A stretch of DNA of 64,000 nt. Source: Aestuariibaculum sediminum (GTDB lineage: Bacteria; Bacteroidota; Bacteroidia; Flavobacteriales; Flavobacteriaceae). Where the stretch lies: NCBI RefSeq assembly GCF_014596945.1, contig NZ_JACVXB010000006.1, forward strand, positions 63,770 through 127,769. The letters run 5' to 3'. The position numbers and the translations under genes are program-made. The notes under the pieces were generated by a model. That model saw only the letters and a list, made by a program, of their open reading frames with translations, ran no database searches and was not told where the DNA came from. Below, piece after piece: positions 1-64,000 of the stretch (its first letter is position 1; every line of letters begins with the position of its first letter).

Positions 1-816
1 AGAACAGATATAAATAACTGTTTAGGTAAGATTAATGATGATCACGATTCAGCGCTTACCGTAGTCAATACCCATCGTTTCACATGGGATGAGAGCGGGC
101 ATCCCGATAATTACAATCCACAAAACCGCCCGCGACGACAGGATTTTAAAGGCTTACTTGTAGAAAACGGGGCAGTTTATGCTACGACTAAAGCCGCCTT
201 GTATAAACATAAAAACCGTATTGGAGGCCAGGTAGCATTGGTTAAAATGCCAGAAAACTCATTAATGGAAATCGATACAGAAACCGATTGGATAACGGTA
301 GAAACCCTTCTGGCTGAGCGACAGAAAAAAAATAGAAAACCTGGGAAAATAACACATCTTGTATTAGATGTAGATGGTGTGTTTACCGATGGGACCATAA
401 CATACACCAAAGAAGGCGAACACACTAAAAGCTTCGATATGCGAGATGGTATGGGCTTGGAGATTTTGAGACAGTTTGATGTTGAGGTCATGATCATGAC
501 CAGTGAGAATTCTGAGTTGGTAGCCCGGCGTATGCAAAAGTTAAAGATTGAACAGGTATATTTAGGCGTAAAGGATAAATTTAGTTTATTACAGCACCTT
601 CTTGTAGAGCAAAATTTAGAAATTAATCAGGTGGCTTATATAGGCGACGATGTTAATGATTTGAGTAATATATGTTCTGTTGGGTGGTCGTTTTGTCCTA
701 ATAATGCAACGCATGTTGTAAAAACGCATGCCGATGTGGTTTTGTCTAAAAATTCGGCAGCAGGAGCTATCCGTGAGGCCTGCGATTTTCTTATGCAATA
801 CAATAAACGATTTTAA
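1..816 (+). CDS. CMP-nonulosonate synthetase fused to KdsC-like HAD phosphatase (5' partial)
   Basis: The frame is open from base 1, so the N-terminus lies outside the window; 271 residues are visible. The first ~100 are the tail of an acylneuraminate cytidylyltransferase (MPEN, then EIDTETDWITVE), which activates a nine-carbon keto-sugar as its CMP form. The rest is a HAD phosphatase of the KdsC type: motif I DVDGVFTDG near visible residue 123, TSEN for motif II, KDK for motif III and GDDVNDL for motif IV. The HAD part probably removes a 9-phosphate or acts as an oligomerisation domain, as in animal CMAS; which one cannot be told from sequence. It sits 12 bases before a NeuB-family synthase, supporting nonulosonic acid synthesis. 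No start codon is assigned; in-frame starts near 199-247 would cut the transferase domain. Confidence 0.85.
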   Translation, partial: RTDINNCLGKINDDHDSALTVVNTHRFTWDESGHPDNYNPQNRPRRQDFKGLLVENGAVYATTKAALYKHKNRIGGQVALVKMPENSLMEIDTETDWITVETLLAERQKKNRKPGKITHLVLDVDGVFTDGTITYTKEGEHTKSFDMRDGMGLEILRQFDVEVMIMTSENSELVARRMQKLKIEQVYLGVKDKFSLLQHLLVEQNLEINQVAYIGDDVNDLSNICSVGWSFCPNNATHVVKTHADVVLSKNSAAGAIREACDFLMQYNKRF

Positions 817-828
817 AGCCATATTTAA

Positions 829-1704
829 ATGAGTACCTATAACCAACCCTACCTTATTGCAGAAATTGGATGTAACCATAAAGGAGACATAAGTATTGCC
901 AAAGAACTCATTAAAGTTGCAAAAATATTTTGCAATGCACAGGCTGTTAAATTTCAAAAGCGAAATAATAAAGAACTTTTAACCACAGAGCAATATAACC
1001 AGCCACATCCCAATCCGCATAATGCTTATGGAGACACCTATGGTGAACATCGTGAATTTTTAGAGTTCTCATTGGAACAACACCGGGAATTAAAAGAATA
1101 TTGTGATAGCTTAGATATTACCTACGCATCATCTGTTTGGGATGTAACCTCGGCGAAACAAATAGCGTCTTTAAACCCTGATTTTATTAAGATTCCTTCG
1201 GCATGTAATAATCATGTTGCTATGTTAGAATGGTTGTGTAAAAATTATTCAGGAGAAATTCATGTGTCTACAGGAATGACTACAAAATCAGAGATTGATG
1301 AACTCGTGACTTTTTTTAAGACTCATAATCGGCATAAAGATGTGGTGCTGTATAATTGTACTTCAGGATACCCGGTACCATTTGAAGATGTATGTCTTTT
1401 AGATATTCAGTTGTTGAAAGAAAATTATCAACATCAGGTAAAGCACATAGGGTTTTCTGGGCATCACTTAGGTATAGCAGTTGATGTGGCCGCATACACG
1501 TTGGGAGCCCATATTATTGAGCGCCATTACACGCTGGACAGAACATGGAAGGGGACTGATCATGCGGCTTCGTTAGAACCTATGGGGTTACGTAAATTGG
1601 AACGTGATTTGAATGCTGTGTATAAAGCTTTAACATATAAGCAAACAGATATTTTACCTATTGAGCAGACGCAGCGTCATAAATTGAAATATCAAAACCA
1701 ATGA
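829..1704 (+). CDS. NeuB-family nonulosonic acid synthase, short form without SAF domain
   Basis: Condenses phosphoenolpyruvate with a six-carbon sugar (ManNAc, mannose or their 6-phosphates) to make a sialic-acid-like sugar in the cytoplasm. Family marks are AEIGCNHKGD (residues 11-20), KFQK (41-44), HVSTGMTT (145-152), GFSGHHLG (208-215), ERHYTLDR (231-238) and DHAASLEP (244-251). The protein has 291 residues, while typical NeuB/LegI/PseI proteins are about 335-350 and end in an antifreeze-like SAF domain; here the barrel is followed by only ~40 residues. The ATG lies 12 bases after the CMP-synthetase stop, and the next gene starts one base after this stop. The exact product (Neu5Ac, KDN, legionaminate or pseudaminate) cannot be read from sequence; the fused HAD next door favours a 9-phosphate route. 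Confidence 0.85.
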   Translation: MSTYNQPYLIAEIGCNHKGDISIAKELIKVAKIFCNAQAVKFQKRNNKELLTTEQYNQPHPNPHNAYGDTYGEHREFLEFSLEQHRELKEYCDSLDITYASSVWDVTSAKQIASLNPDFIKIPSACNNHVAMLEWLCKNYSGEIHVSTGMTTKSEIDELVTFFKTHNRHKDVVLYNCTSGYPVPFEDVCLLDIQLLKENYQHQVKHIGFSGHHLGIAVDVAAYTLGAHIIERHYTLDRTWKGTDHAASLEPMGLRKLERDLNAVYKALTYKQTDILPIEQTQRHKLKYQNQ

Positions 1705-1705
1705 T

Positions 1706-2530
1706 ATGATTTTTAGCAAAAACAGAATCAGATTGTTTTGGTGGAGTGAGGTGTTTATTCAAAAGAAAACCAAAGAAAATTTTGGGGATCTCCTTGGGAA
1801 ATACCTGGTAGAAAAAATTACTGGGAAACAAGTGGTTTTTACACGACCTGATTCAATATCTATTTCTAACTGGTTTACGCCAATTTATTTAACAGTAGGG
1901 AGTATTTTAACCTATGCGAATACAAATTGTATTGTTTGGGGAAGTGGTATTATTTCTAAAGCATATAACACAAAGCCAGCTCAGTTTTTGGCTGTGCGTG
2001 GGCCGCAAACAAGAAAGCACCTCAAGACACAAGGCTATGACGTTCCTGAAATTTATGGCGATCCGGCTTTGTTATTACCTCGATTTTATGCTCCTGAAGT
2101 AAAAAAAAAATATAAAACCGGTGTTGTTCCTCATTATAATGATTATAGCAAAGTAAAAGCGCTATTTAAAGGGGATACAACGATTAAAGTGATAGATTTA
2201 ATGACTAACGATATAGAGGCAACTACAAATGATATTTTCGAGTGTGAACGCATCGTGTCTTCCTCTTTACATGGTATTATTGTGGCACATGCCTATGGTA
2301 TTCCTGCAGTTTGGCAAAAGTTTTCCGATGATGTGTTTGGCGATGATATTAAATATCAGGATTATTTCGAATCGGTTAACTTAAAACCATATAAAAGTAA
2401 TATTACAAACACGACATTAAACCAGGCTGCGATAGACAATTTATTCGAGTGTTATGATGTGTTACCCGATGCACGTCATATCGAAACCATGTGTAACCAA
2501 TTAATGGCGGTTTGTCCCTTTAAAGCTTAG
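1706..2530 (+). CDS. Polysaccharide pyruvyl transferase family protein
   Basis: A 274-residue protein of the CsaB/WcaK-like pyruvyl transferase family. Family marks are ENFGDLLGKYL (residues ~24-34), GSGI near 90, the ALLLPRFY segment after IYGDP, and SSLHGIIVAHAYGIP near residue 190, with the conserved Ser-x-His. Members add a pyruvate ketal to a sugar of a surface polysaccharide, giving it negative charge, although some of the family may be glycosyltransferases. It starts one base after the synthase and ends one base before the next gene, so it is in the same transcript. Codons for Lys-Lys-Lys contain a run of ten A (2101-2110); the frame is intact. Function in the polysaccharide cluster is well supported; the acceptor sugar is unknown. 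Confidence 0.8.
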   Translation: MIFSKNRIRLFWWSEVFIQKKTKENFGDLLGKYLVEKITGKQVVFTRPDSISISNWFTPIYLTVGSILTYANTNCIVWGSGIISKAYNTKPAQFLAVRGPQTRKHLKTQGYDVPEIYGDPALLLPRFYAPEVKKKYKTGVVPHYNDYSKVKALFKGDTTIKVIDLMTNDIEATTNDIFECERIVSSSLHGIIVAHAYGIPAVWQKFSDDVFGDDIKYQDYFESVNLKPYKSNITNTTLNQAAIDNLFECYDVLPDARHIETMCNQLMAVCPFKA

Positions 2531-2531
2531 T

Positions 2532-3923
2532 ATGAAGAAAAAAGTATTTGTTTTTTTTCCAGATGGTGTAGGCTTGCGAAATTTTGCATTTACCAATTTT
2601 AAAACGATTGGAGCGCAAAATGGGTTTGATGTTGTTTATTGGAATAATACCGTTTTTGATATTGAAGCAACCTTTGGTTTTGATGAAGTTAGAATAGAAA
2701 ACACAGCAACACATCCATTATTACCGCAATACACCAGAGCCAGAAAGCGTGTGGAATTAAACCTCTGGACGAAAAAATTCAAGGATGATGTTTACCAAAC
2801 CTATAAGTTTCCTTTTAATTATAAAGGCATAAAAAACAGCTTGAAAAGTTTGTTAACAAAACTGTTAATAGGTTGGTATGGCTCAGAAAAGGGAATTGAA
2901 AAATTAAGACAAAAGATTGAAAAATTAGAACGTACTACCAGTAAATATACTTATTGTAAAAAGCAATTGAAGGAGCATAAGCCTGATTTGGTTTTTTGTA
3001 CTACGCAACGTGCTACGCAAGCTATAAGTGCGCTTCTGGCAGCTAAAGATTTGGGCATACCAGTTGTTACTTTTGTGTATTCCTGGGATAATGTACCTAA
3101 AGCGATGCAGGTGGTTGAAACTGATTATTACTGCGTTTGGAGTGATTTAATGAAGGCACAGATGTTACAGTATTATCCGTATATCAACGAATCACAAATT
3201 TTTGTCACTGGTACACCACAATTTGAGCCTCATTTCGATAAGGGGCTTAAAGAAGAACGCACCCAATTTTTTAAATCGCATAATCTTGATTTAAATAAGA
3301 AATACATTTGTTACTCTGGTGACGATGAAACCACTTCACCACTAGATCAGTATTATCTGGAAGATCTTGTAAAGGCTGTTAGAAAATTAAATGCCGACGG
3401 TTATAATTTGGGAGTGATTTACAGGAAATGTCCGGTAGATTTTACATCGCGATACGATAAAGTATTGTTTGAAAATAAGGATGTCATAACAGTTATAGAC
3501 CCTATCTGGAAGCAAATTGGCAAAAACTGGAATACGGTTTTACCGGATAAAGAAGATTTTAAATTATTATATAATGTCTGTGAGCATACAGAGTTAGTTA
3601 CTAATGTATGTTCTTCGACAGTTTTCGATTTTGTCCTGCACAATAAATCCTGTATCTATTACAATTACGAACAGCCTCAATTAAAAAAAGGTATTCGTGA
3701 TATTGGTCAAAATTATAAGTACGTTCACTTTAGGAGTATGCCTAGTAAAGAGGCGGCTGTGTTTTGTGAAAGTAAGGTAGACTTGGAGCATCTACTGAAA
3801 GATATTTTAGATGATAAATTATCAAATGTTGAGGAAGGCTTAAAGTGGTTTGAAATTGTTGCGGGTAGCAAACCTGCAATGGCTTCAGAAAGTATTTGGG
3901 AGGTGATAAATAAATTAATTTAA
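2532..3923 (+). CDS. Putative GT-B type surface-polysaccharide glycosyltransferase
   Basis: 463 residues, no signal peptide and no clear membrane segment. The N-terminal half alternates short strands and helices (KKKVFVFFPDGVG at the start, LVFCTTQRATQAISALLAAKDLGIPVV near 155-180). The C-terminal half has the layout of GT-B and CDP-glycerol-transferase-like enzymes: YICYSGDDETTSPLDQYYLEDLV, IYRKCPVDF, then TNVCSSTVFDFVLHNKS near 360-375, which resembles the nucleotide-binding helix of that group. I read it as a glycosyl- or glycerophosphotransferase of capsule or O-antigen synthesis, but I cannot place it in a named family. Start ATG is one base after the preceding stop. Residues ~110-145 (GSEKGIEKLRQKIEKLERTT) look helical and perhaps coiled-coil. 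Confidence 0.6.
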   Translation: MKKKVFVFFPDGVGLRNFAFTNFKTIGAQNGFDVVYWNNTVFDIEATFGFDEVRIENTATHPLLPQYTRARKRVELNLWTKKFKDDVYQTYKFPFNYKGIKNSLKSLLTKLLIGWYGSEKGIEKLRQKIEKLERTTSKYTYCKKQLKEHKPDLVFCTTQRATQAISALLAAKDLGIPVVTFVYSWDNVPKAMQVVETDYYCVWSDLMKAQMLQYYPYINESQIFVTGTPQFEPHFDKGLKEERTQFFKSHNLDLNKKYICYSGDDETTSPLDQYYLEDLVKAVRKLNADGYNLGVIYRKCPVDFTSRYDKVLFENKDVITVIDPIWKQIGKNWNTVLPDKEDFKLLYNVCEHTELVTNVCSSTVFDFVLHNKSCIYYNYEQPQLKKGIRDIGQNYKYVHFRSMPSKEAAVFCESKVDLEHLLKDILDDKLSNVEEGLKWFEIVAGSKPAMASESIWEVINKLI

Positions 3924-3929
3924 ACGTTT

Positions 3930-5093
3930 GTGACTGAAATAAGGTTGTATATTCAGAAATTATTCCAAAGAAATGATAAGTTGTTTTTAATCATCATCTT
4001 ATTATCCACATTAAGCATGTTAAGAAATGTTTTTTTGCCTTTATCAGGAGACGAAATTACTTATTTGAAAATTTCTGAAAATATATTGCAAGGTAGATAT
4101 TATTTAGGAGACAAGCCCTCTTCATTGGCACCTGTAATTTCATTGATTCTTACATTTTTTAAAATTTCAATATTCCCTATTTTAGGTTTTGTATTGAATA
4201 AATTATTCAATATAGCTTTGGTGTTCTTGGGGTTACGGTTAATTTATAAGGTGTTGTTAGAGTTGAATGTGAATAAATCTATTGCCATTGCAATTGTAGC
4301 GTTTACCATAGTAAATCCGACTTCTGTTGCTTGGTTTTCTCGATTATACCCAGAAGCTGTATTATTTTATTTGTTTTGGGGTTTTATTTATTATTCAATT
4401 CTAGAAGCATCAAAATCAAATTTATTAAAGCTACTGATATTTTTTGCTTTGCTTGTTTTTACCAGATACGTTTATGCTATTTTAGGAGTTATTGTATTAA
4501 TTAAATATTTTGATTATTACAAATTCTATAAAGAGTCATCCAAATTGTATTTAGTACTTTATTCTTTTATTCTTTTATTTCCGTTTTTAATTTGGGCAAA
4601 ATATCTTATTAATGTGGAGCGAAATGATTTGTCTGAAATAAGTTATTTTAAACGATTTAAAATTGATAACCCCATAATTTATAACATTAAATGTGGTTTG
4701 GGTTTAATTAAACATTATGAAGTAAGTCGTGTAAATGGTCTTCCCGCGTTTGTGTCGTTATTTGTGCCTAAAACAGGGTTAAGAAGTTTTTCAGTAAGTT
4801 TAATCCTTATTTTAGGGTTTATTTATGGTTATATTTCTAATTTCAAGTTTTTATTCTTAAAGAGAGTTGGGCTTCCAATACTGTTAATTATGCTAGGGTT
4901 AATAATTGCAGGGACGGGCTTTAGTCGTTATTGGCTAGTTTTATTACCTGGAATTTATTTGGGATTTTATTTAACTTTAAAATCTTTTGGATTAATAGAT
5001 AATGTATTTATTAATCTAGTTAAGTTTATATCCTTAGTTTATATCGTGAATGAATTTAGATTAAATGTTTTAGTGTTAAATCAATATTTTTAA
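3930..5093 (+). CDS. Multi-pass membrane protein, probable GT-C (PMT/ArnT-like) sugar transferase
   Basis: 387 residues with about ten hydrophobic segments, the first at residues ~17-36. After it comes SGDEITYLKISENILQG, matching the first periplasmic loop of GT-C transferases, where an Asp-Glu pair is the usual catalytic or lipid-sugar-binding element. Such enzymes move a sugar from a polyprenyl phosphate donor on the periplasmic face. The next gene encodes a dolichol-phosphate-mannose-synthase-like GT2 that could make that donor, so the two may be a functional pair. The start is GTG at 3930, six bases after the previous stop; the next in-frame Met would delete the first membrane segment. 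The gene looks more AT-rich than its neighbours, which may mark separate acquisition. Confidence 0.6.
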   Translation: MTEIRLYIQKLFQRNDKLFLIIILLSTLSMLRNVFLPLSGDEITYLKISENILQGRYYLGDKPSSLAPVISLILTFFKISIFPILGFVLNKLFNIALVFLGLRLIYKVLLELNVNKSIAIAIVAFTIVNPTSVAWFSRLYPEAVLFYLFWGFIYYSILEASKSNLLKLLIFFALLVFTRYVYAILGVIVLIKYFDYYKFYKESSKLYLVLYSFILLFPFLIWAKYLINVERNDLSEISYFKRFKIDNPIIYNIKCGLGLIKHYEVSRVNGLPAFVSLFVPKTGLRSFSVSLILILGFIYGYISNFKFLFLKRVGLPILLIMLGLIIAGTGFSRYWLVLLPGIYLGFYLTLKSFGLIDNVFINLVKFISLVYIVNEFRLNVLVLNQYF

Positions 5094-5108
5094 AGAGAAA
5101 AGTTGTTT

Positions 5109-6053
5109 ATGAAAATTGTTGTTTACATGCCTGCTTTAAATGAAGAATTAACAATTGCTGGTGTTTTGAATTCATTGCCTAAGTCTATTTGTGGATTTCA
5201 GAAAATGCAAATGTTAGTGGTGAATGATGGTAGTGTAGACAGTACTGAAATAATAGCTAAGGAGTGTGGTGCTACTGTAATAAATCATACTAGAAATAAA
5301 GGAGTAGGAGGAGCCTTTCAGTCGGCTGTTGAGTTTGCTTTACAGAATAAAGCAGATGTTTTGGTTAGTATCGATGCAGATGGGCAGTTTGATGTAAATC
5401 AAATTCCAAATTTAGTAGAACCAATAATATATAAGAAAGCTGATTTTACCATCGGAAATAGGTTTGATAAAGGGAAACCAACAGATATGCCAAAAATTAA
5501 ATATTGGGGTAATAAGAAGGTAAGTAATATGGTGAGTTTTGTAAGTGATACTGAGATATTAGATGCGTCTTGCGGATTTCGAGCGTATTCTCGGGAGTGT
5601 CTTTTAAGTTTAAATTTACAAGGTCAATTTACATATACTCACGAAACAATTTTAGATTTACTCAATAAGGGATTTAAAGTATCTCAAGTTTCTGTTGATG
5701 TGAAATATTTTGAAGAGCGAGTTTCCAGGGTAGCAAACAGTATTACAAAATATGCCCTGAAAACATCGTCGATAATCTTTAAGTGCCTAAAAGATTATAA
5801 GCCGTTACAATTTTTTTTGACCATTGCCCTAATCGTGTTGATATTAGGTATGCTATTAGGTAGTTTTGTGCTTTGGCATTGGGTATTTGAAGGTAAAATA
5901 ACGCCTTATAAAAGTTTTGGGTTTATTGCATTGGCTTTATGTGGTATGTCTGTTTTTATTGCGACGTTAGCGTTTTTAGCTGATATGTTGAATAGAATTC
6001 GAATTAATCAAGAGAAGATATTAGTACTAATGAAAAGGCGTTATTATGACTAG
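5109..6053 (+). CDS. GT2 family polyprenyl-phosphate glycosyltransferase (DPM1-like) with membrane anchor
   Basis: About 314 residues. The GT2 domain fills residues 1-210: MPALNEE near 7, VVNDGSVDST near 40, GVGGAFQSAVEF near 66 and SIDADGQFD near 90, where the DAD holds the nucleotide sugar and metal. Two hydrophobic helices follow (about 230-255 and 268-292). This is the architecture of dolichol-phosphate mannose synthase-like and ArnC-like enzymes, which load a sugar onto a lipid phosphate at the inner membrane. I chose the ATG at 5109 over a TTG six bases upstream because MKIVVYMPALNEE is the normal beginning. The gene follows the GT-C protein by 15 bases and overlaps the methyltransferase by eight. 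Donor sugar unknown. Confidence 0.8.
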   Translation: MKIVVYMPALNEELTIAGVLNSLPKSICGFQKMQMLVVNDGSVDSTEIIAKECGATVINHTRNKGVGGAFQSAVEFALQNKADVLVSIDADGQFDVNQIPNLVEPIIYKKADFTIGNRFDKGKPTDMPKIKYWGNKKVSNMVSFVSDTEILDASCGFRAYSRECLLSLNLQGQFTYTHETILDLLNKGFKVSQVSVDVKYFEERVSRVANSITKYALKTSSIIFKCLKDYKPLQFFLTIALIVLILGMLLGSFVLWHWVFEGKITPYKSFGFIALALCGMSVFIATLAFLADMLNRIRINQEKILVLMKRRYYD

Positions 6054-6681
6054 TATAGATTATTCAAAATTAAAAGCAAGGCCAGAATTAGAGGATTTTT
6101 CTGGAAAATATGAAAATACTGGTATAGTTTCAAGATATTTGGTTAAGGAATATTTTAAGGCTGTAAATAGGCTTGTATTAAAAACAACTAATATTTCTAC
6201 AGCTCATGAAATAGGTGCTGGAGAGGGGATGTCTACAAAATATTTAAAACAGATGGTAGAGAATTTATCTGCTTCAGAATATGTTAACGATTTGGTGGAA
6301 AAGGCAGTTATGAATAATCCAGACATTTCAATATTTCAGGAAAGTGTGTATGAGTTAACCAAACAAAATAATTCAATTGATTTGGTCTTTTTATTAGAGG
6401 TTTTAGAACATCTGGATTATCCAAGTCTTGCATTAAATGAATTATCTAGGGTTTCTAAGCGGTACCTGGTTTTAGGAGTCCCAAGAGAACCTTTATGGAG
6501 GTTTTTAAATATGTGCCGATTTAAATATTTAAAAGATTTTGGAAATACTCCCGGTCATTTAAATCATTGGTCAAAAAAACAAATTATTAATTTGATTGAG
6601 GAAAAGTTTGGTAAAGTAATAGCAGTTGAAACGCCTATTCCTTGGACAATAATATTAGCGGAGAAAAGGAAACCTAATTAG
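6046..6681 (+). CDS. Class I SAM-dependent methyltransferase
   Basis: 211 residues with a Rossmann-type SAM-binding fold: motif I HEIGAGEGMSTKYL near residues 54-67, an acidic residue after the second strand, and LVFLLEVLEHLDYPSLALNELSRV near 108-130, the usual motif post-II/III arrangement of the Methyltransf_11 group. The end of the domain has YLVLGVPREPLWRFLN and WSKKQIINLIEEKFG, as in many methyltransferases of lipid or sugar synthesis clusters. The gene overlaps the preceding glycosyltransferase by eight bases and touches the next start, so translation is likely coupled. A role in O-methylating a sugar of the polysaccharide is inference from position. Confidence 0.75.
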   Translation: MTSIDYSKLKARPELEDFSGKYENTGIVSRYLVKEYFKAVNRLVLKTTNISTAHEIGAGEGMSTKYLKQMVENLSASEYVNDLVEKAVMNNPDISIFQESVYELTKQNNSIDLVFLLEVLEHLDYPSLALNELSRVSKRYLVLGVPREPLWRFLNMCRFKYLKDFGNTPGHLNHWSKKQIINLIEEKFGKVIAVETPIPWTIILAEKRKPN

Positions 6682-7830
6682 ATGCATATAGCCTTTCTTA
6701 CACCAGAATACCCGCACCCTAAAGTTAAGCATGCTGCCGGTATAGGAACGAGTATAAAAAACTTGGCCGTTGCATTGGTGAACGCTGGTATTACTGTAAC
6801 AGTTTTTATTTATCAACAGGACTGTGATGAAATAGCTACCGAAGACGGCGTTGAATTACATCTCATAAAGCACAAGAGGTACAAATGGTTTACCTGGTAT
6901 TTTTACAGACAATACGTAAACCAATACGTCAATGGCATAGTAGAACAAAACGGAATTCAGATATTGGAAGCGCCAGACTGGACTGGTATTACTGCTTTTA
7001 TGAGATTTAAAATACCCTTAATAATCCGGTTGCATGGTAGCGATGCGTATTTTTGTAAATTGGAAGGCAGGAAGCAGAAGAAAAAGAATTATCTTTTTGA
7101 AAAATTAGCTTTAAAACAGGCGCAAGGGTATATTGCACCAACAACATATGCAGGTAAAGTCTCCGCCGATATTTTTAATTTATCCTTGTCTAAAATAAAA
7201 ACCATCCATTACGGTTTGCAACTCAGCCATTTTATAAATGAAGATCCTCTGAATTTTAATCAAAATACCATGCTTTATATTGGAACCGTAATTCGTAAAA
7301 AGGGAGTGTTTGAACTGGCTAAAATGTTTAACGAAGTAATAGAACACCAGCCAAAAGCAAAGTTAATTGTAATAGGAAGCGACTCGGGAGACATAAAAAC
7401 CGGAAAACATTCTACTTTAGAACTCATGGAAGAAATGTTTTCAGAAAAGGCAAGAGCAAACTTTAGCTACCTAGGGCGCTTGCCATACAACCAGGTAAAA
7501 AATCATATAAAACGAGCACATGTTTGTGTGTTTCCATCGTTTGCTGAAACCTTGGGTATGGTGACCATAGAAAGCATGGCAATGACTAAGCCTGTTGTGA
7601 ATACGAGTATTGGTTGGGCTACCGAATTAATTGATGATGGTAAGAATGGATTTTTAGTACACCCAAGTGATATAAGCTTATTTAAAGAACGTATTTTAAT
7701 GCTGTTTTCTAATGTAGAATTATGCGAAGCGATTGGAAAAGAGGCGCGTAAAAAAGTAGAGAATACCTTTGATATTGAGGTTATAGCGGAAGATAATATA
7801 AAGTATTATAAAAGTTTTATTAGCTCATGA
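6682..7830 (+). CDS. GT4 family glycosyltransferase
   Basis: 382 residues, two Rossmann lobes. The N-terminal lobe begins MHIAFLTPEYPHP and holds GIGTSIKNLAVALVNAG, the glycine-rich acceptor-side loop of GT4 retaining glycosyltransferases. The C-terminal lobe has YIGTVIRKKGVFELAKMF, then FPSFAETLGMVTIESMAM, which contains the EX7E motif that binds the nucleotide sugar (near residues 285-293), and VVNTSIGWATELIDDGKNGFLV. It acts on the cytoplasmic side of the inner membrane, adding one sugar to the lipid-linked repeat. The start follows the methyltransferase stop directly, and its end overlaps the next start by four bases (ATGA). Confidence 0.85.
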   Translation: MHIAFLTPEYPHPKVKHAAGIGTSIKNLAVALVNAGITVTVFIYQQDCDEIATEDGVELHLIKHKRYKWFTWYFYRQYVNQYVNGIVEQNGIQILEAPDWTGITAFMRFKIPLIIRLHGSDAYFCKLEGRKQKKKNYLFEKLALKQAQGYIAPTTYAGKVSADIFNLSLSKIKTIHYGLQLSHFINEDPLNFNQNTMLYIGTVIRKKGVFELAKMFNEVIEHQPKAKLIVIGSDSGDIKTGKHSTLELMEEMFSEKARANFSYLGRLPYNQVKNHIKRAHVCVFPSFAETLGMVTIESMAMTKPVVNTSIGWATELIDDGKNGFLVHPSDISLFKERILMLFSNVELCEAIGKEARKKVENTFDIEVIAEDNIKYYKSFISS

Positions 7831-9362
7831 TATTACTGGTTCATAAACATAATAAGCTTTTAAATGCCACAGATTTGAATTCTGGTAAATCGCTTAATAT
7901 ATGCCAAAAAACGATTATAAAATCGATGTTTGAAGTCGCTAAGTTACATCCAGAAACTCAATTAATTTGGTGTGATTATAGGTTGACAGAAGTTCTTTCG
8001 GTTTCCGCTATTAAATCCCGTTTTCATCTTAAAAATTTGATGTTCTCGTATGGACCGAGCCCTTATTTTTCTGAGCACATTGGCTACATCGAAGATTCAC
8101 CGTTTTTAAAAGTTAATCCAGAAGTGGTATATCCGACCTGGTTCATGAGTAGTGCGGTAGGGGGTATTTACGGTTCAAACCTTTTAAAGTTCGAATCCGT
8201 AATAAATGAAAACCATAGTTTTGATTTCAATTTAAATACAATTGCTAAATCAGGTATGAAACAAGGCCTTTTTTGTTATTCAGTGCCAGATTTAATTCAG
8301 TTACCATGGCCAGAACATTATGCACTGCCTAAAGCCTCAATTTCTGAACTGTTCCGTTTCGTCAAAATGCATTACAAAACAAGATGGAGTGCCTTATTGT
8401 TGTTCAATATGGCTATTTATGAAAATCGAATTCCTTTTCTGGCTTTTATAAAGTCCATCTTTTATAAAAAGGTGAATTTTACTGAAAAAATAGTGTTAGA
8501 AGCCTTGGTTGATAGTGATAAATTATCTCCTTTTAGTTTGGATATAATTATTCCTACTATTGGCAGGAAAACCTTTGTTTATGATGCACTTTGCGATTTA
8601 CGACAACAAACTTACCTGCCGAAAAAAGTGGTAATTGTTGAACAAAATCCGGATATAGAAAGTGAGAGCGAATTGGATTTTTTATTAACTGAGGCCTGGC
8701 CTTTTGAGGTAAAACATATATTTACGCATAAAACAGGTGCATGCTATTCAAGAAATTTGGCGTTAAAGGAAGTTACAAGTGAATGGGTGTTTTTGGCTGA
8801 TGATGATAATCGGTTTACGTCAGATTTACTGGATACAATTAAGGAAACAATTAATAAATTTCAGTTAAAAGGTATTACGTTTAGTTACCTGCAAAAAAAT
8901 GAAATAGAATCTCAAAAGTTGCCAATACAATGGCATACGTTTGGTGCCGGAAGTAGTGTTATTTCGAGTCAATACTTAAAGAATGTTAAATTCAATGAAG
9001 CCTTAGAATTTGGATATGGCGAAGATGTCGATTTTGGGATGCAGTTAAGAAACCAGGGGGTGGATATTATTTATATGCCGCAGATTAAAGTGCTGCATTT
9101 AAAAGCACCAATAGGTGGGTTTCGAATGAAATTTGAGCACCCATGGGAAAATGACAATGTAAAACCAAAACCGTCACCTACTGTCATGTTAAACCGAATA
9201 TTAAACACGACGAGGCAGCAAATTTTAGGATACAAAACCACCTTGTTTTTTAAATATTACAAACAGCAACACATTAAAAATCCTTTTAAATATTATTTGA
9301 ATTTTAAAAAGGAATGGAACCGAAGTGAGTATTGGGCTAAACAGTTAAAAACTAAAGCATGA
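7827..9362 (+). CDS. Two-domain protein: unknown N-terminal domain plus GT2 glycosyltransferase
   Basis: 511 residues. The GT2 domain starts near residue 239 (LDIIIPTIGRKTFVYDAL), with VVIVEQNPD, the loop TGACYSRNLAL and the metal-binding VFLADDDNRF; GYGEDVDFGMQLRNQG matches the usual ED acceptor loop. The first ~235 residues (MILLVHKHNKLLNATDL, IWCDYRLTEVLSV, MFSYGPSPYFSEHIGYIEDSP, PTWFMSSAVGGIYGS) belong to no family I recognise but are not low-complexity and look like a second folded unit. The C-terminal ~80 residues are basic. Start ATG overlaps the preceding stop as ATGA and the end overlaps the next gene likewise. The sugar added is unknown. Confidence 0.8.
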   Translation: MILLVHKHNKLLNATDLNSGKSLNICQKTIIKSMFEVAKLHPETQLIWCDYRLTEVLSVSAIKSRFHLKNLMFSYGPSPYFSEHIGYIEDSPFLKVNPEVVYPTWFMSSAVGGIYGSNLLKFESVINENHSFDFNLNTIAKSGMKQGLFCYSVPDLIQLPWPEHYALPKASISELFRFVKMHYKTRWSALLLFNMAIYENRIPFLAFIKSIFYKKVNFTEKIVLEALVDSDKLSPFSLDIIIPTIGRKTFVYDALCDLRQQTYLPKKVVIVEQNPDIESESELDFLLTEAWPFEVKHIFTHKTGACYSRNLALKEVTSEWVFLADDDNRFTSDLLDTIKETINKFQLKGITFSYLQKNEIESQKLPIQWHTFGAGSSVISSQYLKNVKFNEALEFGYGEDVDFGMQLRNQGVDIIYMPQIKVLHLKAPIGGFRMKFEHPWENDNVKPKPSPTVMLNRILNTTRQQILGYKTTLFFKYYKQQHIKNPFKYYLNFKKEWNRSEYWAKQLKTKA

Positions 9363-10354
9363 AATTTACATTAATTGTATGCACATACATGAGACCTCAG
9401 GCTTTAATTCGGTTGTTGTATTCCGTAAATGAGCAAACCATATATCCTGATGATATTTTAATTGTTGATGGTTCTGTTAATAATGAAACTCAAACGGTTT
9501 TAAAAAAGCATAATTTTAAGAATATCACTTATTTTAAAGTTAGTGATTCGTATCGTGGTTTAACCAAACAGCGAAATTTTGGAGTTTCGCAAGTGCCTCA
9601 CGATGCACAAGTGGTTTGCTTTTTAGATGATGATGTGGTTTTAGATTCGAACTATTTTCAAAATATTCTCGACACTTATAGTTTGTTTCCCGAAGCTTTA
9701 GGTGTTGGAGGGTATATTACAAACGAAGTTGTTTGGCAGAAGTCAGACAAAGTAAAGAATGCATCGAAATTTTATTATGACGGATGGATGCGTAACGAAC
9801 CATCAAGGTTTAAGTTAAGACGAAAATTAGGTTTATTACCTGATTGCGATCCTGGTTTTATGCCTACTTTTTCTCATGGCCGATCTATTAGTTTTTTACC
9901 GCCATCCGATAAAATTTATCCAGTAGAACAAATCATGGGTGGGGTAGCTTCGTATAAATTACAAGTATTACGTGATATTAAATTTTCAACCTATTTTGAG
10001 GGGTACGGTTTATATGAAGATACAGATTTTAGTTTGCGAGTTGCCAAAAAGGGTAAACTATACGTAAATACGAAGGCCAAATTAGAGCACCATCACGATA
10101 GTTCGGGGCGTCCAAATTATTTTAATTATGGAAAAATGGTGTTGCGGAATGGTTGGTACGTTTGGCGCATAAAATATCCTAGTCCTACTATGAAGGCTAG
10201 ATTAAAATGGCATGCCACGGCGGGGCTATTAACAATGGTTCGTTTTTCCAATACGCTTTCAACCAAGCAACGTAAAGCAGCGTTTTTTGAAAGTCTAGGG
10301 CGTATGTTAGGTTGGATTTCTTTATTTTTAATTCCGCCAAAGGTATTACGATGA
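9359..10354 (+). CDS. GT2 family glycosyltransferase
   Basis: 331 residues; a GT-A fold inverting glycosyltransferase. Seen motifs: TLIVCTYMRPQALIRLL at residues 3-19, ILIVDGSVN near 33, GLTKQRNFGVSQV near 62, CFLDDDVVLD near 80 (metal and nucleotide-sugar DxD), MGGVASYKLQVL and GYGLYEDTDFSLRVAKKG near 220 (acceptor-site ED). The C-terminal part is hydrophobic and may sit on the membrane. Start ATG forms a four-base overlap with the preceding stop, and its own TGA overlaps the following ATG in the same way, so three consecutive genes here are likely translationally coupled. Confidence 0.85.
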   Translation: MKFTLIVCTYMRPQALIRLLYSVNEQTIYPDDILIVDGSVNNETQTVLKKHNFKNITYFKVSDSYRGLTKQRNFGVSQVPHDAQVVCFLDDDVVLDSNYFQNILDTYSLFPEALGVGGYITNEVVWQKSDKVKNASKFYYDGWMRNEPSRFKLRRKLGLLPDCDPGFMPTFSHGRSISFLPPSDKIYPVEQIMGGVASYKLQVLRDIKFSTYFEGYGLYEDTDFSLRVAKKGKLYVNTKAKLEHHHDSSGRPNYFNYGKMVLRNGWYVWRIKYPSPTMKARLKWHATAGLLTMVRFSNTLSTKQRKAAFFESLGRMLGWISLFLIPPKVLR

Positions 10355-11475
10355 GATTTTTAATCATAACACATGTGAGGCATAAATTGCAAGGAGGTCA
10401 CTACTTTGGTTACGGGCCTTACGTGCGGGAAATGAACCTGTGGTTAAAACATGTAGAACAAGTAGAAGTTATTGCTCCTTTAGTGTCTTCGAAAATCACA
10501 GATATTGATCTGCCCTATGAGCATGATTGCTTGCGTTTTACCAAAATTCCTAATATTTCATGTATTAATATCAAGGAACTATTGAGAGCTTTATGGTTTG
10601 TGCCATTGATTATGTTTCAAATAATTAAAGCTTGCAAAAGGGCTGATCATATTCATTTGCGATGTCCTGGAAATATCGGATTACTGGGCTGCATCATACA
10701 GGTGTTTTTTCCGAAGAAATTAAAAACAGCTAAATATGCCGGAAACTGGGATCCAAAAGCAAAACAACCGTTAAGTTATCGCTTTCAAAAGTGGATATTA
10801 AGTCAAACTGTTTTGACTAGAAATATTCAGGTTTTGGTGTATGGCATCTGGCCAAATCAATCAAAAAATATAAAATCGTTCTTTACGGCTAGTTTTTCTG
10901 AAATTGATAAATGCGAAGTGCGTCCTCGGAATTATATTGACAATTTAAACTTTGTTTTTGTTGGGGCTTTGGTGGAAGGGAAGCGCCCCGATTTTGCCAT
11001 TAAACTTGTACAAGCCATACATGAACAGGGGCTTAACGTGCATTTGGATTTATATGGGGATGGCATTCTCAAAGAATCACTTCATGATTATGTCAGGAAT
11101 TCGAATCTAGTAAAGTTTATTAAGTTTCACGGCTATACCTCGCCATCAGAAATGAAGCAAATATTGCAACAAGCTGATTTTTTGATTTTGGCATCAAAGT
11201 CTGAAGGATGGCCTAAAGCGATAGCGGAAGCTATGTTTTTTGGTGTAATCCCTGTGGCGACTTCCGTATCCTGTGTGCCCTACATGCTTGGGTATGGGGA
11301 AAGAGGTATTTTGATTGATGCTGACATTAACTCTGCGCTACTTACTTTAAATAATTGCTTGGTAAATTTAGAAGATTTAAAAATGATGGCTACTTTAGCA
11401 AGTGCGTGGTCTCAAAAATATACTTTAGAACGATTTGAAATCGAAATAAAACAGTTACTTTACCCTAACTCATAA
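10351..11475 (+). CDS. GT4 family glycosyltransferase
   Basis: 374 residues from the ATG at 10351, giving MRFLIITHVRHK and a four-base ATGA overlap with the GT2 gene; an in-frame start 39 bases upstream is unlikely because it lies deep in the previous gene. The N-terminal lobe has GYGPYVREMNLWL and DHIHLRCPGNIGLLG. The C-terminal lobe has FVFVGALVEGKRPDFAIKLVQ, LYGDGILKESL, FHGYTSPSEMKQIL and ASKSEGWPKAIAEAMFFGVIPV, where the two Glu form EX7E. These mark a retaining GT4 enzyme using a nucleotide sugar. It is one of several GT4 members here, each probably adding one residue to the repeat unit. Confidence 0.85.
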   Translation: MRFLIITHVRHKLQGGHYFGYGPYVREMNLWLKHVEQVEVIAPLVSSKITDIDLPYEHDCLRFTKIPNISCINIKELLRALWFVPLIMFQIIKACKRADHIHLRCPGNIGLLGCIIQVFFPKKLKTAKYAGNWDPKAKQPLSYRFQKWILSQTVLTRNIQVLVYGIWPNQSKNIKSFFTASFSEIDKCEVRPRNYIDNLNFVFVGALVEGKRPDFAIKLVQAIHEQGLNVHLDLYGDGILKESLHDYVRNSNLVKFIKFHGYTSPSEMKQILQQADFLILASKSEGWPKAIAEAMFFGVIPVATSVSCVPYMLGYGERGILIDADINSALLTLNNCLVNLEDLKMMATLASAWSQKYTLERFEIEIKQLLYPNS

Positions 11476-11488
11476 ATGCACCAATAAT

Positions 11489-12565
11489 TTGCGAGTACTT
11501 CAATTGATAGATTCTTTACAACCCGGAGGAGCCGAACGCGTAGCTGTTAATATTGCTAATGCATTGTCTTTAAGGATTGAAGGGTCTTATTTGTGTGCCT
11601 CTCGCAAAGAGGGTGGTTTAAAAGAATCGTTACATGATGATGTAGGATACCTCTTTGTGGACAAACGCATGACATTGGATGTTTGGGCAGTTTTAAGGCT
11701 GTATCGATTTGTAAAGCGCGAGAATATATCTATTATACACGCCCATTCGTCTTCCTTTTTTATAGCGACACTCCTTAAACTTTTAAACCATAACCTAAAA
11801 ATTGTTTGGCATGATCACTATGGGCATAGTGAGTTTCTAGAGGAACGCTCAATTAAAGTTTTAAAACCTTGTTCTCGGTTTTTTAATCTTATTTTTAGCG
11901 TGAATAAATCATTAACGCATTGGGCAAAGGAGAACTTAAAAACAAATCAGGTGGAGTATTTACCTAATTTTGTGGTAAAAGAAAGTACATCTCACAACAT
12001 TATCGCTCTTAAAGGACAGGTAGGGAAGCGCATCGTTTGTTTAGCTAATTTTAGACCTCAAAAAAATCATGTCAATCTATTAAAAGCATTTAAACTCGTA
12101 GTGGATAATCATCCAGATTGGACCTTACATTTAATCGGGCAGGATCAGTATGATGCGTATTCCGATGAAATTAAAAAATTTATAAGCAGGGAAAATTTAG
12201 CAGAACAGGTCTTTATTTATGGCAGTTTATCCCAAGTCGAATCTGTTTTGAAGCAATGTGAAATTGGTGTTTTGTCCTCGAATTCCGAAGGCTTGCCTTT
12301 AAGTTTATTAGAATATGGACTTTATGAATTAGCCGTAGTGACCACAAATGTAGGGGAGTGTGCAGAGGTAGTTAAAAACGATTCCTGTGGTTTTGTTGTG
12401 CCATCAAATGATCATGAATCTTTATTCGAAGCAATAAGCAATTATATAAAAGATGAAGCTTTAAGAAGAAGCTTTGGTTTAGCTTTAAAAAAACGAGTGG
12501 ATCTTTTATATTCAGAATCGACAGTGGTAAACAATATTATAAAACACTATAGTAACCTTCAGTAA
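11489..12565 (+). CDS. GT4 family glycosyltransferase
   Basis: 358 residues, start TTG at 11489 because the protein then begins with the classic MRVLQLIDSLQPGGAERVAVNIANAL, where GGAER is the GT4 N-terminal glycine loop. An ATG just upstream (11476) is out of frame and stops at once. The C-terminal lobe shows VCLANFRPQKNHVNLLKAF, LHLIGQDQYD, VFIYGSLSQVESVL, and SSNSEGLPLSLLEYGLYE with EX7E. The segment KIVWHDHYGHSEF near 110 is usual in enzymes acting in capsule and O-antigen synthesis. The 13-base gap from the previous gene is short, so it belongs to the same operon; the weak start codon may lower its translation. Confidence 0.85.
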   Translation: MRVLQLIDSLQPGGAERVAVNIANALSLRIEGSYLCASRKEGGLKESLHDDVGYLFVDKRMTLDVWAVLRLYRFVKRENISIIHAHSSSFFIATLLKLLNHNLKIVWHDHYGHSEFLEERSIKVLKPCSRFFNLIFSVNKSLTHWAKENLKTNQVEYLPNFVVKESTSHNIIALKGQVGKRIVCLANFRPQKNHVNLLKAFKLVVDNHPDWTLHLIGQDQYDAYSDEIKKFISRENLAEQVFIYGSLSQVESVLKQCEIGVLSSNSEGLPLSLLEYGLYELAVVTTNVGECAEVVKNDSCGFVVPSNDHESLFEAISNYIKDEALRRSFGLALKKRVDLLYSESTVVNNIIKHYSNLQ

Positions 12566-12569
12566 AACG

Positions 12570-13907
12570 ATGAATTCACACTATTTAAAAATATTAGGGT
12601 TACACATATTGCTGGGGGTCATCATTTACTTCTCTAAAGCGCTGGGTGACGTTTATTTTTATGGTGTTGTAGGGTATTTTATTTACAGAATTATAGCCGT
12701 CCATCATGATGATAAACCCTTTGAGGTGATTAAGGCTTGTGTTTATATTTTATCGGCCGAAGTTCTTTTTCGTATGACTAATAGTGGTTTGTTTTACGAA
12801 TCGAGTAAGTATTTGGTGATACTGTTTAGTGTTTTAGGACTCTTTTATAAGGGGTTTAGTTATAAAGCAACCCCATACGTGTTGTATATATTACTGTTAA
12901 TACCGGGTATTTATGTGTCACTCTATGCCTTAGATGTAAGTCCTGATATTCGAAAAGCAATTGCCTTTAATTTAAGTGGACCAGTTTGTATTGGTATAGC
13001 AGCCTTATTTTGCATGCGTGTTATTGTCACAAATAAACAGTTAGAACAGATTTTAAACTTTGCGGTGTACCCTTTAGTGAGTACCGTAGTATACATTATT
13101 GTATTTAATCCAGATGTATCGGGGGCAATACGAGGCACGGGTTCTAATTTTGTGACTTCTGGTGGGTTTGGACCTAATCAGGTTTCAACGGTATTAGGAC
13201 TTGGCGCTTTTTTTATGGCTGTAAAGTATTTTAAGTACAGCAAAACACCTGTGCTGCGCTATATTGATTTGGCCTTCATCATGTTGTTTTCTTTTAGGGC
13301 GGTAGTAACCTTTAGTCGCGGTGGCGTGCTTACTGCTATTATTATGATTGTTTGCTTTTTGTTTTTTCAGTATCGATTTATGGATAAACAAAAAAGAAGT
13401 CAGATGTTTTTATCAGGTTTTCTGTTTTTAGGTGTTATTGCCGTGGCTTGGGTATATTCCTCAATTCAAACCAGAGGTCTCATCGATAAACGTTATGCTA
13501 ATGAAAATGCTAGAGGTGTTCAAAAGGTAGATATAACGACAGGTCGTGTTTATTTGTTGAAAAAGGAATTGAATGAGTTTATAGAAAATCCCTTTCTGGG
13601 TGTAGGCGTAGGGCGCATTAAGGATATACGTTTTCAGGAAACAGGAATTAGGGCGGCCTCTCACAACGAAGTGAGTCGTATAATTTCTGAACATGGACTG
13701 TTGGGTGTTTTAGCATTTTCAATTTTATTATTAGTCCCATTAGTTTTTAGAATTACAGATAGAAGTAATGTTCTCTTTTATTCATTTTATATTTTTTGGT
13801 TTCTTACTATAAACCATTCGGCCATGCGTATTGCGGCCCCAGCGTTTATTTATGCCTTAAGTTTATTACATATTAAAGATGAAGAACCTGTTATACATAG
13901 GCAATAA
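12570..13907 (+). CDS. O-antigen ligase / Wzy-type polymerase family membrane protein
   Basis: 445 residues with roughly eleven membrane helices. The large periplasmic loop carries the Wzy_C/WaaL signature: SRGGVLTAIIMIV after VVTF, then ENPFLGVGVGRIKDIRF and SHNEVSRIISEHGLLGVLAF, where the conserved H-N-E is the usual catalytic-region element. Such proteins either polymerise lipid-linked repeats (Wzy) or ligate finished glycan to a lipid or protein (WaaL/PglL); sequence alone does not separate these. Within the cluster a Wzy role is a little more likely. Start ATG lies four bases after the preceding gene. Its last nine codons overlap the following gene by 29 bases. Confidence 0.8.
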   Translation: MNSHYLKILGLHILLGVIIYFSKALGDVYFYGVVGYFIYRIIAVHHDDKPFEVIKACVYILSAEVLFRMTNSGLFYESSKYLVILFSVLGLFYKGFSYKATPYVLYILLLIPGIYVSLYALDVSPDIRKAIAFNLSGPVCIGIAALFCMRVIVTNKQLEQILNFAVYPLVSTVVYIIVFNPDVSGAIRGTGSNFVTSGGFGPNQVSTVLGLGAFFMAVKYFKYSKTPVLRYIDLAFIMLFSFRAVVTFSRGGVLTAIIMIVCFLFFQYRFMDKQKRSQMFLSGFLFLGVIAVAWVYSSIQTRGLIDKRYANENARGVQKVDITTGRVYLLKKELNEFIENPFLGVGVGRIKDIRFQETGIRAASHNEVSRIISEHGLLGVLAFSILLLVPLVFRITDRSNVLFYSFYIFWFLTINHSAMRIAAPAFIYALSLLHIKDEEPVIHRQ

Positions 13908-14889
13908 GCTAAATAATAGAAAAGCCAACATAAGCACTATAGATGTCTTGGGAGGTGTGCTGGAGCAGTCTGGATATCGTGTATATTATGCCTCAAATAA
14001 AACGAATAAAGGTATTCGGCTTATGGATATGATAAAAGAAGTTATAAAACGCAGGCATCAGGTCGATTATGTGATAATTGATACATACAGTACGTTGAAT
14101 TTCTACTATGCCTACGTTGTTAGTCAGTTATGCAGATATTTTAAGATAAAATATATCCCCGTTTTACATGGTGGAAACTTATTACAGCGGTTGAAACAAA
14201 GTCCTAAAATGAGTGCGGCTATTTTTAAAAATGCCAAAGTAAATGTGGCGCCTTCATTGTTTCTTGAATCTCAGTTTAAAGAGGAGGGATATGACAACAT
14301 TGTGAACATTCCCAATGGTATAAAACTTAGCGATTACCCATTTTCTTTTAATTCAATTGAAGATATTCATTTGTTATGGGTTAGAGCATTTGCTGATATT
14401 TATAATCCACTATTAGCCATAGATGTTTTAAAGTTGTTGAAAGATGATGGTCTTCAAGCTACACTTACTATGGTTGGCCCGGATAAAGATGGAAGCTTAA
14501 GGAAAGCTGAAAATTATGCTAAAACTTTAGGTGTTGAGGTTCAGTTTACAGGAAAATTAGACCGAAATGATTGGATAAATTATGCTAAACACTGTAATGT
14601 ATTTATTAACACAACAAGTTATGATAATATGCCCGTTAGTGTTATTGAAGCTATGGCATTAGGCTTACCTGTTGTATCTACAAATGTAGGTGGGATCCCA
14701 TTCTTAATAAATAATAAAAAGCAGGGTATTTTGATTCCTCCAAATTCGGCTGAAGCTTTCGTTGCAGCCATAAAAATGCTAAAAACAAATTCTGAATTCA
14801 CAAAAAATATCGCCTTAAATGCGCGAAAAAAGGTTGAAATGTATGATTGGGATTTAGTAAAAACCTTCTGGAATAAAATACTGGTATAA
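13879..14889 (+). CDS. GT4 family glycosyltransferase
   Basis: 336 residues beginning MKNLLYIGNKLNNRKANIS, a typical start for flavobacterial GT4 enzymes, so the 29-base overlap with the ligase gene appears real. The N-terminal lobe has DVLGGVLEQSGYRVYYAS and YIPVLHGGNLLQRLKQSP. The C-terminal lobe has LLWVRAFADIYNPLLAIDVL, TMVGPDKDGS and TTSYDNMPVSVIEAMALGLPVV; the first acid of the nucleotide-binding EX7E is Asp here, as in some relatives. VSTNVGGIPFLI follows, the usual diphosphate-contact loop. It is the last glycosyltransferase before the initiating transferase. Sugar specificity cannot be inferred. Confidence 0.85.
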   Translation: MKNLLYIGNKLNNRKANISTIDVLGGVLEQSGYRVYYASNKTNKGIRLMDMIKEVIKRRHQVDYVIIDTYSTLNFYYAYVVSQLCRYFKIKYIPVLHGGNLLQRLKQSPKMSAAIFKNAKVNVAPSLFLESQFKEEGYDNIVNIPNGIKLSDYPFSFNSIEDIHLLWVRAFADIYNPLLAIDVLKLLKDDGLQATLTMVGPDKDGSLRKAENYAKTLGVEVQFTGKLDRNDWINYAKHCNVFINTTSYDNMPVSVIEAMALGLPVVSTNVGGIPFLINNKKQGILIPPNSAEAFVAAIKMLKTNSEFTKNIALNARKKVEMYDWDLVKTFWNKILV

Positions 14890-14891
14890 TG

Positions 14892-14951
14892 TTGGGGTTC
14901 AATAAATAAACTTACTATCTTTAGTGCTGCCAAATCAATGCCAAACCCCAA
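14892..14951 (+). promoter_or_regulatory. Candidate promoter and inverted repeat upstream of the initiating transferase
   Basis: The 65-base gap is flanked by an 8-base inverted repeat, TTGGGGTT at 14892-14899 and AACCCCAA at 14944-14951. A possible Bacteroidota promoter sits inside: TTG at 14892-14894, 21 bases, then TATCTTTA at 14916-14923, one base off the TAnnTTTG -7 consensus. The long loop makes a terminator unlikely. It could give the last cluster gene its own transcription start. Confidence 0.35.
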
Positions 14952-14954
14952 TTA

Positions 14955-16346
14955 ATGCTTAAAGGAGGAATTCATTTTAATATATCTGAACGCAAAGTTT
15001 TATTGCGTTTATTCGACGTTATTTCAACATTAGTCGTTTTGTGTTTTGTGAGTAACACTTTCGATTTCGATTATTTTACCATTACCGAAAACAGGTGGCG
15101 CTGGGTGTTTGTTTTGGTGTTATATCTCACCGTTTTTGCAACAGTTTTCGAGCTTTACGATTTACAAAAATCCAGTAAACTAGATAAAATTGCTACAGGT
15201 ATTGTTTTTACGGTATCGACTACGGTGTTGTTTTATTTTTTAACGCCCTTTTTTACTCCAGAACTCCCTAATAATCGCTTACAGATTCTATATTTCTATT
15301 TTTCTATTCTATTTGCATTGTTGGCCTGGCGGTTTATTTATCTTAGCCTTATTGTGTCGCCACGATTTAATAAGAGAATTTTATTGGTAGGCGAAATGAC
15401 TGATTTAAATAATGTAATACGGGTTTTTCAACAGTCAGATCCGCACTACAAAATTATAGGTTATATAAATTGTGAAAAGCAGCATGTTCATATTGATACA
15501 ATCGAAGATATTTCGGAATTTCATATTGATAACATGTCCGAAGTTATAAAAAAACAGGCCGTTTCCGAAATCGTTGTTATCAGTAATAAACCTGATACTA
15601 TTACGCCAGAAGTGTATCATGACCTGATGCAATTACTAAATATTGGAGTTCCAGTTCGTGAATATTCGCAAGTTTACGAAGACATTACTCATAGGGTTCC
15701 TTTACAATATGTAGGTATGGATTTCTATAAATATTTTCCTTTTAATAGAAATAATAAGAACAGATTATATCGATTTTTACAAAGAGTTTTTGATATTTTG
15801 ATATCTGTTTTTGGAATTCTATTTAGTTTAGTTTTATTACCATTTATTATTATTGGTAACCTTTTGGCTAACCGAGGTAAATTATTCTATACGCAAAAAC
15901 GTGTGGGATTAAATGGTAAGGTTTTTAAAATCATAAAATTCCGAACCATGATAAAAAATGCCGAGGCTTCAGGAGCTGTTTGGGCAACAAAAAACGATAC
16001 GCGTATTACAAGGTTTGGGAAATTTTTAAGGTATTCGAGAATCGATGAGATCCCTCAGTTTATTAATATTTTGAAAGGAGAAATGAGTTTGATTGGTCCA
16101 CGACCAGAGCGTCCCGTTTTTGTTAAGGAATTGTCTGATGCATTGCCTTTTTATGAAACGCGCCATATTATAAAACCTGGAGTTACAGGGTGGGCACAGG
16201 TGAAAATGCGTTATGGCTCGTCGTTAGACGATAGTCTTGAAAAGCTTCAATACGATTTATACTATATAAAGCATCGTAGTTTTTTACTAGATGTTAATAT
16301 CATGATTAAAACGCTTACTACTGTAATTTTCTTCAGAGGGCAGTAG
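14955..16346 (+). CDS. Exopolysaccharide polyprenyl glycosylphosphotransferase (WcaJ/WbaP type)
   Basis: 463 residues. The first half has four or five membrane helices and a soluble CoA-binding-like domain (RILLVGEMTDLNNVIRVF onward). After a further hydrophobic segment (~275-300) comes the catalytic bacterial sugar transferase domain: FYTQKRVGLNGKVFKIIKFRTM, ARG/Arg-Asp-type RYSRIDEIPQFINILKGEMS, and LIGPRPERPVFV, then PGVTGWAQV. These enzymes transfer a sugar phosphate to undecaprenyl phosphate and so start each repeat unit. Placing the initiating enzyme last in the cluster is common. The following 123 bases hold no gene, and transcription converges with a minus-strand pair there. Confidence 0.92.
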   Translation: MLKGGIHFNISERKVLLRLFDVISTLVVLCFVSNTFDFDYFTITENRWRWVFVLVLYLTVFATVFELYDLQKSSKLDKIATGIVFTVSTTVLFYFLTPFFTPELPNNRLQILYFYFSILFALLAWRFIYLSLIVSPRFNKRILLVGEMTDLNNVIRVFQQSDPHYKIIGYINCEKQHVHIDTIEDISEFHIDNMSEVIKKQAVSEIVVISNKPDTITPEVYHDLMQLLNIGVPVREYSQVYEDITHRVPLQYVGMDFYKYFPFNRNNKNRLYRFLQRVFDILISVFGILFSLVLLPFIIIGNLLANRGKLFYTQKRVGLNGKVFKIIKFRTMIKNAEASGAVWATKNDTRITRFGKFLRYSRIDEIPQFINILKGEMSLIGPRPERPVFVKELSDALPFYETRHIIKPGVTGWAQVKMRYGSSLDDSLEKLQYDLYYIKHRSFLLDVNIMIKTLTTVIFFRGQ

Positions 16347-16469
16347 TTCTATCAAATTGTTAGTTAGTTTGGCAGAAGTTAAATGGTCTTAGAATTCATG
16401 AGGTACCCGCTTAACTAAGGATGTTAAAGTTATCATGTGAATTGCTGTAAACTTTAAAAATAATTAGAT

Positions 16470-17642
16470 TTATGAAGCATTAAAGAATTTAATCAAAAAG
16501 GCATATCTAACACATAAAGCTAATAATAGTGGGATTAAACCTATGGTGAAAACTTGCACACCTAGTATCCAATGTAGGGTTAAAAGACACAATAAAATCA
16601 CTAATAATTTTAAATACTTAACAAACCAAGAAGCAGGTTTTGGTTTTGCAAGTTGGGCAATTACGAAAAAATTAAGAGCAAATGCCCAAAGTAAATTATA
16701 ATTTTGATGTGTACCAGTGTGATCTGTTGCGAACCACAATAGTAAAATAAGAATACCTACACAGCCTGTGATAAAAAACAGAGCGATATCCAACCATTTG
16801 CTTCTTATATTGTTTTTGTAATTCATATAGGTGATGTAGCATATAAACAGCGCTACAATAGAAAAAACAAATAGGGGGCTAGTAAAAAAGTACGATGGCG
16901 TCTTGGTTTCGGTTGGCGTGTACAACATCTGACTTGACTTGACTAAATTTTCGCCAGAATTATTCAGAGTAGCTACTTCAAAGAACTTATAAATATTTTC
17001 AGGTAAAAACATATGATCCGTCATAGAAGCTTGCCGATCTATAACAGCACCAAGAGCAACGTTTATGCCAAAACTACCCCATGAATTGGCGTTCAGGTTA
17101 TTATTGATTAATGTTCTGAAAGAAGCTGCTTTGTAATCATTTGGTGCTTTAAACTCAATATTTTCGTTAACAGCAATGTTCGTTACATCCTTTATTTTTG
17201 TTGCGCAGTTATCATAAAAGAAATCATAGAGATAACGTCGATTTTCAGGCTTAACATTGTTTTGAAGATAATTGAATAATTTTTGCTTTTCACCGAGGTT
17301 TAAATTTAAAACTTGCGATTTAATGCTTCTGTTTTGCGATATGTAATCATTTAAAAAATCATCAAAATAAGCGACACCACATAAATAATTTAGCTTACCC
17401 TGGGCGAATTTTAAATAAAAATGCGGCGCTTGCCAATCGTAAATGCCGTAATTGTATACCAAATCTATACCACTGGCATGGTCTTTAACTCTAAAGGCAC
17501 TGTGTCCAAAAGCATCATTTAATGAAATTCCTGGTCCAATGGTTAGGACACTTATTTCGGCACGATTAGATAATTTGTAAACTTGTGAAAATACGAATTT
17601 GGTACTTAATGTAAGTAGTAATAAAAGTAAGAGTCGTTTCAT
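16470..17642 (-). CDS. DUF4105 / Lnb-type lipoprotein N-acyltransferase-like membrane protein
   Basis: 390 residues: a signal peptide or N-terminal anchor (residues 1-20), a periplasmic DUF4105 domain, and five C-terminal membrane helices from about residue 250. The DUF4105 core shows GPGISLNDAFGHSAFRV with His47 and FFYDNCATKIKDV with Cys146, the candidate catalytic pair. In current family naming the periplasmic domain is Lnb_N, a Bacteroidota enzyme that N-acylates lipoproteins in place of Lnt; whether every DUF4105 protein does this is unclear. It lies 10 bases downstream of the PorV/PorQ-like gene and is likely co-transcribed. Confidence 0.7.
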   Translation of the reverse strand: MKRLLLLLLLTLSTKFVFSQVYKLSNRAEISVLTIGPGISLNDAFGHSAFRVKDHASGIDLVYNYGIYDWQAPHFYLKFAQGKLNYLCGVAYFDDFLNDYISQNRSIKSQVLNLNLGEKQKLFNYLQNNVKPENRRYLYDFFYDNCATKIKDVTNIAVNENIEFKAPNDYKAASFRTLINNNLNANSWGSFGINVALGAVIDRQASMTDHMFLPENIYKFFEVATLNNSGENLVKSSQMLYTPTETKTPSYFFTSPLFVFSIVALFICYITYMNYKNNIRSKWLDIALFFITGCVGILILLLWFATDHTGTHQNYNLLWAFALNFFVIAQLAKPKPASWFVKYLKLLVILLCLLTLHWILGVQVFTIGLIPLLLALCVRYAFLIKFFNAS

Positions 17643-17652
17643 ACAATGGAAA

Positions 17653-18750
17653 TTATCTAAAAATGCTAAAATCGAGTTTTAATGAAAATACATTGGAATA
17701 TAAAGCGACACTTTGATCGCCAATATCGGTGAATGCGTAATCTATCTGGATACCGTTGTATTTAAAACCAACACCAAAACTCGGTTGAAAACTTAATTGT
17801 TCACTATTATCGATTTGTAATTCGTTTTGAAAGTTACCAACGCCACCACGTAAGTAAACCATGTCGATATAGGCAAATTCAAATCCTACAGCGGGATTAA
17901 TACTAACAAACGACGACGAAAGAATATCGTTATTTTCTTCGAATCTTACATTGAGGTTCGCAGCTGCCAGCAAGCTATAGTCGTAGTGAAAGTTGAATAG
18001 TTTGGAGACGCCCAACTGTAATTTTGGGATGGTAATTTCAGTAGTTTCGGGTAATTCTTGATTTTGACCTTCAACCGCATCCTGAACTTTTTTAAACTCA
18101 TCTTCATCAATCGCCCAGGCATTGAAGGTAGTTGTAATATCTCTGGCCATGAGCCCGAACTGCCAGTTGTTATCTGTTTCAAATTGAATACCAGCATCAA
18201 ACCCGAAACCCCAGGAAGCTGCAAAATCTCCTATTATACGTCGGATTACTTTGGCGTTAATACCATAATTTAATCCTTGAACAGGTAAATCGCGTGCATA
18301 TGAAAAGGTTAAAGCATAATCGGCTGTTGAAAATAAACTGATCCTGTCATAATTAATGTTGCCTTGTTCATCTATAAGCTGTGTGGTATTTAAAATATCA
18401 TCTACCGCAAAACGAATCAATGATACGCCAAAGGCACTGTTATTGTCGATAGGTTTCGCAAATGCAGCGTAATCGTAATTTGCAATATTAGCAAAGTAAC
18501 TGGAATGCATAAGCGCCATTTGATTGTCTTCAAGCTTTAGCAATCCAGCCGGATTCCAATAACCTGAGTTTACATCGGCTGTATGGGAAGTTACGGCATT
18601 ACTCATGCCCAATGCAGCAGCGTCAACCCCAATATTCAAAAATTCGTTAGAGTATTTTCTAACTGCCTGACCGAACATTGTAATCGATATAAAATAAAAC
18701 AATACAGTAATGTAATTCCTCAACTGCAAATTTTTTATACAAAGATGCAT
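17653..18750 (-). CDS. PorV/PorQ family outer-membrane beta-barrel protein
   Basis: 365 residues with a signal peptide (hydrophobic 14-27, ending near GQA) and a FadL-like barrel. It opens with LNIGVDAAALGMSNAVTSHTADVNSGYWNPAGL, split here as LGMSNAVTSHTADVNSGYW, the hallmark of the PorV/PorQ group, and closes with the aromatic strand FSLKLDFSIF. PorV shuttles cargo of the type IX secretion system to the surface; this paralogue is usually separate from the main por genes and its own role is less clear. It is first of a two-gene minus-strand unit with the DUF4105 gene and diverges from pssA. Confidence 0.75.
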   Translation of the reverse strand: MHLCIKNLQLRNYITVLFYFISITMFGQAVRKYSNEFLNIGVDAAALGMSNAVTSHTADVNSGYWNPAGLLKLEDNQMALMHSSYFANIANYDYAAFAKPIDNNSAFGVSLIRFAVDDILNTTQLIDEQGNINYDRISLFSTADYALTFSYARDLPVQGLNYGINAKVIRRIIGDFAASWGFGFDAGIQFETDNNWQFGLMARDITTTFNAWAIDEDEFKKVQDAVEGQNQELPETTEITIPKLQLGVSKLFNFHYDYSLLAAANLNVRFEENNDILSSSFVSINPAVGFEFAYIDMVYLRGGVGNFQNELQIDNSEQLSFQPSFGVGFKYNGIQIDYAFTDIGDQSVALYSNVFSLKLDFSIFR

Positions 18751-18790
18751 ATTATTTATAATCTTTTAAAACTTGAATTTAGATTAGATA

Positions 18791-18822
18791 TTGTTTTAGA
18801 CGAAAATTGTTTGCTATTTTTA
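18791..18822 (+). promoter_or_regulatory. Possible pssA promoter
   Basis: TTG at 18791-18793 and TATTTTTA at 18815-18822, separated by 21 bases, resemble the Bacteroidota TTG/TAnnTTTG promoter with one mismatch in the -7 box. It lies about 90 bases before the pssA start in the space shared with the divergent PorV/PorQ-like gene. Confidence 0.3.
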
Positions 18823-18909
18823 CCCAAATAAAATTGAAATATTTAATCTTGGGTTTGAATCCCGAGAAAATAGTAACGCGAATTGCATTATAAAAATAAA
18901 CACATACTC

Positions 18910-19662
18910 ATGAAGAAAAATATTCCTAATGCATTAACCCTATTGAATTTGTTTTGTGGATGTATTGCTGTAATTTATGCTGTTAACGATCAGTTTTCTC
19001 ACGCGGCTTTATTTGTGTTTTTAGGTGTGTTTTTCGACTTCTTTGATGGTTTCGCTGCAAGAAAACTAGAAGTTTCCAGCGCTTTAGGTTTACAGCTTGA
19101 TTCCTTAGCCGATATGGTTACCAGCGGTGTTGTTCCTGGTCTTGTTATGTATAAAATGCTCGATTTATCTACTGAAGAACCATTGCTAAATAGGTTTTTT
19201 AGAGAATGGGATTCGGGTTTAAAGGTTTCTGAGTTCGAACTTTCAGCTTTACCTTTAATAGGATTATGCATCACTTTGGCTTCGGCCTATCGTTTAGCTA
19301 AATTTAATTTAGACGACGAACAAAAAACGTATTTTAAAGGGTTGCCCACACCAGCTAATACATTGTTAATTATTTCTTTTCCTTTAATTATTGAATATCA
19401 AGACAGTGAATTTATAGAAAACATTATTCTTAATACTGGCTTTTTAATCGGGATGACTGCCTTAAGCTGTTACTTGTTAAATAGTAATATCAAGCTTTTT
19501 GCATTGAAATTAAAAGACTTTAGTTATGAGGCGAATGTATCGCTATATCGATTTCTCATACTGTGTGTCATTCTTTTAATCGTGTTGCAGTTTGCTGCAA
19601 TACCAATTATTATTTTACTTTATATTCTTTTATCATATTTTAACAAATTAACTATTAATTAA
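18910..19662 (+). CDS. pssA: CDP-diacylglycerol-serine O-phosphatidyltransferase
   Basis: About 250 residues from ATG 18910 (MKKNIPNALTLLNLFCGC); a TTG nine codons earlier is in frame but adds a poor N-terminus. The CDP-alcohol phosphatidyltransferase signature DG-x2-AR-x8-G-x3-D-x3-D is complete (DGFAARKLEVSSALGLQL then DSLADM, near residues 43-65). At least seven membrane helices. It joins serine to CDP-diacylglycerol to give phosphatidylserine, the precursor of phosphatidylethanolamine. The length and NALTLLNLFCGC start fit the type II, PssA-like group of Bacteroidota. It is followed by DUF808 after 26 bases, possibly in the same transcript. Confidence 0.9.
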   Translation: MKKNIPNALTLLNLFCGCIAVIYAVNDQFSHAALFVFLGVFFDFFDGFAARKLEVSSALGLQLDSLADMVTSGVVPGLVMYKMLDLSTEEPLLNRFFREWDSGLKVSEFELSALPLIGLCITLASAYRLAKFNLDDEQKTYFKGLPTPANTLLIISFPLIIEYQDSEFIENIILNTGFLIGMTALSCYLLNSNIKLFALKLKDFSYEANVSLYRFLILCVILLIVLQFAAIPIIILLYILLSYFNKLTIN

Positions 19663-19688
19663 ATCTTACAGTAAAACAAAACATATTT

Positions 19689-20555
19689 ATGGCCTCAGGT
19701 TTTTTCGCGTTATTAGATGATATTGCTGCATTAATGGACGATGTGGTGGTAATGAGTAAAATTTCTACCAAGAAAACAGCTGGTATTTTAGGAGACGATT
19801 TGGCGGTAAATGCTGAAAAAGCCACGGGTTTTGTGTCGTCAAGAGAATTACCTGTGTTATGGGCAATTACCAAAGGATCTTTTTTGAATAAGTTGATTAT
19901 TTTACCCGTAGCTTTTTTATTTAGCGAATTTTTACCTTGGGCAGTCATCATTATTTTAATTTTAGGAGGAGTTTATCTTGCATTTGAAGGCGTTGAGAAA
20001 ATTGTTGAATATATTTTTCCACACAAGCAAGATGTGCATAAAAAGGTTGACGTATTGTCCTCAAAGGAAGATCCTACATTGTTAGAAAAGAAAAAGATTA
20101 AATCAGCCATATTTACAGATTTTATATTATCTGTTGAAATTGTGATTATTGCATTGGGGACCGTACTTGGGCAGTCATTGTTGTTTCAGGTTTTGGTAGT
20201 GTCTATTGTTGCAATTATAGCCACAGTAGGGGTTTATGGTATTGTTGCGCTAATTGTTCGTATGGACGATTTGGGACTGGCTTTAATAAATAAAAGCGAT
20301 GGTAATAAGGGACTTTTAAATAGTATCGGAAATGTTTTAGTTAAGGCGTTGCCATGGGTGATTAAAAGTTTATCGGTAATAGGAACCATAGCTTTAATTC
20401 TTGTTTCAGGTGGTATTTTTACTCACAATATAGAATATTTGCATCATTTTGGTGCCGGTATCCCTGCGTTTATAAAAGATTTTATAGTAGGGATCTTAGT
20501 AGGGAGCTTAGCAGTAATTCTAGTAAAACTATTTTCAAGCATTAGGGAGCGTTAA
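19689..20555 (+). CDS. DUF808 (YedI-like) inner-membrane protein
   Basis: 288 residues. The N-terminus MASGFFALLDDIAALMDDV, followed by KTAGILGDDLAVNAEKATGF and ELPVLWAITKGS, is diagnostic for DUF808. Around five or six membrane segments follow, including VIIILILGGVYLAFEG and a final helix. VEYIFPHK is also conserved. The function of the family is not established; a transporter role has been suggested from topology only. The gene lies 26 bases downstream of pssA on the same strand, which is probably only shared transcription. Confidence 0.85.
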   Translation: MASGFFALLDDIAALMDDVVVMSKISTKKTAGILGDDLAVNAEKATGFVSSRELPVLWAITKGSFLNKLIILPVAFLFSEFLPWAVIIILILGGVYLAFEGVEKIVEYIFPHKQDVHKKVDVLSSKEDPTLLEKKKIKSAIFTDFILSVEIVIIALGTVLGQSLLFQVLVVSIVAIIATVGVYGIVALIVRMDDLGLALINKSDGNKGLLNSIGNVLVKALPWVIKSLSVIGTIALILVSGGIFTHNIEYLHHFGAGIPAFIKDFIVGILVGSLAVILVKLFSSIRER

Positions 20556-20993
20556 AATTAAACTTACCACAGTATTAATGTCATCTTTAAATCATATTAT
20601 TTTTATAAAATTTAACATGATGCAGATACGATTCGTTTAATTTTATAGTTTATTGATAAAGTGAAAATAAAATTTATAATGCGGAGCTTAGTTGGTTTTC
20701 ATAGTTTTTTACGCAAGTAATTTCATTCATTTTTTTATATGTGGTAAGAAAAGTTTTAATTTTCAACGAATTACTGAAAATAAAACATATTAACAATAAA
20801 CTATGGCAACCCAAGTAAATTAAGCGATGATGAATTATGTTGTTGTTAATAACGCTAATAAACCGTTAAATTTTACACTTAATCGATGATAGAATGGGTT
20901 TTTTTAGTATTTTTAGATAGTTATAAATCAGTAATACGAAAGCCTATATTAAAAAACTACATATTAATCAGCAAACTAAAATTCTAATAAATC
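20556..20993. other. 438-base intergenic region, candidate promoter only
   Basis: No convincing gene. A possible promoter for the small gene downstream is TTG at 20843-20845, 21 bases, TAAATTTT at 20867-20874, about 120 bases before its ATG. There is a six-codon frame near 20803-20823 (ATG GCA ACC CAA GTA AAT TAA) that I do not count as a gene. The region is strongly AT-rich and holds no stable hairpin I can see. Confidence 0.4.
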
Positions 20994-21191
20994 ATGGCAA
21001 GAGCAATGTTAGAGTATACTAAAACTATACTTACTAAAGTTAGTTTTGATGCTAATTTGTTTTGCAAAGAAGTACAAAAGGCAGTAGAGCGGTTATTACC
21101 GTACGAGTTGGAAGAACTCAAAGTATATATATTGTCCCTAGTACAGCAAAACCCCGAATTGAATCAGTGTTTAGTATATCTTAAACCATAA
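20994..21191 (+). CDS. Small conserved hypothetical protein (65 aa)
   Basis: 65 residues, beginning MARAMLEYTKTILTKVSFD and continuing FCKEVQKAVERLLPYELEEL, predicted to be all helical and soluble, with two Cys. It resembles a short protein I have seen in many Flavobacteriaceae genomes without a known function; this is recollection, not a search. In favour of a real gene: an intact ATG, an isolated single-gene context with a long 5' region and a textbook terminator three bases after the stop. The pattern LPYELEEL-x-VYILSLV-x-NPELNQ looks like two helices with a charged face, suited to protein binding. Confidence 0.7.
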   Translation: MARAMLEYTKTILTKVSFDANLFCKEVQKAVERLLPYELEELKVYILSLVQQNPELNQCLVYLKP

Positions 21192-21193
21192 AT

Positions 21194-21228
21194 AAAAGAG
21201 GCGACTAGAAATAGTCGCCTCTTTTTTT
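21194..21228 (+). terminator. Rho-independent terminator with GAAA loop
   Basis: AAAAGAGGCGACTA (21194-21207), loop GAAA, TAGTCGCCTCTTTT (21212-21225), running into seven or more T. The 14-base perfect stem closed by a GNRA tetraloop is the strongest terminator in the window. The A-run on the left means it could also serve oxyR from the other strand. Confidence 0.93.
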
Positions 21229-21293
21229 ATCTGATGATTGGGGTATTTTTTGAAAGATTTGTCTTGTGTTGTGTTTAACAACGCAGGTGTATT

Positions 21294-22250
21294 TTATACT
21301 CTCATTTTTTTGTCTGCTCGCAACGGGCTAATAATTTGTACATCCTGAAAAGCAATAGCCCCGCGAACAACACCCATAATAACATCTTGGATTGCCTCAG
21401 TGATTTGCATTTTTAATTCACTTTTATGGTAAATCAGGCTTACCTCTCTTGCTGGTGTTGGTTCTTTAAAGTGGTGTAAATTTTCTTTCTCTTTATCATT
21501 TATGTCTAAAGTATGTAAATAGGGTAAAAGTGTCATGCCTAAGCCTTCATTAGATAATTTAATTAAGGTTTCAATGCTGCCACTTTCTAGTTGAAATTTT
21601 TCATCTGGATGCGTTTTAAAGGTTTTACATAAATTTAAAACCCCATCGCGAAAACAATGACCATCTTCCAATAGTAACATATCGTTAATATCTAAATCAG
21701 TTACATCTATTTTATTATGTCCATACAGCCTATGGTTTTTTGGAATATATGAAACAAAGGGTTCGAAATAAAGTACACGTTCCTTAATGGCGTCATCTTC
21801 CAAAGGAGTCGCAGCAATAGCTGCATCTAAATGCCCTTCTTTTATTCTGGTAATGATTTCATCGGTCGTAAGTTCTTCGATAATTAAGGTAACTTTAGGA
21901 TGTTTTTTTATGAAATTTTTTAAAAACATAGGAAGCAAGGTTGGCATCACGGTTGGAATTATACCGAGCTTAAATTCGCCCCCGATAAAACCTTTTTGCT
22001 GATCTACAATATCTTGAATTCTATACGATTCGTTAACAATATTTCGGGCTTGTGTTACTATTTTTTTTCCTACATCTGTTAATTCAATTGGTTTTTTACT
22101 GCGGTCAAAAATTTGAATAGATAATTCGTCTTCCAATTTCTGAATTTGCATACTTAAAGTAGGCTGGGTTACAAAACATTTTTCAGCCGCTTTTGTAAAG
22201 TTTTGGTTTTCGGCAACAGCCAAAACATAGTATAATTGTGTTATGGTCAT
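21294..22250 (-). CDS. oxyR: OxyR, peroxide-sensing LysR-type regulator
   Basis: 318 residues: a LysR winged helix-turn-helix at 1-60 (MTITQLYYVLAVAENQNFTKAA, with TQPTLSMQIQKLEDEL as recognition part) and a type-2 periplasmic-binding-fold sensor. LLLEDGHCFRDGVLNLC places Cys at residues 199 and 208, the same numbers as the redox pair of E. coli OxyR, so a disulfide switch driven by hydrogen peroxide is well supported. It is divergent from dps with 121 bases between the two starts, a classic regulator-target layout; dps is an OxyR target in E. coli. LysR proteins usually also control their own gene from such a shared region. Confidence 0.93.
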   Translation of the reverse strand: MTITQLYYVLAVAENQNFTKAAEKCFVTQPTLSMQIQKLEDELSIQIFDRSKKPIELTDVGKKIVTQARNIVNESYRIQDIVDQQKGFIGGEFKLGIIPTVMPTLLPMFLKNFIKKHPKVTLIIEELTTDEIITRIKEGHLDAAIAATPLEDDAIKERVLYFEPFVSYIPKNHRLYGHNKIDVTDLDINDMLLLEDGHCFRDGVLNLCKTFKTHPDEKFQLESGSIETLIKLSNEGLGMTLLPYLHTLDINDKEKENLHHFKEPTPAREVSLIYHKSELKMQITEAIQDVIMGVVRGAIAFQDVQIISPLRADKKMRV

Positions 22251-22266
22251 TTATTATCAATTTAGG

Positions 22267-22330
22267 CTATAAAGATATAAAAACTATCAATAAAATTTAT
22301 CAAAAATAGGATTTTTATAGAGTAAATTTG
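22267..22330 (+). promoter_or_regulatory. dps promoter and candidate OxyR operator
   Basis: A full match to the Bacteroidota -7 box, TAAATTTG, lies at 22323-22330, 41 bases before the dps ATG. No TTG is present at the right distance, which fits a promoter needing an activator. Just upstream, CTAT at 22267-22270 and 22284-22287 and ATAG at 22306-22309 and 22317-22320 recall the ATAG/CTAT elements of OxyR sites, though the spacing is not the regular 10-11 bases seen in E. coli. Confidence 0.5.
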
Positions 22331-22371
22331 TAGTAAATATATAACAGAAAGTTAAATTAAAAATCTAAATA

Positions 22372-22842
22372 ATGACACTTAATAGTATAGGATTAGACAC
22401 GACAAAATCAAAAGAAGTCGCCAAAGATTTAAACCATTTACTGGCTAATTTTCAAATTTATTATCAAAATTTAAGAGGTATCCATTGGAATATTAAAGGA
22501 AAGCGCTTTTTTGATTTGCATGTTAAGTTTGAAGAATTATATACCGATGCCAATACAAAGGTTGATGAAATTGCCGAAAGAATTTTAACCCTGGGTGAAA
22601 CACCTTATCATACTTTTGAAGATTATGCTGCTCACGGTCAGGTGCCTGTAGGTAAAAATATTTCGCAAGATGAAAAAGCCGTTTCTTTAATTGTTGAATC
22701 ATTAACCGAATTATTAAAAATTGAACGTGATATTTTAGAAAAATCCGATGATGTAAATGATGAAGGTACGAACTCAATGATGAGTGATTTTATTACCGAG
22801 CAAGAAAAAACCGTTTGGATGATGAAAGCCTGGTTGAGCTAA
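22372..22842 (+). CDS. dps: Dps-type DNA-protecting ferritin
   Basis: 156 residues. The intersubunit ferroxidase residues are all present with the E. coli spacing: His38, His50, Glu54 (Asp in E. coli), Asp65 and Glu69 in GIHWNIKGKRFFDLH and FEELYTDANTKVDEIAER. Dps assembles into a 12-subunit shell that oxidises ferrous iron with hydrogen peroxide and so limits Fenton chemistry. The N-terminal tail is short with few Lys (two in residues 1-14), so DNA binding may be weak. It is divergent from oxyR and followed by a terminator 24 bases after the stop, so it is a single-gene unit. Confidence 0.93.
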   Translation: MTLNSIGLDTTKSKEVAKDLNHLLANFQIYYQNLRGIHWNIKGKRFFDLHVKFEELYTDANTKVDEIAERILTLGETPYHTFEDYAAHGQVPVGKNISQDEKAVSLIVESLTELLKIERDILEKSDDVNDEGTNSMMSDFITEQEKTVWMMKAWLS

Positions 22843-22866
22843 AAATAAATTATGATAAATTAAGGG

Positions 22867-22891
22867 CCCTCAAGCAATTGAGGGTTTTTTT
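22867..22891 (+). terminator. Terminator after dps
   Basis: CCCTCAA (22867-22873), loop GCAA, TTGAGGG (22878-22884), then seven T. Good stem and U-tract, 24 bases downstream of the dps stop. Confidence 0.85.
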
Positions 22892-23060
22892 ATGTGTTTT
22901 TACAGAGTAAATAATTTTAACGGAGTTTATGATAGGACCTAATAATCATCAAAATTTTAACAATTTCGGTGCTATAGGCTTTCTGTTTCAGGAGTTTTAA
23001 AGTGCCTTAAATCATTTTTTTTTTTAAGAAACTATATTCGGAGCAAATTACTAATAATGA

Positions 23061-24392
23061 CTAGAGTAAGCCTCTCGATTTAATTTCTAAATATTTATTA
23101 ATAGTATCGATGGTTAAGTGTTCTGGAGTGGTTAAAATAGAGTAAATGCCGAATTTTTTTAATTCATTAACAATAAGACGTTTTTCAAAGGCGAATTTTT
23201 CGGCTATGACTTTATCGTATACCTGCTGAACGGTTTCAGCTTTAGTATTAATTAATGTATTAAGCTCTGTATTTTTAAAAAAAATAACGACTAATACATG
23301 ACTTTTAGCTATGGCCTTTAAGTAAGGTAATTGTCGTTTTAAGCCATCTAAAGTTTCAAAATTAGTATACAATAATAATAAGCTTCGGTTGGTAATATGA
23401 CGTTTAATATTAGCATAAAGGCGGCTAAAATCACTTTCGTAAAAATCGGTTTTTATATTATATAAGGCTTCTAAAATAAGTTGCATTTGAGAGCTACGTC
23501 GGTCGGCAACTACTACATTTTCTAAACGTTTTGAAAATGCGAGCATACCTGCTTTATCCTGTTTTTTTAAAACCACATTACTAATAATTAGGCTCGAATT
23601 TATGGCGTAGTCTAACAAACTTAAGCCATTAAATGGCATTTTCATGATGCGTCCTTTATCGATTATGGAATAAACAGGCTGTGATTTTTCATCTTGAAAC
23701 TGATTTACCATAAGCTGATTTCGTTTGGCTGTGGCTTTCCAGTTAATTGTGCGCAAATCGTCGCCCAAAACGTAATCTTTTATTTGCTCAAATTCCATGG
23801 TGTGCCCTAAACGACGGACTTTTTTAAGACCAACGTCTGTGGCATTTTGGTTAATGTTTAAAAGCTCAAACTTTTTAAGTTGTTTAAAACTGGGATATGT
23901 TGGAACCACGTCATTTGAATTAAACATGAAGCGCTTTGCAACCAAATTCAAAATTGATGCGGCGTAAATATTTAAGCTTCCAAAATGGTATTCACCACGT
24001 TCAGTAGGACGTAAATTGTAACTAATGCTTTTCGACCTGCGCGAAGTTACTTTTTGTTTTAATTTGAAATCTCGGTTTTGAAACTGTTCAGGAATTTCAT
24101 CTATTATTTCCAGATAAATTGTAAAACCGTAATTGTTTTTAACTTTAAGGTTAACCGTATTATGATTGCCATTTGAGAATTTATCTGGCAAAATACGTTC
24201 GGCATCAATTTTATGCTTCCCTAAAAAGATGAATAAAACATCAATTAAAAATAATAATGAAAGTACAAGAATGAGTAACTGAGCTACATTAAAAAGTACA
24301 GGGATAAAATAGCTAAACCCAAAAAGGACTACAATACCAATACCGGTAAAGAAAAATCGGGGTTGTATGTAAAAGGATTTAAAGCGTTTCAA
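23061..24392 (-). CDS. DUF58 domain protein of the MoxR cluster
   Basis: 443 residues with two N-terminal membrane helices (~11-30 and 33-55), an Ig-like strand-rich part, then the DUF58 motif: RRLGHTMEFEQIKDYVLGDD and LRTINWKATAKRNQLMVNQF near 195-230, followed by a vWA-like fold with YSIIDKGRIM in place of the usual DxSxS metal site. DUF58 proteins pair with MoxR AAA+ ATPases, which are thought to load cofactors or assemble complexes. Start is TTG at 24392. A gap of 97 bases to moxR, containing CAAAATTA at 24424-24431 (a minus-strand TAATTTTG box), suggests an extra promoter for this gene. Confidence 0.85.
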   Translation of the reverse strand: MKRFKSFYIQPRFFFTGIGIVVLFGFSYFIPVLFNVAQLLILVLSLLFLIDVLFIFLGKHKIDAERILPDKFSNGNHNTVNLKVKNNYGFTIYLEIIDEIPEQFQNRDFKLKQKVTSRRSKSISYNLRPTERGEYHFGSLNIYAASILNLVAKRFMFNSNDVVPTYPSFKQLKKFELLNINQNATDVGLKKVRRLGHTMEFEQIKDYVLGDDLRTINWKATAKRNQLMVNQFQDEKSQPVYSIIDKGRIMKMPFNGLSLLDYAINSSLIISNVVLKKQDKAGMLAFSKRLENVVVADRRSSQMQLILEALYNIKTDFYESDFSRLYANIKRHITNRSLLLLYTNFETLDGLKRQLPYLKAIAKSHVLVVIFFKNTELNTLINTKAETVQQVYDKVIAEKFAFEKRLIVNELKKFGIYSILTTPEHLTIDTINKYLEIKSRGLL

Positions 24393-24489
24393 TCTATTTA
24401 ATGTTCTTTATAATGGTAAAAGGCAAAATTAAAGGAACCATGAGGTGAAATTAGTCTCTAATTTTAAATATAAATTTTGTCATTTAAGT

Positions 24490-25557
24490 TTATCTTGGGA
24501 TTTCAACAGTTTCTATAATTTGTTTTATAATTTGCTTACTGGTTACCCCTTCCATTTCGCGCTCTGGCGTTACAATGACACGGTGATGTAATACTGGGAT
24601 GGCGGCACGTTTTATGTCTTCCGGGGTTACAAAATCTCGACCAGACATGGCAGCAAATGCTTTACTGGATTTTAATATGGCTATCGATGCTCTAGGTGAG
24701 GCGCCTAAGTATAAAAACTGATTGTTTCTGGTGGCCACAATAAGTTCGGCTATATATTTTAACAGGTGCTGCTCAACAATTACCTGAGTTACTAACCCTT
24801 GATATTTAACAATTTGTTCGGCAGTTAAAAACGACGTAATGGTGTCGGTTTTTAATTGTTCTTTAAGTTCATGTTCGCGCACTAGTATTTCTATTTCTTC
24901 TTCTATATTCGGGTAATCAACATCTATTTTGAATAAAAAGCGATCGAGCTGTGCTTCTGGTAAACGGTAAGTTCCTTCTTGTTCAACTGGGTTTTGGGTA
25001 GCTAATACCATAAATGGGGCAGAGAGTTTGTATTTCTGTCCATCGATGGTAATTTGCTGTTCTTCCATTACCTCAAATAAAGCGGCCTGTGTTTTGGCAG
25101 GAGCACGATTTATTTCGTCAATAAGAATCATGTTAGAAAATATGGGGCCTTTTTTAAATTCGAATTCTGAAGACTTTAAATTAAAAACCGATGTGCCTAA
25201 AATGTCACTTGGCATTAAGTCTGGCGTAAACTGAAGACGGCTAAAACCAACACTCAGCGATTTTGCTAATAACTTTGCTGTTACTGTTTTTGCTACACCT
25301 GGAACGCCTTCAATTAATGTATGACCTTTTGATAAAAGTGCAGCAATAAGCATATCGACCATATCCTTTTGACCAACGATAACTTTACCTACTTCTGTTT
25401 TAATGTTTTGCACGCTTTGTTGCAATTCCGATAAATCTAAACGGTTTTGAAATTCTAAACCATTTGTGTTTTGGTTTTCAGTAGTATCAGGAGTCTTTTC
25501 TAATTCTTGCTTGGGTAAAAAATCGCTGTGATCTTGTGGTCTTAAATTGTCTTCCAT
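24490..25557 (-). CDS. MoxR family AAA+ ATPase
   Basis: 355 residues. A ~45-residue polar N-terminal tail precedes the AAA_3 core: Walker [14 protein letters not shown] near residue 78, Walker [15 protein letters not shown] near 143, sensor 1 [19 protein letters not shown] with the arginine finger RFLF, and the C-terminal lid ending [13 protein letters not shown]. MoxR ATPases act as chaperones that insert cofactors or remodel partners, commonly with a vWA or DUF58 protein, which is encoded just downstream. Two bases separate it from the DUF4350 gene upstream in the operon. Confidence 0.92.
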
Positions 25558-25559
25558 AA

Positions 25560-26765
25560 TTATTTTGCGTAAAAGGCTTCTATAAACCTGTTTAGTTTTA
25601 TGAGATTTTCTTCAAAAAATTCATTCTTGGTTCTAAGCCAATTAATATAGTTAATAAGGGGCTTTATATCATCTTTTTTCTTACCTGTTTTTAATGCCAA
25701 TTTTGTAATGAAAGCCTCATCAAGGTTGTCGGTATTAATGTTATAATCGCTTCTTAATTTTTCTAAGAAATAGGTTGTTTTTTTGTCTATAAGGTTTTTA
25801 TGGTCTTGGGTTTCAAAGTATAAATTAGAAACGGTTTTTACAAAATCTACTGTGGTGTTCTGCAAGGGTTTAATAATTCTTATAACGCGCTGGCGTCTTT
25901 TTGCATTAAAAATTATAAAAAGCAGTGTGAAAATTAAAGCAGTGTACCAGGCCCATCGGAAAGCTGTTTGTTCTAAAAACCAACTGAGATTTGATTTTTT
26001 TTCAACTTCGCCGTTATAGTTTTTTTGAATTTTAGTGTATGAATCGAAGTATATATCGTCATCGGGTAAGAATGATAAAAGATCTTCAACATACTTGTAG
26101 CGGTCTTCCTTTAATAAATGATAATTGGTGAAAACTTTTGGCTCGGTATGAAGAAAAATAGTTCCGTTACCAAAAGGAACCTCAATAAAATTAATGTGTT
26201 TATAATCTATTTTTGAATAACCTAATGTTTTGTAATTTAAGCTGTCGGAATTTGTAAAGTAGTTGTCACCAGAATTACGGTCTATTTCAATTTGTTTCAG
26301 ATGCTTATCTTTAAAAGACAAATACGAGGTGCTGTCTTTTTCATTTATGATATAATCGACATTTAATTTAAGCGTGTCATGTAGCTTTTGAGGAAAATAA
26401 TAATCTGAAATAAATAATGTATTCCCTTTGTTTACAAAATTTAATAGTTCTTCTACGGAATTGTTTTCTAAATAATCTGAGTGGCCAATTATCACATAGG
26501 TACCTTTAGCCACATGGTTTCCAAAGCCATGCTCAGAATTGGCACGTAAGTAACTTAATGGTTGGTGGTAAACAGTCCTGATTTTTTTACCTTTAAATAG
26601 TTTAGGTAATTCTTTATAAAATATACTTACACCGTAGGGTTTGTTGCTTTTTTCATTAAAGGATTCTTCCCAGTCTACAACTTTTACTTTGGTTGACCCA
26701 GAAAAAACAGCGGCTCCAATAATTAATGCCACCAGAATAATAATTATAGGCCATACTTTTTTCAT
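25560..26765 (-). CDS. DUF4350 domain membrane protein
   Basis: 401 residues: an N-terminal anchor (residues 4-21), a periplasmic ThuA/GATase-like domain (GVSIFYKELPKLF, GTYVIIGHSDYLENNSVEELLNFV, TLFISDYYF) that matches DUF4350, a second membrane helix near 270-290, and a helical cytoplasmic tail with IIKPLQNTTVDFVKTVSNLYFE, the usual end of this family in Bacteroidota. DUF4350 proteins occur in MoxR clusters but have no established activity. It overlaps the DUF4129 gene by one base and precedes moxR by two, so the four genes are tightly coupled. Confidence 0.8.
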   Translation of the reverse strand: MKKVWPIIIILVALIIGAAVFSGSTKVKVVDWEESFNEKSNKPYGVSIFYKELPKLFKGKKIRTVYHQPLSYLRANSEHGFGNHVAKGTYVIIGHSDYLENNSVEELLNFVNKGNTLFISDYYFPQKLHDTLKLNVDYIINEKDSTSYLSFKDKHLKQIEIDRNSGDNYFTNSDSLNYKTLGYSKIDYKHINFIEVPFGNGTIFLHTEPKVFTNYHLLKEDRYKYVEDLLSFLPDDDIYFDSYTKIQKNYNGEVEKKSNLSWFLEQTAFRWAWYTALIFTLLFIIFNAKRRQRVIRIIKPLQNTTVDFVKTVSNLYFETQDHKNLIDKKTTYFLEKLRSDYNINTDNLDEAFITKLALKTGKKKDDIKPLINYINWLRTKNEFFEENLIKLNRFIEAFYAK

Positions 26766-27490
26766 TATTTAACCAAATTTAAAAGGGTTGTAAAATTGCT
26801 TTTGGCTTTTTGGTATTGCTCTAAGTTTACTGAAAATTTACCATACCAGATGTAGTTATATAAATAGGAAGTATAAGCAAAATGATCACTAAGGGGTTTG
26901 CTGCTTATTTCGTTTAAATACTCTGAATTGGTTTTATCGTCTTCAAATTTTATATGATTTTTTATACTTAGGTTTTTAAGTACAAGTAAATAGAAATAAC
27001 GTATGGCCAGCCTGTAATCTTCAAGGTCTTCGGCTTGTTTTATTAATGCATTTATATCTGTATTTTCAATGTTATCTGAATTGATGTCCTGATGATGATT
27101 AATTACTCTGTTTTGCTTTTTAGAAAACCAACCAGTGCTACCATCTTTAAATAAAACGTAAACCAGTACGATAATGGCAATCGCTATGGCGAGATAAAAA
27201 ATATAACGAATAGGCTCGATGTTTAAGTTCAAAAATTCATTATTATTAACTTCTTTTATCTTGGTTTCTTTATCTGTATACTCAACATAATCTCCAGAAC
27301 CCTCTGGGGTGTTTGTTTCAATATCAATGCCTTCGTAATTGTAAATTTCGCTTTGGTAACGCTGTTTGAATTCCTTGTCGAACTTACGAGGTCCTTGCAT
27401 TTCTATTGTGTCATGGACTTGAATGTCTGTTCGATTACAACCAAGTAATACAAAAAAGCAATAAAGGGTATGGATAGAAATTATTTTCAA
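26765..27490 (-). CDS. DUF4129-like lipoprotein/membrane protein
   Basis: 241 residues. Start TTG at 27490, overlapping the SpoIIM stop as TTGA. The N-terminus KIISIHTLYCFFVLLGC ends in a lipobox LLGC, so it is probably a lipoprotein. A membrane helix lies near 95-112 (FYLAIAIAIIVLVYVLF), and the cytoplasmic tail has LEDYRLAIRYFYLLVLKNLS and a Glu/Tyr-rich end, the DUF4129 pattern. Both a lipid anchor and an internal helix would fix the N-terminal part in the periplasm. Part of the SpoIIM-DUF4129-DUF4350-MoxR-DUF58 unit; function unknown. Confidence 0.75.
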   Translation of the reverse strand: MKIISIHTLYCFFVLLGCNRTDIQVHDTIEMQGPRKFDKEFKQRYQSEIYNYEGIDIETNTPEGSGDYVEYTDKETKIKEVNNNEFLNLNIEPIRYIFYLAIAIAIIVLVYVLFKDGSTGWFSKKQNRVINHHQDINSDNIENTDINALIKQAEDLEDYRLAIRYFYLLVLKNLSIKNHIKFEDDKTNSEYLNEISSKPLSDHFAYTSYLYNYIWYGKFSVNLEQYQKAKSNFTTLLNLVK

Positions 27491-28470
27491 GGGGTTTCAG
27501 GTGCTGGGTTTTGAGTGATTTTTTTCTGTACTATAAAAGGGTAAATTAAATAATAATACGTTATTATACTTAAAGTTATTATTATAATACTTACCGATAA
27601 CCAGTGTGGCATGATATTAGAATACCGGGTAATAAAACCTTCAAGAAATCCAGCCGAGAGAGTAAAAGGAAAGGTACTTATTAAGATTTTTACTCCTGTT
27701 TTGGCACCTTGCTTAAATGAGGTCATTCTAGAAAAAGTTGCCGGAAATAAAATACTGGCACCAAGTATTAAACCAGCAGCGGCTTCAATAACAATGGCAA
27801 AGATTTCCATTGCACCATGAATCCAGATACCACGAACGCTTTCCCAAAACACGCCTTTTTCATAAAAGAAATACTGAAATGAACCTAACATGATACAGTT
27901 TTTAAATAGAATATATAGGGTACCAATACCTCCAAATACGCCCAAAATAAAAGCTATAATACCAACTTTTAAATTGTTAATGGTAATACCTATAAAACTT
28001 CCCCAGTTACTGCCACTTTTATAAACGGCCACTGGGTCTCCGGCTTCAATGTTTTCAATAGACATATCAACATAATTGTCTCCTAAAATAGAACGAACAA
28101 ACTCCCCGTCGTTAGCAGCCGAAATCGCACCAATAAATACAAACGAAAAGAAAATAATAAATGCGACGTAAATAAATTTTCGGTATTGGTAGCAAATAAG
28201 TGGTACTTCAGTTTTCCAGAAACTTATTAGTCTGTTGGTGTCTTCGCGTTTTGTTTTATATATTTTTTGAAAAGCTTTCGCTGCAAGCTGGTTTAGATAA
28301 ACAATTACCTTACTTTTGGGGTAATAAGTTTGTGCATAAGCTAAATCGTTAATGACTTGTATATATTGTGAAGCCAGCTCATCGGCATCTTTAAAATCAT
28401 TATTAAAGATGGCTTTTTCAAAAGCTAACCATTTTTCTTTATTTTGCTTGATGAATGAAACTTCTCTCAT
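27487..28470 (-). CDS. Stage II sporulation protein M (SpoIIM) family membrane protein
   Basis: 327 residues from ATG 28470 (MREVSFIKQNKEKWLAFE); an in-frame start 48 bases upstream would run into the divergent RDD gene and adds an odd hydrophobic tail. The N-terminal ~100 residues are helical and cytoplasmic, then about six membrane helices with GVFGGIGTLYILFKN and GIWIHGAMEIFAIVIEAAAG, the signature of SpoIIM/DUF95. In Bacillus SpoIIM is needed for engulfment as a partner of cell-wall hydrolases; here the organism shows no sporulation genes, so the role must be different, perhaps envelope remodelling. First gene of the five-gene minus-strand unit. Confidence 0.88.
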   Translation of the reverse strand: MREVSFIKQNKEKWLAFEKAIFNNDFKDADELASQYIQVINDLAYAQTYYPKSKVIVYLNQLAAKAFQKIYKTKREDTNRLISFWKTEVPLICYQYRKFIYVAFIIFFSFVFIGAISAANDGEFVRSILGDNYVDMSIENIEAGDPVAVYKSGSNWGSFIGITINNLKVGIIAFILGVFGGIGTLYILFKNCIMLGSFQYFFYEKGVFWESVRGIWIHGAMEIFAIVIEAAAGLILGASILFPATFSRMTSFKQGAKTGVKILISTFPFTLSAGFLEGFITRYSNIMPHWLSVSIIIITLSIITYYYLIYPFIVQKKITQNPAPETP

Positions 28471-28495
28471 ATAAAAAGATAAAATAAAATATAAA

Positions 28496-29215
28496 ATGTC
28501 AGAGTTACAAATTAACACGACTCAAAATGTGAAAATTAATTTTAGAGCGGCTGGTGCGGGAGAACGTCTCGTGGCTTTTTTAATTGACTGGGCCATTAAA
28601 GTAGGTTACATTATTTGTTTAGATCTTGTTTTTGATGCTTTTGAAAATATGGATCAGTGGTCTCAAATAGCAGTTAATACTGTGTTAAGTTTCCCGGTTA
28701 TGTTTTATACATTGGTATTGGAATCTACTCTACAAGGGCAAACCGTTGGAAAAATGGCATTAAAAATAAAAGTCGTAAAAATAGATGGGTATCAGGCGTC
28801 GCTTTCAGATTATGTGGTGCGTTGGTTTTTTAGAATTGTTGATGTTTTTATTTTTGGATTAGGTTTTTTTGTAATGATTTTGAATAAAAAAACGCAACGT
28901 TTGGGTGATATGGCCGCAGGAACAGCAGTGATTAATCTGAAGGAAAATGTAAATATTAATCACACGATATTAGAAGAGCTTAAAGAAGATTATGTGCCAA
29001 CTTATCCTAATGTGATAAGATTATCAGATAACGATGCTCGAATTATCAAAGAAACTTTTACACAGGCCAAAGCGGCGAGAGACTATCAAACCTTAATTCG
29101 ATTACGAAAAAAACTGATTGAAGTAGTGGGTATAAAAGACGTAAAACAAAAAACCGATATGGAGTTTATTGATGTGATTTTAAAAGACTATAATTTTTAT
29201 ACCCAGAATATGTAA
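28496..29215 (+). CDS. RDD family membrane protein
   Basis: 239 residues. The RDD domain starts near residue 13: RAAGAGERLVAFLIDWAI (the Arg and Asp that name the family), then two helices, GQTVGKMALKIKVVK, and a third helix followed by KTQRLGDMAAGTAV. The C-terminal ~75 residues are soluble and helical. RDD proteins occur beside SpoIIM and MoxR genes across bacteria; some act as ion antiporters but most are unstudied. It is divergent from spoIIM with only 25 bases between the two ATGs, so the promoters must overlap coding sequence. It overlaps the TRIC gene by one base. Confidence 0.88.
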   Translation: MSELQINTTQNVKINFRAAGAGERLVAFLIDWAIKVGYIICLDLVFDAFENMDQWSQIAVNTVLSFPVMFYTLVLESTLQGQTVGKMALKIKVVKIDGYQASLSDYVVRWFFRIVDVFIFGLGFFVMILNKKTQRLGDMAAGTAVINLKENVNINHTILEELKEDYVPTYPNVIRLSDNDARIIKETFTQAKAARDYQTLIRLRKKLIEVVGIKDVKQKTDMEFIDVILKDYNFYTQNM

Positions 29216-29820
29216 TGCTATACATTATTGACATTTTAGGAACTATTGCTTTTGCCATTTCGGGAGCCTTAGTGGCGTTCGATAAGCGTATGGATGTGTT
29301 CGGCATTTTTATAATAGCTTTTGTAACTTCGGTAGGAGGAGGAACACTTCGAGATTTACTCATTGGATATACACCTGTAGGATGGATGAACGATCTTACT
29401 TATACTTATGTGATTATTGCTTCAACTGTATTCGCCATTGGTTTTAGAAGTAAGCTCGATTATTTAAGAACATCACTTTTGTTATTCGACGCTATTGGTA
29501 TTGGATTGTATACCCTTATCGGACTTCAAAAAGGTGTAGAGTTAGATTTGCATCCCTTTATTTGTATTGCCTTAGGAACTATGACTGCCTGTTTTGGGGG
29601 AGTAATTCGCGATATTTTGTGCAATGAAATTCCTGTGGTTTTTCGGCGCGAAACCATATACGCTACATGCTGTATTTTAGGAGGGGTAGTTTATTTTGCA
29701 CTGGGCGCTTTGCCTCTCGGTGAAAATGTTGTATTTATTACTTCGGGAGTAGTTATTATAGCTTCTCGTTTACTTGCTGTTCGTTTTAAAATTGCATTGC
29801 CTAATATTTATAAAGATTAA
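29215..29820 (+). CDS. TRIC-type cation channel family protein (UPF0126/YadS)
   Basis: 201 residues, seven predicted membrane helices built from an internal repeat. The first half has DILGTIAFAISGALVAFDK and TSVGGGTLRDLLIG; the second has FDAIGIGLYTLIGLQKG and ACFGGVIRDILCNEIP. These GGG-x-RD loops mark the bacterial trimeric intracellular cation channel (TRIC) family, homologous to the animal potassium-permeable channels. ATG overlaps the RDD stop by one base (TAATG), so the two membrane proteins are translated together. Which ion it carries here is unknown. Confidence 0.88.
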   Translation: MLYIIDILGTIAFAISGALVAFDKRMDVFGIFIIAFVTSVGGGTLRDLLIGYTPVGWMNDLTYTYVIIASTVFAIGFRSKLDYLRTSLLLFDAIGIGLYTLIGLQKGVELDLHPFICIALGTMTACFGGVIRDILCNEIPVVFRRETIYATCCILGGVVYFALGALPLGENVVFITSGVVIIASRLLAVRFKIALPNIYKD

Positions 29821-29924
29821 ATTTTTATTGTTTTCAGATATTATAACCTTAATACAATCTTCTAATTCACAATTTGTTTTGATTTCATGTTGTTTGCTAA
29901 TGAGATGAAAAAGGTGAGCATGGT

Positions 29925-30239
29925 TTAAACATAAGGTACATCTACTTTAACGTCACCCTTGCCTGAGGAAAAGGAGATATTTAGAAAAATTGTTCTTTCT
30001 TTGTTTGAATTAGAATTCATGGTGTCGAATTCATCGATTTCGATATAGGTTTTCAAGCTCGCATATAATGTGTCTATTTTTTGCTCTTCAATTTCAATTT
30101 TCAAGGAGATTGAAATATCTGAGAATTGTTTTATATCAACAATATCCCCTGAAATACTTATAATATGATTTATTTTGTCTAACGCAATAAATTTACTTGC
30201 CTTGCAATATCCTTTCCAGAAAATAAATTTCTTCGCCAT
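29925..30239 (-). CDS. Hypothetical protein (104 aa)
   Basis: 104 residues, ATG at 30239, no signal peptide. Mostly beta strands: KKFIFWKGYCKASKFIAL, INHIISISGDIVDIKQF, ISISLKIEIEE, KTYIEIDEF and a final strand. Not a family I recognise. It stands alone between the convergent end of the TRIC gene and the cyclophilin gene, separated from the latter by 88 bases on the same strand, so it could be read from it. Base and codon use look ordinary for the region. It is probably a real gene because of its length and clean start, but this is moderate evidence. Confidence 0.5.
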   Translation of the reverse strand: MAKKFIFWKGYCKASKFIALDKINHIISISGDIVDIKQFSDISISLKIEIEEQKIDTLYASLKTYIEIDEFDTMNSNSNKERTIFLNISFSSGKGDVKVDVPYV

Positions 30240-30327
30240 CTTTTTTAATTGAAAATTAAATATTGCAAACTACAGGTGTAGATATTTGCTTTTTAAGCAT
30301 AAAGATAAATCAAAGTTTTGATGAAAA

Positions 30328-31026
30328 CTACTCAATAATCTCAACGTTTCGAATATAAACATTTTTTACAGGCCAGTCGCCCTCTTCTGTTTCAACGGCC
30401 GCAATTTTGTCAACCACATCCATGCCCTTGATTACGCGTCCAAAAATGGAATAATCACCATCTAAAAAGTGAGAGCCGCCATGTTGCTGAACAATAAAAA
30501 ATTCATAAGGCGAGGCCAGTTTGTGGGGGTTGTCAATTTCACTACTAGGCATCGATATAACACCGCGGTCGTGCTTGAATCCACGTTTGGTATCGGCAGG
30601 TAATAAATAGCGCCCTATATGGGCACGCTTTCGGCCTGTTTCCATGTCGTCGCCACTACCAGCCTGAACCATAAAGTTGTTTATTACACGATAAAATTGT
30701 GTGCCATTAAAATATTTTTGCTTGGTTAAAAAAATAAAATTGGCACGGTGGTATTTGGTTTCCTCAAAAAGTAAAATGTCTATATCTCCAAAGTCTGTAG
30801 TAATACGAACCTTATTTTCAGGATTTTCTTTTTCAAATTTTAAAAAGAAATCCATAGCGTTTTTATCATTCAGTTTTGGGTATTTTCTTTTTTTAGGAAT
30901 AACGGTTTTTACTTTTTCTTTTACGGTTTCGGTCTTTGGTTCTTCGATCTTATTTTTCTGTTTAGATTGTTTATCTTCACAATTTAGAAATAAACAAGAA
31001 ATACATAAAAATAAAATAAAGCGCAT
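30328..31026 (-). CDS. Cyclophilin-type peptidyl-prolyl isomerase, probable lipoprotein
   Basis: 232 residues from ATG 31026 (MRFILFLCISCLFLNCEDK), giving a short signal peptide and a lipobox-like LFLNC; an earlier in-frame codon would overlap the divergent gene. After a Lys/Glu-rich linker (~20-70) comes the cyclophilin domain: YFNGTQFYRVINNFMVQAG, GRKRAHIGRYLLPAD, RGVISMPSS and FIVQQHGGSHFLDGDYSIFG. The Arg in FYRV and the F-M-V-Q-A-G block are the catalytic core; the canonical GDF is SGDD here. It speeds proline isomerisation of periplasmic or outer-membrane proteins. Start codons with the Nudix gene are five bases apart. Confidence 0.88.
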   Translation of the reverse strand: MRFILFLCISCLFLNCEDKQSKQKNKIEEPKTETVKEKVKTVIPKKRKYPKLNDKNAMDFFLKFEKENPENKVRITTDFGDIDILLFEETKYHRANFIFLTKQKYFNGTQFYRVINNFMVQAGSGDDMETGRKRAHIGRYLLPADTKRGFKHDRGVISMPSSEIDNPHKLASPYEFFIVQQHGGSHFLDGDYSIFGRVIKGMDVVDKIAAVETEEGDWPVKNVYIRNVEIIE

Positions 31027-31031
31027 AGCGA

Positions 31032-31679
31032 ATGAATTTTGATGAGTTTTTATTAGTCGCTTCAAAAATAAAAAATATACCACTACCAGCCGAATCCTCG
31101 CAGTTTAAAATGGTGCCTTCATTTCGTCATGAAGAATTACGGAGACAAAAAGACGCTGTAAAACAAGCAAAACAGGCAGGGGTAATGGCTTTATTTTATC
31201 CTAAAGCTAATAATAAAACACATATTATCTTAATACTTAGAAAAACCTATAAAGGAGTGCATTCAGCGCAGGTGGGGTTTCCGGGAGGGAAGCTGGAGCC
31301 TGAAGACGATTCTATCGAGGCTGCTGCCGTACGTGAAACTTTTGAAGAAGTTGGAGTACCCATGCATGATATTAAGGTAGTGCGTGAATTAAGTAAAGTA
31401 TATATTCCGCCAAGTAATTTTTATGTGTTTCCATTTTTTGGATACTGCAAGTGGCCTCCTAAATTTATAAAGCAAGATAGCGAAGTCGAGCGCCTTATTG
31501 AGGTGCCTCTTTCGGAATTTTTGGATGATAATAATGTAATCACTAATGTCGTAAAAGCCTCTTATAGCGCAGAGGTTGAAGTTCCAGCTTTCAAGTTAAA
31601 CGAATATGTAGTTTGGGGAGCTACTGCTATGATGCTCAGTGAAATAAAAGACTTGTTAAAAACGGCGATGCTAGTTTAA
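31032..31679 (+). CDS. CoA pyrophosphatase-type Nudix hydrolase
   Basis: 215 residues. The Nudix box GX5EX7REUXEEXGU is complete: GGKLEPEDDSIEAAAVRETF with EEVGV following (near 91-115). Upstream of it, HSAQVGFPGG carries the additional NuCoA-type motif found in CoA diphosphohydrolases. The predicted reaction splits CoA or oxidised CoA into 3',5'-ADP and phosphopantetheine. Start ATG 31032 gives MNFDEFLLVASKIKNIPLP, the usual beginning of the flavobacterial homologues, so the very tight divergent spacing to the cyclophilin gene stands. Confidence 0.88.
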   Translation: MNFDEFLLVASKIKNIPLPAESSQFKMVPSFRHEELRRQKDAVKQAKQAGVMALFYPKANNKTHIILILRKTYKGVHSAQVGFPGGKLEPEDDSIEAAAVRETFEEVGVPMHDIKVVRELSKVYIPPSNFYVFPFFGYCKWPPKFIKQDSEVERLIEVPLSEFLDDNNVITNVVKASYSAEVEVPAFKLNEYVVWGATAMMLSEIKDLLKTAMLV

Positions 31680-31688
31680 TAGTTTTAT

Positions 31689-31696
31689 TACTTTTG
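31689..31696 (+). promoter_or_regulatory. Candidate -7 box upstream of the acyltransferase gene
   Basis: TACTTTTG matches TAnnTTTG and lies 34 bases before the ATG at 31731. No TTG sits at 17-23 bases upstream, so support is partial. Confidence 0.4.
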
Positions 31697-31730
31697 TAGC
31701 AGCTAACTAATTTATTTGAGGCACGATTTT

Positions 31731-32528
31731 ATGGGGTTGTTTAAGAAAAATCCGTTCGGACATATACTTATTATAAAAAAATGGTTAATACGCGTGTTAG
31801 GTGCTATGACGCATCGACGCTTTCGCGGATTTAATGAACTACAGATAGAAGGCTCTGAAGTCATTAAAAACTTACCAGATACCAACGTGTTGTTTATTTC
31901 TAATCATCAAACATATTTTGCCGATGTGGTAGCTATGTTTCATGTGTTTAATGCCAGTTTAAGCGGGCGTGAGGACTCAATAAAAAATGTTGGTTACCTA
32001 TGGAACCCAAAGCTTAACATTTATTATGTAGCAGCTAAAGAAACCATGAAAGCAGGTTTATTGCCCAAAATACTGGCTTATGTGGGATCGATTAGTATTG
32101 AACGAACCTGGCGTGCCGATGGTAAAGATGTTAATCGCCAAGTAAGAATGAGCGATATTTCAAATATTGGAAAGGCACTAGATGATGGTTGGGTAATTAC
32201 TTTTCCGCAAGGTACAACAACGCCGTTTAAACCTATTCGCAAAGGTACAGCACATATTATAAAACGATATAAGCCCATTGTGGTTCCTATTGTTATAGAT
32301 GGTTTTAGGCGTTCGTTTGATAAAAAGGGGCTTCGCGTTAAGAAGAAAAATATTCTTCAATCTATGGAAATTAAAGCGCCTTTAGAAATTGATTACGATA
32401 ACGAAACAACGGATGATATCGTAAAAAAAATTGAATTTGCTATTGAACAGCATCCATCGTTCCTAAAAGTTATTCCTCAAAAAGAATTAGAAGCTCAGGA
32501 AGAATTAAATAAACTTAGGGAGTGGTAA
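31731..32528 (+). CDS. PlsC-like lysophospholipid acyltransferase with variant motifs
   Basis: 265 residues from ATG 31731 (MGLFKKNPFGH); a TTG five codons earlier is less likely. The PlsC/AGPAT layout is clear: FISNHQTYFADVVAM near 60, SISIERTW near 120 and VITFPQGTTTPFKP near 155, then KGTAHIIKRYKPIVVPIVIDGF. Two catalytic blocks differ from the textbook form: five residues stand between His and Asp in block I (normally four), and block III has FPQGT in place of FPEGT. It may acylate lysophosphatidate or another lipid, or have a changed role. It is one base upstream of recQ. Confidence 0.75.
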   Translation: MGLFKKNPFGHILIIKKWLIRVLGAMTHRRFRGFNELQIEGSEVIKNLPDTNVLFISNHQTYFADVVAMFHVFNASLSGREDSIKNVGYLWNPKLNIYYVAAKETMKAGLLPKILAYVGSISIERTWRADGKDVNRQVRMSDISNIGKALDDGWVITFPQGTTTPFKPIRKGTAHIIKRYKPIVVPIVIDGFRRSFDKKGLRVKKKNILQSMEIKAPLEIDYDNETTDDIVKKIEFAIEQHPSFLKVIPQKELEAQEELNKLREW

Positions 32529-32529
32529 A

Positions 32530-34641
32530 ATGCAATTACCAGATATTCAAAAAGACTTATACGCAAACTTAAAAACCTATTTTGGTTACGATAGTTACAG
32601 GGCGCAGCAAAAGGATATTGTAGAGACGCTTCTCGGCAAAAAAGATTGTCTGGTTATCATGCCAACAGGAGGAGGGAAATCTATTTGCTTTCAACTACCC
32701 GCATTAACTTTTAAGGGGTTAACTTTAGTGATATCACCTTTAATAGCTTTAATGAAAGATCAGGTAGATGGTTTAAACGCTAACGGGATTGCTGCTTCAT
32801 TTTTTAATAGTAGTCAGGGGCATGCCGAACAACAGCAAATTATTGACCAGATTGTAACCAAAAAACTAAAACTTCTGTATGTGGCACCCGAAAGCTTGTC
32901 GGGTTTACAAAATATTTTAAAAGAAACATATATTAGTTGTGTGGCTATAGATGAGGCACACTGTATTTCCTCTTGGGGGCATGATTTTAGGCCTAGTTAT
33001 CAGCAGTTAGGTTTTTTAAAGTCCACATTACCCAATACACCATTTATTGCTTTAACGGCAACAGCCGATAAGGCGACCCGAGATGATATATTAAAACAAC
33101 TTCAAATAGAAAATGCCGAGCAATTTATTTCATCTTTCGATCGTAAAAATATTGCTCTTGAAGTACGCTCAGGGAGTAACCGCATATCACAAATTGTCTC
33201 GTTTATAAAAAAACGTCCCAATCAATCGGGAATTATTTATTGCTTAAGTCGAAAAGCTACAGAGCAACTGGCAGATAAACTTAAAAAAAATGGTATCTCT
33301 GCCAAAGCGTATCATGCTGGTTTAAATTTTGAGGAACGTAATAAAGTTCAGGAGGATTTCATTTTTGATAAAACGCCTATTGTGTGTGCGACCGTGGCGT
33401 TTGGTATGGGTATCGATAAATCCAATGTACGCTGGGTTATTCACTATAATATGCCTAAAAACATTGAAGGCTATTATCAGGAAATTGGACGCGCCGGTCG
33501 CGATGGATTAAAATCCCAGGCCTTACTTTTTCATAGTTATGCCGATGTAATTCAGCTTAGAAATTTTGCAAACGGAACATCTAATGAAGAGGTTCAGGTT
33601 GCTAAAATTGAACGCATGAAGCAATTTGCCGAAGCAACCACCTGCCGAAGAAAAATACTGTTGAGTTATTTTGGAGAGTTACTTGCTGAAAATTGCGGCA
33701 ATTGTGATGTTTGTAAAAATCCTCCACAATTTTTTGATGGGACAATAATCGCCCAAAAAGCCTTGTCAGCCATTTATAGATTAAACGAAAGGGAAGCTGC
33801 GGGTATGGTAATAGATGTGCTTCGTGGATCGCAAAATGCAAACATTCTTGACAAGGGATATACCCAGATAAAAACCTTTGGAATTGGTAAGGATATCTCA
33901 TGGAAAGATTGGCAACACTTCATTGTTCAACTAATAAATCAGGGATATTGCGAAATTGCTTTTCATAAAAATAATGCCTTGCAGCTAACCGAATTTTCGA
34001 AAAAGGTTTTATTCCAAGGTGCCAAAGTATTATTAACTAAACCTGTTGATGTTGTCGAGGTTAAAACTTCCGAAAAGGAAAAAAGAGTAAAATCAACAAA
34101 GAGTTCAGGGTTATTTGAACGTTTACGTCAATTACGTTACCGTATTGCTTTAGAAGAAAATATTCCGGCATATCTTGTGTTTAGTGATGCTACACTTAAA
34201 GAGATTGAGCGCGAACGCCCTATGAGTGAAGATGATTTTATAAAAATTAATGGAGTAGGACAGCGAAAATTAGAGGTTTATGGCGATGAGTTTATAGCTG
34301 AGATTCTGGATTTTGTTGGTACAAAACGAAAAAAAGCAAAAAAAACCGATACGCATTTAGTGACTTACGAATTGTATAAACAGGGGTTGTCTATTAATGA
34401 GATTTCTGAAAAACGTCAACTAAAATCACAGACCATCTATTCGCATATAGCTAAGCTTTATAAAGATGGTAAAGCAATTAATATTTACGATTTTGTAACG
34501 AAAAGTGAAGTAGCTGCAGTTAAAAAGGCTAGAAAGGAATTAGAAGCCCCAGCTGCTTTAAAACCGTATTTCGATTATTTTAATGAACAAATGGACTATT
34601 TTAAAATCCGTCTGGCCTTAAGTGTAGTTGAAAAGGAGTAG
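32530..34641 (+). CDS. recQ: ATP-dependent DNA helicase RecQ
   Basis: 703 residues. Helicase motifs: I MPTGGGKS (44-51), II DEAH (141-144), III ALTATAD, and VI QEIGRAGRDGL. The zinc region has CRRKILLSYFGELLAENCGNC and DVC, followed by a winged-helix RQC part and an HRDC domain (LFERLRQLRYRIALEENIPAYLVF). The last ~110 residues add a helix-turn-helix-like module (YKQGLSINEISEKRQLKSQT), common in Bacteroidota and Firmicutes RecQ. It unwinds 3'-5' in recombination and replication-fork repair; topoisomerase III, its usual partner, is encoded 1.9 kb downstream. Confidence 0.95.
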   Translation: MQLPDIQKDLYANLKTYFGYDSYRAQQKDIVETLLGKKDCLVIMPTGGGKSICFQLPALTFKGLTLVISPLIALMKDQVDGLNANGIAASFFNSSQGHAEQQQIIDQIVTKKLKLLYVAPESLSGLQNILKETYISCVAIDEAHCISSWGHDFRPSYQQLGFLKSTLPNTPFIALTATADKATRDDILKQLQIENAEQFISSFDRKNIALEVRSGSNRISQIVSFIKKRPNQSGIIYCLSRKATEQLADKLKKNGISAKAYHAGLNFEERNKVQEDFIFDKTPIVCATVAFGMGIDKSNVRWVIHYNMPKNIEGYYQEIGRAGRDGLKSQALLFHSYADVIQLRNFANGTSNEEVQVAKIERMKQFAEATTCRRKILLSYFGELLAENCGNCDVCKNPPQFFDGTIIAQKALSAIYRLNEREAAGMVIDVLRGSQNANILDKGYTQIKTFGIGKDISWKDWQHFIVQLINQGYCEIAFHKNNALQLTEFSKKVLFQGAKVLLTKPVDVVEVKTSEKEKRVKSTKSSGLFERLRQLRYRIALEENIPAYLVFSDATLKEIERERPMSEDDFIKINGVGQRKLEVYGDEFIAEILDFVGTKRKKAKKTDTHLVTYELYKQGLSINEISEKRQLKSQTIYSHIAKLYKDGKAINIYDFVTKSEVAAVKKARKELEAPAALKPYFDYFNEQMDYFKIRLALSVVEKE

Positions 34642-34711
34642 TGTTTAGTATAAAGTTAAGATAACCTAATTTTACCGTCTGAAACTAAGGTTTTTAATCA
34701 AATTGCGCAAT

Positions 34712-35278
34712 ATGATTATAGTTGAAGACGAAATATTCGAAAAACAGGATTTTTCAAAAAAAAGGCTTCCAAAAGGAGACTATGAATATTGTACATTCAT
34801 AAACTGCAATTTTGCTGAAGGACTGCTCTCTGAAGTTAAATTTTTAGAATGTGATTTTGAAGACTGTAATTTGAGTGCTGCAAATGTAATGCATAGTAGT
34901 TTTCAGGATGTTAATTTTAAAAATTGTAAAATGTTAGGCGTCCACTTTAATAATTGTAATTTATTTGGTTTTGCTGTAAAGTTGAATAATTGCAATTTAG
35001 AGAATGCTTCATTTTATCAAGTAAATTTACAAAACAGCGAGATAATTGCTACTAAATGTCTACATGCCGATTTTACTGAAGCAAACTTAAGCGGTATGAA
35101 TTTAGATGGCTGTGAGTTCCTACGTGCCACCTTTCAGTATTCAATTTTAAATAAAACCGATTTCCGAAAGGCTCGCGGCTACAATATCAATCTAGAACAA
35201 AATAAGATTAAAGGCGCTTTGTTTGCGTTAGAAGGTGTTTCAGGTCTACTTACGACGTATCAAATAATAATAGAGTAA
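34712..35278 (+). CDS. Pentapeptide-repeat protein (Qnr/MfpA-like)
   Basis: 188 residues from ATG 34712; a TTG three codons before is also in frame. Nearly the whole chain follows A(N/D)LXX-type pentapeptides: CTFINCNF, VKFLECDFEDCNLSAANVM, VNFKNCKM, ADFTEANLSGMNLDGCEF, NKTDFRKARG, forming a right-handed quadrilateral beta helix. Length and the capped C-terminus (IKGALFALEGVSGLL) resemble chromosomal Qnr-like proteins that mimic DNA and shield gyrase and topoisomerase IV; many relatives have no shown quinolone effect. Unusually many Cys (about nine) occupy repeat positions. Single-gene unit between recQ and GH43. Confidence 0.82.
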   Translation: MIIVEDEIFEKQDFSKKRLPKGDYEYCTFINCNFAEGLLSEVKFLECDFEDCNLSAANVMHSSFQDVNFKNCKMLGVHFNNCNLFGFAVKLNNCNLENASFYQVNLQNSEIIATKCLHADFTEANLSGMNLDGCEFLRATFQYSILNKTDFRKARGYNINLEQNKIKGALFALEGVSGLLTTYQIIIE

Positions 35279-35404
35279 TAAGTACATGATTTTTTGATAG
35301 TTTATAGTAGGGTTGAGGTGTTTAATACAATTAATTTAAAAGGATATATTGCTATTTATTCTTTAAAGTGTTAAATTGCCACTTATTATGTTAGCTAAAT
35401 AGAT

Positions 35405-36409
35405 ATGAACTTTTTTAAGATTTTACTTTTTTTACTAGGAACAACTTTAATCTCAAATAAAAGCCTGGCGCAAAACGAGCAATTCGATAACCCAATAGCC
35501 GAAAAAAGAGCTGATCCATGGGTGTTAAAATCCGACGATGGTATATACTACTTAATAGCAACAGTCCCTGAATATGATAAAATAGTAATCAGACAAGCCA
35601 AAACGATAAATGGCCTAAAAGAAGCTAAAGAGAAAGTGGTTTGGACCAAACACAAATCTGGTGTTATGGGGCATCATATTTGGGCACCTGAACTGCACAA
35701 AATTGAAGGTGTTTGGTATATTTATTTTGCTGCTGGTGAAGCCGAAAATATATGGAATATTAGAATGTGGGCGCTTTCAAATACTCATGAAGATCCAATG
35801 AAGGGAACTTGGAAAGAAGAAGGTAAGGTAAAAGCGAAACAAGAATCATTTTCTTTAGATGCAACAACATTCGAGCATAATGGAAAACGTTACATGATTT
35901 GGGCACAAAATGTTTTGGGAGGCAACCATGGGACAGGTTTAGTTATGTCGGAAATGGCAAGCCCAACCACATTAAAAGGCCCTGAAGTTATATTAACAAC
36001 TCCAGAATTTAGTTGGGAACGCATAAAATATAATGTTAATGAAGGACCTGCGGTTATTAAACATAATGGAAGAATTTTCGTAACCTATTCGGCGAGTGCT
36101 ACTAATCATAACTATTGTGTGGGCTTACTCTGGATTGATGCGGATAAAGATTTATTAGACGTTTCGAACTGGAACAAATCACCAGGTCCAGTATTTTATA
36201 CTAACGAAGATTTGAAACGGTATGGTCCGGGGCATAATTCATTTACCACTTCCGAGGATGGTAAAGATTTAATTATGATTTATCATGCTCGTGATTATAA
36301 GGAAATTATCGGTCATGAGTTATCCGATCCTAACCGCGCAACCAGAGCCAGGGTGGTGAAATGGACGCCTGGCGGGTTTCCAGATTTTATGCAAAATGTA
36401 GGGGATTAA
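35405..36409 (+). CDS. Secreted glycoside hydrolase family 43
   Basis: 334 residues with a signal peptide (1-22, ending SLAQ). The five-bladed propeller enzyme shows the three catalytic acids of GH43: base Asp37 in RADPWV, Asp152 in SFSLDATTF and acid Glu213 in NVNEGPAVI. A GH43 of this size with HHIWAPELH near residues 90-98 is usually an exo-acting alpha-L-arabinofuranosidase or beta-xylosidase releasing sugars from hemicellulose or arabinan. No carbohydrate-binding module. There is no SusC/SusD pair or other carbohydrate enzyme next to it, so it is not in a recognisable utilisation locus. Confidence 0.88.
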   Translation: MNFFKILLFLLGTTLISNKSLAQNEQFDNPIAEKRADPWVLKSDDGIYYLIATVPEYDKIVIRQAKTINGLKEAKEKVVWTKHKSGVMGHHIWAPELHKIEGVWYIYFAAGEAENIWNIRMWALSNTHEDPMKGTWKEEGKVKAKQESFSLDATTFEHNGKRYMIWAQNVLGGNHGTGLVMSEMASPTTLKGPEVILTTPEFSWERIKYNVNEGPAVIKHNGRIFVTYSASATNHNYCVGLLWIDADKDLLDVSNWNKSPGPVFYTNEDLKRYGPGHNSFTTSEDGKDLIMIYHARDYKEIIGHELSDPNRATRARVVKWTPGGFPDFMQNVGD

Positions 36410-36492
36410 TTTCGGTTAATAACTCCTAATAAGTCTTCTTCAATAAAAAAATCAAAAGTATTATTTTGCAGACGCTTATTTAGAGTTGAAAA

Positions 36493-38820
36493 ATGAAAGT
36501 CTGTATAGCCGAAAAACCAAGTGTGGCGAGAGAAATTGCCAACGTTTTAGGAGCGAAAACCAAGCACGATGGGTATTTCGAAGGTAACGGTTATGCCGTA
36601 ACCTACACGTTCGGGCATTTATGTACTTTAAAAGAACCCAACGATTACAAACCGTACTGGAAAAGCTGGGATTTAAATAACTTACCCATGCTGCCTGAAA
36701 AGTTTGAAACGAAGGTGGTTGCTAATTCGGGTATTCAAAAGCAATTTAAAATTGTAAAAAGCCTTTTTGAAAAAGCCGATGTGGTGATTAACTGCGGTGA
36801 TGCTGGTCAGGAGGGAGAACTCATTCAGCGTTGGGTGCTGAACGAAGCTAATTATAAAGGCGAAGTGAAGCGATTATGGATTTCGTCCTTAACAACAGAA
36901 GCCATAAAAGAAGGTTTTGAAAATTTAAAACCTTCAGAGAAATACGATAATCTTTATTATGCAGGATTTTCACGAGCCATAGGCGACTGGTTGCTTGGTA
37001 TGAATGCTACGCGTTTATATACTTTAAAGCATGGTGGTTACAAACAAGTGCTGTCTATAGGTAGGGTGCAAACGCCTACTTTAGCTATGGTTGTTAATCG
37101 TTTTAAGGAGATTGAAAATTTTAAGCCTCAACCTTATTGGGAGTTACAAACTATGTATCGCGATACTTTGTTTAGCTGCGAAGAAGGTCGTTTCTTAAAA
37201 AAGGAAGATGGCGAGGTTTTAGCGAATAGAGTTAAGGAAAGTGATTTCGAAATTGTTTCTATTGAAAAGAAAGACGGAAAGGAATACGCGCCCAAATTAT
37301 TCGATTTAACGGGACTTCAGGTGTATTGCAACAATAAGTTTGGTTTTTCGGCCGAAGAAACCTTAAAGATTGTCCAGAGTTTGTACGAACAAAAAGTCGT
37401 TACTTACCCTAGGGTAGATACCACTTTTTTACCCAATGATGTTTATCCAAAAGTAGAAGGTATATTAAAAAATTTAACCCAATACGCCGCTTTAACACAA
37501 CCTCTTTTAGGAAAGAAAATAAAGAAGTCAAGCAAGGTGTTTAACGATAAAAAAGTCACCGATCATCATGCCATTATTCCAACAGGAATTCAGTCACAGC
37601 TACCATACGCACAAAAACAGGTTTACGATATTATTGTAAAACGCTTTATTGCTGTATTCTACGACGATTGTCTTGTTGCTAATACTTCGGTTATTGGTGA
37701 AGCCGATAAAGTTTCCTTTAAAACAACCGGAAAAGAAATTATTAAGAAAGGGTGGCGAGTAGTTTTTGAAAATCCAGATAAGAAGGAAAAAGAATCCGAT
37801 ATTTTACCAAGTTTTGAAAAGGGAGAAAAAGGCCCTCATGAACCATCCTTTTTAGAGAAGGAAACCAAACCACCGAATCAATATACCGAAGCGTCTTTAC
37901 TACGAGCCATGGAGACGGCGGGCAAACACGTAGACAACGAAGATTTACGTGAATTAATGAAAGAAAATGGTATTGGCCGACCATCAACGCGAGCTAATAT
38001 TATCGAGACCTTGTTTAAACGTAAGTACATTAAACGAAATAAAAAACAGGTTTTACCAACGGTAACAGGTATCCAGTTAATTGATACAATACAAAATGAT
38101 TTATTAAAATCGGCTGAGCTTACTGGAAGTTGGGAGAAGCAGCTAAAGGATATAGAAAAAGGAGAGTTTAGCGCCGGTGCATTTATAAAAAACATGAAAC
38201 GCATGGTAGATGCCTTGGTTTACGAGGTACGAAGCGAAACGCGTCGAGCTAACATTTCGCATGCTGTAACAGTTAAAAAGCGTGAAGCAAAAGCCCAAAA
38301 AAAGAAGAACGCTGGAATTTCGGCAGAGGTATGCCCAAAATGTAAAAAAGGACATATTTTAAAGGGTAAATCGGCATATGGATGCAGTGCTTATAAATCG
38401 GGATGTAATTTTGTGATGCCATTTATATTTAGTGGGAAGAAAATTTCTGAAAAACAATTTATACGTTTAATTCAAAAAGGCTGTACGGTAAATTTAAAAG
38501 GTTTTAAAACCGATGCGGGAACGGTTGAAGGTTTAGTACGATTAGATGAGAATTTTAAATTGAAACTTGAACCGAAGGTTAAAAAGGATACACCCTCTAA
38601 AACCGATAAAAGTACTTCTGAGAAAACTTCGAATGGAGATGCTCTTCTTTGTCCAAAATGTAATTCAGGTACTATTGTAAAAGGTAAAACAGCTTATGGT
38701 TGCAGCGCCTACAATTCGGGTTGCGATTTTATGATGACTTTTGAGGCTGTTAAAGCCAAAATAAATGGACAAACACCATCGAAAGAATTGGTTTATCGCA
38801 TTTTAAAAGAAAGTCTTTAA
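36493..38820 (+). CDS. topB: DNA topoisomerase III with two C-terminal zinc-type modules
   Basis: 775 residues. The TOPRIM domain starts KVCIAEKPSVAREIANVLGA, with INCGDAGQEGELIQRWVL for the metal site; the catalytic Tyr is in VVTYPRVDTTFLP (near residue 310). After the core (~600) come two copies of a Cys4 module with identical spacing, C-x2-C-x13-C-x6-C (CPKCKKGHILKGKSAYGC and CPKCNSGTIVKGKTAYGC), joined by a Lys/Ser-rich linker. Type IA topoisomerase III decatenates and resolves recombination intermediates with RecQ. The pseudouridine synthase gene starts one base after its stop, forming an operon. Confidence 0.95.
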   Translation: MKVCIAEKPSVAREIANVLGAKTKHDGYFEGNGYAVTYTFGHLCTLKEPNDYKPYWKSWDLNNLPMLPEKFETKVVANSGIQKQFKIVKSLFEKADVVINCGDAGQEGELIQRWVLNEANYKGEVKRLWISSLTTEAIKEGFENLKPSEKYDNLYYAGFSRAIGDWLLGMNATRLYTLKHGGYKQVLSIGRVQTPTLAMVVNRFKEIENFKPQPYWELQTMYRDTLFSCEEGRFLKKEDGEVLANRVKESDFEIVSIEKKDGKEYAPKLFDLTGLQVYCNNKFGFSAEETLKIVQSLYEQKVVTYPRVDTTFLPNDVYPKVEGILKNLTQYAALTQPLLGKKIKKSSKVFNDKKVTDHHAIIPTGIQSQLPYAQKQVYDIIVKRFIAVFYDDCLVANTSVIGEADKVSFKTTGKEIIKKGWRVVFENPDKKEKESDILPSFEKGEKGPHEPSFLEKETKPPNQYTEASLLRAMETAGKHVDNEDLRELMKENGIGRPSTRANIIETLFKRKYIKRNKKQVLPTVTGIQLIDTIQNDLLKSAELTGSWEKQLKDIEKGEFSAGAFIKNMKRMVDALVYEVRSETRRANISHAVTVKKREAKAQKKKNAGISAEVCPKCKKGHILKGKSAYGCSAYKSGCNFVMPFIFSGKKISEKQFIRLIQKGCTVNLKGFKTDAGTVEGLVRLDENFKLKLEPKVKKDTPSKTDKSTSEKTSNGDALLCPKCNSGTIVKGKTAYGCSAYNSGCDFMMTFEAVKAKINGQTPSKELVYRILKESL

Positions 38821-38821
38821 A

Positions 38822-39397
38822 ATGGAACATAAACATTTTATGATTTACAAGCCTTACGGGTTTTTAAGTCAGTTTTATAGTAACGACAGCAAACAACAAA
38901 AGAAAAAATTTCTTGGTAGTTTATATGATTTTCCCGAAGGTATTATGGCCGTTGGTCGTTTGGATGAAAAATCGGAAGGGTTGTTGTTGCTTACCACCGA
39001 TGGTAAAACCAGTGATTTTGTAAATAGTAAAAAGGTAGATAAGGAATATTATGCGTTGGTTGATGGAGCGATAACTGAAGACGCCATAAAACAAATGTCA
39101 GAAGGGGTAGAAATTGGTTTTAACGGTAAAAAATATCAAACCAAACCATGCAAAGTCTTCAAATTAGAACAGGTTCCCGACTTACCAGTACGCTCGAAAA
39201 AAATAAGAGATGCGCGTCATGGTCCAACTACCTGGATTTCGGTAACTTTAAACGAAGGCAAGTTTAGGCAGGTTCGTAAAATGACTTCAGCGGTGGGGTT
39301 TCCTACCTTACGTTTAGTGCGAGTTAGAGTAGGCGATAAGCACCTTGGAACTATGCAGGTTGGGCAAGTGAAGCCGTTAGACACATTAGGGTTTTAA
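38822..39397 (+). CDS. RluE/RsuA-type rRNA pseudouridine synthase
   Basis: 191 residues, no S4 domain. The catalytic motif MAVGRLDEKSEGLLLLTTDG (Asp in GRLD, near residue 43) is that of the RsuA/RluB/E/F branch, with DKEYYALVDG and LNEGKFRQVRKMTSAVGFPT as further blocks. Length and lack of an N-terminal S4 domain match RluE, which modifies U2457 of E. coli 23S rRNA; assigning that exact site here is inference. It is one base downstream of topB and presumably shares its transcript. A structured element lies 32 bases after its stop. Confidence 0.85.
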   Translation: MEHKHFMIYKPYGFLSQFYSNDSKQQKKKFLGSLYDFPEGIMAVGRLDEKSEGLLLLTTDGKTSDFVNSKKVDKEYYALVDGAITEDAIKQMSEGVEIGFNGKKYQTKPCKVFKLEQVPDLPVRSKKIRDARHGPTTWISVTLNEGKFRQVRKMTSAVGFPTLRLVRVRVGDKHLGTMQVGQVKPLDTLGF

Positions 39398-39429
39398 CCA
39401 AAAGATAGAAATTCGAAAGACCAAGACAT

Positions 39430-39529
39430 GCGTTAGGGATTGAAACGGCATCCTTTTTGAAATGCTAGCTGAGCATACCGAAAACATATAGTGGAACGTC
39501 CGACCCGAAATAAGGTGAAGGGGGAACGC
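39430..39529 (+). ncRNA. Structured intergenic element, candidate flavobacterial ncRNA/repeat
   Basis: About 100 bases closed by GCGTT (39430-39434) and AACGC (39525-39529). Inside are GGGATTGAAACGGCATCC (39436-39453), which can pair GGAT with ATCC, a small hairpin TGCTAGCTGAGCA, and CGACCC opposite AGGGGG near the 3' end. G+C is visibly higher than in the surrounding spacer. I recall very similar GCGTTAGGGATTGAAACGGC cores in other flavobacterial intergenic regions, so this is either a dispersed repeat or a conserved RNA; strand is not fixed. Confidence 0.55.
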
Positions 39530-39537
39530 CATCCAGA

Positions 39538-40170
39538 CTATACCTCTAGTTTTTTCAGTTCTTTGTAATTGTTATTCAAGCGTTTTAATAAAAGCCCGTA
39601 AATTAATTTATAAAATAACCAAAGTATTACGATAAACCCAATGGTGAATAAGACCACAATCATTGATGTAACTATAAGTTGTTTGGTACTAAAATGAGCA
39701 AATTTGTCGGTAAGTTCCGGGTCGTGAGTAAAGGCATAATAGAAACCTCCCAAAAGCGATGTACCAGCAACAATTAGGTTATATGCTACGTAATATTTAA
39801 TGACTTTCCGGGTGTTTATAATGCTTTTTATTAAACCTCGAACAGAATCCATAATCGATATTGATCGATACGATCGATATAGTAAATAGATGAAGACGGC
39901 AATGACTACATAGCTTAAATACGTGAGGAAATTAAAAAATGAGTCGTTCAAAAAATTGTCCATTTTTTGATTGAATTCCTCTGAAAAAGACACAGGTACA
40001 ATCGTGTTAATAATGATCCAAAAGGCCAGTTCGGCAACACTTATATAAAACAGAGTTTTTACAATTGATGACGATTTTTTAAGCAGCATAGGGTATATTT
40101 CCTTTGCCGATAATGTATTGTGACTCGACTGACGTTTCCAGTCTTTTTTTAGTAAATCTAATTCATCCAT
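39538..40170 (-). CDS. Four-helix membrane protein, partner of the ECF sigma factor
   Basis: 210 residues. A cytoplasmic N-terminus (MDELDLLKKDWKRQSSHNTLSAKEIY, split at DWKRQ) is followed by four membrane helices near 38-55, 82-102, 125-145 and 165-190, and a basic tail. It begins three bases after the sigma-factor stop, so the two are co-transcribed. The acidic amphipathic start plus membrane location fits an anti-sigma factor that holds the sigma at the membrane, but it has no zinc ZAS motif and I do not recognise a named family. Similar proteins follow ECF sigma genes in other flavobacteria. Confidence 0.65.
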   Translation of the reverse strand: MDELDLLKKDWKRQSSHNTLSAKEIYPMLLKKSSSIVKTLFYISVAELAFWIIINTIVPVSFSEEFNQKMDNFLNDSFFNFLTYLSYVVIAVFIYLLYRSYRSISIMDSVRGLIKSIINTRKVIKYYVAYNLIVAGTSLLGGFYYAFTHDPELTDKFAHFSTKQLIVTSMIVVLFTIGFIVILWLFYKLIYGLLLKRLNNNYKELKKLEV

Positions 40171-40173
40171 GGT

Positions 40174-40668
40174 TTACGGATTTAATATGGTTTTAAGTTT
40201 GGTTTTAATTCGGTTCATCTTCACACGTGCATTTACCTCGCTAATTCCTAAAGTTTCACTTATTTCTCGATAGTCTTTGTCTTCTAAATACAAAAACACA
40301 AGTGCTTTTTCTATATCGTTAAGCTGATGCACAGCTTTGTATAAAATTTTTAATTGTTGTTCTTCGGTATCATCATAAGCCTCAGATTTTATTTTATATT
40401 CTACGCCATTAAAGTCTTGCGTATTAATGGTTCGTTTCGATTTTCGGTAAAGTGTAATAGCTGTGTTTAGGCTTACGCGATACATCCAGGTACTAAACTT
40501 GGAATCGCCACGAAATTTAGGGTAGGCTTTCCAGAGTTGAATGGTAATTTCCTGAAACAAATCGTTATGGGCATCGTAATTATTGGTGTACAATCGGCAT
40601 ACTTTATGTACAATATTTTGATGCTTTTCTAGCAATTCAACAAAACTATGTTCTAGTTCTTTTTTCAA
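40174..40668 (-). CDS. ECF-type RNA polymerase sigma factor
   Basis: 164 residues. Region 2 is seen in VCRLYTNNYDAHNDLFQEIT, with IQLWKAYPKFRGDSKFSTWM and YRVSLNTAI for the -10-binding part; region 4 is LVFLYLEDKDYREISETLG and ISEVNARVKMNRIKTKLK, a helix-turn-helix for the -35 element. No region 3 or extra domain. Upstream lie 239 bases without a gene before the divergent DUF6340 gene. Its likely target genes and signal are unknown; the downstream membrane protein is the natural candidate regulator. Confidence 0.92.
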   Translation of the reverse strand: MKKELEHSFVELLEKHQNIVHKVCRLYTNNYDAHNDLFQEITIQLWKAYPKFRGDSKFSTWMYRVSLNTAITLYRKSKRTINTQDFNGVEYKIKSEAYDDTEEQQLKILYKAVHQLNDIEKALVFLYLEDKDYREISETLGISEVNARVKMNRIKTKLKTILNP

Positions 40669-40907
40669 TTTGATGGTTTAGTTAATTGTAAGTAGCCAAA
40701 TGTTTTAAAACGTTACAATGTTAAAAAAAATATTTTTTTAAGGATTAATTAAATTAAACTTAAATAGTATGTTTAATGGTATTAATTGATGAATTTTATT
40801 TAGTAAAACGAAAGAATATTAGTAATATAGCACACCTAACAATCAATGAGTTAAAACATAAATGGCATGTTTCTTGTTTTAATCTCAAAAATTAAAACCC
40901 TAACATC

Positions 40908-41915
40908 ATGAAAAATATCTACTTTTTAGTTGTTGTAATTGTTATGCTTAGTTTGTTGTCCTGCGGAAGTTCGGGATACGTTCATTTAAATTATCCGCAA
41001 GAACCCATTGTAATGCTTCCTGAAAATGTATCGAATGTAGTTTTAGTAAACCGTTCTCTAACCAAGGAAGAGGATAAAAATGCACAAACCATGGAGGCCA
41101 TAACAACCGGTGAAATTATGGGATCGGACCGAATAGCTTCCGATGAAGCGATGAAAGGTGTTTTTGATGGTATTCATAATAAAAGCCATATACAAATAAT
41201 AATGCCGGATACATTACGTCTATATGGTACTGGAACTAGAGCTACACCAGATTTGTTAAGCTGGAATAAGGTATCTGAAATATGTGAATCATCAAATGCC
41301 GATGTGTTACTGGTTTTAGAAAATTTCGATTCTAATTCCGACTTAATTCGTTCGGCGGTTGTCGATCAAGTAAATTCGGTAATCACAACGGGAAAACCAA
41401 GTAACAGGATACCTACCGGTGCTCGTGTTAATGTAAAAAGCTACTGGCGTTTATATGATCCCTATAGTAAATCTATTATCGATCAATTCCAGCAAACCCA
41501 TTATATGAATTTCGATTTAGTGAATGGCATTCCTCCAATAAATGCTTTGGGAGAAACTGCTTATGCGGCTGGATTAGATTATATCAACCGATTTTTACCG
41601 AGTTATTACCGTGTAAAACGCGATATGTATAAAAAAGGTAAAGGTCGAGAAAAAAACATGTTTGCTGCTGGATGGCGCTCGGCAGAGGTAGCAAAATGGA
41701 ATGAGGCTATTTCCATTTGGAAAGATCTTATTAATGCTAACCCCAGAAGTAAATCGGCTGGAAGAGCTGCTCATAATATTGCAGTTTCTTACGAGGTTTT
41801 AGGAGATACCGATATGGCGTTGCAATGGGCCCAACGTGCCTACCGAGACTATGGTGATAAAGTAAGTCGAAATTATGCAAAAATTCTACTTAGGAGACAG
41901 CGTGTAGAGCTCTAA
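40908..41915 (+). CDS. DUF6340 family lipoprotein with TPR-like end
   Basis: 335 residues with a lipoprotein signal ending SLLSC (Cys19). DUF6340 marks include VHLNYPQEPIVMLPENVSN, LVNRSLT and DVLLVLENFDSN. The C-terminal ~80 residues carry TPR-like helices (WNEAISIWKDLI, AGRAAHNIAVSYEVLGDTDM, ALQWAQRAYRDYG). Probably a periplasm-facing outer-membrane lipoprotein that binds other proteins. It is divergent from the ECF sigma gene and could be one of its targets. The tonB gene follows after 89 bases on the same strand, with a palindrome in between. Confidence 0.8.
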   Translation: MKNIYFLVVVIVMLSLLSCGSSGYVHLNYPQEPIVMLPENVSNVVLVNRSLTKEEDKNAQTMEAITTGEIMGSDRIASDEAMKGVFDGIHNKSHIQIIMPDTLRLYGTGTRATPDLLSWNKVSEICESSNADVLLVLENFDSNSDLIRSAVVDQVNSVITTGKPSNRIPTGARVNVKSYWRLYDPYSKSIIDQFQQTHYMNFDLVNGIPPINALGETAYAAGLDYINRFLPSYYRVKRDMYKKGKGREKNMFAAGWRSAEVAKWNEAISIWKDLINANPRSKSAGRAAHNIAVSYEVLGDTDMALQWAQRAYRDYGDKVSRNYAKILLRRQRVEL

Positions 41916-41941
41916 CGTTAAGCGATTTTCGTTTCGTATAC

Positions 41942-41955
41942 ATGACAAATGTCAT
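41942..41955. promoter_or_regulatory. Perfect 14-base palindrome upstream of tonB
   Basis: ATGACA-AA-TGTCAT, a 6+6 perfect inverted repeat 49 bases before the tonB ATG. Three bases later TAGTATTTG looks like a -7 box with one extra spacer base. Size and symmetry suit a dimeric repressor or response regulator; which one is unknown. Confidence 0.45.
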
Positions 41956-42004
41956 AGTATTTGGGCTATTAAATAAGTAACTTTTACTATAAAATTTAAT
42001 AGCC

Positions 42005-42748
42005 ATGTTACCTAAGAAAAATTCCGATGTAGAAATTGGCAGAAACAGCAGTATATATTTTGCTATCGGTCTTAATATTATGCTTTTTTTGTCTTGGCAA
42101 GCCTTAGAATATAAAACTTATGATAAGGAAGAGGTTGATATTGGGTATGTAAATATGCAAGCGCAAACCCAAGAAGACATTCCTGTTGTAAAAATAAGTG
42201 CTCCAGCACCTCCACCTCCGCCACCCCCTGCAATAGTACAGGAACAGGTTAGTATTGTAGAAGATGATATTGATATTGAGGAAACTATTTTTGAAAGTAC
42301 AGAAACCAATCAAAGTGATGCTATTGTTGAATATAGTGCCGAGGTTGGGGTTTCTGATGTTAATGTTACTGAAATAGAAGAGGTGGCTGAGGTTCCATTT
42401 TCAATAATTGAAAGTGTTCCTGTATTTCCGGGATGTGAGGGGAAATCCAAACAAGAAACTATAAAATGTTTCAATAGAAAAGTTTTAGAGCATGTAAAAG
42501 CCAATTTTGTTTATCCTGAGCAAGCTATAGATTTGGGAATTCAAGGGCGGGTAAATGTGGTTTTTATAATTGATGACAAAGGTTATGTGACCGATATTAA
42601 ATCAAGAGGACCTGATAATTTGTTGCAAACAGAAGCCGAACGCATTATAAGTTTACTGCCTAAAATGAAACCAGGAATGCAACGTGGCAGACCTGTAAAG
42701 GTGAATTATGCGGTGCCAATAGTGTTTAAATTTCATTCGTCTATTTAA
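42005..42748 (+). CDS. tonB: TonB family energy-transducing protein
   Basis: 247 residues: cytoplasmic start, one membrane helix at 16-33, a periplasmic spacer with an Ala-Pro block (APAPPPPPPPA, 67-77) and an acidic stretch rich in Glu/Asp (~85-130), and a C-terminal TonB domain from about 160 (FVYPEQAIDLGIQGRVNVVF, VNYAVPIVFKF). VPVFPGCEG just before it is the usual Bacteroidota form. It passes proton-motive energy from ExbB/ExbD to outer-membrane receptors. No exbB or exbD is nearby, and the TonB receptor at 49505 is seven kb away. It ends in a strong terminator. Confidence 0.88.
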   Translation: MLPKKNSDVEIGRNSSIYFAIGLNIMLFLSWQALEYKTYDKEEVDIGYVNMQAQTQEDIPVVKISAPAPPPPPPPAIVQEQVSIVEDDIDIEETIFESTETNQSDAIVEYSAEVGVSDVNVTEIEEVAEVPFSIIESVPVFPGCEGKSKQETIKCFNRKVLEHVKANFVYPEQAIDLGIQGRVNVVFIIDDKGYVTDIKSRGPDNLLQTEAERIISLLPKMKPGMQRGRPVKVNYAVPIVFKFHSSI

Positions 42749-42807
42749 CCCTAATTTTTTGTAAAACCCGAATAACTTTTTTAGTAAAGTGTATCACGGG
42801 TTTAAGG

Positions 42808-42845
42808 TCAAGATATATTGATTCTCGATATATCTTGATTTTTTT
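42808..42845 (+). terminator. Terminator after tonB
   Basis: TCAAGATATAT (42808-42818), nine-base loop, ATATATCTTGA (42828-42838), then seven T. Eleven perfect base pairs, AT-rich stem. Confidence 0.85.
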
Positions 42846-42901
42846 ATGCGCAAACACTTCAGACTTAAAAAATGACAATTCGGTACAAAGGATTTAAAAA
42901 C

Positions 42902-42929
42902 TCCGTTTATTCATTGCAAATTTGTTTAA
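42902..42929 (+). promoter_or_regulatory. Candidate LytTR binding elements upstream of the sensor kinase
   Basis: TCCGTTTAT at 42902-42910 fits the LytTR half-site consensus [TA][AC][CA]GTTN[AG][TG] at every position, and a partial second copy, TTTGTTTAA, lies at 42921-42929. The gap is 10 bases, shorter than the 12-13 described for other LytTR proteins. The rest of the 304-base spacer 42749-43052 holds the tonB terminator and no gene. Confidence 0.3.
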
Positions 42930-43052
42930 AAGTTAGAATGAAATGTTTTTATAATAATCAAAAATATTAACGAAAATAGCTTTAAACATTTCTTTTATTA
43001 ACTTTAAAGATGAAGTATATCAATATATTATATATCGTAAGATTAAATCAAA

Positions 43053-44390
43053 ATGCCTAAAACAATTAAAAATATCATTATCACCTTTTTTATTGGTTGT
43101 GCCATTTTTTTCGTTGGAAATTACATTGAAGATGGCTTACAGTTTTCTAATAGGAACGAAGTGATTCTCGATTTTGCTTTTTATCAGTTGTATGCTTTTG
43201 TTATAGGGTATTCGAATATGTTTTTTTTCGGGTACCTAGAAAAAAGGAACTGGAAAAAAACAGATTCTATAAAACGGATATTAGTTGGTATAGTAGGTTC
43301 TGTTGTTGTTACGGTGTTAGATTTATTTGTGTTACGGGCATCAATTTCTGTGGTGGTTTATGGGAATTCATTTAATCAGTTTTTAACGCACGAAAGGTTC
43401 TCGTACTACGGTTTTGGGCTAATTATAACGTTAATTATTGTTGTTATTTTTCATTTGATATATTTCTATAATCGTTATCAGCAGAATAGAATCAAAGAAC
43501 AAAAAGTAATTGCTGGTACTGCCAGTGCTAAATTTGATGCGCTTAAAAATCAGCTGGATCCCCATTTTCTTTTTAATAGTTTAAATGTATTAACAAGCTT
43601 AATTGATGAAAATCCTGAAAATGCTCAAAAATTTACAACAGCATTATCAAAAATATATCGCTATGTACTTGAACAAAAAAATAAGGAATTGGTATCGGTA
43701 GATGAAGAGCTTAATTTTGCTCGAACTTATATGTCGCTGCTAAAAATGCGTTTTGAAGATAGTATTGTGTTTAAAATACCCCAACAGGCTTCAAACCCCG
43801 ATTTTAAAGTAGTCCCGTTGTCGTTGCAGTTGCTCTTGGAAAATGCCGTAAAACATAATATGGTTACCGTAAATAAACCACTACATATTAACATTTTTGA
43901 AGATGAAAATTATTTAGTTGTCGAAAACAATTTGCAACCTAAGCAAATAGTGAAAAAGAGTAGTGGTGTGGGATTAAGTAATATTATGCAGCGCTACAAA
44001 TTGCTTACTAATAGAAAATTAAACATCAATCAGGAGGCGAACCGTTTTGCAGTTGCAATTCCAATGCTTTCAAAACAAATATCAGTTATGAGGACATCAA
44101 ATCAAACAATCGACGACAATTATGTACGCGCCCGGAAACATGTGGAAGAACTTAAAGGATTTTATTATAATCTATTTTCTTACTGCTTGGTTATTCCGTT
44201 TTTAATTTTTGTTAACTACAGAACATCTTGGCAATTCCAATGGTTTTGGTTTCCAATGTTAGGTTGGGCACTAGGGTTAAGCATTCAAGGGTTTAGGGTG
44301 TTTGTTAACGATAAGTTTTTTGGCCGAAATTGGGAAAAGCGTAAAATGGAACAATTCATGACAGAGGAAGAGCGCGCTAACTGGAATTAA
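43053..44390 (+). CDS. LytS-type sensor histidine kinase with C-terminal 2TM domain
   Basis: 445 residues. Four membrane helices at about 8-23, 40-60, 75-97 and 120-140, then a His_kinase domain with phospho-accepting His171 in DALKNQLDPHFLFNSLNVL and an HATPase part (PLSLQLLLENAVKHN, SSGVGLSNIMQRYKLL). The last ~80 residues form a 2TM domain (KHVEELKGFYYNLFSY, GRNWEKRKMEQFM), the same domain as the next gene, so this protein is a kinase-2TM fusion. It signals to the LytTR regulator two genes on. Four bases separate it from the 2TM gene. Confidence 0.9.
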   Translation: MPKTIKNIIITFFIGCAIFFVGNYIEDGLQFSNRNEVILDFAFYQLYAFVIGYSNMFFFGYLEKRNWKKTDSIKRILVGIVGSVVVTVLDLFVLRASISVVVYGNSFNQFLTHERFSYYGFGLIITLIIVVIFHLIYFYNRYQQNRIKEQKVIAGTASAKFDALKNQLDPHFLFNSLNVLTSLIDENPENAQKFTTALSKIYRYVLEQKNKELVSVDEELNFARTYMSLLKMRFEDSIVFKIPQQASNPDFKVVPLSLQLLLENAVKHNMVTVNKPLHINIFEDENYLVVENNLQPKQIVKKSSGVGLSNIMQRYKLLTNRKLNINQEANRFAVAIPMLSKQISVMRTSNQTIDDNYVRARKHVEELKGFYYNLFSYCLVIPFLIFVNYRTSWQFQWFWFPMLGWALGLSIQGFRVFVNDKFFGRNWEKRKMEQFMTEEERANWN

Positions 44391-44393
44391 ATC

Positions 44394-44732
44394 ATGAATA
44401 GAATGAGATCTTTAAGAAAAAATACAGAATCGCCATTTAATAAGGAAGATGCTTATTTAAGGGCGGAAAATAGAATTAAGAAATTAAAAGGATTTTATTG
44501 GCATTTATTTTGGTATGTAATAATTAATCTGTTTTTAATTATTTTAAAATTAGTATATGATCTGAATGATGAATTCTGGTCGTTTAATACCTTTTCAACT
44601 GCTATATTTTGGGGTGTAGGATTGTGTTTTCATGCGTTTGGAGTTTTTGGAAAACACCTTATTTTTTCCAGAGATTGGGAGAATCGGAAAATACAGGAGT
44701 TTCTAGATAAGGATAAAAATCAATGGGAATAG
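44394..44732 (+). CDS. 2TM domain protein
   Basis: 112 residues. A charged start with ENRIKKLKGFYWHLFWYVI, two membrane helices (~35-55 and 68-88), and the end FSRDWENRKIQEFLDKD, a pattern found in the 2TM family. It repeats the C-terminal domain of the kinase just upstream, with the same GFY and W-E-R/K-K-x-x-E-F elements, so it probably arose by duplication. 2TM proteins almost always sit in LytTR operons and may be a membrane partner or inhibitor of the kinase, but this has not been shown to my knowledge. Confidence 0.85.
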   Translation: MNRMRSLRKNTESPFNKEDAYLRAENRIKKLKGFYWHLFWYVIINLFLIILKLVYDLNDEFWSFNTFSTAIFWGVGLCFHAFGVFGKHLIFSRDWENRKIQEFLDKDKNQWE

Positions 44733-44765
44733 TGTACTAGCCATGTTCAAAAAAAATTGAAAGTG

Positions 44766-45524
44766 ATGCATGTTATAATTATAGAAGATGAAAAACCATC
44801 GGCACGCCGTTTAAATAGGATGCTGGAAAAGCAAAATATTGTGGTGCAAACTATGTTACATTCGGTAGAAACTGCTTTGCAATGGTTTGAAAATAATAAT
44901 CATCCAGATTTAATTTTCCTTGATATTCAGTTAAGCGATGGTTTGTCTTTCGAAATTTTTGAAACCATCAATATAAAAAGTGCCGTTATTTTTACTACAG
45001 CTTACGACGAGTATGCACTTCAGGCCTTTAAATTGAATAGTATCGATTATTTATTAAAACCAATAGATGAAGATGAGTTGACATTGGCGGTTAAAAAGTA
45101 CCGGGAGCGAATACCAGATAAAAAATCTGTTGTGTTAGATTTTAATGATATTAAGGAATTATTGGTAAATCCAATAGATCGGGAATACAAAAAACGATTT
45201 TCGGTAAAAGTCGGACAACATTTAAAACTTATTGCGGTAAGTGATATTGAGTGTTTTTATAGTATGAATAAAGGAACATACTTACATACCAATAACGGAA
45301 GAAATTATCTTTTAGATACCACGCTCGAACAGTTGGAACATGAACTTGAGCCAGAACTTTTTTTTAGAATTAACCGGAAATTCTTTGTGAATATAAATGC
45401 AATAAACGATATGGTTAGCTATACGAATTCACGATTGGAAATTAAATTAAACTCCTTTGCTGATCAACAAGTTATTGTAGCCCGTGAACGGGTTAAAGAT
45501 TTTAAAGCTTGGCTGGAAGCTTAA
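44766..45524 (+). CDS. LytTR family response regulator
   Basis: 252 residues from ATG 44766 (MHVIIIEDEKPSARRL); a TTG three codons earlier is in frame but gives an atypical start. Receiver domain: acidic pair in IIIEDE, phospho-Asp53 in IFLDIQLSDG, Thr in FTTAYDEYA and Lys in YLLKPID. A LytTR DNA-binding domain covers ~145-250 (FSVKVGQHLKLIAVSDIECF, LFFRINRKFFVNINAI). It completes the kinase/2TM/regulator set and converges with the LETM1-related gene three bases from its stop. Its own operon's upstream region has LytTR-like half-sites. Confidence 0.92.
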   Translation: MHVIIIEDEKPSARRLNRMLEKQNIVVQTMLHSVETALQWFENNNHPDLIFLDIQLSDGLSFEIFETINIKSAVIFTTAYDEYALQAFKLNSIDYLLKPIDEDELTLAVKKYRERIPDKKSVVLDFNDIKELLVNPIDREYKKRFSVKVGQHLKLIAVSDIECFYSMNKGTYLHTNNGRNYLLDTTLEQLEHELEPELFFRINRKFFVNINAINDMVSYTNSRLEIKLNSFADQQVIVARERVKDFKAWLEA

Positions 45525-45527
45525 AAA

Positions 45528-46703
45528 TTAATCTTCATCAATACGGTTTTCATCAAAGGCCGATGGTAATAACTTTGGAATAAATTTTACCACTAAGGGT
45601 AGTAAAATAGCTCCGCCGGGAAGCAAAAAGATTGCTAAACTTGGTATCGATTTGAAAATATCCAACAATTGTTCTTGAACTTTTTTCTGTTCCTCGGAAG
45701 TTAAATCCCGAATAGTAGACTGACTTAAAAGCACCATTAGCTCTTTACTATCTTTAAGTTCCTGGTATAATCGCTTACTATTTCTGGTAATAAGCTTTTT
45801 TACCATTTTACTCGAGTTGTTGTAAAAACTCTGAACCATATTTTTCGACCCTAATATGGCAATTTTGTCTTTATGTAGGGTGTAAAATGTGTTTACAGTT
45901 TCCAAGGACTTTTTAATAAGCGTGGTCTCAATATTCAAATCTTGACCTAACTGTATTAAAAAGCGTTTCTCGTTACTATCTATAGTTTTGTCAGTCCATG
46001 CTGCCATACATGCTAAATCTAAAATATATTGCTTTTCTAAAGGCGTTTTTATATTTGAAATAGCCTTGTCGTATGTTATGTTTTCGTGATCCTGATAGCG
46101 TAACGACGATTCTATAAGCCGAATTAAACTCTCATCATATTGGTTTTTTATGTCTTTTGAGTTTAATACATCTAGAGATATACATTCAATAGAAGCTTCT
46201 AGATTTTTAATGTAATCTATAGAAATAGATTTATTCTTTAAATACGCATCATAAGTTAATACATCAATATATAATAACGCATTAATTATAAAGTAATTAA
46301 AGTTTTTAGTTAAAATATTAGCATCTATCTGTATACGCTTGTGAATAAGCTTTTCAAGTTGTTCGTTTGATTTTTTACCCCCAAGTAATTCATCGAAAAA
46401 CGATGTTTTCTTTTCGCTAATTTCGGTGTAAAAATTAATAACGCTTTCTACAAAAGGAATGTGCGTCTCAGCTTTATAATGGGTGTGAAGCAGGGCAAGA
46501 CAAAGGTTTACTTTACAGAGTTCTTCTTCTATTAAGTCACCCTTTTCAACAAGTTTTAAAACCACTTTCAAATTACTGCCATAAATAAAACCGCAATCTC
46601 TTAAAGCTATGTAAAAAGACGTTTTACTAATGCCTTCCAGATTTTTATCTGGTTTAACTTCTTTAAGTAATTTTTTTATCCAACCGTTTGCAGAGGGATT
46701 CAT
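45528..46703 (-). CDS. LETM1-related biofilm-associated family protein
   Basis: 391 residues, no signal peptide, mostly helical. The N-terminus MNPSANGWIKKLLKEV and the central part LDLACMAAWTDKTIDSNEKRF (a TerB-like helical unit with conserved acidic residues), then the end LLPGGAILLPLVVKFIPKLLPSAF, which is the LETM1-like ribosome-binding-type tail, together match the flavobacterial LETM1-related biofilm-associated family. The name derives from related genes affecting biofilms; mechanism unknown. It is a single-gene unit, convergent with the LytTR gene and divergent from the DUF4331 cluster with 145 bases between. Confidence 0.75.
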   Translation of the reverse strand: MNPSANGWIKKLLKEVKPDKNLEGISKTSFYIALRDCGFIYGSNLKVVLKLVEKGDLIEEELCKVNLCLALLHTHYKAETHIPFVESVINFYTEISEKKTSFFDELLGGKKSNEQLEKLIHKRIQIDANILTKNFNYFIINALLYIDVLTYDAYLKNKSISIDYIKNLEASIECISLDVLNSKDIKNQYDESLIRLIESSLRYQDHENITYDKAISNIKTPLEKQYILDLACMAAWTDKTIDSNEKRFLIQLGQDLNIETTLIKKSLETVNTFYTLHKDKIAILGSKNMVQSFYNNSSKMVKKLITRNSKRLYQELKDSKELMVLLSQSTIRDLTSEEQKKVQEQLLDIFKSIPSLAIFLLPGGAILLPLVVKFIPKLLPSAFDENRIDED

Positions 46704-46848
46704 ATCACATGGTTTTATGGGTGTAAATGTAATGTTTTCAATGAAAATTAAGCAATATTTTTCTTTAACAAAATTTTAACAAAACCGATAGTTTCTTTTT
46801 TTCGTAGGTATGGGCAAGAAACAAAATTAAATACCAATTTATCAGATT

Positions 46849-47535
46849 ATGAGAAAATTAAGAACAGTTTTAGGATTAGGAGTTTTAGCAGTGGCTAGTT
46901 ACTTCGTTGTTGCAGCCGACCATATTGATGCTCCAGAGGTGCAAGGTGGTTCAAGCGATATTACAGATTTTTACGCCTTTCAAGGTGAAGATACCAATAA
47001 CATGGTGTTCGTAGCTAATGTGCAGGGACTTTTAAGTCCTGCTAATACGGCTTCAGCAAGTTTTGATGAAAGCGTTATGATTGAATTTAACATTGATAGC
47101 GACAACGATTTTGTTGAAGATTACGTCATTCAGGCCATTCCAAAAAATGGAAAAATGTATGTTATCGGACCAAAAATGCCTACTCAAACAGGTTTAAATA
47201 GTATGGTAGTAGCTAGCGATATTGAAAACGCAGCAGTTACCAATATTACACCTTACGGAGCGAATGCTTTAATAGGAAGCAAAAATGGAGTTAGTGTTTT
47301 CGCTGGTCCAAGAGATGATCCTTTCTTTATGGATTTTGCACGTTATGTTCAAATTGTTACTCCAGGCGATGATGACGGTGATGGCATGGAAGAAGGTGCA
47401 TTTTTACCAGATGGTATGGCTTCAGATACCTTCGCAGGAACCAATGTGATGTCTGTTGTAGTTGAAGTGCCTAAATCAACCATAGGAGGAAGCGGAACTA
47501 TTAACACCTGGGTAGAATCGAAAAGAAAACAATAA
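46849..47535 (+). CDS. DUF4331 family secreted protein
   Basis: 228 residues with a signal peptide (1-23, no lipobox Cys). DUF4331 core begins at residue 24: DHIDAPE, then SSDITDFYAFQGE, and FNIDSDNDFVEDY (Asp83-Asp91) and GDDDGDGMEEGAF (near 175), both like calcium-binding Asp-rich loops. The family has no established role; the invariant His-x-Asp near the start suggests a metal site. First of four same-strand genes (DUF4331, DUF4331 lipoprotein, TPR lipoprotein, TonB receptor). It appears to hold the N-terminal half of longer DUF4331 proteins, with the second gene supplying the other half. Confidence 0.8.
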   Translation: MRKLRTVLGLGVLAVASYFVVAADHIDAPEVQGGSSDITDFYAFQGEDTNNMVFVANVQGLLSPANTASASFDESVMIEFNIDSDNDFVEDYVIQAIPKNGKMYVIGPKMPTQTGLNSMVVASDIENAAVTNITPYGANALIGSKNGVSVFAGPRDDPFFMDFARYVQIVTPGDDDGDGMEEGAFLPDGMASDTFAGTNVMSVVVEVPKSTIGGSGTINTWVESKRKQ

Positions 47536-47562
47536 AAACTAATTAACGAAAAACACACGATT

Positions 47563-48117
47563 ATGAAAAATATTAAAATACTAGCAGCACTTCTAATAAT
47601 ACCATTTTTAGCATATAACTGTAGTGATGACGACGATATGAAATATGAAATGAAATGGCCTGATTTATCGGGTACTTATGTGCAGGAAGACCAAATGGGA
47701 AGACCGGCTGTAAATACTGTTTTTGTATCGGCTGCAAGCAAGGATATGTTTAACGTAACTATACCATCCATGCAAAATGCATCATTCCAAAGTATGTTTC
47801 AAACGAATTTGGAAGCTTTAAGCCCTGCCTATGCCAACGCAGGTGATAAAAATGCTTTAGGTTTAGATGCGGCAGCTTTTACAGGTGTACTGGCAACCGA
47901 CGTATTAAATGTATCGTTAGATGGAACCACAACCTTTTATGACGGAACTAATGTATTAACAGGACGAAATTTATCTGATGACGTTATTACCGTTGAGTTA
48001 CTGTTAATTTTTGGTGGTGAAGACTTTTCAGAAAATCCTGGGTTGTCTGATGATAATGTAGATGCCAACGATAAAGCCTTTTTAGCCTCATTTCCTTACC
48101 TCGCTTCACCTTGGTAA
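47563..48117 (+). CDS. DUF4331-type surface lipoprotein
   Basis: 184 residues with a lipoprotein signal ending AYNC (Cys20), followed by SDDDD. Bacteroidota lipoproteins with an SDDDD or SDDFE sequence directly after the Cys are exported to the cell surface, so this protein is predicted to face outward. The body has LSGTYVQEDQMGRPAVNTVF, LTGRNLSDDVITVELLLIFGG and the end DDNVDANDKAFLASFPYLA, which I know from the C-terminal part of DUF4331 proteins. It lies 27 bases after the first DUF4331 gene. With the receptor at 49505 it occupies the place SusD has in Sus-like systems; that role is inference. Confidence 0.75.
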   Translation: MKNIKILAALLIIPFLAYNCSDDDDMKYEMKWPDLSGTYVQEDQMGRPAVNTVFVSAASKDMFNVTIPSMQNASFQSMFQTNLEALSPAYANAGDKNALGLDAAAFTGVLATDVLNVSLDGTTTFYDGTNVLTGRNLSDDVITVELLLIFGGEDFSENPGLSDDNVDANDKAFLASFPYLASPW

Positions 48118-48131
48118 TTTTTAAATTGAAA

Positions 48132-48165
48132 ATCAGGAACCAAATAAATTCATTTGGTTTCTGAT
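48132..48165 (+). other. Intercistronic hairpin within the DUF4331 cluster
   Basis: ATCAGGAACCAAAT (48132-48145), six-base loop, ATTTGGTTTCTGAT (48152-48165): 14 pairs including one G-T. It is not followed by a T-run, so more likely an mRNA stability element or partial attenuator that keeps the two DUF4331 messages more abundant than the TPR and receptor genes. Confidence 0.55.
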
Positions 48166-48200
48166 GTTTCTAAACTAACAACAAACAAAAACATAAAACC

Positions 48201-49490
48201 ATGAAATTTCTATATATAATCTCGATTTGTATGCTTGCTTTATTTGCGAGTTGTACAAATTCAAAAGAAAAAATAACAGACCCTGATGCATATTCGCTTT
48301 ACTTGGAGGCGGAATCTAATGAAGCGGAACAACAAACGTTGCAAGATTTAGAATTTTGGCAGGAAAAATTCATTCAAACCCCCAATCAATTTCCCTATCT
48401 GGCAAAAATTGCGGGAGCTTACAATCAGCTTTTCGGAATTACGGGAGAAGTTGCCTATTTAAAACAAGCCGAGGACACCTTCGAAACATTAAACGATAAG
48501 ACGCACTACTCCAATTCAGCCTATTTAAAAGGCCTTGCAGGAACTTATATTTCGCAGCATAAATTTAAAGAGGCCTTAGCGGTATTGAAAAAAGCGGAAG
48601 CAAATGCAGATAAGCTGGAAGGTACTCAGAAAATGCTTTTTGACGTGCATCTGGAATTAGGGAACTATGAGCTCGCAAAAAGTTATTTAGATAAATTTAG
48701 TAACGATGCCGATTTCGATTATTTAATTCGTGTCGCAAAATGGTCGGATCATAGAGGGGATTTAACCGCGGCAATAAAATATTTAGAACAAGCTAAAATC
48801 AGGGCAGAGCAGTCTAACTCTAAAAGCCTGAAACAATGGATTTATACCAATTTAGCTGATTTTTATGGACATAATGGTCAAATTAAAGCCTCGTATAATC
48901 ATTTCCTGAAAGCATTAGCGCTAAACCCAAATAATGCCTATGCTAAACGCGGCATTGCTTGGATTGTGTATTCGCACGAGAAAAACCCGGACGAAGCATT
49001 ACGCATATTAAATGCTGTTACCCAAACCTACCACGCTCCAGATTATTATTTGCTTAAAGCTGAAATCGCCGAATTTAAAGGCGATATGAATCTTCATAGG
49101 CAAGCATTAAAAGCATATCAAACGGCAGTTAATAATCCTATGTACGGAGATATGTATAATACTTATAATGTGTCACTTTATGCCAATAATGTGGAGAAAT
49201 TAGATGAAGCATTAAAACTGGCTGAAATAGAGGTGGCCAATCGTCCAACTCCAGAATCCTATAGTTTATTGGCATGGACATATTATAAAAAAGGTTTTAA
49301 AAGACGGGCATTAAAAATTGTAAAGGATCGCGTTGCCAATAAAACGTATGAGCCGCAAAGCTTACTTCATTTAGCACACATTTATAAAGCTAATAATAAG
49401 TTAAAAGAAGTAAAACATTTGAAAAACGAATTACTTGAAAGTATTTTTGAATTAGGCCCCTTAACGGCAAAAGAAATCAAAAACATTTAA
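48201..49490 (+). CDS. TPR-repeat lipoprotein
   Basis: 429 residues; lipoprotein signal ending LFASC (Cys18), followed by TNSKEK, which is not a surface-export signal, so probably periplasm-facing. At least eight tetratricopeptide-like helical pairs from ~50 on: YLKGLAGTYISQHKFKEAL, AVLKKAEANADKLEG, YNHFLKALALNPNNAYAKRG, PESYSLLAWTYYKKGFKRRA. TPR arrays dock other proteins. It lies between the DUF4331 lipoprotein (83 bases) and the TonB receptor (14 bases), so it may bridge the receptor to periplasmic partners. Function not known. Confidence 0.85.
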   Translation: MKFLYIISICMLALFASCTNSKEKITDPDAYSLYLEAESNEAEQQTLQDLEFWQEKFIQTPNQFPYLAKIAGAYNQLFGITGEVAYLKQAEDTFETLNDKTHYSNSAYLKGLAGTYISQHKFKEALAVLKKAEANADKLEGTQKMLFDVHLELGNYELAKSYLDKFSNDADFDYLIRVAKWSDHRGDLTAAIKYLEQAKIRAEQSNSKSLKQWIYTNLADFYGHNGQIKASYNHFLKALALNPNNAYAKRGIAWIVYSHEKNPDEALRILNAVTQTYHAPDYYLLKAEIAEFKGDMNLHRQALKAYQTAVNNPMYGDMYNTYNVSLYANNVEKLDEALKLAEIEVANRPTPESYSLLAWTYYKKGFKRRALKIVKDRVANKTYEPQSLLHLAHIYKANNKLKEVKHLKNELLESIFELGPLTAKEIKNI

Positions 49491-49504
49491 CCAAAAAGTC
49501 AACC

Positions 49505-51739
49505 ATGAACCCATTAAAAATTATGACATTTATTTTCGTCATAACATACACTGATTTTTCATTTTCACAACAGTACAAAGGTGTTGTTGTGAATCAAAAT
49601 AAGCAACCTTTGGAAGCGGCGTATATTTATAACTTAAACTCTAAAAGTCATGCGCATTCACTGGAAAACGGTGTGTTTGTTTTAAACCAGAGCTCGGTAG
49701 GCGATTCTATAAAAATCGGACTTTTAGGTTTTAAAAATCGGTTTTTGGTTTTAAGCGCTTCAAATTTCAATACAGAACAAACGATTGTATTAGAAGAGAA
49801 ATCATTTCAATTAAGTGAACTTATAATTAGCGAAACATTAAATCCGGTAAGTACTATATCGCGTCTAGATTTAGAAACTACTCCGGTAAATTCCTCGCAG
49901 GAAATTTTAAGAAAAGTCCCTGGTTTAATTATAGGACAACATGCAGGTGGAGGAAAAGCTGAGCAAATATTTTTACGAGGTTTTGATATCGATCACGGTA
50001 CCGATGTGGCACTGTCGGTTGATGGTATGCCGGTAAATATGGTGTCGCATGCACACGGACAAGGGTATAGCGATTTACACTTTATTATTCCGGAAACTAT
50101 TAATAAAATTGATTTTGGAAAAGGATCATATTATGCGAATAGAGGAGATTTTGCAACTGCAGGATATGTAGATTTTTCAACTAAAGATTATTTAAAAGAG
50201 AATGAAATCGGGGTGTCTCTTGGGCAGTTTAATACTTTGCGAACACTGGGTTTATTTAACCTTTTGGAGCACGATGCCGATAAGAGTGCTTATCTCGCCG
50301 CGGAGTATTTGGCTACCGATGGGCCGTACGAATCCCCTCAAAATTTTAATCGATTAAACTTGTTTGGAAAATACAGTAGTTATTCTCCTAATAACGATAA
50401 GGTTTCAATAACCTTATCGCATTTTACCAGTCGTTGGGATGCATCAGGACAAATTCCGCAGCGCGAAGTAGACAATGGCAATATTAGCCGATTTGGCGCT
50501 ATAGACGATACCGAAGGAGGTAATACACAACGCAGTAATTTAAACGTTGCTTTTAATAAGCACGTATCCGATAACACCATGCTAAAAACGAATGCTTTTT
50601 ACTCGCATTATGGCTTTGAATTATACTCTAATTTCACCTTCTTTTTAGAAGATCCTGTTAATGGAGATCAAATAAAACAACAAGAAGATCGGCACATATT
50701 TGGACTTAATACGACCTTGACAAATGAGGTGTTTTTAGGTGATGTAGAATTGAAAATGACTTCGGGTATGAGCTTAAGACATGATATTGTTAACGATATT
50801 GAATTGTCGCATACTTTAAATCGAAAAACCACTTTAGAATCTATACAGTTAGGAGATTTAAATCAAACAAATTTTGGCGCGTTTAGTAGTGCACAACTAG
50901 ATTTTGGTAAGCTAACGATCGCGCCAGAATTACGTATCGATTATTTTAAATTTATGTATAACGATAAGCTGGAAGAAAATTACAAAACGCAAGCCGAAAC
51001 AAAAACGTTGTTAAGTCCCAAACTTAACTTTTACTATACAGCACTTTCAAATTTGCAAGTTTATGTGAAATCCGGGCTTGGTTTTCATTCCAACGATACT
51101 CGTGTGGTTGTTAGTCGGATGGGGAAAGATATTTTACCACGTTCTTATGGCGCCGATTTAGGAAGTGTGTGGAAACCGACTCCCAAGTTAATCGTTAATT
51201 CGGCATTGTGGTATTTGTTTCTGGAGCAAGAATTTGTATATGTGGGGGATGCCGGTATCGTTGAACCTAGTGGAAAAACCGAGCGTTATGGTGCCGATTT
51301 TGGTTTGCGCTATCAATTAACAGATTACCTGTTTTTTGATACCGATGCCACTATTACTAACGCAAGAAGTTTAGAGAGTCCAAAGGGTGAAAATTATATT
51401 CCTTTGGCACCAGATTTTACTTGGACAGGAGGTTTGTCGGTTAACAAATGGAAAGGATTTTCAGGTGGATTAAGATTTAGATATGTAGACGATCGGCCAG
51501 CGAATGAAGATAATAGTATTGTCGCGAAAGGTTATTTTGTTTCTGATTTTAATGTTAATTATAATTATAAGAAAGTAACCTTAAGTGTAGCTATAGAAAA
51601 CCTATTGGATGCAGAGTGGAACGAAACACAGTTTGCCACAGAATCACGATTATTTAATGAAACTGCACCGGTAGAGGAAATTCATTTTACGCCGGGTACT
51701 CCATTTTTTATGAAAGCGACGGTTAGCTACCGATTTTAA
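49505..51739 (+). CDS. TonB-dependent outer-membrane receptor
   Basis: 744 residues with a signal peptide (to about FSFS-QQ), a carboxypeptidase-regulatory-like domain (residues ~25-100), a plug (SSQEILRKVPGLIIGQHAGG, IFLRGFDIDHGTDVALSVDG) and a 22-strand barrel ending MKATVSYRF with terminal Phe. The plug has unusual His-rich text, MPVNMVSHAHGQGYSDLHF, which might help bind a metal. The TonB box is probably in the region after residue 100. Size is much smaller than SusC (~1000 residues), like siderophore or metal receptors. Its substrate is unknown; it closes the DUF4331/TPR cluster. Confidence 0.9.
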   Translation: MNPLKIMTFIFVITYTDFSFSQQYKGVVVNQNKQPLEAAYIYNLNSKSHAHSLENGVFVLNQSSVGDSIKIGLLGFKNRFLVLSASNFNTEQTIVLEEKSFQLSELIISETLNPVSTISRLDLETTPVNSSQEILRKVPGLIIGQHAGGGKAEQIFLRGFDIDHGTDVALSVDGMPVNMVSHAHGQGYSDLHFIIPETINKIDFGKGSYYANRGDFATAGYVDFSTKDYLKENEIGVSLGQFNTLRTLGLFNLLEHDADKSAYLAAEYLATDGPYESPQNFNRLNLFGKYSSYSPNNDKVSITLSHFTSRWDASGQIPQREVDNGNISRFGAIDDTEGGNTQRSNLNVAFNKHVSDNTMLKTNAFYSHYGFELYSNFTFFLEDPVNGDQIKQQEDRHIFGLNTTLTNEVFLGDVELKMTSGMSLRHDIVNDIELSHTLNRKTTLESIQLGDLNQTNFGAFSSAQLDFGKLTIAPELRIDYFKFMYNDKLEENYKTQAETKTLLSPKLNFYYTALSNLQVYVKSGLGFHSNDTRVVVSRMGKDILPRSYGADLGSVWKPTPKLIVNSALWYLFLEQEFVYVGDAGIVEPSGKTERYGADFGLRYQLTDYLFFDTDATITNARSLESPKGENYIPLAPDFTWTGGLSVNKWKGFSGGLRFRYVDDRPANEDNSIVAKGYFVSDFNVNYNYKKVTLSVAIENLLDAEWNETQFATESRLFNETAPVEEIHFTPGTPFFMKATVSYRF

Positions 51740-51932
51740 AAATATAAGGGTAGGGTAAACTATGTTGAACTTGTCTTAATCATACATAGCATAAGATTTA
51801 TAAAGAAATTAGTTTGGTTAGTTAATTCAACCTTACAAAACCTGGGAAATGTTGAAAAATGAAAAAGAAAAATTGATTTTCAATAGGATTTATAATGATT
51901 AAATCTAATTGGTTTTTAGGTTTTTGTTAGGT

Positions 51933-51967
51933 AAGGCGGTTCAATTCAATTTTTGAACCGCCTTTTT
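51933..51967 (+). terminator. Terminator after the TonB receptor
   Basis: AAGGCGGTTCAA (51933-51944), loop, TTGAACCGCCTT (51953-51964), then more T. Twelve perfect pairs with a GC-rich core. It separates the receptor gene from the convergent arsenic operon; the spacer 51740-51982 contains nothing else clear. Confidence 0.9.
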
Positions 51968-51982
51968 ATTTGATTAAATCCT

Positions 51983-53029
51983 TTAATTTATTGCTTTCGG
52001 AAAGTATTTTTTACGTAACCAAAATGAAACCCTAACGAGTAAAATTAATGCAGGAACCTCCACTAGAGGGCCAATTACACCAGCAAAGGCTTGTCCGGAA
52101 TTTAATCCGAAAACAGCAATGGCAACAGCAATGGCTAATTCGAAATTATTTCCAGCAGCTGTAAATGCCACCGAAGCTGTTTTATCGTATGTGCCGCCCA
52201 TTGCTTTGGTAAAGAAAAATCCAATAATAAACATAAGAGCAAAATAAATAAGCAGCGGTATAGCAATGATTAAAACATCCATTGGAATTTCGACAATTAA
52301 TTCACCTTTCAGAGAAAACATTACAATAATAGTAAACAATAAGGCGATTAGGGTTAATGGCGAAATAGCAGGAATAAAATTATTTGTATACCAGTCTTCA
52401 CCTTTTAATTTTACAAGGATGAAACGACTTAAAATACCTAATGCGAACGGAATACCTAAATAAATAGCCACACTTTCAGCAATGGTACCAATCGAAATAT
52501 CTACAATTGCACCTTCAAAACCAAAATATGGCGGTAAAACGGTAATGAAAATCCAAGCATAGAAACTATAAGCAAACACCTGAAAAATACTGTTTAAAGC
52601 AACTAGTCCAGCGCCATATTCACTACTTCCTTCAGCCAGATCATTCCATACTAAAACCATAGCGATACATCTGGCCAGACCAATTAAAATAAGTCCTACC
52701 ATATATTCTGGATAATCTTTTAAAAAGGTAATTGCCAGTATGAACATTAATATTGGACCAATCACCCAGTTTAGTATTAATGAAACCGAAAGTATTTTGG
52801 TGTTTTTAAACACAGCAGGTAACAGTGCATAATTTACTTTTGCCAAAGGCGGGTACATCATTAAAATTAATCCAATAGCAATTGGGATATTTGTGGTGCC
52901 ACTACTCATGGTTTGGATAAGGTTGGGGAATTTTGGGAAAAAATACCCTATGCCTACACCTATTGCCATGGCAACAAAAATCCATAAGGTTAGGTTTCTA
53001 TCTAAAAAGCTTAATTTTTTTGTGGCCAT
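51983..53029 (-). CDS. acr3: ACR3-type arsenite efflux permease
   Basis: 348 residues, ten membrane helices, no N-terminal extension. The key Cys121 is in [18 protein letters not shown], and [20 protein letters not shown] and [16 protein letters not shown] are the other ACR3 signatures. It exports arsenite using the proton-motive force. Last gene of a four-gene minus-strand operon arsR - DUF6428 - reductase - acr3; two bases separate it from the reductase gene. The ordering and tight packing support an arsenic-resistance operon. Confidence 0.93.
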
Positions 53030-53031
53030 AA

Positions 53032-53649
53032 TTATAATTTAATTTTTGAAAAGACATAACATAATTCGGTGGCAATTTGAAGACTTCTTTCAAGGTATTT
53101 TTCATCCTGATAAGGTGTGTTATCAAATGCTTTAGGATCTTCAAATGTTATCGGAATACGTTTTTCGGCGCCCGGAATAAATGGGCAGCCTTTATCTGCT
53201 GAAGAGCAAGTCATGATAGCTGCAAATTCCGAATTCGGATTAAATGCGTCGTCATATGTTTTGGAAAAACCAATTACTGGGTGTTCATTATTACTGTATT
53301 TGATACTGTAAATAGGATTGTTGTTTTCAGCTATCTTAGTGATATGGAACCCTGTGTTTTTTAAAGTTTCTGCCGCTTTAGGGAAAAGGGCAGTCGCTTC
53401 TGTACCACCAGAATAACAAAACACCGATGTAATATTAAAATAATGTGCCATTGCTTGTGCCCAAACCTGTGATAAATGGCTGCGACGCGAATTATGGGTA
53501 CATATAAAATTTAATCGAATGTCTTTTTTTGCATTTACTTGATCCTGAATATAATTTATTAAGGGTTGTAAAATGAGTTGTCTTTCTTTACTTGTGTTTT
53601 CAGGAGATAGGCTCTGAATCGTTTCTTCAATCTTAGGAAATAATGCCAT
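53032..53649 (-). CDS. arsC: Low-molecular-weight phosphatase-like arsenate reductase
   Basis: 205 residues. The phosphatase loop CX5R appears as [16 protein letters not shown] (Cys50), followed by [19 protein letters not shown] and later [15 protein letters not shown] with further Cys. This is the protein-tyrosine-phosphatase-like ArsC branch seen in Bacteroidota; it is longer than the ~135-residue thioredoxin-dependent ArsC because of an N-terminal helical part (~40 residues). It reduces arsenate to arsenite, the substrate of the ACR3 pump encoded next. Start ATG 53649, 26 bases after the DUF6428 gene. Confidence 0.82.
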
Positions 53650-53675
53650 GTTATATGAATCTATAAGTATTTAAA

Positions 53676-54143
53676 TTAGCAACAACCGCTTCCCGGAATA
53701 CAGGCGTTTGCATTTTGTAATTCTGATAATTTTACTTTTGGTTTTTCAGTAGGAATACCACAGTTGTCTTTTGCTAAACAATCGGTTTGTTTGTTGGTTA
53801 ATAAGAAGGTTTTTCCATCGAAATCTAATCCAAATTTACCTATAGTTTCTCCTTGATATTCTACTTCAATTTCATAGTTTTCTAATCCTAATGTTTTTTC
53901 TGAAAGCTCAATAATATGCATTAGTTTATCGGGGTGTAATCGGTGGTCGTAATCGTTCGCATTCCACAATTGAAAATTTATAATATTTTCATGACGCACT
54001 GTGCCACCACAGTCAATAAATGTTTTATCAATTTTACCAATTTCGGTAACGTGAAAATGACTTGGAACTAACTCTCCATTAGGCAGCTGAAATGCTATAG
54101 TTTCTATGTCTTGTAAAGCATTTTTTACTTCTGATAGTTTCAT
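53676..54143 (-). CDS. DUF6428 family protein of the arsenic operon
   Basis: 155 residues, cytoplasmic. DUF6428 marks: QLPNGELVPSHFHVTEIG, CGGTVRHENIINFQLWNAND and YDHRLHPDKLMHIIELSE. The tail is Cys-rich: a Cys pair in DCLAKDNCGIP, and it ends ACIPGSGCC with a vicinal Cys pair. DUF6428 genes are typically in arsR-led operons; function not established. A Cys-rich end close to arsR and reductase genes suggests arsenite binding or delivery, which is inference. Thirty-four bases from arsR upstream and 26 from the reductase. Confidence 0.85.
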   Translation of the reverse strand: MKLSEVKNALQDIETIAFQLPNGELVPSHFHVTEIGKIDKTFIDCGGTVRHENIINFQLWNANDYDHRLHPDKLMHIIELSEKTLGLENYEIEVEYQGETIGKFGLDFDGKTFLLTNKQTDCLAKDNCGIPTEKPKVKLSELQNANACIPGSGCC

Positions 54144-54177
54144 GATTTTATTAATTTAAATAGTTAATGATAAAGAA

Positions 54178-54507
54178 TTAACAGCAGGTGGTATTTGGTA
54201 AATCCTGATTTAAAAAATGAGTCATTAAAGTTTTCATTTTTGACCAGGTTTCTGGGTTTATACAATAGCATACACTAGTTCCTTCAACCGAACCTTTTAT
54301 CAGTCCTAACTGTTTTAATTCTTTTAAATGTTGCGATATGGTAGGTTGTGCTAAACCTATTTCATTAACCAAATCACCACAAACACAAGTTTTAATTTTA
54401 AACAGGTGCTGAAGTATAGCCACGCGTGCTGGATGCCCAAAGGCTTTGGCAAATAAGGCAATTTCGTTTTGGAGGTCGGTAAAGATTTCGGTTTTTGCTA
54501 ATCCCAT
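54178..54507 (-). CDS. arsR: ArsR-family arsenite-sensing repressor
   Basis: 109 residues with a winged helix-turn-helix: KAFGHPARVAILQHLF, then CVCGDLVNEIGLAQPTISQHLKEL and GLIKG. The Cys41-Val-Cys43 in the alpha-3 position is the classic ELCVCDL-type As(III) site. The C-terminus NTTCC adds two more Cys, perhaps a second arsenite-binding point. It represses the operon it leads until arsenite binds. The ATG overlaps one arm of an inverted repeat that is a likely operator. Confidence 0.93.
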   Translation of the reverse strand: MGLAKTEIFTDLQNEIALFAKAFGHPARVAILQHLFKIKTCVCGDLVNEIGLAQPTISQHLKELKQLGLIKGSVEGTSVCYCINPETWSKMKTLMTHFLNQDLPNTTCC

Positions 54508-54542
54508 ATTAATTGTTTTATTGCAATATTACGATTAATATG
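54505..54542. promoter_or_regulatory. Candidate ArsR operator over the arsR start
   Basis: CATATTAAT (54505-54513) and ATTAATATG (54534-54542) are a perfect nine-base inverted repeat with a 20-base centre that also contains ATTGCAAT. On the minus strand TAATATTG (54524-54531) lies between the arms and resembles a -7 box with one mismatch. A bound repressor would cover both promoter and start codon. Confidence 0.5.
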
Positions 54543-54594
54543 CAGAATAGTTAAATAAAAATTACTTTATTTATTTCTTTATGATGTATTATTA

Positions 54595-54632
54595 GAAAAA
54601 AAGCCTTAAAGTAAGTCTATACTTTAAGGCTT
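54595..54632 (-). terminator. Terminator after the sulfatase gene
   Basis: AAGCCTTAAAGTA (54601-54613), six-base loop, TACTTTAAGGCTT (54620-54632): 13 perfect pairs; on the minus strand it is followed by a run of T (A at 54595-54600). It ends the sulfatase transcript just before the ars promoter region. Confidence 0.88.
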
Positions 54633-54654
54633 TGTTTGATGAGATGTCTCGATG

Positions 54655-56190
54655 TTATGGCTGAATAATTTTTAAAACCTGTCCATCTTTTTCTGGATAT
54701 ATGGCTCCCATCTTTTCCATGTTTTCCTGTAGGAGTTTCATCATTACCTTTAGTTGCTCTTTATTCGTTTCTGCTAAATTATGAGCTTCAAAAGGGTCGT
54801 TGTTTAAGTTAAATAAGTCGTATTTTGGTTCGCCTTTAACTTGAAAATGATAAACAACTTTCCAATTGTCTTTCACAAAACTTGTAAAATAAGAACTTCT
54901 ATGATTGTGCGGGAAATGATTCAAAAATACATTGTCCCGATGATCGTTGGTTTTTCCCTTTAACTGTGGTTTTAAATCGTAGCCATCAATTTTATGAGAT
55001 GCTGGTATTTCAACATGAGATAAATCACAGATAGTAGGGAATAGGTCAAAAATGGTTCCCATTTGATTTTCTAATTTACCTTTGGAAATTTTAAACCCTT
55101 TTTGCACTTTAACACGTTTATTTGGTGTTACCCAAGCTGCAATAAATGGAACGCGCATACCACCTTCCCAATGCATCGCTTTTTTACCACGTAAGGGTTC
55201 AGAACTACTATAGAAATCTTTGTCTGGTAGGGGTGCATCGGAACCATTGTCACCTAAAAATAAAATAAGGGTGTTTTCACCTAAGCCTAATTCTTTAACA
55301 TGGGCCATAATATCTCCAAGAGATTTGTCCATGCCTTCAATTAAGGTAGCGTAGGCTTGAGCTTCTTTGGTTTTTCCCGAATTTTCATAATGTGAAGCGA
55401 AGCGCGGATCAGATTGAAAAGGTTGATGGACCGCATAATGCGACATGTATAAAAAGAACGGTTTTCCTTCGTTTTTAGCTTCAGTTATTTTGTTGTTGGC
55501 TTCTAAAGTTAAAGCTTCAGTTAAAAAAACATCGTCGTCCCAGTATTTTTCCAGTCCAGGAACAGCGCGTGTTTTATCGCCTTTAATGTGGCCATAACCA
55601 TCCCGACCATAATAACTTGCAGGGTGACCAGCACCGCAACCAGCTATATTTACATCGAAACCTAAGTTTAGTGGGTTTTCGCCATCGTATCCATTGGGAC
55701 CAAAATGTGCTTTTCCAACGTGAATGGTCTTATATCCGGATTTTTGAAGCAATCTAGGTAAAGTGACTGAAGACTTACTTAAACCCTCCCAATTCCAGTT
55801 GGAAGGTCCAAATTCATTTTTGTTGTTTTTTAATAAATGAATCCAGTTTGTGGTTCTGTGACGTGCAGAATTTTGTCCGGTTAAAATTGAAGCTCGGGTA
55901 GGAGAACAAACTGAATGCGCATAAAAATTAGTAAATCTAATGCCCTGGTCAGCTAATTGTTCCATGTTGGGTGTGATGTAGAAATCATTTAAAGGATAGG
56001 TTTTGGGCTTTCCTTTTTTATCGGTTAAAAATGGTACAGAAGTATCCATTAAACCCATGTCGTCTACCAAGAAAATAATTATGTTAGGCGGTGTATTATT
56101 GTTTTGTTGAGCAAAGTTTATGTTGGTTTGAAAAAATAGTAAAACCAGAATGAGTGACAATTTGTTTATTAAGCTGTTTCTATTTCGCAT
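54655..56190 (-). CDS. Secreted S1-family sulfatase
   Basis: 511 residues with a signal peptide (1-27, ending NFAQQ). Metal site DD at 43-44 in FLVDDMG; formylglycine site Cys95 in the C-x-P-x-R motif VCSPTRASILTGQ, which needs a formylglycine-generating enzyme; other marks are HVGKAHFGPNGYDG, GDNGSDAPLPDKDF and GGMRVPFIAAW. Such enzymes remove sulfate esters, often from marine polysaccharides such as carrageenan, ulvan or fucoidan. The target cannot be read. It follows an ECF sigma/anti-sigma pair on the same strand, 263 bases away with its own spacer; no other carbohydrate genes flank it. Confidence 0.92.
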   Translation of the reverse strand: MRNRNSLINKLSLILVLLFFQTNINFAQQNNNTPPNIIIFLVDDMGLMDTSVPFLTDKKGKPKTYPLNDFYITPNMEQLADQGIRFTNFYAHSVCSPTRASILTGQNSARHRTTNWIHLLKNNKNEFGPSNWNWEGLSKSSVTLPRLLQKSGYKTIHVGKAHFGPNGYDGENPLNLGFDVNIAGCGAGHPASYYGRDGYGHIKGDKTRAVPGLEKYWDDDVFLTEALTLEANNKITEAKNEGKPFFLYMSHYAVHQPFQSDPRFASHYENSGKTKEAQAYATLIEGMDKSLGDIMAHVKELGLGENTLILFLGDNGSDAPLPDKDFYSSSEPLRGKKAMHWEGGMRVPFIAAWVTPNKRVKVQKGFKISKGKLENQMGTIFDLFPTICDLSHVEIPASHKIDGYDLKPQLKGKTNDHRDNVFLNHFPHNHRSSYFTSFVKDNWKVVYHFQVKGEPKYDLFNLNNDPFEAHNLAETNKEQLKVMMKLLQENMEKMGAIYPEKDGQVLKIIQP

Positions 56191-56366
56191 GGAATGTTAG
56201 AATTGTTTATTTGTTTGATGAGCTAAAATAAAATTTTGAAAACAAAAATGGAACCAATTAACCTGTAAATTTTGTTTTGATAAGCTTGTTTTAAATGGTT
56301 TAACCGGATAAGATTATAATTAACTTAGTTCTTTTTATGTTGGACGATTTATTCCAAAATTAAATT

Positions 56367-56401
56367 AAAAACAGTTAAACCATAAATGATTTACTGTTTT
56401 T
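56367..56401 (-). terminator. Possible terminator downstream of the anti-sigma gene
   Basis: AAAAACAGT (56367-56375), a 17-base loop, ACTGTTTTT (56393-56401). Symmetric, AT-rich; on the minus strand the right arm ends in T-rich sequence. Just beyond it CAAAATTA (56355-56362) is a minus-strand TAATTTTG, a possible -7 box for the sulfatase gene. Confidence 0.35.
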
Positions 56402-56453
56402 AATCTTTTAAGAAGTTATTTAGCGTGATATTATGCTTTATGCTATAAGGCAC

Positions 56454-57254
56454 TTATCCTAAGTTTACAACACCTAGAGTGTAAAGGAATTCCATAGTTG
56501 GTGTTTCGCTACCTCCTGCTGGTTCTAAAGTTATTCCAAAAGCTTCACTATTATTAGAATTTTCTATTTCAAAAATTTTATTATTATCACTTATAAAATT
56601 ATCAATAGTACCTAGACTGGTAGGTGTTAATGGGTTTAGTGTTAATGACCAAACCTGATACACCTTACCTTCTGGTGGTTCTGGTAATCCTTGAGCGTCT
56701 AAAAAAATGCGATTACTCTCTTTGTCCCAATACACGTTTGCATAGGTGTTGGAAAAATTACCTTGTCCTGTTAATGGCACCTTGGTAATGTTATTATCAC
56801 GTAATACCGAAATTAACGTATTGGCTTCTTCTAAACTGTTTTTAGAATTGGCTATTTGCGTTTCTAATAATTGCTGTTGGGTGTTCGCAATTTGAATTTC
56901 GGATTCTAATTTATTATTTTGTTTAAGTGTCCAGAATAATCCGATGGTAAGTAAAACGGAAGCTGCCCATCCAGTATATGTAACCCAATTATATCTAGGC
57001 ATTTTTACGACTTTGACATTCTTATCTTTTAAGTCGAGATGCGATTTTATTGCTTGTAAAGTTTTCTCATTGTTTTTAACTGGCGAAACCGAAGCCGTAA
57101 GCTTTATCACGGCTGCTTCAATGTCCAGAACTTCTTGAAGTATTTCAGGATATTGTAGCATCAGGTTATACACTTCTTTATTTTCTTTTTCAGAAAGTGC
57201 TCCTGCCACATATAGCTCCAATATTCCTGATTCTATGTAAGCTTTTATATCCAT
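56454..57254 (-). CDS. RskA-type anti-sigma factor
   Basis: 266 residues. A cytoplasmic sigma-binding part (MDIKAYIESGILELYVAGALS, split at ILELY), one membrane helix at about 90-109 (VTYTGWAASVLLTIGLFW), a coiled-coil (KLESEIQIANTQQQLLETQI region, ~115-150), and an extracytoplasmic RskA-like domain with ANVYWDKESNRIFLDAQGLP and EPPEGKVYQVWSLTL, ending in strands and FLYTLGVVNLG. Lacks the zinc ZAS motif. It should hold the sigma factor at the membrane until a periplasmic signal triggers its cleavage. One base from the sigma stop; same operon. Confidence 0.85.
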   Translation of the reverse strand: MDIKAYIESGILELYVAGALSEKENKEVYNLMLQYPEILQEVLDIEAAVIKLTASVSPVKNNEKTLQAIKSHLDLKDKNVKVVKMPRYNWVTYTGWAASVLLTIGLFWTLKQNNKLESEIQIANTQQQLLETQIANSKNSLEEANTLISVLRDNNITKVPLTGQGNFSNTYANVYWDKESNRIFLDAQGLPEPPEGKVYQVWSLTLNPLTPTSLGTIDNFISDNNKIFEIENSNNSEAFGITLEPAGGSETPTMEFLYTLGVVNLG

Positions 57255-57255
57255 T

Positions 57256-57786
57256 TTATTTTAATACCATATTTCTTAATTCCTGTATGCAATTTCGGTT
57301 TCGAGTTTTAATCGTACCTAAAGGCATGTTTAAAGTTTCCGAAGCTTCAACTTGTGTGTAGCCTTTAAAATAAAGAAGCTCTAAAACCGCTTTACACTGT
57401 TCGCCTAATTTTTTTACGAATGCTTTAATGCCGATCGCATCCGTCGATCTATCTAAATTGTCTTTGGTTTCAAGAATATCTACGAAAAAATTAGCATTGA
57501 GGTTTTGCTTTGATTTTTTAAAAGCCTTTGATCGCGTTTTATCTATCGCTGCATGTCTTGCAATATTAAGAATCCATGTGAAAAACCGACCCTTTTCAGA
57601 AGAATAACTATCGGCATTATGCCAGGCCTTAATAAATACATCCTGCATGACTTCTTCGGCTATATCGATGTCGCGAACAATATTGAAGATGACCCCCTGC
57701 ATACTTTCACTATACATATGATATAGTTTTTCGAAGGCTTTTTCGTCTTTCTGTTTAAACTTTTCAATTAAGGTGTCAAGATTCAT
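57256..57786 (-). CDS. ECF-type sigma factor paired with RskA-like anti-sigma
   Basis: 176 residues. Region 2: EKAFEKLYHMYSESMQGVIF, AEEVMQDVFIKAWHNADSY and GRFFTWILNIARHAAIDKTR; region 4: LELLYFKGYTQVEASETLN followed by MPLGTIKTRNRNCIQELR. This matches SigK/RpoE-like ECF sigmas. It is the first gene of a sigma/anti-sigma unit. The preceding 506 bases hold no gene, only a terminator for the purB side. The signal and target set are unknown; the sulfatase 3' on the same strand is a candidate target by position. Confidence 0.93.
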   Translation of the reverse strand: MNLDTLIEKFKQKDEKAFEKLYHMYSESMQGVIFNIVRDIDIAEEVMQDVFIKAWHNADSYSSEKGRFFTWILNIARHAAIDKTRSKAFKKSKQNLNANFFVDILETKDNLDRSTDAIGIKAFVKKLGEQCKAVLELLYFKGYTQVEASETLNMPLGTIKTRNRNCIQELRNMVLK

Positions 57787-58233
57787 ATAGGAAATTAAGT
57801 TATCGAAAATAATAAATTAAATAAGAAAAGACTATTTATTGTTTTGGTTTTACTTAAAATTCTAAATAAATCAATATTGGGAGAATTATTCGAATAAATT
57901 TAGTTTCTTTTTCTTAATCGTTTTTATTGGAAAAGGAGAAATTGAGCTGGGTTATTACCTAGTCTGAGGGACCATCTTTATGGTTTTGGTTTATATGGGC
58001 ATGAACACCACCAAAAGTCCTCATCAAAGAAATTTTGCTTTTTTTGAAAGCTTTAAAAAGGCTTCTTTATTAAATGATTAAAGCAGATTTAGGTTGTCTT
58101 TTTGCTTTTTATAAGATGGTTTGTAAAGTAGCCTAGGAATGTTTTGAATATATTGTGAAGTGTTTACGAATTTGACTTTGCACCGCAGTGTTTCTTATTC
58201 ATTAATGTAATTTAATTGTTGTTTAACCTATAC
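57787..58233. other. Gene-free region upstream of the sigma operon
   Basis: About 450 bases with no gene I can support. It should contain the sigma-operon promoter, but no good TAnnTTTG box with TTG is clear on the minus strand near 57787. A 21-codon minus-strand frame (57959-58024, MRTFGGVHAHINQ then NHKDGPSD) is noted but not called. Base make-up varies within it, and it may be the remains of an old insertion; I recognise nothing. Confidence 0.4.
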
Positions 58234-58264
58234 AAAAAAAGAGAACCAATGGTTCTCTTTTTTT
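58234..58264 (-). terminator. Terminator for the purB-side transcript
   Basis: AAAAAAAGAGAACC (58234-58247), loop AAT, GGTTCTCTTTTTTT (58251-58264). Perfect and symmetric, so it can act in both directions; on the minus strand it lies 29 bases after the small membrane gene. Confidence 0.9.
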
Positions 58265-58292
58265 ATTTAATGTATTACGAATATCTTTATTC

Positions 58293-58481
58293 TTAAGAAA
58301 TGTTATTGTCCTCTTGTTTTTCCTTATACTTAATGTAAACAAGATTTACAACTATTGTTAAAAGTAAAACAGCAAGTAATGCTTTAATCGCAAAATTGTT
58401 TAAAATATTTAACACGCCTCCCGCAAAAAATACGGCTATTAATATACCGCAAAGCAATAGTGATTGTCTGTCTTTTAACAT
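58293..58481 (-). CDS. Small two-helix membrane protein (62 aa)
   Basis: 62 residues with two membrane segments (about 8-26, LLLCGILIAVFFAGGVLNIL, and 30-50, LLAVLLLTIVVNLVYI) and a charged tail KYKEKQEDNNIS. Not a family I recognise. The ATG is five bases after the purB stop and a strong terminator follows, so it is the last gene of a purB transcript. Topology (both ends facing the cytoplasm) is inferred from the Lys/Glu-rich tail and the short polar start MLKDRQS. Confidence 0.6.
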   Translation of the reverse strand: MLKDRQSLLLCGILIAVFFAGGVLNILNNFAIKALLAVLLLTIVVNLVYIKYKEKQEDNNIS

Positions 58482-58486
58482 ATAAA

Positions 58487-59830
58487 TTAAATTCCCGTAT
58501 AATTACCAGGTGTAATACGTTTTAATTCTTCTTTTATTGTTTCAGAAACCTCTAAAGTGTCAATAAAATTAGAAATAGAATTTTGATTTATCTTTTCATT
58601 TGTACGTGTTAATCCTTTTAGTGCTTCATATGGATTAGGGTAGGCTTCACGACGTAATATGGTTTGAATAGCTTCAGCAACAACCGCCCAGTTATTTTCT
58701 AAATCTTCCTCGAATTTAGCTTCGTTAAGTAGTAATTTGTCTAAGCCTTTTAAAGTCGATTTAAATCCTATTATAGTATGTCCAAATGGCACACCAACGT
58801 TTCTTAATACAGTACTATCGGTTAAATCGCGTTGTAATCTTGAAATGGGTAATTTGGCCGCCAAATGCTCAAAAATAGCATTGGCAATACCTAAATTTCC
58901 TTCAGAATTTTCAAAATCTATGGGGTTTACTTTGTGAGGCATTGCGCTACTACCAACTTCACCTGCTTTAATTTTTTGCTTAAAATAATCCATAGAAACA
59001 TAGGTCCAAATATCTCTATCAAGGTCTATAATAATATTGTTAATGCGTTTTAAGGTATCAAATAAAGCGGCCATATGATCATAATGCTCAATTTGCGTTG
59101 TAGGGAATGAATGGTATAAACCAAGTTTTTCCTGAACAAATTTAGTTCCAAAAGCTTTCCAGTCGATTGCTGGGTAAGCTACGTTGTGCGCATTATAGTT
59201 TCCTGTAGCACCACCAAATTTAGCGGCATTTGGTATATCGTTTAATAGTTTTACTTGCTCTTCTAAGCGAACTACAAATACTTCAATTTCTTTACCTAAA
59301 CGCGTTGGCGAAGCAGGTTGGCCGTGCGTTCTGGCTAACATTGAAATTCCAGACCAATCTTGAACTAAAGTTTTAAGTTTATTTACTACTAAAGTGTATT
59401 CTGGCAAATAAACATGATTTACTGCTTCCTTTATGCTTAACGGAATAGCCGTGTTATTAATGTCTTGCGATGTTAATCCGAAGTGGATAAACTCTTTATA
59501 TTGCGATAAGTTTAAAGCATCAAATTTTTCTTTGATAAAATATTCAACGGCTTTAACATCGTGGTTTGTTACTTTTTCAATGTCTTTTATCGCAATGGCA
59601 TCTTCACTTGAGAACTCTTTATAAATAGCTCTTAAATCTTCAAAAATTGAAGCGTCAACCTCTTTTAATTGTGGTAATGGAATTTCACATAAAGCGATAA
59701 AATATTCTATTTCGACTAGAACGCGATATTTAATTAAAGCTTCCTCAGAAAAATAAGGTGCTAAATCTTCAGCTTTACTTCTGTATCTTCCGTCTATTGG
59801 AGAAATGGCGTTAAGTGGTGATAATGACAT
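58487..59830 (-). CDS. purB: Adenylosuccinate lyase
   Basis: 447 residues. The fumarase/aspartase superfamily signature GSSAMPHKVNPIDFEN is intact near residue 290, with TSQDINNTAIPLSI near 115 and ARTHGQPASPTRLGKE near 165 as the other two conserved blocks. It cleaves SAICAR to AICAR and adenylosuccinate to AMP in purine synthesis. The start ISPIDGRYRSK supports the E. coli-type PurB form. A good -7 box (TATCTTTG on the minus strand) lies 25 bases upstream. The flanking minus-strand HEAT-like gene is on the same side. Confidence 0.96.
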   Translation of the reverse strand: MSLSPLNAISPIDGRYRSKAEDLAPYFSEEALIKYRVLVEIEYFIALCEIPLPQLKEVDASIFEDLRAIYKEFSSEDAIAIKDIEKVTNHDVKAVEYFIKEKFDALNLSQYKEFIHFGLTSQDINNTAIPLSIKEAVNHVYLPEYTLVVNKLKTLVQDWSGISMLARTHGQPASPTRLGKEIEVFVVRLEEQVKLLNDIPNAAKFGGATGNYNAHNVAYPAIDWKAFGTKFVQEKLGLYHSFPTTQIEHYDHMAALFDTLKRINNIIIDLDRDIWTYVSMDYFKQKIKAGEVGSSAMPHKVNPIDFENSEGNLGIANAIFEHLAAKLPISRLQRDLTDSTVLRNVGVPFGHTIIGFKSTLKGLDKLLLNEAKFEEDLENNWAVVAEAIQTILRREAYPNPYEALKGLTRTNEKINQNSISNFIDTLEVSETIKEELKRITPGNYTGI

Positions 59831-59855
59831 AAAATGATTGATTTTTTACAAGTTG

Positions 59856-59863
59856 CAAAGATA
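59856..59863 (-). promoter_or_regulatory. purB: purB promoter -7 box
   Basis: The minus strand reads TATCTTTG, an exact TAnnTTTG, ending 25 bases before the purB ATG. Seventeen bases upstream is TTC, one mismatch from TTG. The best-placed promoter in the window. Confidence 0.6.
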
Positions 59864-59895
59864 GCTTTTTTACCCGTAAAGAACACCTGTCGGGC

Positions 59896-60471
59896 TTATA
59901 AGTTTTTATGCTTTTTAATTTTATTTAAAATATGTCTGGAACGCGATTTGAAAGCTGCTGATTGATGGTGAAAATCTCGCTTTAAAATTTGTATTAATTC
60001 AGGGTGAATCCAAGATGTTTCCAAGCCCAGAAAAAAAAGACTTTGCATGGCATGTACCTTTGAGGCAACTTTGTGGTCGTTAATCAACCAATCGAAACAG
60101 GATTCAATAATGTGTTCTTTGTGTTTTGTAGTTAATACTTTTTTAAATTCATTAGTTTCTTTTGAAGTATATGCTTCGGTAATTAAAGCACAAATTTTAG
60201 CAGTTGGACGTATTGAAGATTCTAAATGAATGTTTTTTAAATTATTTGTGAAAACTTCTAAAAAAGGTATCACGGCATTTAAGTTTTCAAGACAAACAAA
60301 TTCTAGCACCCATAATGCACGCGATGACGTTTCGGAGTTTGTTAATAATGAGATATCTAATAGTTTGGGAAATAACGTCATGTCTTTTAATACCATTTCT
60401 GCATATTTTAAACGATTTTCTCTCGCCCCCGACATATTAGTTAATTCATTAAAAAATTCATCATTAGTCAT
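59896..60471 (-). CDS. Helical HEAT-like protein next to purB
   Basis: 191 residues from ATG 60471 (MTNDEFFNELTNMSGAREN); a TTG 12 codons upstream is in frame but unlikely. The chain is almost all helical with repeats of the HEAT/armadillo type: LLDISLLTNSETSSRALWVL, LNAVIPFLEVFTNNL, HKVASKVHAMQSLFFLG. It ends with Lys-rich RSRHILNKIKKHK. Such proteins next to purB occur in other flavobacteria; I do not know the function. It is on the same strand as purB, 65 bases upstream, and divergent from the haem-binding protein gene with 54 bases between. Confidence 0.65.
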   Translation of the reverse strand: MTNDEFFNELTNMSGARENRLKYAEMVLKDMTLFPKLLDISLLTNSETSSRALWVLEFVCLENLNAVIPFLEVFTNNLKNIHLESSIRPTAKICALITEAYTSKETNEFKKVLTTKHKEHIIESCFDWLINDHKVASKVHAMQSLFFLGLETSWIHPELIQILKRDFHHQSAAFKSRSRHILNKIKKHKNL

Positions 60472-60525
60472 TTTATATTTTATTACATTTAGCCTTTTAA
60501 AATTCAAGTCAAAAAAACATCTGAT

Positions 60526-60999
60526 ATGAAATTAACAAAAAAAATTGTTCTGGCGCTATTGGCTTTAATTGTTATAGCTCAATTTTTTAAACCAGAAAAA
60601 AATAGTGGAGATATGGCTTCTATAGAGCCTTTTTTAGCAGAAACTAACCCGCCCGAAGATGTGAAATTGATTTTAAAAGAAACGTGTTATGATTGCCATA
60701 GTGATGTAACACGATACCCATGGTATAATAATATAACACCAGTAAATTATTGGTTGGCCGAGCATATTGAAGACGGTAAAAAGCATTTCAATGTGTCGAA
60801 TTGGGTTGATAATTCGGTGAAGCGAAAAGACCACAAATTTGAAGAGCTTATTGAAATGGTGGAAGATAAAAGTATGCCGTTAAAATCGTACACCATTACC
60901 CATAGTGAAGCGAAGCTATCCGATGATCAAATTAAAGCGGTTGTCGATTGGGCTAAAATGGTGCGTACTAAATATGCAATGATGCCTAAACCCGAATAA
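60526..60999 (+). CDS. Haem-binding domain (CXXCH) protein
   Basis: 157 residues with an N-terminal membrane anchor (5-20). After a polar linker comes ETCYDCHSDVTRYPWY: Cys54, Cys57 and His58 make a c-type haem motif, followed by NITPVNYWLAEHIEDGKKHF, the pattern of the haem-binding domain family PF14376. A distal Met (SMPLKSYTITH) could be the sixth ligand. Anchored in the periplasm, it may take part in electron transfer or in haem handling. The stop codon lies in the loop of a small hairpin (CCGAA at 60992-60996, TTCGG at 61003-61007) with four T after it, a weak terminator. Confidence 0.82.
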   Translation: MKLTKKIVLALLALIVIAQFFKPEKNSGDMASIEPFLAETNPPEDVKLILKETCYDCHSDVTRYPWYNNITPVNYWLAEHIEDGKKHFNVSNWVDNSVKRKDHKFEELIEMVEDKSMPLKSYTITHSEAKLSDDQIKAVVDWAKMVRTKYAMMPKPE

Positions 61000-61017
61000 A
61001 AGTTCGGTTTTAACGGT

Positions 61018-61025
61018 TATTTTTG
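61018..61025 (+). promoter_or_regulatory. -7 box for the orphan glycosyltransferase
   Basis: TATTTTTG exactly fits TAnnTTTG and lies 26 bases before the ATG at 61051. No TTG at the expected distance upstream. Confidence 0.45.
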
Positions 61026-61050
61026 CTGAAAAATAAAATCTAAATTTTTC

Positions 61051-62283
61051 ATGCCAAAGCGTTTGTTAATTATTGGTTTTGTTTGGCCTGAACCTAAAAG
61101 TTCAGCTGCTGGAAGCAGAATGATGCAGTTAATTCGGTTTTTTCAATTAGAAAATTATGAAATTACTTTTGTTAGTGCTTGCGCCAAAACCAACAATGCA
61201 GTAAACCTTAATGCTATTGGTGTAGAAGATGCGTTTGTAGAATTAAATAATTCTAGTTTTAATGGTTTTATTAAAACCTTAAAACCCGACGTCGTTTTAT
61301 TTGATAGGTTTATGACCGAGGAGCAGTTTGGTTGGCGTGTGGCACAAGAATGCCCGAATACTATTCGGGTTTTAGATACCGAAGATTTACATAGTTTGCG
61401 AAAAGGCAGACATCAAGCGTTTAAGGATAAGCAACCATTTTCAAAACGCTATTTATTCAATGAAATAGCCAAGCGAGAAATAGCCAGTATTTATCGATGC
61501 GATTTAACTTTAATGATTTCGGAAGCTGAAATCGAAATTTTATCAACCGATTTTAACGTACCAAAATCGTTATTGGTTTATCTTCCTTTTTTGCTTGAAA
61601 AGTTGCCAGAGGAATCAATTGAAGAGTTGCCTTATTTTGAACAACGCAAACATTTTGTAACCATTGGCAATTTTTTGCATGAGCCGAATTTTAATGCGAC
61701 CTTATACCTAAAGGAAACGATTTGGCCTTTAATCAAAGAAAAGTTACCTCATGCAGAAATGCATATTTATGGCGCTTATGCCACACAAAAGGTAAACCAA
61801 TTAAATAATATTAAGGAAGGTTTTATGGTTAAAGGCTTTGCCGATGATGCGAATAAAGTTATGCAGCAGGCACGCGTTTGTTTAGCGCCGCTAAGGTTTG
61901 GTGCTGGTTTAAAAGGAAAATTAATTGATGCCATGAAAAACGGAACACCTTGCGTAACAACGCGTATTGGAGCAGAGGGTATGTTTGGGAATTTAGCACC
62001 AAATGGCTTTATAGAAGATCTACCAGATTTATTTGCCGAAAAGTCAGTACAATTGTATCAGGAGGAAAGTCTTTGGAGAAATAAACAATTAAAGGGTTTC
62101 GAAATTATTAAAAAGAGATTTGACGCTGCTAAGCATCAGAAAAATTTATTAGCTGTATTAGTAGAAACCGAAAAGAATCTACCAAATCATCGATTAAATA
62201 ATTTCACCGGACAAATGCTTCAGCATCACGCCATGCAAAGCACAAAGTATATGAGTAAGTGGATTGAGGAGAAAAATAAATAA
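61051..62283 (+). CDS. Orphan GT4-like glycosyltransferase
   Basis: 410 residues. Starts MPKRLLIIGFVWPEPKSSAAGSR (first lobe, split at PKSS), and the second lobe has FVTIGNFLHEPNFNATLYL, MHIYGAYATQKVNQL, KGFADDANKVMQQARVCLAP and the GT4-like nucleotide-binding text RFGAGLKGKLIDAMKNGTPCV. The catalytic EX7E is degenerate, as is common in GT4 members of the glycan_transferase 4/1 branch (Glyco_trans_1_4). It is alone, 45 kb from the polysaccharide cluster, so it may modify some other glycan or glycoprotein. Converges with the lipoprotein pair. Confidence 0.75.
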   Translation: MPKRLLIIGFVWPEPKSSAAGSRMMQLIRFFQLENYEITFVSACAKTNNAVNLNAIGVEDAFVELNNSSFNGFIKTLKPDVVLFDRFMTEEQFGWRVAQECPNTIRVLDTEDLHSLRKGRHQAFKDKQPFSKRYLFNEIAKREIASIYRCDLTLMISEAEIEILSTDFNVPKSLLVYLPFLLEKLPEESIEELPYFEQRKHFVTIGNFLHEPNFNATLYLKETIWPLIKEKLPHAEMHIYGAYATQKVNQLNNIKEGFMVKGFADDANKVMQQARVCLAPLRFGAGLKGKLIDAMKNGTPCVTTRIGAEGMFGNLAPNGFIEDLPDLFAEKSVQLYQEESLWRNKQLKGFEIIKKRFDAAKHQKNLLAVLVETEKNLPNHRLNNFTGQMLQHHAMQSTKYMSKWIEEKNK

Positions 62284-62287
62284 TTTT

Positions 62288-62857
62288 CTACTTCAAATCA
62301 GATAAATCTAACCATTCAAAATTAGATAGTTTTATGCCCACTGTGCAATCGTCCATACAACCATCAGGGATATAATAACAATCTTTAATAATGTCGTTGC
62401 TATCGTAATTAAAAACCACCTTATTGTCGGAAGCGTCTACCGAAAGGTACTCCCTTAAACAGGAATCGTAAAGGTTGTCTATAGTTATTGCCGGTGCACC
62501 TGATGCATGCGTGTTTAAAGCTGTTTTATTTTCAGTGAAATTCTCTAAAACAATTCTGTTTTCGAAACCCAGATAATGTCCTGTATCTTCATTAAATAAC
62601 GAATAAGATTCGTGAACTCTCGAGAAAACTATTCCGTTTATAACCGTAATCGTTGTATTCGTACCTGAACCAAATACAGAGCGGGTACTTATTGTGTATT
62701 TATACGAATTGCCATTGGAATCTTTTAAATTATTCCATTGGTCTAAACTTATTCTATAATCGATAAGACTTTCGGCTTTAGTTGCTCGATTACCATCACA
62801 ACTTAAATAAATAAAAGCTAAAAGAGATAGCGTGAGGGCAACAAATTTCTTTTTCAT
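62288..62857 (-). CDS. Lipoprotein, paralogue of the next gene
   Basis: 189 residues from ATG 62857 (MKKKFVALTLSLLAFIYLSC, Cys20 as lipid site); a longer in-frame start would overlap the upstream gene. The body shares most of its layout with the gene at 62935: ISLDQWNNLKDSNGNSYKYT, TITVINGIVFSRVHESYSLF, FENRIVLENF, APAITIDNLYDSCLREYLSV, and an end with C-Y-Y-I-P, then C-x3-C and GIKLSNFEWL. The conserved Cys pairs suggest disulfides in the periplasm. The family is not known to me; it is close in form to small DUF6174-like lipoproteins. The second of two tandem copies. Confidence 0.7.
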   Translation of the reverse strand: MKKKFVALTLSLLAFIYLSCDGNRATKAESLIDYRISLDQWNNLKDSNGNSYKYTISTRSVFGSGTNTTITVINGIVFSRVHESYSLFNEDTGHYLGFENRIVLENFTENKTALNTHASGAPAITIDNLYDSCLREYLSVDASDNKVVFNYDSNDIIKDCYYIPDGCMDDCTVGIKLSNFEWLDLSDLK

Positions 62858-62934
62858 AAATCCTTTTCTTCTTTGTTTAGGGATCCTAAAAATAAGAAAA
62901 AGGTTGCTATTTGTCAAGTTATTCAATTTTAAAC

Positions 62935-63522
62935 TTATAACCATTTAAAGTTAGTGAGCTTAATACCGGTGTAACAATTGTCTGAGCAAAGGTTAGAGGT
63001 ATAATAACAATTTTTTAAAAGGTTGAGATCGTCAACTTCGAAAACTATATTATTTGTTAATGCATTTACAGTCAAGTATGTGTTTAGGCAAGTGTTATAA
63101 AGTTCGTCTATAGTCAAGGCGGGAGCAGCATAACAATATGAAATCGAATTTAAATCGTCTTCACTGGCTTCACAAGAATGAGAGCCAATATTAGATATGT
63201 CTTCAATAAAAGAAGTTAAAATAATTCGATTTTCATATTTCAAACGGTTATTGTCCTCATCATATAACGTGTACTCTTCATAAACTCTGGAAAATACAAT
63301 TCCTTTTTTAACCGTGATTTTAGTTTGGTTCAAATAACCTAAATTAGTTTTCGAACTTACGGTATACATATAAGAACTGGTATGCGAACGTTTTAGATTT
63401 TGCCAATGATTCAAACTCATTTTAAAATTTGAAAGTAATTCGGTACCGGAAGTGTCCTCAATATCGTTGGAACAATTTAAGAATAAAAGTACGCATGTTA
63501 TTAAAAAGGGTTTCTTAAGCAT
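62935..63522 (-). CDS. Lipoprotein, tandem paralogue
   Basis: 195 residues, lipoprotein signal ending LFLNC (Cys17), followed by SNDIED. The SNDIE after the Cys is close to the SDDFE surface-export signal known from F. johnsoniae, so this copy may be displayed outside while its neighbour (CDGNR) is not. Shared blocks: MSLNHWQNLKRSHTSSYMYT, TKITVKKGIVFSRVYEEYTL, YENRIILTSF, APALTIDELYNTCLNTYLTV, CYYTSNLCSDNC and GIKLTNFKWL. It has an extra Cys-rich insert (GSHSCEASEDDLNSISYC). Clear duplication of one gene; function unknown. Confidence 0.7.
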   Translation of the reverse strand: MLKKPFLITCVLLFLNCSNDIEDTSGTELLSNFKMSLNHWQNLKRSHTSSYMYTVSSKTNLGYLNQTKITVKKGIVFSRVYEEYTLYDEDNNRLKYENRIILTSFIEDISNIGSHSCEASEDDLNSISYCYAAPALTIDELYNTCLNTYLTVNALTNNIVFEVDDLNLLKNCYYTSNLCSDNCYTGIKLTNFKWL

Positions 63523-63651
63523 TTATAGACGGTTTAAAGTCTGCCAAGGTACGTTTGTGTCTTATTGTTAAAGTCATGAAAGTTTTAATAAAACGTTAAG
63601 AATAGTTTTTTTCAATGTTATTTTACCGTAGCTAATTAGAAGGCTTTTTGC

Positions 63652-63659
63652 TAGTTTTG
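63652..63659 (+). promoter_or_regulatory. -7 box for the ABC-F gene
   Basis: TAGTTTTG fits TAnnTTTG and sits 20 bases before the ATG at 63680. A TTG at the right distance is not seen. Confidence 0.45.
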
Positions 63660-63679
63660 CAGCTTTAAATTTCACAAAT

Positions 63680-64000
63680 ATGATTTCAGTTGATGCTTTA
63701 GCGGTAGAGTTTGGAGGAAGCGCTTTATTTAGCGATGTATCTTTTACGATAAATGAAAACGATAAAATTGCTTTAATGGGCAAGAATGGTGCAGGAAAGA
63801 GTACAATGATGAAGATAATAGCCGGCGAACAAAAGGCAACACGTGGTCATGTGCGATTTCCTAAAGACGTTGTTATAGCTTATTTGCCTCAACACTTATT
63901 GACGGAGGATAACTGTACCGTTTTTGAAGAAGCCTCAAAAGCCTTTAAACATATTTTTGAAATGCGCGATGAAATGGATCGCTTAAATAAAGAATTAGAA
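63680..64000 (+). CDS. ABC-F family ATPase (3' partial)
   Basis: 107 residues visible, cut by the window end. MISVDALAVEFGGSALFSDV and a Walker A GKNGAGKS (near residues 34-41), then RGHVRFPKDVVIAYLPQHLL, in which YLPQ is the Q-loop of ABC-F proteins. In the full gene a second ABC domain and a linker would follow, with no membrane part. The family acts on ribosomes (EttA, Uup and related translation factors or antibiotic protection). It resembles the Uup/YheS group, but the fragment is too short to decide. Confidence 0.88.
   Translation, partial: MISVDALAVEFGGSALFSDVSFTINENDKIALMGKNGAGKSTMMKIIAGEQKATRGHVRFPKDVVIAYLPQHLLTEDNCTVFEEASKAFKHIFEMRDEMDRLNKELE

Follow-up and report, generated by a model that had tools for sequence, protein, structure and literature searches.

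A DUF4331 domain divided between two exported proteins in Flavobacteriaceae, and its possible role in a regulated surface metal-capture module

A run of four genes in Aestuariibaculum sediminum, lying within a stretch of 64,000 nucleotides that was analysed as a whole (the window), raises the question of whether DUF4331, a TPR lipoprotein and a TonB-dependent receptor together form an uptake system and, if so, for what. The initial annotation, which had described four co-directional genes with short spacers, is correct in this respect, and the TPR and TonB-plug identities that it gave to the third and fourth genes agree with profile matches (Table 1). Its remark that DUF4331 has no described function also holds within the open-licence PMC literature, where no paper names DUF4331 or PF14224; the domain was met in four phyla.

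Table 1. Features of the DUF4331 locus and its probable regulator, in window coordinates.
Feature	Positions	Strand	Evidence
ECF-type promoter-like motif AAACC-N16-CGTAGGTA	46782..46810	+	single exact match in window
DN: secreted N-half of DUF4331 domain, 228 aa	46849..47535	+	PF14224 profile 2-237
DC: lipoprotein C-half, same DUF4331 domain, 184 aa	47563..48117	+	PF14224 profile 247-421; C-SDDDD
TPR lipoprotein, 429 aa, without acidic export signal	48201..49490	+	TPR match; beside DUF4331 in 76/80 family loci
TonB-dependent receptor, 744 aa, optional	49505..51739	+	TonB-plug match; SHAHGQGY plug motif
RskA-type anti-sigma factor	56454..57254	-	PF10099 RskA_C; orthologue tracks DUF4331
ECF sigma factor, probable promoter reader	57256..57786	-	regions 2 + 4; best NCBIfam model SigK, below cut-off

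Within the family we compared 199 genomes, 81 with DUF4331 and 118 without, and 80 loci (79 fetched plus the window, one genome giving two); a further locus (L047) was left out, its DN gene having been missed by the simple longest-ORF gene caller. Outside the family the comparison covered 25 loci of other Bacteroidota and 19 plasmid loci of other phyla, the 21 plasmid records examined having been hand-picked for spread and annotation from matched sets of 2, 37 and 17 that partly overlap.

The first two genes had been taken for two DUF4331 proteins; judged by profile coverage, they are instead the two halves of a single DUF4331 domain, each scoring over the cut-off and covering the 421-position profile in full only jointly. 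The signal-peptide end of DN reads ...VAADHIDAP, and of the 82 DN proteins of the family only two show a lipobox pattern. DN and DC share a reading frame in the window, with a single TAA between them, and we attribute this to chance because the gap in 80 neighbouring pairs is spread 30/28/22 over the three frames. A recent nonsense mutation splitting one gene was considered and rejected, since the split is conserved throughout the family, DN and DC are each made with a signal peptide and the frame offset between them is random. Among the other Bacteroidota 17 of the 25 loci carry a fused form and eight a split one. In other phyla a single DUF4331 protein is the usual form, and a TPR protein frequently follows it. 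A structure model of DN and DC joined across the stop codon (pLDDT 73.9, pTM 0.75) has no structural match in the PDB at E <= 0.001, and the DUF4331 sequence profile finds nothing there below E 0.5. The highest VIA-align Z was 7.8 (7uwu_B, with an rmsd of 4.5 over 179 aligned residues), a value equalled by antibody domains; the aligned ranges lie between roughly residues 34 and 358 and touch both halves, and no fold is assigned. That a surface domain should be conserved as a pair of halves, each exported on its own, is already unusual.

That DUF4331 is located at the outer surface is suggested by its predicted export features. In the window the acidic C-SDDDD stretch of DC follows the lipobox directly and equals the experimentally tested surface-export signal (LES) S-D-D-D-D after the lipobox Cys, as given in the available text of PMC5080379, so that its earlier identification as a known signal is confirmed. 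A lipobox is recognised in 58 of 81 DC relatives, and 43 of these 58 have at least three acidic residues after the Cys; the corresponding figure for an acidic stretch in the relatives of the TPR lipoprotein is only 2 of 64. Of 20 long DUF4331 proteins in the set, ten were scanned and all ten carry a T9SS type A sorting domain over the cut-off, whereas two of the other ten, the shorter copies in L176 and L179, show no sorting tail on inspection by eye. Genes for type II secretion adjoin the DUF4331 gene in 5 of the 19 plasmid loci. There are thus signs, at the level of predicted sequence features, of an outer-surface location reached via three different export routes.

The constant unit of the locus is the N-half, the C-half and the TPR lipoprotein, and the TonB receptor is optional. 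DC is present in 79 of the 80 family loci, and 22 of the 25 loci of other Bacteroidota have a co-directional TPR gene downstream (15/17 fused and 7/8 split, by our own count). In the plasmid loci a TPR gene adjoins DUF4331 in 10 of 19, three of these (L298, L299 and L300) being below the Pfam cut-off. The receptor adjoins DUF4331 in 26 of 80 family loci; a tally of 27 includes an unlike receptor of 1011 aa in L102. The initial annotation had named a lack of consistent linkage between DUF4331 and the receptor as grounds against its proposal, and consistent linkage is not what we find: among the 81 genomes with DUF4331 the receptor is adjacent in 26, only elsewhere in 30 and not found in 25, a receptor being counted as not found when none of a genome's five best candidates reached E <= 1e-150. 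The E-values of short receptor-like genes are not independent, these genes having been in the profile that scored them.

What does track DUF4331 is a probable regulator. The motif upstream of DN has no other exact match on either strand of the window, and the shorter pattern AACC-N15..17-CGTA is found upstream of 74 of 82 family DN genes and of none of 82 DC or 77 TPR genes. A genome-wide search with AAACCN{15,17}CGTANGTA gave four exact matches in the host genome, where the reversed control gave five, and 40 relatives showed no clear excess over control either; the pattern alone defines no regulon, and it is its conserved place before DN only that is informative. In 31 family loci the motif is also seen ahead of the start of the anti-sigma gene, at a position within the sigma gene, and is there presumed to be conserved coding sequence; before the ECF gene it appears in 1 of 28 named loci. 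An orthologue of the anti-sigma factor is present in 76 of the 81 genomes with DUF4331 vs 15 of the 118 others. P-values for such counts, which take no account of kinship, carry no weight here. In 61 of the 80 family loci the ECF and anti-sigma genes adjoin each other, and in these 61 the pair is on the strand opposite to its presumed DUF4331 target; in the window an arsenic-type cluster and a sulfatase gene separate the pair from the operon. One locus (L177) has the pair and lacks the motif. A variant, ATCCA-N15-CGT[AT], precedes 13 of 46 non-family DUF4331 genes, although these matches are not independent (L195-L198 are of one genus, as are L293 and L308, and L292 and L309 are two plasmids of one strain), and in two Pseudoalteromonas loci it precedes both the DUF4331 and the ECF gene. 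Its four matches in a 434-gene control set are three plasmid-locus DUF4331 genes included in that set and the ECF gene of L293. The operon is probably switched by its own ECF sigma factor, the indirect evidence being the conservation of the motif and the related motif before the ECF gene in the two Pseudoalteromonas loci. Both the promoter-like motif and the ECF/anti-sigma pair had been overlooked in the initial annotation.

A metal had been put forward as a possible cargo, and the gene neighbourhood supports this theme. HupE/UreJ permeases are found beside DUF4331 in six and nickel-type permeases in four of the 19 plasmid loci, with linked permeases of these types in Actinomycetota, Cyanobacteriota and Pseudomonadota, and all ten have a His directly after an Ala that resembles a signal-peptide end. 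A permease is absent from nine of the 19 plasmid loci and from 18 of the 25 loci of other Bacteroidota, where only four of seven HupE proteins have a His after the signal peptide. The co-occurrence of HupE/UreJ-like transporters, which the initial annotation had proposed to survey, is seen in part of the plasmid loci of other phyla (10/19, nickel-type permeases included) and is uninformative within the family, where HupE_UreJ_2 is present in 179 of 199 genomes. There is no HupE or NicO gene at the window locus; the host genome has PF13795 matches on other contigs, and the one HupE gene of that genome that was read (L290) has neither a signal peptide nor a leading His. In 81 of the 82 DN proteins a motif DHx[DE] lies close to the end of the signal peptide (L100 has DQ), placing the histidine, with cleavage judged by eye, at mature position 2 or 3 and not clearly at position 1. 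The histidine-containing plug attributed to the mid-sized receptor is real, the motif SH[AG]HGQGY being seen in 26 loci, and of the 43 receptor paralogues without DUF4331, 11 have a gene for a small His-rich protein upstream. Receptor paralogues next to HupE and NRPS-like genes, and the Cu/Zn SOD-type gene near the ECF gene, both described below, also count towards the metal theme. Anglerase-HupE/UreJ-2 proteins, in the available text of PMC12537917 (2025), bind copper/nickel and have a His at the signal-peptide end. A HupE/UreJ-domain gene is the most nickel-induced gene in Sphingobium according to the available text of PMC5557971, in whose main text the string DUF is absent.

We tentatively propose, with a probability of about 0.4, that the locus encodes a module for capturing metal at the cell surface under ECF control, with copper and nickel as the likeliest candidate metals. 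The anti-sigma factor, on receiving its signal, would be released and the ECF sigma factor would transcribe the operon; the DUF4331 halves would meet outside the outer membrane and rebuild one mainly beta domain that would bind a transition metal, possibly through the His close to the start of the mature protein (in the context A-D-H here and S-S-H in fused forms). The TPR lipoprotein could be a scaffold on the periplasmic side. The TonB receptor, where present, may pass the metal or a metal complex across the outer membrane, and transport into the cell would fall to a HupE/UreJ- or NicO-type permease, which is linked to DUF4331 in other phyla and encoded elsewhere here. A more particular arrangement, which we think has little chance of being correct, is a two-piece protein metallophore with a dedicated ECF switch, in which the free N-half would capture the metal and dock on the tethered C-half as its receptor, the complex then handing the metal to the cell. 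DUF4331 in any case gains a core partner in the TPR protein, outer-surface signs, a candidate role with metals and a probable regulator whose promoter can be recognised.

The alternative that survives best, and that we nonetheless hold to be unlikely, is an envelope or oxidative-stress regulon, with the ECF/RskA pair sensing redox or envelope damage and inducing a protective surface protein, and metals involved only indirectly (e.g. in copper buffering). Of the 61 loci with the pair, 26 have a Cu/Zn SOD-type gene, absent from the window, immediately upstream of the ECF gene (one member checked matches Pfam Sod_Cu), Flavobacterium loci have a glutathione-peroxidase-like neighbour, and the frequent absence of the receptor would fit as well; left unexplained are the permeases of HupE/UreJ or nickel type that recur next to DUF4331 in three other phyla and the receptor's His-rich-linked paralogues.

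Capture of haem or of an organic metal complex, with the DUF4331 pair as a haemophore-like extracellular binder, seems improbable. Among NCBIfam models the receptor comes closest to TonB receptors of the haem type, at scores far below cut-off, but such sub-threshold matches are common to many TonB receptors; in five loci receptor paralogues lie beside HupE and genes that look NRPS-like by eye, but no recurrent haem importer was noticed on inspection of the neighbour tables. The receptor itself has a PF07715 plug and a predicted transmembrane beta-barrel, and its model (pLDDT 82.8) is nearest in fold to PqqU (Z 35.2, rmsd 2.9, 602 aligned), FecA and BtuB. A nutrient uptake pair laid out as SusC/SusD with DUF4331 replacing SusD, as first envisaged, is very improbable and was rejected: a surface-signal lipoprotein does lie near a TonB receptor that has a sub-threshold CarboxypepD_reg-like domain and a SusC homologue as top PDB sequence match (residues 9-175 only), but no SusD model is among the Pfam matches of the four operon proteins at E <= 0.01, the receptor has 744 aa and a PqqU-, FecA- and BtuB-like fold, and it is the TPR protein, not the infrequently adjacent receptor, that is the constant partner.

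The metal-capture reading has its closest known counterparts in the anglerase-HupE/UreJ-2, DUF4198 and DUF6702 proteins, which, as far as the available text of PMC12537917 describes them, are likewise extracytoplasmic, with a His at or near the mature N-terminus and HupE/UreJ-2 or TonB receptor neighbours. DUF4331 differs from these in belonging to another family, in its signs of export beyond the outer membrane, its split in Flavobacteriaceae, the position of its His (about 2-3) and its TPR and ECF/anti-sigma partners, and its metal binding is putative. The BtuB-BtuG and SusC-SusD pairs of Bacteroides also have a surface-type lipoprotein encoded near a TonB receptor, whereas here the receptor is optional and of FecA/PqqU/BtuB size, and the lipoprotein is half of a DUF4331 domain with no SusD match. 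For the regulator, a search on RskA and ECF sigma in Flavobacter found no paper in the open-licence PMC literature; pairs of the SigK-RskA type share the ECF sigma regions 2 and 4, the RskA_C anti-sigma factor and the adjacency of the two genes, and differ in that the presumed target here is the DUF4331 operon, with the pair on the opposite strand.

The four genes of the operon lie on the forward strand, as the initial annotation had them, and their coordinates are listed below with those of the other features. The two products at its start had been read as two DUF4331 proteins; both match the Pfam family, but they are complementary halves of one domain rather than two whole proteins, because they cover positions 2-237 and 247-421 of the same 421-position profile. 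We refer to the secreted N-terminal half as DN and to the lipoprotein C-terminal half as DC. PF14224 is found in 81 of 199 genomes sampled from the Flavobacteriaceae. Among 80 family loci (the window and 79 others, leaving out L047, whose DN the gene caller overlooked), DC is present in 79, the TPR lipoprotein in 76, a receptor of the window type in 26 (27 if the unlike L102 receptor is counted) and a short receptor-like gene in five. The gaps between DN and DC fall in the three reading frames 30, 28 and 22 times with no preference, so their common frame in the window is meaningless. Outside the family, the 26 phylum-sample genomes with PF14224 encode a fused protein in 18 cases and the split form in eight, and the alphaproteobacterium Croceicoccus marinus also has a split form, its first half having AADH at the signal-peptide end and its second half being a lipoprotein. 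Judged from these sequences, the split is old. DN-DC pairs are duplicated in tandem ahead of one TPR gene in L035, L041 and L237.

Coordinates of features in the window and, where a locus is named, in compared loci
Feature	Position	Strand	Match or remark
Upstream neighbour	45528-46703	-	LETM1_RBD; conserved (cluster n=61 in family loci)
Promoter motif	46782-46810		AAACCGATAGTTTCTTTTTTTCGTAGGTA; sole exact match in 64 kb
DN gene	46849-47535	+	Pfam DUF4331
DC gene	47563-48117	+	Pfam DUF4331
TPR gene	48201-49490	+	Pfam TPR
Receptor gene	49505-51739	+	Pfam TonB plug; CarbopepD_reg_2 slightly below its cut-off
Arsenic-type cluster	51983-54507	-	SBF-family transporter, 205 aa protein, DUF6428, ArsR-type regulator
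ECF/anti-sigma pair	56454-57786		Beyond arsenic-type cluster and a sulfatase, seen from operon
DUF547/glycosyltransferase pair	L095:8546-10201		Divergent
Short receptor-like gene	L035:8963-9391
Short receptor-like gene	L040:8376-8831
Short receptor-like gene	L041:9664-10173
Short receptor-like gene	L081:2181-2678
Short receptor-like gene	L083:10332-10811

Mature DC in the window begins C-SDDDD, and passages of PMC5080379 describe SDDDD as the Bacteroides fragilis lipoprotein export consensus, functional on a reporter in Capnocytophaga. With the lipobox recognised by regular expression in 58 of 81 DC relatives and 64 of 76 TPR lipoproteins, at least three acidic residues directly follow the cysteine in 43 of the 58 versus two of the 64. 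In Bacteroidota, the long fused forms carry a C-terminal T9SS type A sorting domain (TIGR04183 above cut-off in 10/10 tested, of 20 in hand), and type II secretion genes adjoin the DUF4331 gene on five Rhodobacterales plasmids. Signs of DUF4331 export are thus present in three lineages, by three routes. Each Rhodobacterales cluster (L296, L301, L302, L303, L304) has one DUF4331 gene, followed in four of the five by a gene for 70-76 aa; the L296 copy, the sole one read, encodes a lipoprotein.

Within a zone of 250 bases upstream and 60 inside each called gene, AACC-N15..17-CGTA lies ahead of DN in 74 of 82 cases, and the same scan found it ahead of none of 82 DC, 77 TPR or 36 receptor-type genes. 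It precedes 46 of 1108 other genes, 31 being the anti-sigma cluster and 10 the divergent DUF547/glycosyltransferase pair; the stricter AACC[AG]-N15-CGTA precedes 50/82 DN versus 7/1117 others. The DUF547/glycosyltransferase pair (L095 and similar loci) has the ECF-type motif upstream in 5/8 of each cluster and is possibly a second target. A variant, ATCCA-N15-CGT[AT], precedes DUF4331 in 8/25 non-family Bacteroidota loci, 3/19 other-phyla plasmid loci and both Adhaeribacter plasmids. Seven of these non-family loci have an adjacent ECF/anti-sigma pair, with the variant in six (L180, L184, L191, L293, L298, L308); L177 has the pair and lacks the variant ahead of DUF4331. A genome-wide promoter pattern search gave matches no better than control.

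ECF sigma and RskA-type anti-sigma genes are present in 61 of the 80 family loci, on the strand opposite DN in all 61; among named loci, the pair shares the strand of DN in L216 and is divergent and directly upstream in Flavobacterium. Anti-sigma scores are bimodal (≥249 or ≤115 bits), and orthologues occur in 76/81 DUF4331 genomes versus 15/118 others, kinship uncorrected. In both Pseudoalteromonas loci ATCCA-N15-CGT[AT] precedes the ECF gene itself as well as DUF4331, the arrangement that self-regulation would produce; the motif is ahead of the ECF gene in one of 28 named loci. In the window's arsenic-type cluster, the transporter is presumably ACR3-like and the 205 aa protein has no Pfam match at E 0.001.

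The 744-aa product of the last gene is a TonB receptor (structure model pLDDT 82.8), its nearest folds including PqqU (Z 35.2, rmsd 2.9, 602 aligned), FecA and BtuB, and H146, D161, D163, H164, D167, H182, H184 and H192 are invariant in a 60-sequence alignment. Of the 81 DUF4331 genomes, 26 have it adjacent and 30 solely elsewhere; the search found none in the remaining 25. The receptor family is wider than DUF4331: among 80 named loci, the best 80 of the matches, 35 have DUF4331 halves within six genes; 43 have neither DUF4331 nor TPR there, and 11 of these 43 have a small protein of 6.5-14.4% His directly upstream of the SHxHGQGY paralogue (L245, L259, L260, L264, L266, L267, L269, L271, L273, L283, L286). 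NRPS-like genes (by eye) and a HupE/UreJ protein of 412-447 aa lie near such a receptor in L261, L264, L282, L283 and L288, candidate metallophore loci. In five loci the receptor's place is taken by signal-peptide proteins of 142-169 aa matching just the last 109-147 receptor-profile positions, possibly shrunken receptors.

Among 19 DUF4331 loci on plasmids of other phyla, HupE/UreJ adjoins DUF4331 in six (Marinobacter, Rhizobium, Croceicoccus, Lichenicola, Comamonadaceae, Pseudoalteromonas HL-AS1). Four others have a nickel-type permease there (three Streptomycetaceae, by annotation, and Nostoc, with a NicO domain), type II secretion genes are found in five, and four (L209, L293, L305, L306) have none of these three. 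All ten HupE/UreJ or nickel-type permeases have His directly after the apparent signal peptide. According to PMC12537917 (Nat Commun 2025), HupE/UreJ-2 proteins with His1 'anglerase' domains bind Cu2+ with a Kd of 62-74 nM, and one of these proteins also binds Ni2+ (220 nM); the paper further describes secreted DUF4198 proteins, neighbours of TonB receptors, as nickel binders. HupE is present in 7/25 non-family Bacteroidota DUF4331 loci, four of the seven with His after the signal peptide. Near the signal-peptide end, DHx[DE] occurs in 81/82 DN proteins, and most of the fused forms have SHREAP; if cleaved (site by eye) between A and ADH or A and SSH, the mature end would be Xaa-Xaa-His, a Cu/Ni-binding motif. 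In L194, L195 and L197 (one genus) a small His-rich protein follows DUF4331-TPR, downstream of TPR, as do what we take to be RND-type efflux genes.

We infer a pathway, including its metal, inducing signal and order of steps, in which the rejoined DUF4331 halves would capture metal outside the cell, passage through the TonB receptor would optionally follow, and then an inner-membrane permease, encoded elsewhere in the present genome, would act, the whole set being under ECF control. The main rival is stress protection: in 26 of 61 family loci the gene immediately preceding the ECF gene is of SOD type, which is not the case in the window. Each kind of part is already known, and the open-licence literature searched held no description of the combination, the split surface domain or its regulator. 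We place the DUF4331 module, its metal role being predicted, as a variant among extracytoplasmic metal-capture systems, outside the anglerase family.
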